This document shows, piece by piece, positions 1 to 43,706 of a stretch of 43,706 nt of DNA. The position numbers and the translations under genes are program-made. The number at the start of each line of letters is the position of its first letter. The stretch's first letter is position 1. The DNA lies in the NCBI GenBank assembly GCA_938008205.1, contig CALLLY010000097.1:1-43706 (forward strand), read 5' to 3'. The notes beneath the pieces are model-generated. The model saw nothing but the letters and a program-made list of their open reading frames with translations, searched no databases and had not been told where the DNA came from. Source of the stretch: an uncultured Granulosicoccaceae bacterium. GTDB lineage: Bacteria > Pseudomonadota > Gammaproteobacteria > Granulosicoccales > Granulosicoccaceae.

Positions 1-439
1 AGTGAAACTACTGTTTTTACAGATCAAAGGGTGTGCTTATTGACTAGTTTGAATCTAGCAGCGTGTCTATTCACCATCAGACGCAAATATTGCTGCACAT
101 CTCGCTTGATCGAGCTCGGCGCGTGGCGGGCCACGCTTCTCGCCCGATCAAGCGAGCTGTTTTGCACTATTTCCGCTGAGTGGCGAATCCTCATGAATAA
201 TGCAGGCTAGGTGTATCAGGAAACCCGGCGCGTGAGCGAGGCTAGTCGCGGCATCACCAACTCGCTAACGATTAGAACTTCCTTGCAGAAGGATCAGTGT
301 CTCAGCGCTGGGAGGGCTCTCTGCTGTGGCAGGCGCCAACCACAGCAAACAACAACTTTGAATCTCACGATGGAAAGTTATCCATCGCAGCTCCACAAAA
401 CTTATTTCTATTACCTAGCCACAACAGCCAACCGGCACA
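1..439. other. Noncoding stretch with several hairpins, no gene recognised
   Basis: I see no convincing protein gene here. Open frames on the plus strand (for example from 211) have no recognisable motif and low-complexity shadows. The stretch does contain perfect inverted repeats: a 12-bp pair at 101-112 and 145-156 enclosing a second GC-rich stem at 121-136, a 7-bp stem at 323-329/340-346, a 7-bp stem with a 6-nt loop at 368-374/381-387, and a 6-bp pair at 235-240/261-266. It lies just downstream of pilZ, where many gammaproteobacteria carry tatD, which is not seen here. It may hold a terminator or a structured RNA, but I cannot name one. Confidence 0.5.
101..156. repeat. Nested inverted repeat (12-bp arms)
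   Basis: The arms CTCGCTTGATCG (101-112) and CGATCAAGCGAG (145-156) are perfect reverse complements. Between them lies a second stem, GCGTGG (121-126) with CCACGC (131-136), so the whole segment can fold into a long hairpin. On the plus strand it is followed by CTGTTTTGC, a weak T-run, so it could terminate a transcript entering from the left. A REP-like element is another possibility. I saw no second copy in this window. Confidence 0.6.
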
Positions 440-778
440 CTACATGGTGTTGGTTTTTCGCTCTGAGTTGATCAATCCACCTAGATGATCTTCTATGGCA
501 CGCCTTACGTTGCTGGATTTTTCACCAACAAACTGCACTCCAATGCCCGGCACGCTGTTGCCACCGGCAGAGGTGATCCAGCAAACCTGCGCCGGAATCG
601 GCCAGCGTTCTGTGTCGTCCATCAAGCCAAACAACAGAAAGACAGAATCACCCAGATTGTATTGCTGTGTGGTTGGTACAAATACGCCACCACCTTCCAC
701 AAAAGACATATACGCCGCCTGCAGCGCACCCCGGTCTGTGATGGTCAATGAGACAATTGCTTTGCGATCAGTGGTCAT
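440..778 (-). CDS. pilZ: PilZ-domain type IV pilus assembly protein
   Basis: This is a 112-residue single-domain PilZ protein. It resembles the small PilZ founder family needed for type IV pilus biogenesis and twitching motility, a cytoplasmic protein that works with the pilus assembly ATPase and FimX-type regulators. The sequence keeps the features of that subgroup: an N-terminal LTITD stretch, a GGGVFVPT turn near residues 29-36, a GDSVFLLF strand, and a GIGVQF strand near residues 78-83. The RxxxR and D/NxSxxG c-di-GMP-binding residues of other PilZ domains are not apparent, as is known for this subgroup. Its ATG overlaps the holB stop by four bases (ATGA), so translation is probably coupled. 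It is the last recognisable gene of the leftward cluster, and the usual neighbour tatD is not found downstream. Confidence 0.9.
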   Translation of the reverse strand: MTTDRKAIVSLTITDRGALQAAYMSFVEGGGVFVPTTQQYNLGDSVFLLFGLMDDTERWPIPAQVCWITSAGGNSVPGIGVQFVGEKSSNVRRAIEDHLGGLINSERKTNTM

Positions 779-1758
779 GCTGAGTTCTCCGCTCGAGTTC
801 GTATTCTTTGTATACGTATATCGGCCAACACACCTTCGAGCACAGCCAGAGTTTTCAAACTGGCATTATCGAAGCGAAGCGACTGTTGAAGCAGTTGCAG
901 TGCCTGACTAAGAAATTTACGCTCGGTTAGAGCGCCTTCAGAAGACGAGCGGCCGTCAGCCAGGGAAAATTCAACGTTTTTGACAAGATCTGTGGTCCAT
1001 TGCATAAAAAGTGTGAGAGATTCGCGCGTATCAAGCACATTGGCAGCTTCCGCAGCCAATGCGGCGGGGCTTTTGTCTGCCAGCAGAAACTGACGCCATT
1101 GCTCCCTGATATTGCCGATTGCCGACAAGTCTCGCTCACGAGCAAAAATTGCCGCTAGCAACGGCGCACCGCGTGCAAATTCCAGAGCGACTTCTGCTTC
1201 TGCGATTTTCTGATCGCGCAACCAGCTCAGCGCAGCTGCGCTTTCGGGCACTGGCATCAGAATTCGTTGACAGCGGCTATGGATGGTCGCCGGTAGCGCC
1301 GCGTCTCTCTCAGACAACAGAAACAGCGCACAGCGACCGGGTGGTTCCTCAAGAGTTTTCAACAGACTGTTGCATGCAGCTGAGGTCATAGTGTCAGCGC
1401 GATTAATGATCGCTATGCGATACGGGCCATAGGTTGCGGTCAGATGCAATTGATCACTCAGTTTGCGCACCTGATCAACACTGATCACAGATGACTTTTC
1501 CAGCCAGTCCACGAAGGTAAAATCCGGATGCGTACCCGCCTGCATTAACTGACAACGAGCGCATTGTCCGCAAGCCTGTCGCTGCTTCGGAAACTCAAGA
1601 CAAAGTAACAGTTTGGCAATTGAAACAGCAAAATCGCGCTTACCAACCCCGGCCTGGCCAGACACTAAAGTGGCGTGATGGAGTCGTTCGGCAGCTGCAG
1701 ACTGACTGAGCTGCGACCACTGCGACTGTTGCCATGGATAGGGTGCCGAATCAGTCAC
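775..1758 (-). CDS. holB: DNA polymerase III subunit delta prime
   Basis: HolB is the delta-prime subunit of the clamp loader, the AAA+ assembly that loads the beta sliding clamp during chromosome replication. The 327-residue protein has a P-loop-like GQAGVGK at residues 34-40. Four cysteines (about C53, C63, C66 and C69) form the expected zinc module, and an SRCQR sensor motif follows in the middle. The C-terminal part is the helical collar domain, which is more variable. The start is GTG, and the coordinates place the gene 11 bp downstream of tmk with its stop overlapping the pilZ start. The tmk-holB-pilZ order is conserved in many gammaproteobacteria, which supports the call. The length is close to the 334 residues of the E. 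coli protein. Confidence 0.93.
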   Translation of the reverse strand: MTDSAPYPWQQSQWSQLSQSAAAERLHHATLVSGQAGVGKRDFAVSIAKLLLCLEFPKQRQACGQCARCQLMQAGTHPDFTFVDWLEKSSVISVDQVRKLSDQLHLTATYGPYRIAIINRADTMTSAACNSLLKTLEEPPGRCALFLLSERDAALPATIHSRCQRILMPVPESAAALSWLRDQKIAEAEVALEFARGAPLLAAIFARERDLSAIGNIREQWRQFLLADKSPAALAAEAANVLDTRESLTLFMQWTTDLVKNVEFSLADGRSSSEGALTERKFLSQALQLLQQSLRFDNASLKTLAVLEGVLADIRIQRIRTRAENSA

Positions 1759-1769
1759 GATAATCTGAC

Positions 1770-2435
1770 TTACACATCAGCCAACTGATCAGCCCATTGT
1801 TCGAGTTTTGGCAAAAGCGTTTTACGCATGGTTTCACAAACAGTTTCAAAATCAGGGTTGGCATCAATAACCACCATTCGTTGCGGGTCGTTTTTGGCAC
1901 GTTCTAAATAAGCCAGGCGAACGCGCTCAAAAAAACCATCCCCTTCACTTTCTATTCGATCCAGCTCACGCCGTCTTTGCGTTCTTTCAATACTGGTTGC
2001 ACGCGATGCATCCAGCAGCAGAGTCAGATCCGGCTGCAGACCCTCCTGTACCCAGGACTCCAGCACGGCAATTTTTTTTGCCCCCATTTGCCTGCCGCCC
2101 CCCTGGTAGGCGAAAGATGCATCAGTAAATCGATCACATAGCACCCAGGTGCCACGCGCCAGCGCCGGTTCTATGATGCTCTCAATGTGCTGTGCTCTCG
2201 ATGCGAACATCATCAACAATTCTGCCTTGGAAGACATTGCTTCTTCAGTACCTAATAACACTTCTCGAAGCTGCTCGCCTAACGGCGTTCCACCCGGCTC
2301 GCGAGTGCAGCATACCTCGATATTGAATTCCTTGAGCGTCTCCAACACTACCGGCAGCAAGGTGGATTTTCCGACACCCTCAGCGCCTTCCAGTGTGATA
2401 AAACGGCCACGAGTGAGTGGTGTACGGCTGTTCAT
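1770..2435 (-). CDS. tmk: Thymidylate kinase
   Basis: Tmk phosphorylates dTMP to dTDP with ATP, an essential step of both salvage and de novo dTTP supply in the cytoplasm. The 221-residue protein opens with a Walker A motif EGAEGVGKS at residues 16-24. A TREPGGTPLGE segment follows near residues 44-54, carrying the DR/RE-type substrate loop, then DRFTDASFAYQGGGR, and then an arginine-rich lid (RTQRRRELDR). These are the standard landmarks of the family. The ATG shares one base with the mltG stop (TGATG), implying coupled translation with the upstream gene. The length is close to the 213 residues of the E. coli enzyme, and nothing looks damaged. Confidence 0.95.
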   Translation of the reverse strand: MNSRTPLTRGRFITLEGAEGVGKSTLLPVVLETLKEFNIEVCCTREPGGTPLGEQLREVLLGTEEAMSSKAELLMMFASRAQHIESIIEPALARGTWVLCDRFTDASFAYQGGGRQMGAKKIAVLESWVQEGLQPDLTLLLDASRATSIERTQRRRELDRIESEGDGFFERVRLAYLERAKNDPQRMVVIDANPDFETVCETMRKTLLPKLEQWADQLADV

Positions 2436-3454
2436 CAGTTTTTTCTTTTGAGTATGTATTGACGCACTGCTTTGTTGTGCTCCTCGACCGTCTCATTAAA
2501 GACATGCCCGCCTGTGCCATCTGCCACAAAATACAGTGCTTTTGTCGCCGCAGGATTCACAGCTGCCTCTAAAGACCGGGCACTGGACATCGCAATCGGT
2601 GTCGGTGGCAACCCGTCTATTTTATAAGTGTTATAAGCAGTTTTAGTTTGCAGATCTTTGCGTGTGATATTGCCATTGAACTGCTTGCCAATGCCGTATA
2701 TTACGGTTGGGTCCATCTGCAGTCTCATGCCTTTTTTCAATCTGCCAGCGATCACACCGGAAATGATCTCACGCTCGGCTTCAACCGAAGTTTCTTTTTC
2801 TATGATCGACGCCATCACCATGACTTCATAGGGGGTTGTCACAGGCAGATCATCTTGTTTGTTTGCCCACACAGCGGCAAGTTTTGCCTGAAGAGCCTCA
2901 TGGGCACGCAACAGAAACTGAGCGTCTGTGGTACCACGAGGAAAGTGATAAGTATCAGGTAAAAACTGACCTTCAGGATGTCCTGCCTGCGCACCGATAA
3001 ACGCCATAACATCTGAATCATCTACCTCTTGCATGGTGTGGACTAAAACCTCATGTTGAGCGAGTGCCTCACGCAGCTGCCAGATGTTCCACCCTTCAAG
3101 TATCGTAAAAGCAAATTGTTTTTGCTTACTGGTTTGCAGCTGCTCCAGCAACTCCACCGGAGTTAGCGCGGTAGTTAGAGGATACTCACCGGTTTTTATA
3201 CTACGTGCCGAGCCATCGTAACGAGCGTACAACTCCCACCACATTGGACGCGACAGCAGATTTGCCTCGGAGAGTTTTCCAGCAATTCCACGAATCGTAT
3301 CTCCGGGCTTTATATGTAACTCGAAAGACTTTTCTTCGGATGTCAGCGGTGATTTCAGGAAACTCGACACGTCGTACGCGGCGAATGCTGCTGCACCGAG
3401 CCCCACCAACAACAAAAGCACAATGATTCTTTTTAACAAAATCTCACCAAACAA
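2435..3454 (-). CDS. mltG: Endolytic murein transglycosylase MltG (YceG)
   Basis: MltG cuts nascent peptidoglycan strands endolytically and is thought to terminate glycan chain growth. It is anchored in the inner membrane by one N-terminal segment (about residues 8-27, rich in Leu/Val/Ala) with the catalytic domain in the periplasm. A LysM-like segment follows (KPGDTIRGIAGKL, about residues 49-61). The YceG core contains the catalytic glutamate in ASIIEKET (E219) and then the VIAGRLKKGMRLQMDPTVIYG signature. The start is uncertain: the longest frame begins at a TTG, and another TTG five codons in has a GGTGAG upstream. In many relatives pabC lies between fabF and this gene, but here fabF is directly upstream with a 76-bp gap. 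Confidence 0.92.
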   Translation of the reverse strand: MFGEILLKRIIVLLLLVGLGAAAFAAYDVSSFLKSPLTSEEKSFELHIKPGDTIRGIAGKLSEANLLSRPMWWELYARYDGSARSIKTGEYPLTTALTPVELLEQLQTSKQKQFAFTILEGWNIWQLREALAQHEVLVHTMQEVDDSDVMAFIGAQAGHPEGQFLPDTYHFPRGTTDAQFLLRAHEALQAKLAAVWANKQDDLPVTTPYEVMVMASIIEKETSVEAEREIISGVIAGRLKKGMRLQMDPTVIYGIGKQFNGNITRKDLQTKTAYNTYKIDGLPPTPIAMSSARSLEAAVNPAATKALYFVADGTGGHVFNETVEEHNKAVRQYILKRKN

Positions 3455-3530
3455 CTGTTAACGACGACAAGCCGAAAGTAACCGTTACCGCAGAACGTTC
3501 GGCAATCACAACAAAGACAAAGGTCGCTGT

Positions 3531-4769
3531 TTACAGTTGGCTAAATATTAATGTTGCGTTTGTTCCGCCAAATCCAAATGAGTTGGAAAGTGCATGTTCA
3601 ACTTTCATTTTTCTCGCTTCGTGCGGTACGTAGTCAAGATCACATTCAGGTGCTGCGTTGTGTAAATTTATTGTTGGTGGCACACATTGTTCCTGTATAG
3701 CCATCACCGAAAACACGGCTTCGATACCGCCCGCAGCACCGAGTAAGTGCCCGGTCATTGATTTAGTAGAACTGACCGCGAGCTTGCCGGCATGGTCACC
3801 GAACAAGGTTTTAATCGCGTTTGTCTCCGCCACATCGCCAACCAGTGTCGAGGTACCGTGAGCGTTGATATAGGAAATTTGATCTGGATTCAGCGACGCA
3901 TCAGCTACCGCACTTTGCATACAGCGTCGCGCACCATCACCGTTTTCGGCTGGCTGAGTCATATGAAAAGCATCGCCGCTCATACCGTATCCACTTAATT
4001 CACAGTATATTTTTGCACCGCGGGCTTTGGCAAATTCGTACTCTTCAAGCACCAGCACACCAGCACCATCTCCAAGTACAAAACCGTCCCGGTCTGCATC
4101 CCATGGACGGCTCGCAGCCTGCGGGTCGTCGTTTCGTGTGGAAAGTGCTCGTGCTGCGCCAAAACCCGCCAAACCGAGGGGACAGGTTGCCATCTCTGCA
4201 CCGCCGCAAACCATGGCATCGGCGTCTCCATACTTGATCAGCCTTGCTGCCTCACCAATATTATGAGTTCCCGTAGTGCAAGCGGTAGTGATACAGATAT
4301 TCGGTCCCTGCAACCCCCGCATGATGGACAGATTGCCCGCAATCATATTAATAATGGTCGAGGGCACAAAAAAAGGGGATATTTTTCGTGGTCCGGACTT
4401 AAGCAGGTTGCTGTGTTGGGTTTCGATATTCGGCAGACCACCGATACCGGAGCCAATCGCAACCCCTATACGCTCCGGATTGTGCTGTTCAGTGGACAAA
4501 CCCGCATCATCCAATGCCTGAATACCTGCCGCGATACCGAAATGAATAAATGTGTCCATCTTGCGCGCATCTTTAGCGCTCATATATTCGGTGACATCAA
4601 ACCCTTTGACTGAGGCGGAGAATCGGGTCGAATACCCTTCTGTGTCGAAAGACTCAACGGCAGCGGCACCGGAAACACCCGCCAGCAGGTTCTTCCACGT
4701 ATCCGCGACAGTGTTTCCCAACGGGGTAATCGATCCAAGGCCAGTGACAACGACGCGACGATTGCTCAA
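3531..4769 (-). CDS. fabF: 3-oxoacyl-ACP synthase II (KAS II)
   Basis: FabF condenses malonyl-ACP with a growing acyl-ACP, elongating fatty acids and allowing temperature-responsive unsaturated acid production. The 412-residue thiolase-fold protein shows the full Cys-His-His triad: C164 in TACTTGTH, H304 in NAHGTST, and H341 in [12 protein letters not shown]. The C-terminal [10 protein letters not shown] glycine loop is intact. The start is a TTG with GGGAG eight bases upstream, and no better in-frame ATG is present. It follows acpP after a 281-bp gap and completes a fabD-fabG-acpP-fabF set. Length and motifs match the E. coli enzyme, so the assignment over FabB is good but rests mainly on context. 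Confidence 0.95.
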
Positions 4770-4868
4770 TACAGATGCTCCCGGTGACGTATGCGTAGCG
4801 CATACCTACCGGCGTTTTCAAAAGCTGTCACTTTGACAGGATCGGCCGGCCTCGATACAAACCATTGT

Positions 4869-4892
4869 ACTGATCAGCCAGGGGACTGATCA
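4869..4892. repeat. Tandem ACTGATCA sites upstream of fabF
   Basis: The octamer ACTGATCA occurs at 4869-4876 and again at 4885-4892, a 16-bp start-to-start spacing. Each contains the palindrome TGATCA. The pair sits in the 281-bp acpP-fabF gap, about 100 bp upstream of the fabF start. It could be a binding site for a regulator of fatty acid synthesis, but short repeats like this also arise by chance. Confidence 0.3.
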
Positions 4893-5050
4893 ATCAAACC
4901 GCAAGCCCCGAAAGCGCAAGTATCAAACGACGCTAACCGGGCTTACATTTTTACTCAGGAATCTGCGGTGATGGTCATTTGGCAGTGGCAATTGCTTTCA
5001 CTGCACTTGAAGCCGAACCAAAACTCTGGACAGATTCCTGTAAACGTTCG

Positions 5051-5287
5051 CTAACCGAGGTTGGCGTTTACGTAATCTACCGCCTGCTGGACAGTAGTAA
5101 TTTTTTCCGCTTCTTCGTCTGGGATTTCACATTCAAATTCTTCTTCGAGAGCCATTACCAACTCGACGGTATCGAGCGAGTCTGCGCCCAGATCATCAAC
5201 AAAAGAAGCAGCACTGGTGACTTCCTCGTCTTTCACCCCGAGTTGCTCGACAACGATTTTCTTTACGCGCTCTTCAATACTGCTCAT
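5051..5287 (-). CDS. acpP: Acyl carrier protein
   Basis: AcpP is the small acidic carrier that holds acyl intermediates on a phosphopantetheine arm during fatty acid and lipid A synthesis. The 78-residue sequence is almost canonical: the [18 protein letters not shown] helix contains the attachment serine S37 in the DSL motif, and the chain is rich in Glu and Asp. A strong GGAGG ribosome-binding site lies about ten bases before the ATG, suited to a very abundant protein. It lies downstream of fabG with a 186-bp gap that contains a large hairpin. The acyl-ACP users FabD, FabF, FabG, FabZ, FabI, LpxA and LpxD are all encoded in the same window. Confidence 0.98.
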
Positions 5288-5355
5288 TTTACGTGCCCTC
5301 CGGGGACTTGTATGTGTTCATGTTTTATCTCTCCCATTGTATTAAATACGTGTAT

Positions 5356-5394
5356 CCAGCGCCACCATTAAGGACTGGTGGTAAGGACCGCTGG
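5356..5394 (-). promoter_or_regulatory. Two-part stem-loop in the acpP leader
   Basis: Arms CCAGCG (5356-5361) and CGCTGG (5389-5394) enclose a second pair CCACCA (5362-5367) and TGGTGG (5376-5381). Together they form a stem of about twelve base pairs with a 7-nt bulge. It lies between the fabG stop and the acpP start. A TAATACAAT segment on the minus strand just downstream of it (about 5340-5348) resembles a -10 element. The hairpin could be a processing site, attenuator or stabiliser that separates acpP expression from fabG. The heptamer TAAGGAC appears in the loop, in the bulge and again near 5444, which is unexplained. Confidence 0.4.
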
Positions 5395-5473
5395 ACGATT
5401 TTTTACGCTCTGGGCAAGATGATCCGAGTTGCTAAGATTGGAGTAAGGACAAATGCCACTAATTCAAGGGCAA

Positions 5474-6214
5474 TTACCCCATATACATGCCGCCATTGAC
5501 GTGTAAAGTCTGGCCAGTGACGTAATCAGCTTTGTCTGATGCTAAAAACGCCACCATATGTGCGATCTCTGCAGGCTCTCCCAAGCGACCAAGTGCAATA
5601 TTTGATTTAAGGCTTTCACGCTGCTGTTCAGGAAGTGAATCAGTCATATCAGAGGCGATAAAACCAGGCGCTACTGTATTCACAGTAATGTTGCGCGAGC
5701 CTACCTCGCGAGCGAGCGACTTACCGAAACCGACCATGCCCGCTTTTGCTGCCGCATAGTTAGTTTGCCCCATGTTTCCAGTGGCACCGACAACCGATGC
5801 GATATTGATGATTCTACCAGACCTGGCTTTAACCATATCCCGTAAACAGGCTTTACAGGTATAAAACACTGAAGATAAATTAGTGTCGATGATGTCGTTC
5901 CATTCGTCCTCTTTCATACGCATGAGAATGTTGTCGCGCGTGATGCCCGCGTTGTTCACCAGGATAGACACAGCGCCGAATTGCTTTTTTATGTCGGCAA
6001 TGACCGTGTTAATCTGCTCTTTGTCAGCAATATCGAGCACCATACCGGTGCCAGAGATACCGTGATTTTCAAACCGATCGGCAATAGACTTTGCCCCGGA
6101 CTCCGAAGTCGCGGTACCAATGACCACCGCACCTGCCGCTCCCAGCTCGTTGGCAATGGCAGCACCAATCCCGCGACTCGCCCCGGTAACCAACGCAATT
6201 TTGTTTTCTAGCAT
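5474..6214 (-). CDS. fabG: 3-oxoacyl-ACP reductase
   Basis: FabG reduces 3-oxoacyl-ACP to 3-hydroxyacyl-ACP with NADPH in each round of fatty acid elongation. The 246-residue short-chain dehydrogenase has the cofactor motif TGASRGIG at residues 10-17, the NNAG motif at 87-90, and the catalytic S140, Y153 and K157. The C-terminus ends in a YVTGQTLHVNGGMYM segment typical of FabG. The ATG lies a few bases inside the end of fabD, a 7-bp overlap that suggests coupled translation. Position between fabD and acpP makes it the dedicated fatty acid enzyme rather than another short-chain dehydrogenase. Confidence 0.97.
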   Translation of the reverse strand: MLENKIALVTGASRGIGAAIANELGAAGAVVIGTATSESGAKSIADRFENHGISGTGMVLDIADKEQINTVIADIKKQFGAVSILVNNAGITRDNILMRMKEDEWNDIIDTNLSSVFYTCKACLRDMVKARSGRIINIASVVGATGNMGQTNYAAAKAGMVGFGKSLAREVGSRNITVNTVAPGFIASDMTDSLPEQQRESLKSNIALGRLGEPAEIAHMVAFLASDKADYVTGQTLHVNGGMYMG

Positions 6215-7161
6215 GTGCTTGCTGCCCCGTTGAATGCGTTAAGCGCCTTATCGAGAGAAGCAACATTCTCAACCGGATAGGCGGTTATAGATTTATCGAT
6301 ACGTTTACACAAACCAGCCAGCACTTTACCCGGCCCGAACTCCAGCAGATTTTCCACGCCGAGCTCTTTCATCTTTGCCACAGTCGACGTCCAGTTCACC
6401 GGACTGACCACATGACTTTGTAATGATTTTCGCAACAACTCAATATCTGCAGGAATAGTGGCATCTGCGTTTTGCATGACGGGTATGTCAGGCATTCGCA
6501 TTTTCGCTGTATCAATTGCCGCCGCCAGATCCGCCTGAGCGGGCTCCATCAGTGAGCTGTGATTAGGAACCGATACCGGTAAAAGCATCGCCTTTCGAGC
6601 GCCTCGCTCTTTCGCTACCGCGCACGCGTTTTCCAGTGCGGCAAGGTGACCGGAGATAACAACCTGCCCGGGAGAGTTAAAGTTAACCGCTTCGACCACA
6701 GCCGCTGCACTGGTTAACTCCTCGCACATGGCCCGAACACTTTCGTCATCAAGCCCGATGAGTGCCGCCATACCGCCTACCCCAGGTGCTACTGCACCAG
6801 CCATAAGTCGGCCTCTTAACGCAACCAGCGGTACTGCTTTGTCAAAACTTAATGCACCGGCCGCGGTGAGAGCGGTGTATTCACCCAATGAATGTCCAGC
6901 CATGACAACCGGTGCAGGTCCACCAAGTTGCTGCCAAAGTTTCCACACTGAAAACCCGGCAACAAACATCAAAGGCTGCGTGATCTCTGTTTGACTCAGC
7001 TTCTGTGCATCGGCATTTTGTGAAAGATCCCAAAGATCCAGGTCAAGCAGATCCGAGGCCTGCATAAAAGTATCTTTGACCACAGGATACTCGGCAGCAA
7101 GCTCTGCCAGCATGCCCGGGGATTGAGAGCCTTGTCCTGGAAAAACCGCAGAAAGTGTCAT
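6208..7161 (-). CDS. fabD: Malonyl-CoA:ACP transacylase
   Basis: FabD moves the malonyl group from CoA to ACP, supplying the extender unit for fatty acid synthesis. The 317-residue protein starts with the family signature FPGQGSQSPGM and carries the nucleophile S91 in GHSLGEY. R116 is the malonate-binding arginine, and H201 in PNHSSLM is the catalytic histidine. The C-terminal EFGPGKVLAGLCKR stretch is also standard. It begins the fab set downstream of dapB after a 52-bp gap, and its stop lies inside fabG. The length and the conserved residues agree with E. coli FabD. Confidence 0.97.
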   Translation of the reverse strand: MTLSAVFPGQGSQSPGMLAELAAEYPVVKDTFMQASDLLDLDLWDLSQNADAQKLSQTEITQPLMFVAGFSVWKLWQQLGGPAPVVMAGHSLGEYTALTAAGALSFDKAVPLVALRGRLMAGAVAPGVGGMAALIGLDDESVRAMCEELTSAAAVVEAVNFNSPGQVVISGHLAALENACAVAKERGARKAMLLPVSVPNHSSLMEPAQADLAAAIDTAKMRMPDIPVMQNADATIPADIELLRKSLQSHVVSPVNWTSTVAKMKELGVENLLEFGPGKVLAGLCKRIDKSITAYPVENVASLDKALNAFNGAASTC

Positions 7162-7213
7162 TTGTTAAACGGCCTATGAATTGGTTGAACGTAATATGGT
7201 TGAAACTGCCGGC

Positions 7214-8017
7214 TCACGACATTGCAAGTACATCTTTCATGTTGTACAAACCCGGTGGTTGTTGCGCCACCCATGCCGCAGCCCTTACAGCGCCGCGAGC
7301 GAATGTCATGCGATCAGTGGCCTTGTGAGTAATTTCCAAACGCTCCCCCTGACCACAAAACAAAGCTGTGTGCTCGCCAATAATATCTCCGGCTCTAACC
7401 GTAGAAAATCCGATGGTATTGTCTTTACGAGCACCTGTGATTCCCTCTCGCGACATGACAGCGTTGGTTTTCAAATCAACACCAATAGCCTCGGCAATAG
7501 ACTCTCCCATACTTAACGCAGTGCCACTGGGAGCATCGACCTTGTGCTTATGATGTGACTCTATAATTTCAATGTCATACTTCTCACCTAATACTTTGGC
7601 CGCCTGTGCAAGCAGCTCAAGAGTCAAGGTAACTCCGACACTGTAGTTACTGGCGTAAACTATTGCCGTACGCGAAGCGGCTTGGTTGAGGACCTGTTTA
7701 TCTTTGTCACTCAGGCCTGTCGTACCGATCACCAGTGAGATGTTTTTTTCGCTGGCATACTTAAGCAAATTCAGCGTATTGGCTGGCGTGGTAAAGTCGA
7801 TAATGGTGCTGTAGCTGGCATTGATGTCAGCAATATCAGCCACAATCTCAACACTGCTACTACCAGTGCCTGTGAGTACACCGGTGTCTACACCGAGCGC
7901 TGTTGACTGAGGATGCTCGAATGCGCCACAGAGTGATAGATCCTCACGTTCTTGTATAGCCAGCAGCAGTTGCCGCCCCATTCTGCCTGCAGCGCCTGCA
8001 ACAACAATATTCGACAT
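7214..8017 (-). CDS. dapB: 4-hydroxy-tetrahydrodipicolinate reductase
   Basis: DapB reduces hydroxy-tetrahydrodipicolinate with NAD(P)H on the way to diaminopimelate and lysine, and so feeds peptidoglycan synthesis. The 267-residue protein has the nucleotide-binding GAAGRMGRQL at residues 8-17. The catalytic signature ESHHKHKVDAPSGTA lies near residue 155, and the C-terminus has the typical FARGAVRAAAWV segment. In many gammaproteobacteria dapB sits near dnaJ or carA. Here it is placed between ligA (53-bp gap) and fabD (52-bp gap), which is a less usual position. Another pathway gene, dapE, is found elsewhere in the window. Confidence 0.96.
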   Translation of the reverse strand: MSNIVVAGAAGRMGRQLLLAIQEREDLSLCGAFEHPQSTALGVDTGVLTGTGSSSVEIVADIADINASYSTIIDFTTPANTLNLLKYASEKNISLVIGTTGLSDKDKQVLNQAASRTAIVYASNYSVGVTLTLELLAQAAKVLGEKYDIEIIESHHKHKVDAPSGTALSMGESIAEAIGVDLKTNAVMSREGITGARKDNTIGFSTVRAGDIIGEHTALFCGQGERLEITHKATDRMTFARGAVRAAAWVAQQPPGLYNMKDVLAMS

Positions 8018-8070
8018 AATTTTGCTCTGTAATCTGTGTGTACTATATCACACACTGCCGTTCACAAAGA

Positions 8071-10347
<2,277 letters not shown>

Positions 10348-10478
10348 TTAACTGAAACATTGCAGATAGACATTGTAAGACATGAGCCGCCTTGACACCG
10401 CTATGTAAAATCTTACCGACTCAATCAGGCGAACAGCTATCCGCCCGGTGTCGCCGTGTGAGCATTCAGAATTGTTGG

Positions 10479-11414
10479 TTAAGCGTGTGCCAGCGCTTTC
10501 TGACGAAAAGAATACTGTTGAATATCCTCATGCAGATGACGGATTGTCTGTTGCGTTAACGTGTTGCGATCAGAGTCTCTAAGTTGCCCGTCTAACTCTT
10601 CGGCGAGCTCAGTTGCCTCTCGCAATAAAAATTCAAACGCAACATCGGCATCCAGTGACACGGGTAATCGCATAAACAAAGTAATGCCGGGCGTGCTGAA
10701 CTGATCGATATTGTCTAAATCAAAAATACCCGGTTTCACCATATTCACCACTGAAAATACTTTTTGCTTCTCGTGACTGCAATGATAGATAGACATTTTG
10801 CCAAAATTATAACCATGCGTATCAAACGCGTGCTTCAGTTCCTCACCAGTGAACTTGCGATCTTTTGCCGTGATGTGCAGCGTCACCAGTTTTTCTTCCG
10901 GTTCATATGAAGGCGATTCCGAATAAGGCTCGAGCTCATCCGCCATCATTGAAGGCGTTTCAACCGTTTTCGATTTTCGCTGACTCGCCTGTTTAACAGC
11001 GTTTGCAAAGCTCTTTACTTTGCCAACCGATCCAACGCGTTTGCTGACAGGCGCTTCGATGTCTTCAATGCCCATGTCGTCATCAGCGTCGTTGGCCGCC
11101 AGAGGCGACTGCCGATCGGGAATAACCTCATCGATCTCATCATCTGCAAGAAACTCTTCGTCGTCAGCGTAACCACGAGGCTCATAGCGTATTTGTGAGT
11201 CGTGAAGATTATCGTTGTAATCCTCTGACTCATCGCGATCATCAGGCATCGATGCAATGGGCACACTGAGATCGTCTATGGAAGGATCAAATTCATCCTG
11301 CTCAGCAATCCTGCGACGGTAGTCGATGCTTTCAACCTTTCGCCGACCAAGAAAGAAAGTTGCCGCCAGCATGGCAATGCCGGCAAGAATTAAAACCCAA
11401 CGAAAAAATTCCAT
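10479..11414 (-). CDS. zipA: Cell division protein ZipA
   Basis: ZipA ties the FtsZ ring to the inner membrane early in division. The 311-residue protein has the expected N-out membrane anchor at residues 5-22. A long acidic, flexible linker rich in Asp, Glu and Ser follows (about residues 35-170). The C-terminal FtsZ-binding domain (about residues 175-305) contains the LHITAKDRKFTGEEL, YHCSHEKQKVFSVVNMVKPG and PGITLFMRLP stretches found in the family. It lies 78 bp downstream of smc and upstream of ligA, the order seen in Pseudomonas and relatives. The linker is poorly conserved by nature, and nothing there suggests a break. Confidence 0.94.
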   Translation of the reverse strand: MEFFRWVLILAGIAMLAATFFLGRRKVESIDYRRRIAEQDEFDPSIDDLSVPIASMPDDRDESEDYNDNLHDSQIRYEPRGYADDEEFLADDEIDEVIPDRQSPLAANDADDDMGIEDIEAPVSKRVGSVGKVKSFANAVKQASQRKSKTVETPSMMADELEPYSESPSYEPEEKLVTLHITAKDRKFTGEELKHAFDTHGYNFGKMSIYHCSHEKQKVFSVVNMVKPGIFDLDNIDQFSTPGITLFMRLPVSLDADVAFEFLLREATELAEELDGQLRDSDRNTLTQQTIRHLHEDIQQYSFRQKALAHA

Positions 11415-11492
11415 CAGCGTCTCTTGATTAAGTTTGACTGGTTTGTAACTGGTGCGTCATCACATTTTGCAACGACAGCAAGCTCTTGTCGA

Positions 11493-14400
11493 TTACGCAA
11501 CCGCGAGTTCAACTGCCTCATCAACATCGACAGAAACCAGACGCGATACGCCCGGTTCCTGCATGGTCACACCCATCAACTGGGTGCTGAGTTCCATCGT
11601 GACTTTGTTGTGAGTAATGAAAATAAATTGTACCTGGCTAGACATTTCAGACACCAACTTGGCAAATCGCTCAACGTTGGCGTCGTCCAGAGGTGCGTCA
11701 ACTTCATCGAGCATGCAAAACGGTGATGGACGCAAATGGAAAAACGCAAAAACCAGCGCCACCGCGGTCATGGCTTTTTCACCGCCCGATAACAACTGAA
11801 TGCTGCTCACACGTTTACCCGGCGGGCGAGCCATTACCGCCACACCGGTATTTAGTAAGTCTTCGCCCGTCAGTTCGAGTTTGGCCTGCCCGCCACCGAA
11901 CAAGCGCGGAAACAGCTCCTGTAGTTTGTTGTTGACGATATCAAAGGTCTCGCGAAACATGGCTCGGGTTTCTTTATCGATTTTCTGTATCGCCTCTTCC
12001 AGCGTTTCTAACGCTTTGGTGATATCTTCATACTGACCATCAAGATACTCTTTGCGCTCTGTCTGTTCCTGAAACTCATCAATCGCGGCAAGATTGATCG
12101 GTCCGAGCTTCTGGATTTTCAGTTCGAGTGATTCCAGTTGCGTTGCCCACTCTGATACGGTGGCATGTTCAGGAATAGTGGGCAGCAATTCTTCCCGGTT
12201 AACACCGGCTTCTGCCAACTGCTCGTCAATAGTTTTCAGTCGCACACGTGATTCCTGCGACTCCATATTCACTTGCTGCACGAGTTCCCGAGCGTTATTC
12301 ACATCCTGTTGCAGTCGGTTTCGGGTCTGATCCTGCTCGCGCAACAATCGATCATGCTCTTCCAGCTTTTGTCTGGCCTGACGCAGTTCTGCCTCAACAG
12401 CAGTGCGTTTGTCGATAAATTCATCGAGCTGGGCTTTTAAAAGATCTATTTCGCTGGAATCAGGCTGTTCTTCCGCGTCCAGTTCGGCTCGACGCTCGAT
12501 CAGTTGTTGTTGCTGATGCTCTACACGCTGCAGGTTTTGTACAATCGACTGCCGACCCGATTTCATTGACTCGAGTTTCACTATCGTCGACTGACCACTT
12601 TCGCGAACCTGATCGAGCGCTGCCCTGGCCTCATTACGCTTTGCCATTACCTCGCCACGCTGCGCCTCTACATCTGTAGTGCGTGATCGCAGTACCTGTA
12701 ACTGCTGGTTAGCATCATTGCCAAGCTGCTGCGCTTCGGACTGCTCACGTTTGGTTCTGGCGAGTGCCATCGACAGCTCTTCACTTTCTTTATCGACAAC
12801 CGCTGCACGCTTGTTGGACTGATCGAGCCTGGACCGGGCGGACTCCAGCTTGCCGGACAACGTGCTGACTTCGCGATGTCGGGCATTAATTAATTCCTGA
12901 CACTTATCGCGCTCTGTTTCGCATTCAATTACACGCTGCTTTTGCGCCGAGACCAGCGATTCCAGTTCAACGATCGACTGTTCCAGTCTTTCGGTTTTGA
13001 TTTTTAGCGTGTCTATCTCTTCCTGTCGAGCAAGCACGCCTCCGTTCTCATCGGTGGGCCGAACACAGAGCCAGTGCCTGCCCATCCACACGCCATCTCG
13101 GGTAACAATTGACTCACCGGGCGCCAGATCGTCGCGGGACTGCATTGCTTCTTCCAAATTTTCACACACGGTTACACCATGAAGAAGCTCTGCAATACCG
13201 GCGGTGCTGCTGACCATGGACGCCAGCAGTTGATCGTCTTTTTCGGAAGCCTCATCGACGTTGTCACGAAGCGCTTTCATTCCGCTGTCAGGTCGGTTAG
13301 AGAGGTGCTTGCTGATGCTGTCAAAGTCGTCGATACAAACAGCGTCCATAAAATCACCGAGCACAACTTCGATGGCAGTACTCCATCCTTCGTCAATATC
13401 CAGTTGCTGGGCGAGCAGCGGAGCTTCGGAAAGATCATGTTTTTGCAACCACTCATTGCGACTTTTCTCGCTGCCACCGAGCGCAGATTGCTGCAACGCG
13501 TCGAGAGAAGCCAATCGCCCGCTGGCGTTTTGCAATTCTGTGCGTTGCTTATCGAGATCACTGCCGGAGGCAATGGATTCTTCACGCGCGACAGTCAATG
13601 TTCGAGTAGCTTGATCGAGTTTCTCACGAAGCAACTTTTCATCTGATTCTTTGGTTTGCAGTTGCGTTGCGAGGGCGGTGATCTCAGCAGCAGTACCTCG
13701 CGAGGTTAACTCGGATTTTTCTTTCTGCAACCGTTCGCTTCTTGCGGTTAAATCCAGCAGGTTTTTTTGCAGTTGTTCGGCCCGGCCGTGCTGTACCTGG
13801 TGAATATTTTCCTGCTCTGACAATGTGGCACTGAGCTCTTCCCACAGTGAATAGACTTCCTGGAAGGTCTGTTCTGACATCTGATAATTTTCTGATGCCT
13901 CAGCCAGTTCTTTTTCCACCTTTTCGCGAGTCGGACCCGCATCCATCAGGGCTTTGTCTATCTCTTCGATCTGCGCTTTGTCAGACGCAATATTCTGGAC
14001 CGCATCACCAAGCGCTTCTTCAATACGTGTCAGCTCCGCTTCGCGTTTTTGCATTTCTTCACGAGCGTGACCAATAGATTGCTCAGCGCGGGTAATCTCA
14101 GCACCGAGCGCATAAAACTGCCCCTGAACATCGTTGAGCTCGCGATCAAGTTCAATACGCTGTTCTCGCATCTCCTCAATAGTCTGATCTGATGCTTCGT
14201 GCTTCTCTATCGCCAGCGCAACGCTTTCCTGCCGTTCAGTGAGCCGCTCTTCAAATGAGTCCAAAGCGCCCTGGAATTCCAGCCAGCGCAACCCGAGCAG
14301 TTCAGCTCGAAACTGCTTCTCTTCTGCCTTAAGGGTTTTGTATCTTTCCGCAGCGCGCGATTGTCGCTGCAGGTGCGCAAGCTGCTTATCAACTTCTTCG

Positions 14401-14993
14401 CGCAGATCGTTCAAGCGATCCAGATTGTCCCGAGTGTGGCGAATTCGATTCTCGGTCTCTCGCCGACGCTCTTTGTATTTGGAGATCCCGGCGGCCTCCT
14501 CCAGATAGACACGCATGTCTTCGGGCTTCGCCTCGATCAGGCGCGAGATCATACCCTGCTCGATAATCGCGTAACTGCGCGGGCCCAGGCCAGTACCCAG
14601 AAAAATATCGGTGATATCGCGACGGCGGCATTTGGTGCCATTGAGAAAATACTGTGATTGGCCGTCCCGGGTGACCCTTCGCCGAACGGCTATCTCGCTG
14701 TAGGCGGCATATTCTCCACCGAGCTTGCCTGCACTGTTGTCAAAAACCAGTTCTACCGAAGCCTGGCCAACGGGTTTGCGAGACGAAGAGCCCGAAAAAA
14801 TCACGTCATCCATTGACTCGCCGCGCAGGTGCTTGGCGGAAGATTCGCCCATTACCCAGCGCACCGCATCAATCGTATTGGACTTGCCACAGCCATTGGG
14901 GCCGACAATTCCAGTGAGATTCCCAGGCAGCTTCAGCGACGTGTTGTCGACGAAGGACTTGAATCCCGATAACTTGATTTCGCTCAATCGCAC
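11493..14993 (-). CDS. smc: Chromosome partition ATPase Smc
   Basis: Smc is the ATPase arm of the condensin-like complex that organises and helps segregate the chromosome, acting with ScpA and ScpB (not in this window). The 1166-residue protein has the Walker A motif GPNGCGKSN at residues 31-39. Two very long coiled coils flank a hinge around residues 500-660. The ABC signature LSGGEK starts at about residue 1068, and the Walker B FCMLDEVDAPLDD follows near 1092-1104. The start is a GTG, with no better ATG near it. Having Smc rather than MukBEF excludes several familiar gammaproteobacterial orders. It opens the long leftward gene cluster, facing a noncoding divergent region. Confidence 0.97.
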   Translation of the reverse strand: MRLSEIKLSGFKSFVDNTSLKLPGNLTGIVGPNGCGKSNTIDAVRWVMGESSAKHLRGESMDDVIFSGSSSRKPVGQASVELVFDNSAGKLGGEYAAYSEIAVRRRVTRDGQSQYFLNGTKCRRRDITDIFLGTGLGPRSYAIIEQGMISRLIEAKPEDMRVYLEEAAGISKYKERRRETENRIRHTRDNLDRLNDLREEVDKQLAHLQRQSRAAERYKTLKAEEKQFRAELLGLRWLEFQGALDSFEERLTERQESVALAIEKHEASDQTIEEMREQRIELDRELNDVQGQFYALGAEITRAEQSIGHAREEMQKREAELTRIEEALGDAVQNIASDKAQIEEIDKALMDAGPTREKVEKELAEASENYQMSEQTFQEVYSLWEELSATLSEQENIHQVQHGRAEQLQKNLLDLTARSERLQKEKSELTSRGTAAEITALATQLQTKESDEKLLREKLDQATRTLTVAREESIASGSDLDKQRTELQNASGRLASLDALQQSALGGSEKSRNEWLQKHDLSEAPLLAQQLDIDEGWSTAIEVVLGDFMDAVCIDDFDSISKHLSNRPDSGMKALRDNVDEASEKDDQLLASMVSSTAGIAELLHGVTVCENLEEAMQSRDDLAPGESIVTRDGVWMGRHWLCVRPTDENGGVLARQEEIDTLKIKTERLEQSIVELESLVSAQKQRVIECETERDKCQELINARHREVSTLSGKLESARSRLDQSNKRAAVVDKESEELSMALARTKREQSEAQQLGNDANQQLQVLRSRTTDVEAQRGEVMAKRNEARAALDQVRESGQSTIVKLESMKSGRQSIVQNLQRVEHQQQQLIERRAELDAEEQPDSSEIDLLKAQLDEFIDKRTAVEAELRQARQKLEEHDRLLREQDQTRNRLQQDVNNARELVQQVNMESQESRVRLKTIDEQLAEAGVNREELLPTIPEHATVSEWATQLESLELKIQKLGPINLAAIDEFQEQTERKEYLDGQYEDITKALETLEEAIQKIDKETRAMFRETFDIVNNKLQELFPRLFGGGQAKLELTGEDLLNTGVAVMARPPGKRVSSIQLLSGGEKAMTAVALVFAFFHLRPSPFCMLDEVDAPLDDANVERFAKLVSEMSSQVQFIFITHNKVTMELSTQLMGVTMQEPGVSRLVSVDVDEAVELAVA

Positions 14994-15492
14994 TAGCGCA
15001 ATTTCTCTAGCATGGTGGTGGATTCGCCATTACGTCGGACGGAACCGGCAGGCGGGATCAGTTCCAGTGTCACTGCAGATCTGAATCCGTAGTTTACTGA
15101 CTATTGACCGACGCTGACAGCGATCGGAACAATTTTCTAACAATCAGTGCAACAAACCTTTCCAAATCGCAAGCGATGATTTCTCTGCATTTACAACTAC
15201 GACACTCAGTGTTGCACATGTGTAACACTTAAGCGATAACCCGATCAGAAACAGAATCAGTGTCGACCGAGCCACAAAAACACGCTGATTAACACAATGC
15301 ATTGCTCAAGGTTCTACGGTATCAGTCGTTAAACCGCCCCTAGTGAAACAGCGCGTCTTTCGCCATTAGACGAACTGACTCACCTACGCAATGTAGTCCC
15401 ATAAAAAAAACAAACGGGACCGCAAGGTTAGCCCAACGAAGGCCAACCATTTAATTCGACCGGGGATCACCCGGCGCTATTGAACTGGGGTT
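14994..15492. other. Divergent noncoding region between smc and the astacin gene
   Basis: This stretch of about 500 bp holds no recognisable gene. It must carry start signals for the leftward smc transcript and for the rightward protease gene, but I could not pick either promoter with confidence. It contains a 22-bp near-perfect palindrome (listed separately), a 10-bp palindrome CAATGCATTG at 15295-15304, and an A-rich run near 15402-15412. Confidence 0.6.
15208..15229. promoter_or_regulatory. 22-bp near-perfect palindrome, operator-like
   Basis: The left half AGTGTTGCACA (15208-15218) and the right half TGTGTAACACT (15219-15229) match as an inverted repeat at ten of eleven positions. There is no spacer between the halves. 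The symmetry, length and place between two divergent genes are what one expects of a dimeric repressor or activator site. It lies about 215 bp from the smc start and 270 bp from the protease start. The cognate regulator is unknown and none is encoded nearby. Confidence 0.45.
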
Positions 15493-15498
15493 GTGTTA

Positions 15499-16875
15499 AT
15501 GAATATTTATTACCCGTGGAAAACGGGGAACACTAAAGCATGCGTGCTCGCCACGCTGTGCTGCTCGATTCTCGGTATCGCTCATGCGGAGACCAGCTTG
15601 TCGGAGACGTCTGTTGCGAATTTTACATTCCGTGACGGACAAACCCATACACGAAAAGTCTCCGAGATCGACGGACTGTTGATCGCTGAACAAGACATGA
15701 TTATGGGGACTGCAGCATCGGGTGCCCATACATCGAGACAGTTGAAAGGATTGAGCAACAGCACCTACGGTCGAGTGTGGCCGAACGGGATCGTTCCGTA
15801 CCGCCTCAGCACAAGTTTGTCAGACTCCGCCAAAAGCAAGGTGCGGGAAGCGGTGGATCACTGGAACTCCTTTAAAGCAGTAACACTTGTGGAACGCACC
15901 AGCGCCAATGCCAGCGCCTATCCCGACTACATCGATTTTGTCTACGAGAATCGGTGCGCCAGCTGGATAGGCTATCAGGGTAATGGTGCTCAGAGTATCT
16001 ACACCGGTGACAAATGCAGTACTGGCACATTGATCCACGAAATCGGACATGCACTCGGTTTGCTGCACGAGCACACCCGGTCCGATCGGGATCAGTATGT
16101 AAACATTCATTGGGACCGGATCGAAGAGGACATGGAAGTCAACTTCGAAATTATGGACGGCAGTGTTTTACTCGGTGAGTATGACTATGGCTCGATCATG
16201 CATTATGGAGAGTATTTCTTTTCCCGTAATGGATTGCCGACGATTGAACCACTGCTACAAACCGACGCTAGAATTGGTCAACGAATCGAGACCAGCCAGG
16301 GTGATCGCGATTCCGTCGCCGCGCTTTATCGCAGCAACCTGTTACTCAGCGCAACCAGTGACTTGCAGGCCGAGGCAGGCCAGCCAGTCGATCTGATCCT
16401 GCAGGCGACTAACATCTCGCAATCTGGCGCAAACTCCCTGTCCATCACTGTTCCGGTACCGGACAACACTGAACTGCTTTATTTCAGTTCTTCGTCCTGG
16501 TCTTGTGAACAGCCGGGAACTGGCGCGACGATTACCTGCAACTCCCCGGTGCTTGCTGTAGGAGCCAGTACATCTGTGACTCTAAACCTTTCTACACCGG
16601 CACAACCCGGCACAATCACCTGGGAAGCCACGCTGACTAACCGGACGCATGACACTGACCTGTCAAACAACAATGACAGTGCGACGGTCACTCTAGTAGC
16701 CGGCCCGGTCAATCCGACGATTAATCAGGATGCAACGCCGGAAATCGCAAGCGCGCTGGACGGTGGCGGGGGTACCGTTGGCCTGAAATTACTGGCATTT
16801 ATGGCACTTCTGCTTGCAGTGACAAAAGCCATTCAACCACAAGCTGTGCGGGTTGGAACACAGCGAGATCAGTAG
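15499..16875 (+). CDS. Secreted astacin-family (M12A) zinc metalloprotease with C-terminal membrane tail
   Basis: This looks like an exported zinc endopeptidase. I chose the ATG at 15499, eight bases after GGGG, rather than a GTG two codons earlier. Residues 1-30 form a signal peptide ending in AHA. The astacin zinc site is complete: H180, E181, H184 and H190, then E191 and RSDRD at 194-198, with the Met-turn SIMHYGEY at about 232-239. Residues 285-400 form a beta-rich repeat domain like DUF11/CARDB modules. The chain ends with GGGG (422-425), a hydrophobic stretch (427-441), and a tail with a few basic residues. That resembles a GlyGly-CTERM sorting signal, but the tail is longer than usual. 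The gene stands alone between smc and lpxB. Its substrate is unknown. Confidence 0.88.
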   Translation: MNIYYPWKTGNTKACVLATLCCSILGIAHAETSLSETSVANFTFRDGQTHTRKVSEIDGLLIAEQDMIMGTAASGAHTSRQLKGLSNSTYGRVWPNGIVPYRLSTSLSDSAKSKVREAVDHWNSFKAVTLVERTSANASAYPDYIDFVYENRCASWIGYQGNGAQSIYTGDKCSTGTLIHEIGHALGLLHEHTRSDRDQYVNIHWDRIEEDMEVNFEIMDGSVLLGEYDYGSIMHYGEYFFSRNGLPTIEPLLQTDARIGQRIETSQGDRDSVAALYRSNLLLSATSDLQAEAGQPVDLILQATNISQSGANSLSITVPVPDNTELLYFSSSSWSCEQPGTGATITCNSPVLAVGASTSVTLNLSTPAQPGTITWEATLTNRTHDTDLSNNNDSATVTLVAGPVNPTINQDATPEIASALDGGGGTVGLKLLAFMALLLAVTKAIQPQAVRVGTQRDQ

Positions 16876-16922
16876 TGGAATTTCGGCAACAAGGTATAGT
16901 GCACAATAGTCTTCGCAGGCTG

Positions 16923-16951
16923 TTGCGCACTGTACCACTCGCTGTGATAAC
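16923..16951 (+). promoter_or_regulatory. Predicted sigma-70 promoter for lpxB
   Basis: TTGCGC at 16923-16928 and GATAAC at 16946-16951 are separated by 17 bp. They lie 37 bp upstream of the lpxB ATG, between the protease stop and lpxB. This is the only promoter-like pair I could find in the 112-bp gap. lpxB would need its own promoter here, because it is not in the lpxA operon. Confidence 0.4.
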
Positions 16952-16987
16952 CTCTTTTGAAGAACCAAGAGTACTTACCGCTCCTCT

Positions 16988-18148
16988 ATGAAAATAATGA
17001 TAAGCGTTGGCGAAGCTTCCGGTGATATGCACGCCGCTAGCGCATTGAAACAGCTCAGGGAAATGAGCGGAGGAGCAATCGAAGCCTTCGGTATGGGAGG
17101 CAATAGACTCGCCGCCTGCGGCACCGAACTCCTTGTAGATAACCGACATCACGCGGTAATGGGACTGGTTGAAGTACTGCACAAGTATCCACAGCTGCGC
17201 GCAAATTTGTCGACTTTGAAAAAAGCAATGAAAGACCGCCAGCCAGACGTGCTGCTGCTGGTCGACTACCCGCACTTCAACATGAAGCTCGCGGTTGAAG
17301 CAAAGTCTCTGAACATTCCGGTACTGTATTACATCGCGCCCAAAGTCTGGGCTTCGCGCCCTGGGAGAATGCAGGAACTGACAGAAATTGTCGATCATAT
17401 GGCAGTGATCTTCCCGTTCGAAGTTGAGTTGTTCAACAGCGCAGGTATTACTACAACCTATGTTGGCAATCCTGTGCTCGAGAATGAAGCGCTGCTAAGC
17501 GCTCGTGAAAACCCTGTTGTTCCGAACAACACAATTGCGCTTCTGCCTGGCAGTAGAAAAAGCGAGATCAGTAACTTATTGTCGCCTATGCTTGCGACGG
17601 CAAAATTGCTGGCAGCTGAGCATAGTGATTTAAAATTTGTATTACCGGTGGCAGAGACACTGGACAAAACATCTTTACATGATGCAGTGACTGGAAGTGA
17701 CGTAAATATCGAATTGATTGAAGCGGCAGACTACAACAGACTGCGGCAATGCAGGGCTGCAATTGTTTCTTCTGGTACAGCAACACTTGAGCTTGCCATG
17801 CTTAATGTACCTATGGTGGTCGCATACCGTATGAATACGCTCAGTTTCAGAGTTCTGAAACGCTGGCTGACAATCAAACACATCAGCCTCGTGAATATCA
17901 TTGCCGAGAGAGAGGTGGTTCCTGAACTGTTGCAGGATGATGTCACTGCAGAGAAGCTTTACGATGAAGTGTCACGTCTAATTGATAACGCAGCTACTCG
18001 CGATCATCAGCTAAGTGGATTCTCTGAAGTATTCGATAAACTTTCTCGCAAGGATGTGAAAACCAATCTAGCCAGTGTATTGCTCTCTGTATACAAGCAA
18101 CGCGCTACTGCTGCACGGGAAGTAAAAGTAACTGCAACACAGAGTTAG
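16988..18148 (+). CDS. lpxB: Lipid-A-disaccharide synthase
   Basis: LpxB joins UDP-2,3-diacylglucosamine and lipid X into the lipid A disaccharide at the inner face of the cytoplasmic membrane. The 386-residue family GT19 protein shows the N-terminal GEASGDMHAA motif (about residues 8-17). The DYPHFNMKLA segment, the IAPKVWASRPGRM stretch around residue 120, the LPGSRKSEI loop, and the C-terminal SSGTATLELAM donor-binding motif are all present. It is convergent with lpxA, with only 13 bp between the stops. In E. coli and many relatives lpxB follows lpxA on the same strand, so an inversion or relocation has happened here. All active-site landmarks are intact. Confidence 0.96.
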   Translation: MKIMISVGEASGDMHAASALKQLREMSGGAIEAFGMGGNRLAACGTELLVDNRHHAVMGLVEVLHKYPQLRANLSTLKKAMKDRQPDVLLLVDYPHFNMKLAVEAKSLNIPVLYYIAPKVWASRPGRMQELTEIVDHMAVIFPFEVELFNSAGITTTYVGNPVLENEALLSARENPVVPNNTIALLPGSRKSEISNLLSPMLATAKLLAAEHSDLKFVLPVAETLDKTSLHDAVTGSDVNIELIEAADYNRLRQCRAAIVSSGTATLELAMLNVPMVVAYRMNTLSFRVLKRWLTIKHISLVNIIAEREVVPELLQDDVTAEKLYDEVSRLIDNAATRDHQLSGFSEVFDKLSRKDVKTNLASVLLSVYKQRATAAREVKVTATQS

Positions 18149-18161
18149 CGGACCGGATCGC

Positions 18162-18935
18162 CTAACAAACTTTACCGCGCGAACCGTTGTTTAGAAACTC
18201 AATGAATTCGGCAACCCTTGGAAATCGGGAGGCGGTGGCGTTAAGTTCTGCGTAGTCCTCGGCTTCTTTCTTACCGCGGCGTCGCACGAGTTTGACATAA
18301 GCCTTATGCAATGCCGAAATTTCATCGTCACTAAAGCCACGTCTTTTCAATCCCTGTTTATTAATACCCTTTGCTTCGGCGTAGTGACCGGTTACCAGCA
18401 AAAACGGCGGAACATCTTTGTTTATCACAGAGCCCATGCCGGAAAAACTATGTGCGCCTACACGGCTGAATTGATGAACCAAAGAAAAGCCACCCAGAAT
18501 CGCATAGTCACCGACAGTTACGTGACCTGCCAAAGAAGCGGAATTTGCAAAAACGGTGTTGTTACCAATAATGCAGTCGTGAGCAATGTGCACATACGCC
18601 ATCAACAGATTATCGTCGCCCAATTGTGTTAAGCCACCACCACCGCTTGTTCCCCGATTGATGGTGACAAACTCTCTTATTTTGTTGCGATCCCCTATTT
18701 CGAGCCGACTGTTCTTGCCGTCGAATTTTAGATCCTGGGGATCTTCACCGACAGAAGCAAACTGAAAGATCTTGCAATCGGCACCGATAGAAGTCGGACC
18801 GTTGATCACAGCGTGAGGTCCGACGGTCGTACGCTCACCAATCGTGACATCGGCACCTATTACGGCGTAGGGGCCTATCTCACAGGTCGCATGTACCGTT
18901 GCACTATCATCAACAATCGCAGTGCTGTGAATCAA
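18162..18935 (-). CDS. lpxA: UDP-N-acetylglucosamine O-acyltransferase
   Basis: LpxA transfers a 3-hydroxyacyl chain from ACP to UDP-GlcNAc, the first step of lipid A synthesis. The 257-residue chain is a left-handed beta-helix of hexapeptide repeats through about residue 185, followed by a helical C-terminal part. The catalytic histidine lies in the HIAHDCIIGN segment near residue 120. The start is a TTG that overlaps the fabZ stop by four bases (TTGA), so translation is probably coupled. Its partner substrates come from AcpP and the fab genes of this window. LpxB, which usually follows, is on the opposite strand facing this gene. Confidence 0.96.
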   Translation of the reverse strand: MIHSTAIVDDSATVHATCEIGPYAVIGADVTIGERTTVGPHAVINGPTSIGADCKIFQFASVGEDPQDLKFDGKNSRLEIGDRNKIREFVTINRGTSGGGGLTQLGDDNLLMAYVHIAHDCIIGNNTVFANSASLAGHVTVGDYAILGGFSLVHQFSRVGAHSFSGMGSVINKDVPPFLLVTGHYAEAKGINKQGLKRRGFSDDEISALHKAYVKLVRRRGKKEAEDYAELNATASRFPRVAEFIEFLNNGSRGKVC

Positions 18936-19381
18936 AGTTCTATCTCGTTTTTCGCAATCAGGATATCAGCACTACAACATAACTGACCGTCAACTTCTGC
19001 TGTCGCGCCGAACCGCCAGATACCTCTGCGGGTTTTTGCAAGCGTCACCTCTATTTTCAGTTGATCACCGGGAACCACCTGTTTTTTAAACCGTGCTTTA
19101 TCGATACCCACCAGCAGATAGAGTGTCTCCTTCGATGGATATCCGCCTAACTCGCGGAAAGCGAAAATTGCACAACTTTGCGCCATAGCTTCAAGAATAA
19201 GAACACCGGGGAAGATCGGTGCCTGCGGAAAATGACCGGTAAAAATCGGTTCATTAATACTGACATTCTTGATGGCAGAGAGACTGACGCCCTGTTCGTG
19301 TCGAACCACCCGATCGATCAATAAAAACGGATACCGGTGCGGCAGATATTTGATAATTTCGGTGACGTCAAGCTGTTCCAA
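18932..19381 (-). CDS. fabZ: 3-hydroxyacyl-ACP dehydratase
   Basis: FabZ dehydrates 3-hydroxyacyl-ACP in the fatty acid cycle and competes with LpxA and LpxD for the same substrate. The 149-residue hotdog-fold protein has the conserved PHRYPFLLIDRV at about residues 15-26. The catalytic H and E sit in GHFPQAPIFPGVLILEAMAQ, near residues 49-68. The start is a TTG with GGGTGA six bases upstream, and an in-frame stop directly before it rules out a longer form. It lies between lpxD (16-bp gap) and lpxA (4-bp overlap), the conserved order. This places control of the fatty acid to lipid A branch in one transcript. Confidence 0.96.
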   Translation of the reverse strand: MEQLDVTEIIKYLPHRYPFLLIDRVVRHEQGVSLSAIKNVSINEPIFTGHFPQAPIFPGVLILEAMAQSCAIFAFRELGGYPSKETLYLLVGIDKARFKKQVVPGDQLKIEVTLAKTRRGIWRFGATAEVDGQLCCSADILIAKNEIEL

Positions 19382-19397
19382 TCAAAATCACCCGTAG

Positions 19398-20417
19398 TTA
19401 AGATTTCTGAATTACGTTGCGCGCGAACTGGTCGAGCCGATGCAATCTTACCGCGTTTTTCCGCCAGGTTTTTGAATCTTCCAGCGGATACCCGGAGGAG
19501 TAACTGCCGGAATGTTTGATCGAGCGATTGACAAACGAATTAGCAGTGACCAGAACATCATCGCATATACTAATATGACCGACGATGGAAACCGCGCCAC
19601 CTATACGGCAATTGCGACCAATCGTTGTGCTGCCGGCAATCCCGGTACATCCTGCAATTGCTGTGTTTTCACCGATGACTACATTGTGGGCCACCTGAAT
19701 CTGGTTATCCAGAATCACTCCATCCGCAATGATCGTGTTATCAAGCGCGCCACGATCAACCGTCGTGCAGGCACCGATACTGACACGGTTGCCGATTTGC
19801 ACACCACCGAGCTGATGTATCTTGACCCAACCGTCTGATGAAGGTGCCCACCCGAATCCGTCAGCTCCTATCACGGCACCGCTGTGAATTTCGCAATCGC
19901 TACCTATCGTCACGCCATGCATAATGGTGGCATTAGGATGAACTGAGGTTTTTTCACCAACAATGGATGCGTGCCCGATTACAGCACCTGCACCAATAGT
20001 TGCACGAGCACCTACCACCGCAGATTCCTGAACTACCACCCCCGGACCAATGCTCGCACTTCGATCAACTTGAGCATTTTCTGCGATAGTCGCAGAGGGA
20101 TGCACGACTCCGTCGCTCGCTGGCATCAATGCATCAGCCCATAGCTGAGTCAGTCTCGCGTATGCAAGGTAAGGGTTTTCAGACAACAATTGTATCGTCG
20201 ATACCTGATCACGCAGGTCCAACGGTAATACCACAGCAGCAGGTTCAGACTGTGCGAGTAAAGGCAGGTACTTTTTACCGGTTATAAACGTGATACTTTG
20301 CGGACCTGCATGCTCGACTGACGCTATGCGGGAAACGACAGCGGCAGGATCACCAATCAGCTCGGCACCAATTGCCGCAGCAAGATCCCCCACCTGAAAG
20401 CATGGTTCAGAAGTCAA
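19398..20417 (-). CDS. lpxD: UDP-3-O-acylglucosamine N-acyltransferase
   Basis: LpxD adds the second hydroxyacyl chain, to the amino group of UDP-3-O-acylglucosamine, in lipid A synthesis. The 339-residue protein has an N-terminal uridine-binding domain (about residues 1-100). A long left-handed beta-helix of hexapeptide repeats follows to about residue 310. The catalytic histidine is in the NQIQVAHNVVIG stretch near residue 240, and the preceding GADGFGWAP segment is typical. The start is a TTG. It lies between skp (61-bp gap) and fabZ. Length and motifs match E. coli LpxD (341 residues), so the assignment is secure. Confidence 0.96.
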   Translation of the reverse strand: MTSEPCFQVGDLAAAIGAELIGDPAAVVSRIASVEHAGPQSITFITGKKYLPLLAQSEPAAVVLPLDLRDQVSTIQLLSENPYLAYARLTQLWADALMPASDGVVHPSATIAENAQVDRSASIGPGVVVQESAVVGARATIGAGAVIGHASIVGEKTSVHPNATIMHGVTIGSDCEIHSGAVIGADGFGWAPSSDGWVKIHQLGGVQIGNRVSIGACTTVDRGALDNTIIADGVILDNQIQVAHNVVIGENTAIAGCTGIAGSTTIGRNCRIGGAVSIVGHISICDDVLVTANSFVNRSIKHSGSYSSGYPLEDSKTWRKNAVRLHRLDQFARNVIQKS

Positions 20418-20478
20418 AATAGCGTGGCAGCCTGAAAATCCAAATTACCTGCCATACCCTCCGTAACGAGTGGCATGG

Positions 20479-21003
20479 TTAGTTGTCACCGCTGGATTGT
20501 TGTAACTGCTTCAGTACCTGCTCGGTAACATCCACTCGTTTATTCGCAAACAAAACGCCGTCACTGATGATCAGGTCGTACTGATTAGTTTTGGCAAATA
20601 CCGCGATTGCATCAAGCACAGTGTTACGAACCTGCTTAAATTCTTCATTCTTTTGAATATTCAGTTCTTCACGAAAATCCTGTTCATCACGCTTGACCCG
20701 ACGTTCTGTCTTATTAAATTCCCGCTCAACAAGCAGCCTTTCACCCTGATTGAGATCGTCATCATCGAGTTGCTGACGAAGTTTATCGAGATCTTTCTTT
20801 CGTGACTTTATTTCGTCCTGTCTGGGAGCAAACTCCTTTTCCAGGCGAATGCTGGCAGCCTGTGCCTGAGGCGCTTCTTCGATCAGATAAGGTATATCAA
20901 CAAAACCAACTTTGATCGGTTCGGCTAACGCCACGGCCGAAGTGAGTCCTATGAACAACAGAGCCAGAGCTCTTGTTATTTTATTCACAGCCGACTCTTT
21001 CAT
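20479..21003 (-). CDS. skp: Periplasmic chaperone Skp/OmpH family
   Basis: Skp is a trimeric, jellyfish-shaped chaperone that holds unfolded outer-membrane proteins in the periplasm until BamA inserts them. The 174-residue protein has a signal peptide ending near VALAEP (about residue 28), followed by the KVGFVDIPYLIEEAPQAQ strand. A long charged coiled coil of about 90 residues (LDKLRQQLDDDD and following) forms the tentacles. The C-terminus returns to a small beta core with YDLIISDGVLFANKRVDVTEQVL. The sequence is poorly conserved across the family, so identification depends on this layout and on its place between bamA and lpxD. Confidence 0.92.
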   Translation of the reverse strand: MKESAVNKITRALALLFIGLTSAVALAEPIKVGFVDIPYLIEEAPQAQAASIRLEKEFAPRQDEIKSRKKDLDKLRQQLDDDDLNQGERLLVEREFNKTERRVKRDEQDFREELNIQKNEEFKQVRNTVLDAIAVFAKTNQYDLIISDGVLFANKRVDVTEQVLKQLQQSSGDN

Positions 21004-21057
21004 GTAAACCTGTCATCGATAATCTCCTGCACAACCTGCGGCGTGCCTCGCAACGAA

Positions 21058-23379
21058 CTAGAATATTGATCCGATGGTGAATTGAGGAGATTGCCGGCTG
21101 TCGCCGGGCTCATCATTGTAGGTTTCTGACACGCTGAACGTGAGCGGTCCGATCGGCGCCAGCCAGACAAATGACAGTCCGTAAGAACCTCTCAACTCAT
21201 CTGCGTCGAAGTCTGACACATCATCGAAAACATTTCCAAAATCGGTAAACAGACTCAAACGGGTTGCGCCGGCCGTTTCTACAAACGGTGGCGGAAAGAT
21301 GACTTCCAGGGTACCGAGCGTTCTGAAGTCACCACCACGAGCATTACCCTGAGAGTCCAATTGCCCCAGACTGTTCCGCCGATATCCGCGCACGGACTGG
21401 ATACCACCGGCAAAGTAGCGACGGAAAAAAGGCAGAGTTTCCAGCCCCTCTTCACCTTCTCCATAGTTGATTCGTGCGCTGAACGATAATGTGTAGCGAT
21501 CTGTTATCGGTCGAAAATATTCGAAGTTATAACCCAGCTTTGCATAGCTCAGGTCACTGTTCGGCGTGGTGACTTCCAACGAAAGAGAGTTTCGAGTTCC
21601 ACTGGTCGCAAATACGGTGCGGTTACGCGTATCACGTGTATACCCCAACGAAATATCAAACAGATCATACTCGCTACCGAAGTCGTCAATGAAGTTGATA
21701 ACTTCCTCAGAAGATTCATCCGTTCTTATCGCATCGACACGTTCATAGCCCAGTCCGAAACTAAAGGTAGAAAACTCACTCAGTGGAACACCATATCGTA
21801 CCTTGGCACCATAACTATCAAGAATATAGTTCGCAGTTGATGTCAGTTGGCTGGTGTCAGTCTTTTTAATAAAGGCGCGAACATTGCGGCTGATACCGTC
21901 GGGTGTGTAGTAAGGATCAGTATACGAAATTGAAAAATTGTCCTGACTGGTACTGTTGTCAAAGCTTAGCGCCAGCCGCTCACCCGTACCGAAAAGATTT
22001 TCCTGAGTGAAATTGATATTAAATATAAAACCATCAGAACCATAGCCCGCTCCGGCGCCAAACGATCCCGAGGCTCCCTCAGATACATTGACAGCAATAT
22101 CGACAAGATCATCTGAACCTGGCACACGCGGGGTACTGATTGCCACTCTTTCTATGTATGGAAGCCGCTGCAATCTGGTTTGAGAGCGCTGCAGAGCAAG
22201 TGGCGAAAATCGGCTACCTTCCATTTGCCGCATTTCACGACGCAAGACATCGTCGTTGGTTCTGTTCTGACCATTAAAAATAATACGCCGGACATAGACG
22301 CGCTTTCCAGGCTCTATACTGAGATTTAGATCAACTGTCTTATCGTTATCATTGATGTTCGGAATAACATTGACCCGTGCGAAAGCAAATCCGTCCTCAC
22401 CAAGTTTGTCTGCTATAGAACTGTTGCTCTGCGTCATCAGCTTACGTGAGTAAACATCCCCGGCCTGCATCTCCATCAGTGCCTGCAGCTCACTGTTGGT
22501 TAATATTTCGCTGCGATCGGTAAACGAGATATCACCTACGCGGTATTGATCACCCTCTTCAATATTCATGGTGATGTTGATATCGCGCTTGTCTGGTGAA
22601 ATCGTGACCTGGGTAGACGGAATTTCGAATCGCAGGTAGCCGCGATCAAGATACCAGGCGCGCAGTGTTTCAGTATCTGCTTCCAGTTTGGCTCGCGAGT
22701 ATTCGTCCCGGGAGCTTAACGGGTTAAGGCCTGCGACGCCGGACTCAAGAAGATCCAGCAGTTTGCTTTCACTGTAAGCGCGATTTCCAACAATGTTGAC
22801 GTGGCTGATTTTAGCAACTGCGCCTTCGACGATATTGATCGCCACATCAACCCGATTGTTGTCCAGCTCGTTAACGGTGGAGGTAACGCGGGTGCCGTAC
22901 TGGCCGCGGCTAAAATACACCTGGCGCACTTCAGTCTCAAGATTATCCAGCACAGAACGCCTGAAGATGCGTCCTGGAGCCAGACCGATTTCCCGCAAGG
23001 TATCATCCATTTGATCCTGCGGCAGCACCGTATTGCCATCTACATTGACCTTGGCAATAGAAGGTCGCTCAGTAACCTCAACGATAAGCACACTGTTATC
23101 GCGAAACAGACTGATATCTCTGAACAATTCAGTCTCGTAGAGCGCTCGGATAACACGAGAGCTGTCCCGGCCCTGTTCAAATCGCTCACCGGCACGCACT
23201 GGCAGGTAGCTTAGAACGGTACCTTTTTCTACACGTTCAATACCACGCACTTCAATATCATTGATAATGAACGGACGTGAATTGCTTTGGGCATGCGCGA
23301 CCAAAGAGAAGGCAAGCGCGCACAACAGCGAAAGTGCGATTTTGACACCGCGCTGTCGGTGGGTAAGACCTGGGGGCAT
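21058..23379 (-). CDS. bamA: Outer membrane protein assembly factor BamA
   Basis: BamA is the central Omp85 component that folds and inserts beta-barrel proteins into the outer membrane. The 773-residue precursor starts with a signal peptide ending in AHA near residue 30. Five POTRA domains follow (about residues 37-425), the first opening with INDIEVRGIERV. A 16-strand barrel fills the rest. The conserved VRGYRRNSLG segment in loop 6 (the VRGF/Y motif) is present near residue 660. The chain ends in an aromatic residue, FTIGSIF, the usual barrel signal. It lies between rseP and skp, as in most proteobacteria, with a 123-bp gap from rseP. Confidence 0.97.
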   Translation of the reverse strand: MPPGLTHRQRGVKIALSLLCALAFSLVAHAQSNSRPFIINDIEVRGIERVEKGTVLSYLPVRAGERFEQGRDSSRVIRALYETELFRDISLFRDNSVLIVEVTERPSIAKVNVDGNTVLPQDQMDDTLREIGLAPGRIFRRSVLDNLETEVRQVYFSRGQYGTRVTSTVNELDNNRVDVAINIVEGAVAKISHVNIVGNRAYSESKLLDLLESGVAGLNPLSSRDEYSRAKLEADTETLRAWYLDRGYLRFEIPSTQVTISPDKRDINITMNIEEGDQYRVGDISFTDRSEILTNSELQALMEMQAGDVYSRKLMTQSNSSIADKLGEDGFAFARVNVIPNINDNDKTVDLNLSIEPGKRVYVRRIIFNGQNRTNDDVLRREMRQMEGSRFSPLALQRSQTRLQRLPYIERVAISTPRVPGSDDLVDIAVNVSEGASGSFGAGAGYGSDGFIFNINFTQENLFGTGERLALSFDNSTSQDNFSISYTDPYYTPDGISRNVRAFIKKTDTSQLTSTANYILDSYGAKVRYGVPLSEFSTFSFGLGYERVDAIRTDESSEEVINFIDDFGSEYDLFDISLGYTRDTRNRTVFATSGTRNSLSLEVTTPNSDLSYAKLGYNFEYFRPITDRYTLSFSARINYGEGEEGLETLPFFRRYFAGGIQSVRGYRRNSLGQLDSQGNARGGDFRTLGTLEVIFPPPFVETAGATRLSLFTDFGNVFDDVSDFDADELRGSYGLSFVWLAPIGPLTFSVSETYNDEPGDSRQSPQFTIGSIF

Positions 23380-23502
23380 TAGACGGATTTTGCGCGTTTT
23401 GGATTCCGCGCCAGCATAACAACCCCGCCTAATTGACGGGATTACACATTCTAAAGCTAACTATACAATGCTACGTGTAAACATTCCCGGTGGTCAGGCT
23501 TG

Positions 23503-24879
23503 CTAGCTTGGCAGCACCCGCAGAATGTCCTGGTAAAAAACAAACGTCATCAACCCTGCAAGCAGCAGTAAGCCGACTTGCTGTCCGGCAAGTTGAATTC
23601 GCTCAGAAACCGGCTTTCCAGTGACTACTTCAACGGCGTAATAAAGCAAATGACCACCATCGAGCATCGGCACCGGAAAAAGGTTGAAGATACCGAGACT
23701 GATAGATACCAGAGCGATAAAATTCAAATAGTGATCGATTCCCACACTCACGGATTGACCGGCAAACTGCGCGATTGAAATTGGCCCGCTGACTGTATTT
23801 TTAAGCGAGGCTTCGCCGGTAAAAAGCTTACCGATCATGCCGAGACTGACCGAAATCATGTCAGCAGTGCGCTGAAACGCTTTACCCACCGCGGTGCCGG
23901 GCGAATATCTTTCAACAGTTCTCAGCTTTTCATCAATCAATTGTTGTGACTGTGTCTCACGGGCACCGATGAATCCGATCGTGCCGGAATCAAACTCACG
24001 CACCCCGGGAGTCAGCTCGATTTCGATCACCTGATTATCGCGCTCAACCTGTAAGAGCATCAGCTTCTGCGGACTTGCTCTTATCAACATAACCCACTCA
24101 CTCCACAGGCCGATTGATTCCCCGTCACTGGTCAGAATTCGATCTCCCGGCAGTAGCCCTGCAGCTTCTGCCGCCCCCCCTTCGACAACCCCACCGATAA
24201 CAGGCTCGACATCAGGCCACCAGCGGCGCATCCCCAGCTTGTAGACAATATCGTCTCTGCCGGCCAACAACTCACGCGAATCGATTGCCAACTGCCGCTG
24301 ATAACGACTGCCGTCCTCTGCCACTACTGTAAAGTCGATAGATTTGTCACTGTCGACAATCCCGTCGAGCATACCAACGTAGACGGTGTCCCAGGTTGGG
24401 GTCGCTTTTCCGGCAATATGGGTAATTCGCTCGCCTTTCTCAAACCCTGCTGCGGCTGCGGCAGAGTCTTTTTCCGGGGCCCCCAGGATGGGTGCTACGC
24501 CAGTAATACCGACAATGAACACCAGCCAGTAAAGGAATACAGCCAGCAATAAGTTAGCGACCGGACCGGCCAGCACAATTGCAATTCTCGCCCACACACT
24601 TTTGCGATTGAAAGCCCGGTCGAGCTCTTCCGGATTAACGTCCCCCTCCCGTTCATCAAGCATTTTGACGTAACCACCGAGAGGTATCGCAGCAAGCACG
24701 TATTCAGTGGCGTCAGGCCCGGCTACTTTTTTCCACAACGGTTTGCCAAACCCTACGGAAAAACGCAGAACCTTAACGCCCATCTTACGGGCAACCCAGT
24801 AGTGGCCGAACTCATGGATCGTTACCAGAATGCCGATCGCGATGATAAAAGCCACCAGGCTGAGAAAAAAGCCTTGCAT
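23503..24879 (-). CDS. rseP: Site-2 intramembrane metalloprotease RseP
   Basis: RseP cleaves anti-sigma factor RseA in the membrane to release sigma-E when outer-membrane assembly fails, and it also clears signal peptides. The 458-residue protein has the zinc motif HEFGH at residues 22-26 in the first membrane segment. Two PDZ domains lie in the periplasmic middle part (about residues 120-290). The second zinc-binding motif, PVPMLDGGHLL, is near residue 400 before the last membrane helices. It is separated from the dxr stop by one base and precedes bamA. That arrangement links the envelope stress sensor with the machinery it reports on. Confidence 0.96.
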   Translation of the reverse strand: MQGFFLSLVAFIIAIGILVTIHEFGHYWVARKMGVKVLRFSVGFGKPLWKKVAGPDATEYVLAAIPLGGYVKMLDEREGDVNPEELDRAFNRKSVWARIAIVLAGPVANLLLAVFLYWLVFIVGITGVAPILGAPEKDSAAAAAGFEKGERITHIAGKATPTWDTVYVGMLDGIVDSDKSIDFTVVAEDGSRYQRQLAIDSRELLAGRDDIVYKLGMRRWWPDVEPVIGGVVEGGAAEAAGLLPGDRILTSDGESIGLWSEWVMLIRASPQKLMLLQVERDNQVIEIELTPGVREFDSGTIGFIGARETQSQQLIDEKLRTVERYSPGTAVGKAFQRTADMISVSLGMIGKLFTGEASLKNTVSGPISIAQFAGQSVSVGIDHYLNFIALVSISLGIFNLFPVPMLDGGHLLYYAVEVVTGKPVSERIQLAGQQVGLLLLAGLMTFVFYQDILRVLPS

Positions 24880-24880
24880 A

Positions 24881-26107
24881 TTAAGCCATTCCTACGGACA
24901 ACAGCCCGTTTGTAATCAAGTCGTCCGCACAAGATCGTGCGGCGCTGTCGAGCGCTTTCAAGTCTGCGACGCTGCGGGGCTCTGAAGATTCACAGTTTTT
25001 CAACGTATGAGCATTAATTGCAGCGATATCGGTAAAACCGATTTGCCCTTCCAAAAACTTCTCCACCGCTACTTCATTAGCGGCATTGAGCACCACATTT
25101 GCACCTGCACCCTGACGCATCGCACTGCGTGCAAGTTCCAGGCAGGGAAACCGCAGAGGGTCCGGCGCCTCAAACTCAAGGCCGGTCAACGACTTAAAAT
25201 CCAGTTGCCCCACGCCCGCGTCGATTCTCTCTGGCCAGGCCAATGCGTTGGCGATTGGTGTTCTCATGTCGGATTCCCCCAATTGCGCTAACACCGATCC
25301 ATCGCAGTAGCGAACCATTGAGTGCACCACACTTTGTGGATGAACCAGCACTTCAATCTGACTTTCCTCAACACCGAACAAATAACAGGCTTCGATGATT
25401 TCCAGACCTTTATTCATCATTGTTGCTGAATCAACTGATATTTTCGGGCCCATATCCCAGTTCGGATGGCTAACCGCCTGTTTAACCGTCACATGCCTCA
25501 TCTGTTCCGCTGAAAACGCGCGAAAAGGTCCTCCGGAGGCGGTTAGCACTAACTGGGTGATATGAGCCGCCCGATCGACTGGCGCACCTAACTGATTGGC
25601 CTCTGGCAGGCACTGAAAAATCGCGTTGTGTTCGCTGTCTACGGGAACAATCGCAGCTCCTCCGTCAGTGGCCGCCTGTTTCAGTAACGGCCCGGCAACA
25701 ACCATCGACTCTTTATTCGCCAGCAAAATACGCTTGCCTGCGCGCGCTGCCAGCAGTGTTGAATCCAGACCGGCAAAACCGACAATAGATGCCATGATAA
25801 TCGGCATTTGGGGATCTTCGGCAATCTGCCCCAGCGCATCGTCGCCCGGCATCACCTGTGTGGTCAGGTTTCTGGATAACAGTCTTTGCTTGAGTTCTTC
25901 GGCCGCCAACGGATCGGCCATGGCGGCAAACGCGGGCTCAAATTCCACACACTGAGCTTCGAGCTTATCGACGTTTTTGTTCGCTGTGATTGCACCTACA
26001 GCATAACGTTGTGAGTTACGCCGGATAACATCAAGCGTACTCAACCCCACTGAGCCGGTAGAACCGAATACGGCAACTGCCTGCTGTTTATTTGCAGGGA
26101 AACTCAT
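24881..26107 (-). CDS. dxr: 1-deoxy-D-xylulose 5-phosphate reductoisomerase
   Basis: Dxr (IspC) makes 2-C-methyl-D-erythritol 4-phosphate, the committed step of the non-mevalonate isoprenoid pathway that supplies undecaprenyl phosphate. I start it at the ATG at 26107, which overlaps the cdsA stop as ATGA, rather than at a GTG nine codons earlier. This gives 408 residues. The N-terminus has the NADPH-binding GSTGSVGLSTLDV. The PVDSEHNAIFQCL metal and substrate loop comes near residue 145. The conserved HPNWDMGPKISVDSATMMNKGLEIIEA stretch is present but is only summarised here. Its product feeds UppS, encoded two genes upstream. Confidence 0.96.
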   Translation of the reverse strand: MSFPANKQQAVAVFGSTGSVGLSTLDVIRRNSQRYAVGAITANKNVDKLEAQCVEFEPAFAAMADPLAAEELKQRLLSRNLTTQVMPGDDALGQIAEDPQMPIIMASIVGFAGLDSTLLAARAGKRILLANKESMVVAGPLLKQAATDGGAAIVPVDSEHNAIFQCLPEANQLGAPVDRAAHITQLVLTASGGPFRAFSAEQMRHVTVKQAVSHPNWDMGPKISVDSATMMNKGLEIIEACYLFGVEESQIEVLVHPQSVVHSMVRYCDGSVLAQLGESDMRTPIANALAWPERIDAGVGQLDFKSLTGLEFEAPDPLRFPCLELARSAMRQGAGANVVLNAANEVAVEKFLEGQIGFTDIAAINAHTLKNCESSEPRSVADLKALDSAARSCADDLITNGLLSVGMA

Positions 26108-26907
26108 GTCCACAGTACCGCAAACGCGATCCACGGAACCGCAGCAAGCAATCCGTCGAACCGATCAAGAACGCCGCCATGACCCGGTAGCAACTTTCCA
26201 CTGTCTTTAACACCGCGAGTCCGTTTGGCCCGACTGATAAACAGATCGCCAGCAATTGAAAATAACGCTGCTACCAGTGAAAAAAACAATACGGAGAATA
26301 CAGACACCCCATTGAAGCTCAAGAAAATGATCGCCAACATCGCCACTATGGCTGCCAGCACCAAACCTCCGTAAGCCCCTTCAATGGTTTTGCCCCCACT
26401 GATCTGTTCGGCCAGTTTGCGACGACCAAAACGACGACCAGAAAAATAAGCGCCGATATCCGCCGCTGCAACAAGCGCAATTACATAAACCACTGCAGTC
26501 GCTGACAACTGGCCTCGCAGCCAGTGCAGGGAAGCCACACTGGTAATTAAAATAAAAGCTGCCAGCGCCAACAAACTAAATCGTACAGTTTCTGTTTTAG
26601 CGACAACTGGTCTGGTCAGTAAATCCAGCCCAATCGCCAGCCAACACAACACCGATAGCAGCACAAAAATTTTCAAAATCGTGCCGTCGTCAAACGCAAT
26701 TAGCAATGCTGTTAGTGCGGTGACAATCGCACAAAAAAACACCTTGGCGACTGTTTTATCCAGATTACCAAGATCACACCACTCCCACGCGCACGCAGCA
26801 GTAGCTAACAATAGAAAAGCCGCATACCAACTATCAGACCAGCCATACAGCGCCCACAAAGCTAACGCTGCCAGCACTACCGCAGTGACGATGCGTTGCT
26901 TTAACAC
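26104..26907 (-). CDS. cdsA: Phosphatidate cytidylyltransferase
   Basis: CdsA converts phosphatidic acid and CTP into CDP-diacylglycerol, the branch point for all membrane phospholipids. The 267-residue protein is very hydrophobic, with several membrane helices along its length. The C-terminal half holds the family signature, here GDLFISRAKRTRGVKDSGKLLPGHGGVLDRFD across about residues 217-250, including the S-x(8)-K-D-x(4)-PGHGGxxDRxD core. The start is a GTG. It follows uppS after 18 bp, and its stop overlaps the dxr ATG. The uppS-cdsA-dxr-rseP-bamA order is conserved widely among proteobacteria. Confidence 0.95.
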   Translation of the reverse strand: MLKQRIVTAVVLAALALWALYGWSDSWYAAFLLLATAACAWEWCDLGNLDKTVAKVFFCAIVTALTALLIAFDDGTILKIFVLLSVLCWLAIGLDLLTRPVVAKTETVRFSLLALAAFILITSVASLHWLRGQLSATAVVYVIALVAAADIGAYFSGRRFGRRKLAEQISGGKTIEGAYGGLVLAAIVAMLAIIFLSFNGVSVFSVLFFSLVAALFSIAGDLFISRAKRTRGVKDSGKLLPGHGGVLDRFDGLLAAVPWIAFAVLWT

Positions 26908-26925
26908 AACAGATCCTTGAATAAC

Positions 26926-27666
26926 CTAGTGGTCAAGATTGTCTACCTGCTCGCCTGTTTGGCCAAAGCGCCGCTGCCGGTTACCGAAGTTATCAATGGC
27001 CGCATCGAGTTCTTTGGCATCGAAATCCGGCCACAGCGTTGAAGTAAAAACCAGCTCCGTATACGCCAGGTGCCACAATAAAAAATTACTCAGCCGCTGA
27101 TCACCGCCGGTACGAATAAACAGATCAGGTTCCAACCCATCGGTAAGCCAGCTATAGCGCGTAACCAGGTCATCGTCTATCTGATCCAGTGACAAACGGC
27201 CACTTCGTACTTGTTCAGATATTTTCTTTATCGCATTAACCATTTCGCTGCGGCCGCCATAGTTAACCGCGATGTTCAACACCATTCCGGTATTCTGGCT
27301 GGTTTTTTCACTGGCTACCCGAATCTGCTCCTGTAGATTTTTGGGGAAGCTTTCAATCTCACCTATAAATCGAACAACAATATTGTTCTTGTGCAAACTA
27401 TCTACTTCACTTCGCAGTGAACGTAGAAAGAGCTCCATCAAAAAGCTCACTTCTTTTCTTGGCCGACCCCAGTTTTCGCTACTGAAGGCATAGACCGTCA
27501 GCATTTCTATACCACGACGGGCACATTGCTCTACGACTGTTCGGGTTGCTTTCACACCCGCCTGATGACCAGAACTGCGCGGCAATCCACGCTGTTGGGC
27601 CCAACGCCCGTTGCCGTCCATAATCACAGCAACGTGCTTCGGCAGCCCGCCCGGTGAGCTACTCAC
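26926..27666 (-). CDS. uppS: Undecaprenyl diphosphate synthase
   Basis: UppS extends farnesyl diphosphate with eight isopentenyl units in cis to make the C55 carrier lipid used for peptidoglycan and O-antigen. The 246-residue protein has the N-terminal HVAVIMDGNGRWA motif with the catalytic aspartate (about residues 11-23). The LTVYAFSSENWGRP stretch lies near residue 56, and the C-terminal DLFIRTGGDQRLSNFLLW segment near residue 180. These are the diagnostic regions of cis-prenyltransferases. The start is a GTG, four bases after the frr stop. Isoprenoid precursors come through Dxr, encoded two genes downstream in the same cluster. Confidence 0.96.
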   Translation of the reverse strand: MSSSPGGLPKHVAVIMDGNGRWAQQRGLPRSSGHQAGVKATRTVVEQCARRGIEMLTVYAFSSENWGRPRKEVSFLMELFLRSLRSEVDSLHKNNIVVRFIGEIESFPKNLQEQIRVASEKTSQNTGMVLNIAVNYGGRSEMVNAIKKISEQVRSGRLSLDQIDDDLVTRYSWLTDGLEPDLFIRTGGDQRLSNFLLWHLAYTELVFTSTLWPDFDAKELDAAIDNFGNRQRRFGQTGEQVDNLDH

Positions 27667-27670
27667 GGGG

Positions 27671-28228
27671 TTACACTTCCATTAGTTCGGCTTCTTTAGC
27701 CTTGAGCAGCTCATCAACCTTACCAATATATTCGTCCGTCACCTTCTGGATGTTGTCCTGCCCCTTGCGCTCTTCATCCTCTGAGATTTCTTTGTCCTTT
27801 TGCAACTCTTTCAGATCACCATTTGCATCGCGACGGATATTTCTCACACTGACTCTTGCATTTTCTGCTTCCTGACGAACAACACGCACCAGATCTTTAC
27901 GCCGCTCCTCGGTGAGTGGTGGCATCGGGATGCGAATGACGGTACCGGCACTTGCCGGGTTCAAACCAAGATCGGAATTCATAATGGCTTTTTCAATCGG
28001 CGCGACCATGTCTTTTTCCCACGGCGTCACAGTCAGAGTTCTGGAGTCTTCAATGGCGACTTTAGCAACCTGATTAAGCGCAGACGCATTGCCATAGTAG
28101 TCAACCTTAATATGATCGAGCAGACTGGTATGCGCGCGACCGGTTCGAATCCGACTGAAGTCCGTTTGCAACGACTCCAGACTTTTGTTCATACGAATTG
28201 CCGCGTCTTTTTTTATATCATCAATCAT
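27671..28228 (-). CDS. frr: Ribosome recycling factor
   Basis: Frr, with EF-G, splits post-termination ribosomes so that they can start again. The 185-residue protein is the standard size, with a three-helix bundle interrupted by a small beta domain. Recognisable stretches are [16 protein letters not shown] near residue 24, the [16 protein letters not shown] region near residue 72, and the [16 protein letters not shown] segment near residue 108. It lies three bases after pyrH and four bases before uppS, so all three are likely translated from one message. There is nothing unusual in the sequence. Confidence 0.97.
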
Positions 28229-28231
28229 TTT

Positions 28232-28960
28232 TTATTCTCCACTAACTACCAGGGAACCGATGTTGTCTGAGGTTACAGCACGCACCATCTCCCCGGGTAT
28301 ATTCATATTGAACACTTTCAACGGCAGGTCATGATCCCTGCACATGACGATTGCAGTGGTATCCATCACTGCGAGCTTCTTTCGTATAGCCTCATCGTAA
28401 GTGATCTGCTTTATTTGTCTGGCTTCCGGATACTTGTTGGGATCCATATCGTACACGCCATCTACTTTAGTTGCCTTGAGCATGATGTCGGCTCCGATTT
28501 CTACCGCTCTCAGGCTGGCCGCCGTATCGGTGGTGAAAAACGGATTACCGGTACCCGCAGCAAATATCACAACACGATCTTTCTCAAGATGACGCACTGC
28601 CTTGCGCCGAATGTAGTCCTCACAAACTTCATTTATTTTCAGCGCTGACATCACTCTGCAATGCACACCTGCCTGCTCCAAAGAGTCCTGTAAAGAAAGC
28701 GCGTTGATCACCGTTGCCAGCATGCCGATGTGATCACCGGTTACCCTGTCCATACCACCTTCCGCCAGGTAGGCCCCGCGAAAGATGTTCCCTCCGCCAA
28801 TAACAATGGCTACCTGCACCCCCAACGCAGACAGCTCAGCGATTTCGTCGGCGACTCGCACGATAAACAACGGGTCGATCCCATACTCGAGACTTCCCAT
28901 CAGCGCTTCACCGCTAAGCTTGAGCATGATGCGCTTATGCTGAGCTTTCTTTTCAGACAT
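28232..28960 (-). CDS. pyrH: UMP kinase
   Basis: PyrH phosphorylates UMP to UDP and is the hexameric, GTP-activated bacterial enzyme of the amino acid kinase fold. The 242-residue protein has the KLSGEALMG start of the fold (about residues 13-21), the [11 protein letters not shown] loop near residue 53, and the [13 protein letters not shown] substrate region near residue 136. The C-terminal [21 protein letters not shown] segment closes the chain. It begins the pyrH-frr-uppS-cdsA-dxr run and is set apart from tsf by a 186-bp gap with a strong terminator. A promoter of its own is therefore expected. Confidence 0.97.
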
Positions 28961-29027
28961 TGACTAGTACGCGCTCTGAGTTATGGATGCGCTGCAGATA
29001 TCGTGACAAACAAAAATATTGTGCCAC

Positions 29028-29054
29028 AAAAAAGCCGGCACCCAGGCCGGCTTT
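29028..29054 (-). terminator. Rho-independent terminator downstream of tsf
   Basis: On the minus strand, GCCGGC and GCCGGC form a perfect 6-bp stem around a short loop (29034-29039 with 29046-29051). Three more A-T pairs extend it, and it runs into six T residues. It lies in the gap between tsf and pyrH. It should end, or strongly reduce, the rpsB-tsf transcript before pyrH. Confidence 0.88.
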
Positions 29055-29146
29055 CAACCACCGAAGATTGCGAAACAGTAGCGCATACTGCACTGCAACC
29101 AGCGATACTGTTTTCAATCTGCAGTTTCTGCCAGGGCGAGTGAGTC

Positions 29147-30022
29147 CTACTTATTTACCTGCGCCATGACTTCTTCGGCAAAATTTTCGACTTTCTTTTC
29201 AATCCCTTCTCCAACCTCAAAACGAGAGAAGAAATTGACTGATGCATCCGAAGATTTCAGCAGTTTTTCAACCGTCTGATCCGGGTCTTTCACGTAGGCC
29301 TGGCCGACTAGCGTAATTTCTGCAAGATACTTGCGAAGGCGACCCTGAACCATTTTTTCCACGATATCCGCAGGCTTGCCGCTTTCGCCAGCCTCTGCCA
29401 TCAGGATCTCTTTTTCTTTGTCCAGCAGCTCGCTCGGGACATCAGATTCAGCAATACACACCGGGCTGCTAGCCGCCACGTGCATGGCGATATCACGCGG
29501 GAGACTGTCGCCACCGCCAGCGACTTCAGTGACCACACCAATACGTTCGCCGTGCTGGTACACCCCTATGGTGCCACTTGTCGCCTCGTGCCGGACAAAC
29601 CTGCGAACCTGAATATTCTCACCGAGCTTGGCAACCATCTCATGGCGAATATGATCAAGTGTGTTGCCACCGGCGTCGAGCGCAGCCAGCGCCTCAACAT
29701 CGGCCGGGCTGGAATCCAGAACCGCACGACAAACCGACTTTGCAAAGGCGGAGAAGTCATCCCCTTTGGCAACAAAGTCAGTTTCACAGTTGATTTCTGC
29801 CATAGCGACAGCTTTACCATCATCGCTTACTTCGATGGCAATAACACCCTCTGCCGCTGTCCGACCGGACTTCTTGTCCGCTTTGGCAAGACCGGAAATA
29901 CGCATTTGTTCGGCCGCGGTATCCATATCTCCACCGGCTTCAACCAGCGCTTTCTTGCATTCCATCATGCCTGCGCCGGTTCTCTCGCGCAGTTCTTTAA
30001 CCATTGCCGCTGTAATAGCCAT
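29147..30022 (-). CDS. tsf: Elongation factor Ts
   Basis: EF-Ts exchanges GDP for GTP on elongation factor Tu during protein synthesis. The 291-residue protein starts with the conserved N-terminal domain ([25 protein letters not shown], about residues 9-33). The core has [13 protein letters not shown] near residue 78, the EF-Tu contact site. Two core subdomains, a coiled-coil-like insertion and a C-terminal module ([24 protein letters not shown]) follow. It lies 98 bp downstream of rpsB, the near-universal bacterial order. The gap contains a hairpin without a T-run, which may act as a processing or partial-termination site. Confidence 0.97.
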
Positions 30023-30068
30023 TGATTAGACCTTCATATGTTCGGTTTCAGCGCTGGTAGGCGCTGCC

Positions 30069-30085
30069 GGGGCGCTTTGCGCCCC
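30069..30085 (-). other. Hairpin in the rpsB-tsf gap
   Basis: GGGGCGC at 30069-30075 and GCGCCCC at 30079-30085 form a perfect 7-bp stem with a 3-nt loop. No T-run follows on the minus strand, so it is not a classic terminator. It may be a weak attenuator or RNA-processing site that adjusts the ratio of S2 to EF-Ts. Confidence 0.5.
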
Positions 30086-30120
30086 GAACGGGTTTACTTA
30101 ATGAGTTGCAACCGGATCGA

Positions 30121-31053
30121 TCAGGAAGCCGGATCCGCCGATTCTTCCGGTGAAGAGTCCGAAGCCGCCGCTGGAGTGGCTTCTGCCGCTGGCGCTTCGG
30201 CTTGAGGCTCAGCCGCGGGCGCAGGTTCAGCAGCTACCGGAGCCGCTTCTGCAGCAGGAGCCGCTTCGGTTGCCGGGGCAGCAGTGTCAGCAGCCGGAGT
30301 GGCGTCCGCGACCGGTGCCGCAGCAGGCGCTTCTTTGACTTCCACGTACTCTTTGCTGTCAACAATCGCAGCAGAAGTTTTTCCAGTTTTGATGGAATCG
30401 GCGACCGCATCGACATACAACTGAATTGCACGAACCGCATCATCATTACCGGGAATCACATAATCCACATTCTCCGGCGAATTATTACTATCGACAACGG
30501 CGACAATGGGAATACCCAGCTTTCGTGCTTCGGCAACCGCAATTTTTTCATATCCGACATCAATGATGAAAAGCGCGTCCGGCAAGCGATCCATGTTTTT
30601 TACACCACCCAGGCTTTTGTCGAGCTTGTCCATTTCCCGACGCAGTGTCAGCGCTTCTTTCTTGTTCAGCCGCTCTTCACCGCCGTTTTCAAACATCTCT
30701 TCAAGCTCCAGCATCCTCTTCACTGATTGCTTGACAGTTTTGAAATTGGTCATCATACCGCCCGGCCAGCGACGATTCACAAACGGCATATTGCACTCAT
30801 TTGCCGCATTTTTTACCGCGTCTCTCGCTGCTCGCTTGGTGCCGACAAATAAAACGCGACCATTTTTAGACGCCAGTTTGCCCATGAAATTCAACGCATC
30901 GTCCATTGCCGGTACGGTATTTTCAAGGTTGAAGATATGGATTTTGTTGCGCTCGCCATAAATATAGGGAGCCATTTTTGGGCACCAGTAACGAGTCTGG
31001 TGGCCGAAATGCACGCCAGCTTCCAGCATCTGACGCATGCTAACTTTAGACAT
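30121..31053 (-). CDS. rpsB: 30S ribosomal protein S2 with an acidic Ala/Pro/Glu tail
   Basis: S2 binds the small ribosomal subunit late in assembly and helps recruit S1. I start it at the ATG at 31053 ([10 protein letters not shown]...), because the longer frame upstream lacks family similarity. The body, residues 1-240, is canonical: the [15 protein letters not shown] start, [12 protein letters not shown] near 93-104, and [10 protein letters not shown] near 158-167 are present. Residues 241-310 form a low-complexity tail of Ala, Pro and Glu with no Lys or Arg, about 70 residues beyond the E. coli end. Such tails occur in some lineages, but an acidic one is unusual for a protein that binds RNA. 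tsf follows 98 bp downstream. Confidence 0.96.
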
Positions 31054-31235
31054 AGTATTTTCCGTTTCAGGGTTGAGCCTCCGCCCCACATTGGCAACTG
31101 TCGACAGCGAAAAGCTAAGATTCGCTCGACGACGGCACCCTGATTTGCGTGGGACGTGTGAATTCCGGCGCAACATAAAGTCACTGCCGGTTGACGCGAG
31201 AGATGCAAAGTTCATTCTTCCGCGGTTAACCCACA

Positions 31236-31265
31236 ATTATATTCCAGAAACTCATAATATTCCAA
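31236..31265 (-). promoter_or_regulatory. Predicted strong rpsB promoter
   Basis: On the minus strand, TTGGAA (31260-31265) and a consensus TATAAT (31236-31241) are separated by 18 bp. They lie about 183-210 bp upstream of the rpsB ATG, so the message would have a leader of roughly 175 nt. A long rpsB leader through which S2 represses its own synthesis is known in E. coli. I infer something similar here but have not matched the RNA motif. A divergent map promoter may overlap it (TTCCAG at 31242-31247, TACAAT at 31266-31271 on the plus strand). Confidence 0.6.
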
Positions 31266-31325
31266 TACAATAGCGGTTATTAACGACTAAATGCCCAACC
31301 AGACAGAACACATAGGATCAGCTGT

Positions 31326-32102
31326 ATGCTCCGCGCACGCGATATCCCGATAAAATCCCCGGACGAAGTAGAAAAAATGCGGGTCGCCGGCCGCATGGCC
31401 GCGGAAGTGCTCGATATGATCACCGATTATGTCAAACCAGGAGTGAGCACTGACGAGCTCAATACGGTGTGCCATGAGCACATCACGGTCAAACAGGGAG
31501 CCATTCCTGCACCATTGAACTACCGGGGTTTTCCAAAATCGATCTGCACCTCACTCAACCATCAGGTTTGTCATGGCATCCCGGGGGATCGGGTCCTGAA
31601 GAAAAAGGACATCGTGAATATAGACATCACGGTGATCAAAGACGGCTACCACGGAGACACCAGCCGCATGTTTTGTGTTGGCGAACCAACTGTCATTGGG
31701 CGCCGCATATGCGAGGTTGCCCACGAAGCTTTGTACAAAGGCATTGAAGTCGTCCGGCCCGGCACAACTCTCGGCGATATCGGCCATGCCATTCAACAAT
31801 ATGCGGAAGGCGAAAGATGTTCGGTGGTACGTGAATATTGTGGCCATGGTATTGGCAAATTATTTCACGAAGAACCCCAGATTCTGCACTATGGACGCCC
31901 CGGTGATGGTGTCGCTGTGCAGGCAGGCATGGTGTTCACCATAGAGCCCATGATCAATGCCGGTAAGCGCCACGTTAGGTTGCTACCGGATGACTGGACC
32001 GTAGTCACCAAAGACAGAAGTCTGTCTGCTCAGTGGGAACATACGGTACTGGTGACTGAAACCGGTTACGAGCTTCTCACTTTGTCACCCGCCGAGACCT
32101 GA
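31326..32102 (+). CDS. map: Type I methionine aminopeptidase
   Basis: Map removes the initiator methionine from new proteins. The 258-residue type I enzyme has the metal-ligand set in the usual places. These are the NIDITVIKDGYHGDTSRMF stretch around residues 97-115 with the two aspartates, H near EYCGHGIGKLFHEEPQI at about 173-189, and the glutamates in FTIEPMIN and EHTVLVTETG near the end. It is divergent from rpsB, an arrangement conserved in gammaproteobacteria, and is followed by glnD after nine bases. Placing map beside S2 makes sense, since both act early in protein synthesis. Confidence 0.97.
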   Translation: MLRARDIPIKSPDEVEKMRVAGRMAAEVLDMITDYVKPGVSTDELNTVCHEHITVKQGAIPAPLNYRGFPKSICTSLNHQVCHGIPGDRVLKKKDIVNIDITVIKDGYHGDTSRMFCVGEPTVIGRRICEVAHEALYKGIEVVRPGTTLGDIGHAIQQYAEGERCSVVREYCGHGIGKLFHEEPQILHYGRPGDGVAVQAGMVFTIEPMINAGKRHVRLLPDDWTVVTKDRSLSAQWEHTVLVTETGYELLTLSPAET

Positions 32103-32111
32103 TCACAACAC

Positions 32112-34775
32112 GTGAACATACCCGGCACCCCAGCCTCTGGCCGACCCGAATTGCTGCACTTACCCTCACTACTGCAGGCAGTGGAGGCTGACGGCTATTC
32201 GGTTGCCGCATATCGCAGCGCTTTAGACAAAGCAAACAAGGCTATTGCTAAGTTGTTCGACGAAGGCGCACCAGCTACTGAGCTGGTTGCCTGGCAATCG
32301 ACTGTCACGGATTCACTGCTAACACATCTATGGTCACACACGTTACCAAAGCACACTCGCGATTCGCTTGCACTGATTGCTGTTGGAGGATACGGACGTG
32401 CAGAACTTCACCCGCACTCCGACATAGACATCCTCATTCTACTGGCCCCGCAATATGGAGAGGCGGATGAAGAAATTGGCAAGTTTGTCACGGCATTATG
32501 GGACCTGGGGCTCGATGTCGGACACAGTGTACGAGACATCGCACAATGTGTAACCGAAGCATCTACCGATGTCACGGTCATTACAAACCTTCTCGAAAGC
32601 CGATTGCTGTCTGGCTCTGACACTTTGTTCGATGAGCTTCATCGGGCAATTGATCCGACACAGATGTGGTCTTCTTCAGACTACTTTGCAGCAAAGCGTG
32701 ACGAACAAAAACAAAGACATCTTAAATTTCACGGCTCTGCCTATCGTCTGGAACCCAACCTTAAGGAAAGTCCGGGTGGCCTGCGAGACATTCAGGTAAT
32801 TGCCTGGTTGATTATTCGACACTATGGCCATGCTGATTTCAACGCACTGGTAGATGACGGATTCCTCACACAGGATGAACTCAATGAACTGATCGAAGGA
32901 CGAGACTACCTGTGGAAGGTCAGATTTCTATTGCATACAAAAAGTGCAAGAAAAGAAGACCGCGTGTTGTTCGACTATCAAAGAGATCTGGCCAGCGACT
33001 TCGGTTACCAGCAAAGCGCGGGCAATGAAGCAGTAGAGCTTTTTATGCAACAGTACTATCGCACTGTGACGAAGATAGAGCGATTAAACGAAATGCTGGT
33101 GCAGTTGCTGGAAAAAGCGTTTGTTGAAGATCTTACTGAAACCACAATACCGATAAACGAAAGATTTAATCGCGTAAACGATTACCTGGAAGTCGCGCAC
33201 GATCGCGTCTTTGTCGAGCATCCCTCAGCATTGCTTGAAATATTTCAGGTGTTTGCTGCCAACACAGAGATCAAAGGATTCAGTGCTCGTACGCTAAGGC
33301 TACTGCGAAGCCACCTGTATCTGATCGATCAACGCTTCCGAACAGAAGAACTTCCTCGAAACATATTCCTGCAGCTTTTCCGGGAGCCAAAAAAAATAAC
33401 AAGAAAGCTGCGCCTGATGAATCGCTATGGTGTGCTGGCAAAGTACCTCCCTATGTTTGAAAAGATCGTCGGCAGAATGCAATATGATTTATTTCATATT
33501 TATACGGTAGATGAACATACCTTGATGGTGATTCGTAATCTGCGACGATTCGCCATTCGATTTCACAGCAACGAGTACCCGCACTGTTCAGCTATCATGC
33601 AGCAACTGGAAAAACCGGAGCTACTCTATTTAATCGGTTTGTTTCACGATATAGCCAAAGGACGCGGCGGTGATCATTCAGAACTGGGTGCGCTGGATGC
33701 CGAAGAGTTTTGTGTGGCGCATGGATTGAGCACTACTGACACTGAACTGGTCGTCTGGACAGTCAGACATCATCTGGCTATGTCGACCACTGCGCAGCGC
33801 AAGGATATTTCCGACCCTGAAGTCATTCTTGAGTTTGCACAATTCGCAGGATCTATGCGTTACCTGGATTTTCTTTACCTGCTCACAGTTGCCGATATCC
33901 GCGGCACTAACCCGGAGCTTTGGAATGCCTGGAAAGAGAATCTGCTGAGGCAACTGTACGATAGTACCGCGCAAGCGCTGCAGCGTGGCCTGGACAACCC
34001 CATCGAAAAGCTCGAAGTTATCGCGCAAAAGAAAGCCAGCGCGAGAGAAATACTCTATCAGAAAAACATGAATGACTCTGAAATCGATACTATCTGGAGT
34101 CAATGCAACGAAACTTATTTCCTGCAATACAGCGCTGACGAGATTAGCTGGCACACCGTCAATATCGCCCTGGCCGGTAGCGAAGAACCGCTGGTCCTCC
34201 TACGCAGAGAAACCGAACGCGGTTCTACTGAAATATTTATTCATGTTCAAGATTACGAACATATGTTCAGTGACATCGTTACGGCTCTCGATCAACTGCG
34301 CCTGACTATTGTTAGTGCACAGATACTGACTTCGCTTAACGGATATACGCTGGACACTTTTTTCGTACTTAATCGCGACGGGGAGTCTATTCAGGATCGC
34401 AGCAGGCTTGAACATATTTATAGCACGCTCACGCAAACCATTACTAATCCGGAGCAACTGTGCCAACCCCAACCAATACCAGCCCCCCGACGACTAAAAC
34501 ACTTCGACTTTAATCCGATTATCAAATTCGACAACGACGTGTCGGACGAATATACCAGCTTGTTTATTAAGGCCATTGATCGCCCCGGCCTGCTCAGTGA
34601 AATCGGCTATGCGTTTGCACAACACAGGCTGCGTGTTTTATCGGCAAGTATTGCAACACTCGGCGAAACAGCTGAAGACGTCTTCTTTATACAAACCAAA
34701 GATGGTCTAAAAGTCGACGATGACACACAACTCGACTCCCTTCGAAACCTACTACTCAATCTGGTTAACGAATAA
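32112..34775 (+). CDS. glnD: Bifunctional uridylyltransferase/uridylyl-removing enzyme GlnD
   Basis: GlnD senses glutamine and modifies or demodifies PII signal proteins, setting the nitrogen status of the cell. The 887-residue protein starts at a GTG nine bases after map. The nucleotidyltransferase motif GGYGRAELHPHSDID is at about residues 92-106. The HD hydrolase motif LIGLFHDIAKGRGGDHS lies near residue 515. Two ACT domains follow at the C-terminus (about residues 695-770 and 810-887). This is the usual domain order, and the length is close to the 890 residues of E. coli GlnD. No PII gene (glnB or glnK) is in the window. Confidence 0.97.
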   Translation: MNIPGTPASGRPELLHLPSLLQAVEADGYSVAAYRSALDKANKAIAKLFDEGAPATELVAWQSTVTDSLLTHLWSHTLPKHTRDSLALIAVGGYGRAELHPHSDIDILILLAPQYGEADEEIGKFVTALWDLGLDVGHSVRDIAQCVTEASTDVTVITNLLESRLLSGSDTLFDELHRAIDPTQMWSSSDYFAAKRDEQKQRHLKFHGSAYRLEPNLKESPGGLRDIQVIAWLIIRHYGHADFNALVDDGFLTQDELNELIEGRDYLWKVRFLLHTKSARKEDRVLFDYQRDLASDFGYQQSAGNEAVELFMQQYYRTVTKIERLNEMLVQLLEKAFVEDLTETTIPINERFNRVNDYLEVAHDRVFVEHPSALLEIFQVFAANTEIKGFSARTLRLLRSHLYLIDQRFRTEELPRNIFLQLFREPKKITRKLRLMNRYGVLAKYLPMFEKIVGRMQYDLFHIYTVDEHTLMVIRNLRRFAIRFHSNEYPHCSAIMQQLEKPELLYLIGLFHDIAKGRGGDHSELGALDAEEFCVAHGLSTTDTELVVWTVRHHLAMSTTAQRKDISDPEVILEFAQFAGSMRYLDFLYLLTVADIRGTNPELWNAWKENLLRQLYDSTAQALQRGLDNPIEKLEVIAQKKASAREILYQKNMNDSEIDTIWSQCNETYFLQYSADEISWHTVNIALAGSEEPLVLLRRETERGSTEIFIHVQDYEHMFSDIVTALDQLRLTIVSAQILTSLNGYTLDTFFVLNRDGESIQDRSRLEHIYSTLTQTITNPEQLCQPQPIPAPRRLKHFDFNPIIKFDNDVSDEYTSLFIKAIDRPGLLSEIGYAFAQHRLRVLSASIATLGETAEDVFFIQTKDGLKVDDDTQLDSLRNLLLNLVNE

Positions 34776-34780
34776 CCGCC

Positions 34781-35905
34781 ATGTCTGCCACTATAGATCT
34801 TGCGCAACAACTGATCCGTGAACCTTCGGTAACACCCGATGATTGTCAGTGTCAGAAGATTCTGGCCGATCGATTAACAGCTATCGGCTTTTCCCACCAG
34901 CATCTATCATTCGAAGACGTAAGCAATCTATGGTCGGTGACTCACGGCGAGGGACCATTGCTGGTTTTCGCAGGCCACACAGACGTAGTTCCACCGGGAC
35001 CACTGGGCGAATGGCAACATGCCCCGTTTGACGCCGTAGTCGACGATGGCTGGCTCAACGGACGTGGTGCTGCTGATATGAAAAGCAGTATTGCAGCAAT
35101 GGTAGTGGCTGTGGAAAGAGCAATCGAAAAACACAAGCTTAAAGGACGGCTTGGTTTTTTGATTACAAGCGATGAAGAAGGTCCCGCAGTAAACGGCACG
35201 GTTAAAGTCGTAGAACATCTTAACAACACCAATACCAAAATTGACTGGTGTATCGTTGGTGAACCCACCAGTTCAAAACACCTGGGCGACACTATTAAAA
35301 ACGGTCGACGAGGCTCAATGAATGGCAACCTGACCGTGTACGGAAAACAGGGCCACGTAGCATATCCACACCAGGCCATTAACCCGGTGCATCTAATCAG
35401 CGGTGCATTGCAGGAACTCACTTCCCGAGCCTGGGATAATGGCAATGAGTTTTTTCCACCGACAACCTTTCAAATTTCCAATATCAATGCCGGTACCGGG
35501 GTAGATAACGTTGTCCCCGGTGAAATTAACCTTAGATTTAATTTTCGTTTTTCCACTGAATCCACCACGGATCACCTTCAAAGCGTTGTGATGAATGTGT
35601 TAGATGAGCACAATCTAAACTACAAGCTGGACTGGCGTATCTCCGGTCAGCCGTTTATTACGTCCAGAGGTGATTTGGTTAATGCGACACTAACCGCAAT
35701 AGAACGGATTTGTGGCATTAGCTCTGAGCTTTCAACCAGTGGCGGCACTTCTGACGGTAGATTTATTGCCCCGACCGGCGCTCAGGTAATTGAGCTTGGG
35801 CCGAGCAACAAAACGATTCACCAGGTCAACGAACGTATCACCTGTGAAGAGCTGGAAAAACTAACTGATGTCTACGAAGAGATTATCATTCAACTGCTTA
35901 CCTAA
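34781..35905 (+). CDS. dapE: Succinyl-diaminopimelate desuccinylase
   Basis: DapE removes succinate from N-succinyl-diaminopimelate, producing LL-diaminopimelate for lysine and peptidoglycan. The 374-residue M20 family enzyme has metal ligands H66 and D68 in AGHTDVV, D99 in GRGAADMK, and D131, E132 and E133 in TSDEEGPA. Later ligands sit in VGEPTSS (near residue 160) and in NKTIHQVNE near the C-terminus. It follows glnD after five bases and is probably cotranscribed with map and glnD. In E. coli the corresponding place after glnD is taken by another dap gene (dapD). That fits a conserved association with this pathway. Confidence 0.95.
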   Translation: MSATIDLAQQLIREPSVTPDDCQCQKILADRLTAIGFSHQHLSFEDVSNLWSVTHGEGPLLVFAGHTDVVPPGPLGEWQHAPFDAVVDDGWLNGRGAADMKSSIAAMVVAVERAIEKHKLKGRLGFLITSDEEGPAVNGTVKVVEHLNNTNTKIDWCIVGEPTSSKHLGDTIKNGRRGSMNGNLTVYGKQGHVAYPHQAINPVHLISGALQELTSRAWDNGNEFFPPTTFQISNINAGTGVDNVVPGEINLRFNFRFSTESTTDHLQSVVMNVLDEHNLNYKLDWRISGQPFITSRGDLVNATLTAIERICGISSELSTSGGTSDGRFIAPTGAQVIELGPSNKTIHQVNERITCEELEKLTDVYEEIIIQLLT

Positions 35906-35919
35906 CACCAACATTGCCA

Positions 35920-36381
35920 CTACCACTGTGTAAAAGGCTTTAACACAAGAGACGCATTACGATAGCGAGCGTCACTGGTTACCTCGGTGGTGACCCAGTC
36001 AGGCAAGTTCAGCGCATGTGCCTGCTCCGGCAACTCTATCTCTGCAACAACCAACCCCTGATTGTCACCGTGGAACTCATCGATTTCCCAGAGCATTTCA
36101 TCGAACTCAACTTCATGACGCGTCTTTGATACAACGCGGCCACCGCATAAGTTGGCAAACATTATTTCAGCCTCTTCAGCCGGGATTTGATATTCGAAAT
36201 CATAACTGCTGGAAATATCTATTTTGGCTTTCAGCGAAAGATAATAATCTTTGTCCTTCTGCCGAACACGCACCACCATACCCTCATCGTTCACCATATA
36301 GCCCTGACGGATCCGAATCTGCCTGTCGCCTGTGGGCCATTTCTCGGGTACGACCAGAAATTTGCGTTCAATCTCTATCAT
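35920..36381 (-). CDS. CYTH-domain protein (triphosphate tunnel family)
   Basis: This 153-residue protein belongs to the CYTH/triphosphate tunnel superfamily, whose members bind and cleave triphosphates inside a beta barrel. I use the ATG at 36381, which puts the family ExExK motif at the very start (E3, E5, K7 in MIEIERK). The longer frame has five extra residues upstream. Other landmarks are RIRQGYM near residue 22, VRVRQKDKDYYLSLKAK around 38-54, EVEFDEMLWEIDEFHGDN near 95-112, and the VAEIELP strand near 116. Small proteobacterial members of this type are inorganic triphosphatases or of unknown role. It lies convergent to dapE, and I cannot name its substrate. Confidence 0.85.
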   Translation of the reverse strand: MIEIERKFLVVPEKWPTGDRQIRIRQGYMVNDEGMVVRVRQKDKDYYLSLKAKIDISSSYDFEYQIPAEEAEIMFANLCGGRVVSKTRHEVEFDEMLWEIDEFHGDNQGLVVAEIELPEQAHALNLPDWVTTEVTSDARYRNASLVLKPFTQW

Positions 36382-36535
36382 CAGTGCCTTCCACATTAAC
36401 GGACAATTACGTTAACAGTTCCTGTTGCACAGGTTAGACACGCAATCTAACCCATAACATACGCGCGAACTTGTCTTTAACGACTGTTTACAGACTGCGG
36501 TATAATGCTCCGAAGTTGACAACTGTGGAACGAAT

Positions 36536-37315
36536 ATGGGGTTTCTGTCGGGAAAAAAGGCGCTGATTATCGGCGTTGCAAGTAAAAGATCAATTGCCTG
36601 GGGGATCGCACAGTCTATGCATCGCGAAGGGGCTGAACTCGCCTTCACCTACCAGAATGATCGCCTTAAAGATCGAGTCGTCGAATATGCCGCGGAGCTC
36701 GGCTCACAACTGACGTTTGCCTGTGATGTCCAACACGACAGCGAAATTGACAGCACTATCAACTCCCTTAAAGAAGCCTGGGGTACTTTCGACATCATCG
36801 TCCATGCTGTCGGATTTGCACCAAGGGATCAACTGGACGGCGACTACCTGGACTGTGTTAGCCGGGAAGGCTTCCAGATCGCACACGATATAAGTTCATA
36901 TAGCTTTGCTGCACTGGCAAAAGCTGCCAGACCAATATTGAATGAAAACGGCGCGCTGCTCACATTAAGCTACCTGGGTGCAGTTAGGTCAATGCCAAAC
37001 TACAACGTGATGGGATTAGCCAAAGCCAGCCTTGAAGCAAATACCCGATTCATCGCCCATTCGCTAGGCCCCAAAGGAATTAGAGTGAATGCGATTTCAG
37101 CAGGGCCGATCAGAACACTGGCCGCATCGGGCATTGGAGATTTTAAAAAGCTGCTTAACCATGTAGCAGAAACCACCCCTCTGAAACGCAACGTCACTAT
37201 TGAGCAGGTTGGCGACACTGCCGCGTTTCTCTGCTCAGATCTGGCAGCAGGTATAACCAGCCAGATTATCTACGTCGATAACGGCTTTAACAGCGTTGCG
37301 ATGCCTTTGGGATAA
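36536..37315 (+). CDS. fabI: Enoyl-ACP reductase (NADH)
   Basis: FabI completes each fatty acid cycle by reducing enoyl-ACP, and it is the target of triclosan. The 259-residue atypical short-chain dehydrogenase has the [13 protein letters not shown] cofactor loop at residues 13-25. Y146, Y156 and K163 stand at exactly the E. coli positions. Residues contacted by triclosan (G93, M159) are the usual ones, so no resistance change is evident there. It stands on the plus strand after a noncoding gap from the CYTH gene and is convergent with ppiD across a 9-bp-stem hairpin. A fabI beside ppiD also occurs in Pseudomonas. Confidence 0.97.
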
Positions 37316-37320
37316 ACTTC

Positions 37321-37343
37321 AGCGCGCAGACAAGCTGCGCGCT
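37321..37343. terminator. Bidirectional terminator-like hairpin between fabI and ppiD
   Basis: AGCGCGCAG (37321-37329) and CTGCGCGCT (37335-37343) form a perfect 9-bp, GC-rich stem with a 5-nt loop. AATTTGTTT follows on the plus strand. It lies six bases after the fabI stop and seven before the ppiD stop, so it can serve both convergent genes. The T-run is imperfect on either strand. Confidence 0.7.
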
Positions 37344-37350
37344 AATTTGT

Positions 37351-39252
37351 TTAGTAAGCAGGGCTGCTAAGCAGCGCTTCATTTCTTTCGACTTTCGCAC
37401 TTTCTTCAAGCGTCGCTATCATCGCCTGAAATTCGGAAGACGCCGCAGCCGGGGTACCGCTGGGTGCTTCTGCATCGGACTCGGCAACAACTTCTTCAAT
37501 CCCGCCAAATATAACCAGCGCGATATTTCCTTCGCCAGTGGTAATAGTCTCAAAAGACTTACTGCCTGCTGCAGGTTTAGGCATCTGGAACAAGGCTCGA
37601 TTTATCTGGGCATCAACCTCAGGATCTCGCCGACCCACAGCACCTATCTCTGCATATTCGCCGTCATTTTGCGCAGCAATTGCAGCTGCATCCCCATCTG
37701 ACAGTTGTGCCTCCAGGCTGCTGGCAAGCTCTGTCAGTTGCTCGGTGGCACGTTCATTTTGCAGCGTAGAAACGATATCGTCTTTTACTTCTTCAAGTGG
37801 CTTGGGCTGCTCTTCCTGATGATCGAGCGTTCGCAATACGATGGCATGGTTTTCACCGACTTCCAAAACCGCAGAATTCAAGCCCTGATTTAACACTTCA
37901 TCACTCAAAGCCGCACTGATGACTTGTCGGTATTGCCCTATTCCCTCAGTGCTACTCTCATCAATCCAGTCTGATGTTTGAATTTCCAGACCGGTTTCAT
38001 CAGCGGCAGGCTGCAGTGAATCGCTGTTCTCATAAGAGGCGTTTGACAATAATTCGCTCGCTGCAAAAAACTCATTTTCTGCCTGCTCTTCACGAAACTG
38101 CTCTTCCACTTCAGCCTTCACTTCGTCGAACGTCTGACCCTGCTCAGGAATTATTTTGTTAAGACGAATGATGTGATAACCGAAATCAGATTTGATCGCT
38201 GCGCTTAAATCGTTTTCCTGCATGGCAAACGCAGCTTCTTCGAATGGTCCAACCATAACGCCTCGTCCGAACTCACCGAGGCTACCGCCCTGTGCACCGG
38301 AACCAGGATCGTCAGAAAACTCCTTCGCCAAATCCTCAAGAGACTCACCGGCATTAATACGATCAATCAGCGCATTGGCTTCAGCAAGCTTCGCTTCATC
38401 ATCGGAGTCGTCTTCAACGGCCAACAGAATGTGCGACGCATCGCGCTTCTCAGGAACCACCCACTGGGTTTTATTACGATCGTAAAATCCATTTAAATCA
38501 GCATCGGTAACTTCGATAGATGACTTAAGGTCGTCAACTTTTAATTCCAGATACTCAACAGTCACTTTCTGCGGGTTATTAAACAAAGCGGTATTGTCAT
38601 CGTAATAGCTCTGCACATCTTCATCAGAGACTTCAATGGATTCTGCCGTAGCGGCCACATCAAAAGTAATCGTCTCAAGGCGCCGCTTCTGATCACGAAG
38701 CGCGGCAAGTCTGGAATTTTCGTTCGCCAGCGAAAAACCGGTACCGACTACAGAGCCGGAAAGTTGCTGAAGAATTAAATCGCCTCTGTATTGGTTTTCA
38801 AACTCAGATGCAGAAATACCCATAGACTGAAGCTGCAGCTGATAGCGGTCTTTGTCGAACTGACCATCGACAGAAAACTCATCAACATCGAGCAGACGTT
38901 GCGCCAGTGACTCATCGCTTATCGCAAAGTTGTTGTTCTCGGTGGACTGCCGCATGACTTCCCGGGTAACCAGAGAATCCATGGCCTGACCGTTCACCAT
39001 GCTGCCAATATCAAACCCCTCAGGAATTCTTCCACCGAACGCTTGCGAAATCTGCGCGCGCTGCTGCTGATAGGCGTTTTGAAAAGCGTTAAGAGAAACC
39101 TTCTCACCATTCACTTTAACGGCATAGTCCGGGCCGCCTCCGCTGAAGTAGGAATTGATTCCAAACAAAGCGAAGGGAATACAAATGATGGTTACAAGCA
39201 GATACTTAAGCCACTTTGAATTGCGGATGCCGTCTCGAAGATCAAGTAACAT
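37351..39252 (-). CDS. ppiD: Membrane-anchored periplasmic chaperone PpiD/SurA-type
   Basis: PpiD is a chaperone held in the inner membrane that receives proteins leaving the Sec translocon, helping outer-membrane protein folding. The 633-residue chain has one N-terminal membrane helix (about residues 14-34, after a few basic residues) and a SurA-like N-terminal domain. A parvulin domain lies at about residues 267-364 (KRDASHILLAV to YHIIRLNKI), with a GGSLGEFGRGVMV segment. The C-terminal part is acidic. It lies downstream of two tRNA genes and their terminator. Its length is close to E. coli PpiD (623 residues). Confidence 0.94.
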   Translation of the reverse strand: MLLDLRDGIRNSKWLKYLLVTIICIPFALFGINSYFSGGGPDYAVKVNGEKVSLNAFQNAYQQQRAQISQAFGGRIPEGFDIGSMVNGQAMDSLVTREVMRQSTENNNFAISDESLAQRLLDVDEFSVDGQFDKDRYQLQLQSMGISASEFENQYRGDLILQQLSGSVVGTGFSLANENSRLAALRDQKRRLETITFDVAATAESIEVSDEDVQSYYDDNTALFNNPQKVTVEYLELKVDDLKSSIEVTDADLNGFYDRNKTQWVVPEKRDASHILLAVEDDSDDEAKLAEANALIDRINAGESLEDLAKEFSDDPGSGAQGGSLGEFGRGVMVGPFEEAAFAMQENDLSAAIKSDFGYHIIRLNKIIPEQGQTFDEVKAEVEEQFREEQAENEFFAASELLSNASYENSDSLQPAADETGLEIQTSDWIDESSTEGIGQYRQVISAALSDEVLNQGLNSAVLEVGENHAIVLRTLDHQEEQPKPLEEVKDDIVSTLQNERATEQLTELASSLEAQLSDGDAAAIAAQNDGEYAEIGAVGRRDPEVDAQINRALFQMPKPAAGSKSFETITTGEGNIALVIFGGIEEVVAESDAEAPSGTPAAASSEFQAMIATLEESAKVERNEALLSSPAY

Positions 39253-39346
39253 GGTCAGATAATCAGATATTTAATATGCATAGCGCTAAGCATAGGACAG
39301 CGATTGAATATGCTCAACCGCACGTGAGTATTTGTATTGCGCACAC

Positions 39347-39375
39347 AAAAAAGGGTGCCGCATGACACCCTTTTT
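39347..39375 (-). terminator. Terminator downstream of the tRNA pair
   Basis: GGGTG (39353-39357) and CACCC (39366-39370) form a short stem, extended by A-T pairs on both sides. It has an 8-nt loop, and a run of T or A residues lies at each end, so it works on either strand. It lies just after tRNA-Asp on the minus strand and upstream of ppiD, which would end the tRNA transcript before ppiD. Confidence 0.75.
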
Positions 39376-39385
39376 CATCACTTTC

Positions 39386-39462
39386 TGGCGGAGCGGACGG
39401 GACTCGAACCCGCGACCCCCGGCGTGACAGGCCGGTATTCTAACCAACTGAACTACCGCTCC
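39386..39462 (-). tRNA. tRNA-Asp (anticodon GTC)
   Basis: Reading the minus strand gives a full cloverleaf of 77 nt. The acceptor stem is GGAGCGG with CCGCTCC, the D-arm contains GTTCAGTTGGTTAGA, and the anticodon loop is CTGTCAC with GTC. The T-arm carries GGTTCGAGTCC. The 3' CCA is encoded in the DNA. It follows tRNA-Val by 21 bases and is likely processed from one precursor. Confidence 0.97.
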
Positions 39463-39483
39463 AATAAAATGCGCTATGGTAAG

Positions 39484-39559
39484 TGGTGGGTGCTGAGGGG
39501 CTCGAACCCCCGACCCTCGCCTTGTAAGGGCGATGCTCTCCCAGCTGAGCTAAGCACCC
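39484..39559 (-). tRNA. tRNA-Val (anticodon TAC)
   Basis: Reading the minus strand gives a 76-nt cloverleaf. The acceptor stem is GGGTGCT with AGCACCC, the D-arm has TAGCTCAGCTGGGAGAGC, and the anticodon loop is CTTACAA with TAC. The T-arm has GGTTCGAGCCCC. The 3' CCA is encoded. It is the first gene of a tRNA-Val/tRNA-Asp unit upstream of ppiD, as in Pseudomonas. Confidence 0.97.
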
Positions 39560-39572
39560 GGCGCAGCGGCGC

Positions 39573-39601
39573 ACTATACCGATTCTTTCTGCCATTTGCT
39601 A
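39573..39601 (-). promoter_or_regulatory. Predicted tRNA promoter
   Basis: On the minus strand, TATAGT (39573-39578) is followed by a GC-rich GCGCCGC discriminator. That arrangement is typical of stable RNA promoters under stringent control. The matching -35 hexamer, TAGCAA at 39596-39601 with 17-bp spacing, is weak. The first transcribed base would lie a few bases upstream of tRNA-Val. Confidence 0.5.
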
Positions 39602-39770
39602 CAGGATGCTGCAAATATTTTTTGGTGTTTTAAAGCTGCTCTTTTCGCAAGTTTGGAATCACTCATGCACTAGCAGTGGCGAATTACCTCCGATCAAATA
39701 GTGATGCGGTTGCAAAGACATCCGGTTTGTTAGCGGCGCAACAGCGCGCCGCTCGCTGAGGCGTAACCTT

Positions 39771-41466
39771 CTAACCAGACAGGAGTTCCGCCAGCGTCTC
39801 GGATCCGTTGGCAAGACTGAATTCGATCGGCGTTTGATTCATGCTGTTTTTGGCATTGATATCGGCACCTGCTGAAATCAGCCACTCCACTAATGCGGTA
39901 TACGAATCGTATTCTGGTTCGTCGTGCAGCCACATGCCAATAACATGCAGCACCGTGTTGCCTTGTTCGGTTCGATGGTGGATAGCGTCCGGGTTCAATT
40001 CGACAATGGCTTGTGCTCTTTCCAGATAGGCGCAGCTCACCGCATCCAGTAGCGAGTCAGACTTATCCAGTAGCAGACGCATGGCCTCATATGCAGCACT
40101 GTAGGCCGCGAAGCCGGCGGCGATGCTGTGATATGAATGATCGCGGATGTCTGTTCGGGCATTCAGGCGGAGCAGCGCTTCGATCATCTCTGTATCGTTG
40201 CTCAGAGCGAAGTGATGCAGAAGTGTTCGGCCGTGTTTCGACTGCCCGTCAATATCAAACCCTTGAGCGATTAATGCCATTACCACACTCGACTCTGCAT
40301 ATTCGGCTGCTGCGTGCAGAAGCGATGCATCCTCTTTTAATGTTTGATGCGTGGCTAGTAATTGTTTTATAGAGTCGTGGTCTTCACGTACGCAGGCAAG
40401 TTTAAACCGGTCTGTGACATCAAGTGCTTCGGGCTTTGCTCCACTGTCCTCGAGCAGTTTTACCAGCGCGGTATGACCTGCCAGCAGTGCGTTGGTATGT
40501 ATGGCTCTGCCATTGTAGGTGTTGCGGCAATCGGGGTTGGCGCCAGCGTTTAACAACAGTGTTGCCCGTGGTAAACGATTGCTGTCAATGGCGCTGGATA
40601 GCTGGTAATCCAGTGTTGATACCTGCGCGTCATTACCGCTGTCGTTCCAGTTAAGCGGGTCGCTTGCTTTCAAGCCACTTTTCAGCAGCAGTGCAAGCCA
40701 TTTATCGGCGCTATCGGTAAACATTGTGTTGTACAAACCCTGTCCCTCGTTCGGATTTGCTCCAGCGTCCAGCAGCAGCGCTACGATTTCATCTGCATAT
40801 TGATGGGGAGGTTGATTTATACCCTGTTCACCTTCACCCATGGCACCCGTTAGTGCAGTGAATCGATAGGTGTCGTTCAGTATCACGTGCGAATCCGGGC
40901 TTGCTCCGCACATTCAGCAGTTGCCTGATGATTGACAGTGAGTGCTGCTGGCCCCTGGGTTCGCCTATTCTGCTATAGGTCACATACAGCAATGCCGGCC
41001 AGTCGAGCGGGCCGGCGGTGGCCGACGCCAGTGCCGGATCGGCTTGCAGATAATCCGAAACCGCGCTCAGGTTGTTTGCAACCAATGCGGTATAAAAACT
41101 ATAACGTGAAATTTCAGGGTTTGCGGATAATAACCTGCGCGCCCGCTGATAGTTTCGCAGTGTATCGCGGCCGCTGTATTGCAGACAGCCCAGCTGAATC
41201 AAAAGCGCTGACTTTTCAGACAAGTTTTTTTGTGAATCTAAGGCAAGTTCCACCGCTTCGATCAGATCGGGCCAGCCGGCAAAACCGTACCCTCTGGCAA
41301 TGACTAACTGAGCATCTCGAAGGCCGGAAAATGCCGCGGCTTTGGGGTGATGCTCTGCTACGGCTTGTAAAGCATTGGGGCTGTTTTTACGAACCTCTCG
41401 AAGCAGTTTTTTTGCTTGCTTCTTTAGCAGGCTTATACTTGGCTTGTCTGGCAGAGAACGGGTCAT
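39771..41466 (-). pseudogene. Ankyrin-repeat protein gene split by a single-base frameshift
   Basis: Two overlapping frames (41466-40834 and 40913-39771) read as one ankyrin-repeat protein if one base is removed near 40911, giving about 564 residues. The first frame reads through ...SIIRQLLN and then loses the pattern. The second frame picks up at CGASPDSHVILND, which completes a normal repeat (LLNCGASPDSHV). The N-terminal 70 residues (SLPDKPSISLLKKQAKKLL and DAQLVIARGYGFAGWPDL) match a domain that often precedes ankyrin repeats. The rest holds many repeats such as LLLDAGANPNEG and GRTLLHHFALSND. The start has an excellent AAGGAGGT site. The break could be a real mutation, a sequencing error, or translational restart at the ATG at 40913. 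Function is unknown. Confidence 0.8.
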
Positions 41467-42187
41467 GAAGACCTCCTTTCATCAATGCCTGCGTCCGCGA
41501 TATCAGGCTGAAAAGAGGCTAATTTCAGCGAAACAAGAATTGAATGGGATAATCCCTTGCCGCGGACGGGAGGCGCTTCAATTGCGCACTGAGGAGCATG
41601 ATAGCAGATTCATTTGTTAGCGCCACCGTGCCGAGCGTTGCCAGTTATGAGCTCCCGGTCTCACCGTTCAAACATTGCAGTATGCCTGTCAAAAGAGTAG
41701 TGTCCCAAGGACACTTAATGTGATTTTGTTCTGTTGTCGGGAATGTCGCGGAGACTTCTGAACCAACGTGTTGTACAGCCACCCGGATCAGGAAAGCAAC
41801 TGAGTGATACACGGACACCCAATTCAATTATTGTTAGGCACTGACTAACCAGAGTGCCCGTGACAGTCGCCTGGAGAAATTGATTGGCCCAAAGCATATC
41901 TGAGTTTTAATGCGCTAATGTGCTGCAACCGGTTCGCCAATTGAGTTATTGATGTCTTACTGTAATTAGTGATTACCCTGTGTCAGCAGCTGCGGAAGGC
42001 GAACAGGGGGAATTGATCTGCGCAACTGATCTGTGAAAATACGTGCCTTTAGCCACGTATGTACGATTAGTAGTAGGCAGTGAGAATTTGGTGGCGTTGC
42101 TCGCCCTGTTCCAGCAATCAATCCTGAGTTAAAAGAAGCAGCGCGTGCCTGCACGGGGTCGACGCAGTAAATAACACGGATAAAAAA
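41467..42187. other. About 720 bp with no recognised gene
   Basis: Between the ankyrin gene and the sulfatase I find no gene with recognisable features. Two short minus-strand frames in this stretch (around 41645-41897) have no motif I know. The only clear structure is a perfect hairpin at 41699-41715. The stretch could be the worn remains of an insertion, but I see no transposase or terminal repeats to show that. Confidence 0.5.
41699..41715. repeat. Perfect 7-bp hairpin
   Basis: AGTGTCC (41699-41705) and GGACACT (41709-41715) are exact reverse complements around CAA. No long T-run follows on either strand, so terminator function is doubtful. It could be an operator or the end of a decayed element. 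Confidence 0.5.
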
Positions 42188-43672
42188 ATGAAGAAAAAAC
42201 CCAATATAGTGCTAATTTTTACCGACAATCAACAGGCGTCAACACTGGGTTGTTACGGTAACTCAGAGGTGTACACCCCACACCTGGACCGGCTTGCCAG
42301 TCAGGGGGTGAAATTTGATAACGCCTTTTGTCCTAACGCGTTCTGTTCGCCGTGCAGGGCATCGGTACTGACCGGCACATTGCCTTCTCAGCATGGTGTG
42401 CATTCATGGATAGACGACAGAAACATGCAGGAGTGGCCTGCGGGCTGGCATGCGTTGAATGGTATGCAAACTTTGCCGGGTCTTTTGCAGGCTGATGGCT
42501 ATACCACGGCGCTGGTCGGAAAGTATCATCTGGGTGAGCCCACAACACCCGCCGAAGGGTTCGATCACTGGGTAACTCTGGAAGACGGGCATGTGCGCAG
42601 TTTTTATCGCAATCGTATTTATGATAACGGTAAAGTGTATGATCAGCCCGGTCATTCGGTTGATTTTTTTACCAGTAAAGCCACGGAGTTTATGGCAGAG
42701 CAGGTGGCATCAGACAATCCGTTTTTTCTGTTTTTGCCGTACCCGGCGCCCTATGGTCACTGGCCAGCTACAAAAGAGACCGATGAAAATCGCCATACCA
42801 AACGCTACGCTGACTGCCCGATGAATTCTATCCCGCGGGAAGCACTCAGTAAAAAGGCGGTAGACGGGTTTCTGATGAATCAGGCGGGTTCCACCGCTGA
42901 TCTTGATTTTTCTATGTTAATGCGAGCGCCCAATGATCTGGCAACCCTGCGCAACTATTATTCGCAAATATCTATGGTTGATGATGGCGTGGGTGAAATT
43001 ATGGCGTCACTGGAGGAGCTGGGTATAGATGACAACACGCTGCTTGTCTTTACTACGGACCACGGCCTGTCCGTTGGGCAGCATGGTTTCTGGGGGCATG
43101 GCGGGTCAAGTTTCCCATCTAACCTTCATCGTGCTGCGCATTCTATTCCGTTAATCGTGCGGCAGAAAGGCGCAGTGTCTGAAGCGCAAGTATCAAACCT
43201 GATGGTGTCGAATATGGATCTATACGCAACCATACTCGACCACACTGGTGTCGTTGTGCCCGAACCCGGTGATAAGTTGCCCAGCCGCAACCTGATGCCT
43301 GTACTGAAAGGTGATATGCCGGTAGATTGGGGGGATGACGCGGTGTACTCGGAGCAGGAGGAAACACGTGTCATCAGAACGCAGAAATGGGTGTTGTTCA
43401 AGCGTTTCGATGGGCCGACAAATCAGGGTATAGGTGATGAACTATACGATGTCGAAAATGACCCGCAAGAGACTAAAAATTTGTCGGGCATGGAAGCGTA
43501 TAAAAACACCGAGGCAGAACTCAGTGCGATGCTGACCGAGTTCTTTCGCAGGCATGTTCGAGCTGAAGCCGATTTGTGGACAGGTGGTGCACCTATACAA
43601 AACTCTATGCGCCAGGCTTTCTGGAGAGAGGCCTGGGGTGAGCAATGGGCACCTGTGTATGAGTACGAATAG
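42188..43672 (+). CDS. Type I sulfatase (formylglycine-dependent), no signal peptide
   Basis: This 494-residue protein is a member of the alkaline phosphatase/sulfatase superfamily that hydrolyses sulfate esters. The maturation motif CxPxR is C53-S-P-C-R57 within FCSPCRASVLTG, so C53 should be converted to formylglycine. Metal-site regions are FTDNQQ at residues 11-16 (DN where many members have DD), VGKYHLGEP near 110, and FTTDHGLSVGQHG near 290. There is no signal peptide, so it probably acts in the cytoplasm on an imported sulfated compound. The substrate cannot be read from the sequence. No formylglycine-generating enzyme, sulfate transporter or regulator is adjacent within the window, though the right edge lies only 34 bp beyond the stop. 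Confidence 0.9.
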   Translation: MKKKPNIVLIFTDNQQASTLGCYGNSEVYTPHLDRLASQGVKFDNAFCPNAFCSPCRASVLTGTLPSQHGVHSWIDDRNMQEWPAGWHALNGMQTLPGLLQADGYTTALVGKYHLGEPTTPAEGFDHWVTLEDGHVRSFYRNRIYDNGKVYDQPGHSVDFFTSKATEFMAEQVASDNPFFLFLPYPAPYGHWPATKETDENRHTKRYADCPMNSIPREALSKKAVDGFLMNQAGSTADLDFSMLMRAPNDLATLRNYYSQISMVDDGVGEIMASLEELGIDDNTLLVFTTDHGLSVGQHGFWGHGGSSFPSNLHRAAHSIPLIVRQKGAVSEAQVSNLMVSNMDLYATILDHTGVVVPEPGDKLPSRNLMPVLKGDMPVDWGDDAVYSEQEETRVIRTQKWVLFKRFDGPTNQGIGDELYDVENDPQETKNLSGMEAYKNTEAELSAMLTEFFRRHVRAEADLWTGGAPIQNSMRQAFWREAWGEQWAPVYEYE

Positions 43673-43706
43673 TCGGATTACAACGTTGTAGATTCTGGTG
43701 AAAAAC

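Follow-up and report, generated by a model that had tools for sequence, protein, structure and literature searches.

The locus raises the question of whether the C-terminal tail of an astacin protease from an uncultured Granulosicoccaceae bacterium is a sorting signal of the GlyGly-CTERM type, to be processed by a rhombosortase, or simply a membrane anchor. The protease is encoded in a stretch of 43,706 nucleotides that was analyzed as a whole and is called here the window. The features of the gene and its surroundings are the following:

15493..16875, plus strand: astacin (M12A) and DUF11 protease gene of 460 aa, from the ORF list, with a GTG start and an alternative ATG at 15499
15493..15588, plus strand: putative signal peptide ending in ..GIAHA, assigned by inspection, with a helix at residues 14-27 in a low-confidence region of the model
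16036..16074, plus strand: zinc-binding motif HEIGHALGLLHEH, read from the sequence, with metal-binding columns invariant in a 40-row alignment
16198-16209, plus strand: Met-turn MHYG, read from the sequence
16360..16689, plus strand: DUF11 beta-sandwich domain, with strands at residues 283-402 and a pLDDT of 89-96 per block (AlphaFold2)
16988..18148, plus strand: downstream neighbour of the astacin gene in the ORF list, which we take to be lpxB by recognition

The protease is an astacin of the M12A type, as the match to PF01400 (157.4 bits, residues 96-280), the zinc motif and the Met-turn are all present. The profile search with the protease also identified the DUF11 domain (PF01345; 42.3 bits, residues 290-399), and ranks 1-21 of a PDB fold search with the protease model are occupied by astacins. 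Helices are predicted by AlphaFold2 at both ends of the protein (residues 14-27 and 431-446), the signal peptide being otherwise judged by inspection. The nearest homologues in named records belong to Granulosicoccaceae and to one Chromatiales MAG. The astacin gene lies directly 5' of lpxB in 22 of the 25 family genomes as well as at L147, a locus of another family, and lpxA is found near the astacin gene at L151.

The C-terminal region of the protease comprises three elements:

16762..16773, plus strand: GGGG signature of a GlyGly-CTERM-type tail (residues 424-427), read from the sequence and matched by tail profile A1 with an E value of 0.0545 in the genome
16783..16830, plus strand: predicted hydrophobic helix (residues 431-446; AlphaFold2, pLDDT about 75) that follows a disordered linker
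16831..16872, plus strand: extended, weakly basic C-terminal end, read from the sequence

The glycines are followed by TVGL-K-LLAFMALLLAV and then by TKAIQPQAVRVGTQRDQ, with the stop codon at 16873-16875. An earlier note had described the glycines, a hydrophobic stretch of about 15 residues and a tail with a few basic residues at this place. The layout is indeed found there, but the 15 or so hydrophobic residues include a lysine located five residues past the glycines, and the uninterrupted core, between K432 and K445, is reduced to 11 residues (433-443). The best 13 residues of the tail have a mean hydropathy of 2.55. The tail had also been considered longer and less basic than usual, in agreement with its last 17 residues, which contain only three basic residues and one acidic residue. 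The three-part layout of the GlyGly-CTERM signals (glycine motif, hydrophobic helix and basic end) is present, with a weak basic end. The signature motif contains no Cys, which agrees with the definition of GlyGly-CTERM given in the available parts of PMC3237569 and departs from MYXO-CTERM, in which a Cys is invariant.

The absence of a profile hit, of a rhombosortase and of other proteins with a similar C-terminus had been named in the earlier note as the three findings that would speak against its reading, and the first of them was made: TIGR03501 (cut-off 15.5 bits) matched neither the window tail nor the whole protease at E ≤ 10. Whole-genome searches with this model constitute weak evidence, since no control genome was matched in the first and 11 of the 14 controls were matched in the second (E ≤ 10), which also produced one match elsewhere in this genome (10.4 bits). 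Among 40 homologues, TIGR03501 matches eight at E ≤ 10, the best of which (L048; E 0.03, 15.0 bits) falls just below the cut-off, and an unrelated protein (L116) from G009, a genome of the same genus, passes it with 16.6 bits. MYXO-CTERM models match seven and five of the 40 homologues at E ≤ 10. The MYXO-CTERM cut-off is passed by L038 (17.4 versus 15.85 bits) and by the unrelated L104 (21 versus 20), despite the lack of Cys in the motif of both tails. That the tails of some relatives score equally or better on MYXO-CTERM models counts against a clean GlyGly-CTERM assignment. According to the portions of PMC3237569 at hand, TIGR03501 cannot find every true case, and homology running through trusted cases is used to add members. 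The window tail, outside TIGR03501 by its letter, yet looks to work like a member, and is best named a diverged variant. The missing match, the few basic residues and the lysine within the hydrophobic stretch would also suit a mere stop-transfer anchor in the inner membrane, that is, a decayed signal that rhombosortase no longer processes in this species.

The presence of a suitable enzyme argues against such an anchor. A rhombosortase, which the genome had been expected to encode, was found with a good score (TIGR03902, 159.6 bits; cut-off 84), and none of the 14 control genomes passes. Its translation holds GLSG and NAHLYG, which by analogy would be the catalytic Ser and His motifs of rhombosortase. 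Divergent from the rhombosortase gene run gspG, H, I, J, K and L and the first part of gspM; gspG, I, K and L are above cut-off in a profile scan, gspH is just under (77.8 versus 80), and gspJ and the partial gspM were identified by position. The type II secretion system (T2SS) anticipated for this genome was recovered in part: gspG-gspL stand beside the rhombosortase gene, but no match to the secretin GspD over its cut-off was found in this 87%-complete assembly, where the secretins scanned were PilQ (529.8 bits) and an MshL-like protein truncated by the contig end. A split gsp cluster is possible, because gspC-F were not recognised by eye, from the ORF ends, in the 20-kb stretches with gspG-gspN of four relatives.

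The association of the enzyme with the gsp genes is constant within the family. Rhombosortase is above cut-off in the 25 family genomes, and gspG adjoins its gene on the opposite strand in all of them (L001, L088:4283-5527, L059-L084). Outside the family, gspG adjoins seven of 34 rhombosortase loci (L078, L129, L130, L133, L135, L144, L145); the 34 are a non-random set, made up largely of top scorers, with flanks some 1.5 kb long. The 25/25 linkage is set against the view of Haft and Varghese (2011; PMC3237569), who, in the available sections of their paper, saw no sign of rhombosortase marking a particular T2SS subclass. Among the matches listed in the open PMC literature, none deals with a rhombosortase gene next to gspG or with astacins that bear a GlyGly-CTERM, and PMC10128026 names rhombosortase in its reference list alone. 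About a dozen of the 29 out-of-family rhombosortase genes (L117-L145) adjoin a gene that resembles glnD by eye.

Enzyme and protease also co-occur beyond the family. In a class sample of 369 genomes, rhombosortase was detected in 127 at E ≤ 1e-18 (126 above cut-off) and the protease in at least 13 at E ≤ 1e-8, a lower bound because first-look candidates were only partly scored in some genomes. Rhombosortase is encoded by 11 of the 13 protease-bearing genomes versus 116 of the 356 others (Fisher P 0.00023, uncorrected for relatedness, with nine of the 13 belonging to three families). The protease frames of the two genomes without rhombosortase at E ≤ 1e-18 (G065 and G143; 264 and 296 aa) end after the catalytic domain and have no tail. 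A third genome, G076, has a rhombosortase and a tail-less protease, and counts against a strict rule. The contrast between tail and enzyme rests on two genomes without rhombosortase because a phylum sample gave no further homologues (1 of 398 genomes at E ≤ 1e-20, the window's own match alone).

The tails of the protease homologues are in many cases clearer than that of the window protease. A strict rule (GG, a hydrophobic 13-mer and a net-basic end, with the loci chosen by tail profile, L004 and L091-L116, excluded) matches 36 of 59 astacin homologues versus 3 of 1149 ORFs outside the astacins and rhomboids. These three, a protein encoded on contig C466 of this genome and two JDVT-CTERM-like proteins, look like sorting-tail proteins too. 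The rule also matches 26 of 59 rhomboids, which are many-helix proteins and false positives, and misses 23 of the 59 astacins, including L007, the closest orthologue, in which charged residues open the hydrophobic stretch. With a looser rule, a glycine-type motif is found ahead of the helix in 52 of the 59 homologues. The stretch IASALDGGGG is identical at the protein level in the window and in L007, with four identical codons and synonymous changes in six of the ten, and the residues past it diverge between the two proteins. The tail pattern, as judged from these comparisons, is more than chance, and both the identity of the glycine motif across six synonymous codon changes and the retention of glycine-helix-basic tails in most homologues argue against a stop-transfer anchor.

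Another protein with a similar C-terminus had been predicted for this genome, and at least one is encoded there: a 487-aa DUF11 protein on contig C466 that carries GG and a long hydrophobic stretch. It shares 64% identity over 446 columns with L115 from G009, which has a clearer SGGGS tail; its own end is extended and poorly basic like that of the protease, a feature in line with a stop-transfer anchor. A weaker case is a reprolysin-like M12B protease with DUF11 on contig C31 (L165:1318-2910, minus strand), whose GIGG...YRRKRK end is missed by the strict rule. The DUF11 search of this genome gave eight matches on five contigs, and the tail was not seen on the DUF11-match contigs C444 and C363, with some ends of the C444 proteins lying outside the stretches read. 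Profile A1, whose members include the window protease's own tail, matches the window protease alone in this genome at E ≤ 10 and eight places in G009, six of which end in GG tails on reading. The GG-tailed proteins of G009 besides the astacin are of DUF2330, galactose-oxidase-like, DUF11 and unnamed types. A search of this genome for the tailed L116 protein of G009 found no tailed orthologue, with two weak matches, to the C466 protein and to a 401-aa frame on C315 that ends without such a tail. JDVT-CTERM-like proteins with GGGC..FDPL..RRR ends are encoded in G009 and G007 a few genes 3' of the gsp genes (L174:15775-16848, plus strand, and L177:6481-7758, minus strand; 26.7 and 24.4 bits, cut-off 27).

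The anatomy of the tail, a rhombosortase gene linked to gsp genes and the clearer tails of homologues are all observed here, and the tail is very probably a diverged GlyGly-CTERM-type signal of a rhombosortase substrate, the cleavage of which we infer. The earlier note had left open a choice between a GlyGly-CTERM variant and a plain membrane anchor; because of the clearer tails on homologues, the former is more likely, and a stop-transfer function appears improbable. By analogy with VesB of Vibrio cholerae, from which the order of the steps is borrowed (PMC6219818, in its available part), the protease would be exported by Sec and held in the inner membrane by its C-terminal helix. Rhombosortase would cut at the glycines, so that the helix and the basic end are lost, and the new C-terminal glycine may join a phosphoethanolamine-containing lipid. 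The T2SS would then carry the protein to the cell surface. The beta-sandwich may act as the Ig fold does in the secretion of VesB (PMC13393428, as partially available). Under this assignment, rhombosortase-type sorting would extend to astacin proteases of Granulosicoccaceae-like bacteria, a case that is missed by the curated model.

The variable linker ahead of the glycines contains a further element of possible significance:

16738..16755, plus strand: P-E-I-A-S-A in the linker, which may be a second rhomboid site, read from the sequence, with P-x-[FILVM]-[AG]-[AS]-A in many homologues (L005-L058)

The core [FILVM][AG][AST]A is present in the linker of 35 of the 59 homologues (shuffle mean 6.5, maximum 13, 500 shuffles) and in 28 of the 35 that are lpxB-adjacent (mean 4.2, maximum 11), and the linker pattern in 33 of the 59 (mean 2.5, maximum 9, 1000 shuffles); these core and pattern counts are post hoc, because the pattern was first noticed by eye. 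Related sequences inflate all counts of the motif; among 44 groups sharing no 7-mer, the core is found in 23 representatives. Better evidence than the post hoc counts is provided by a maximum-over-words test with a reduced alphabet, in which 'haaa' is the commonest four-letter word (31 of 59; any word reaches at most 21 in 300 shuffles), and by the Pro located two positions before the core in 31 of the 35 instances, a column that was not selected for. Rhomboid substrates have a hydrophobic preference at P2'. A second rhomboid cut in the window protease would read I-A-S-A|L-D. Positions P4, P1 and P2' are those recognised by rhomboids according to the accessible text of PMC2941825. In the excerpts available from PMC11389362, GlpG of V. 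cholerae cuts the VesB linker (P4 is F375, P1 is S378), does not accept I or V at the P4 position there, and has its site conserved in VesB alone among six V. cholerae GlyGly-CTERM proteins. The Ile at P4, not accepted by that GlpG, the Asp at P2' and the lack of a GlpG, by score, among the extra rhomboids of this genome count against the window site.

The linker motif could alternatively be the main cut site of another rhomboid, the protease being released in soluble form and the glycine motif playing a minor role. The P-x-[FILVM]-[AG]-[AS]-A pattern and the two further rhomboid-domain proteins that the genome encodes besides the rhombosortase would accommodate this view, which is nonetheless highly improbable in light of the eight hydrophobic-tailed homologues known to lie outside GTDB family f1 (L020, L147-L151, L157, L158): the core is absent from every one, and seven carry a GG-type tail. 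Moreover, both extra rhomboids fall below the GlpG cut-off (at best 30.8 versus 250), and P2', a position named as important in the consulted part of PMC2941825, would be Asp. With rhombosortase processing at the glycines retained as the preferred reading, we tentatively suggest, as a somewhat doubtful extension, that the protease family has two rhomboid sites in series, the linker motif (GlpG/AarA-like) and the glycine motif (rhombosortase), and that the order of cutting decides between surface anchoring and release. The sorting system itself is known, and the second possible cutting site ahead of the tail looks new. If true, the conserved two-site layout would mean that the anchor-or-release choice of VesB has been selected for, rather than arising as a by-product in the laboratory. 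With the linker motif, whether GlyGly-CTERM proteins are released physiologically by a GlpG-type cut becomes a question that comparisons and simple genetics can test. Two other interpretations of the motif were dropped: a part in a general sorting signal, as none was noticed on reading non-astacin GG tails, and autoproteolysis between the Leu and the Asp of SAL|DG, a sequence present in 4 of the 35 motif instances.

Among the closest known systems, the LegP astacin of Legionella resembles the protease in its catalytic domain. The match to the LegP astacin model (NF045530) reaches 218.4 bits, below the cut-off of 300, and the window protease differs in its signal-peptide-like start and C-terminal sorting tail. 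The MYXO-CTERM and JDVT-CTERM systems with their myxosortases (PMC11980579, in the part available) follow the same three-part logic, and some relatives' tails score on MYXO-CTERM models, but their invariant Cys is absent from the window tail. With the GlyGly-CTERM signals of TIGR03501 (PMC3237569, available in part), the window protease shares the three-part C-terminal layout, a motif without Cys and a TIGR03902 enzyme in the genome; by contrast, its tail fails to score and has a charged residue early in the helix. VesB and its rhombosortase RssP in V. cholerae offer a further parallel. VesB consists of a protease, an Ig-like domain, an unstructured linker and GlyGly-CTERM, as described in the available portions of PMC13393428 and PMC6219818. 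The window protease differs in being a metzincin, whereas VesB is trypsin-like, in a tail that is predicted, in the weaker basic end with a lysine five residues past the glycines, and in a rhombosortase gene that adjoins gspG. Within what these two sources and PMC11389362 offer in part, the two systems have in common a protease followed by an Ig-like domain, an unstructured linker, a glycine motif, a helix and a basic end, a rhombosortase encoded in the genome and, just a few residues ahead of the glycines, a linker sequence that may be a second rhomboid site.
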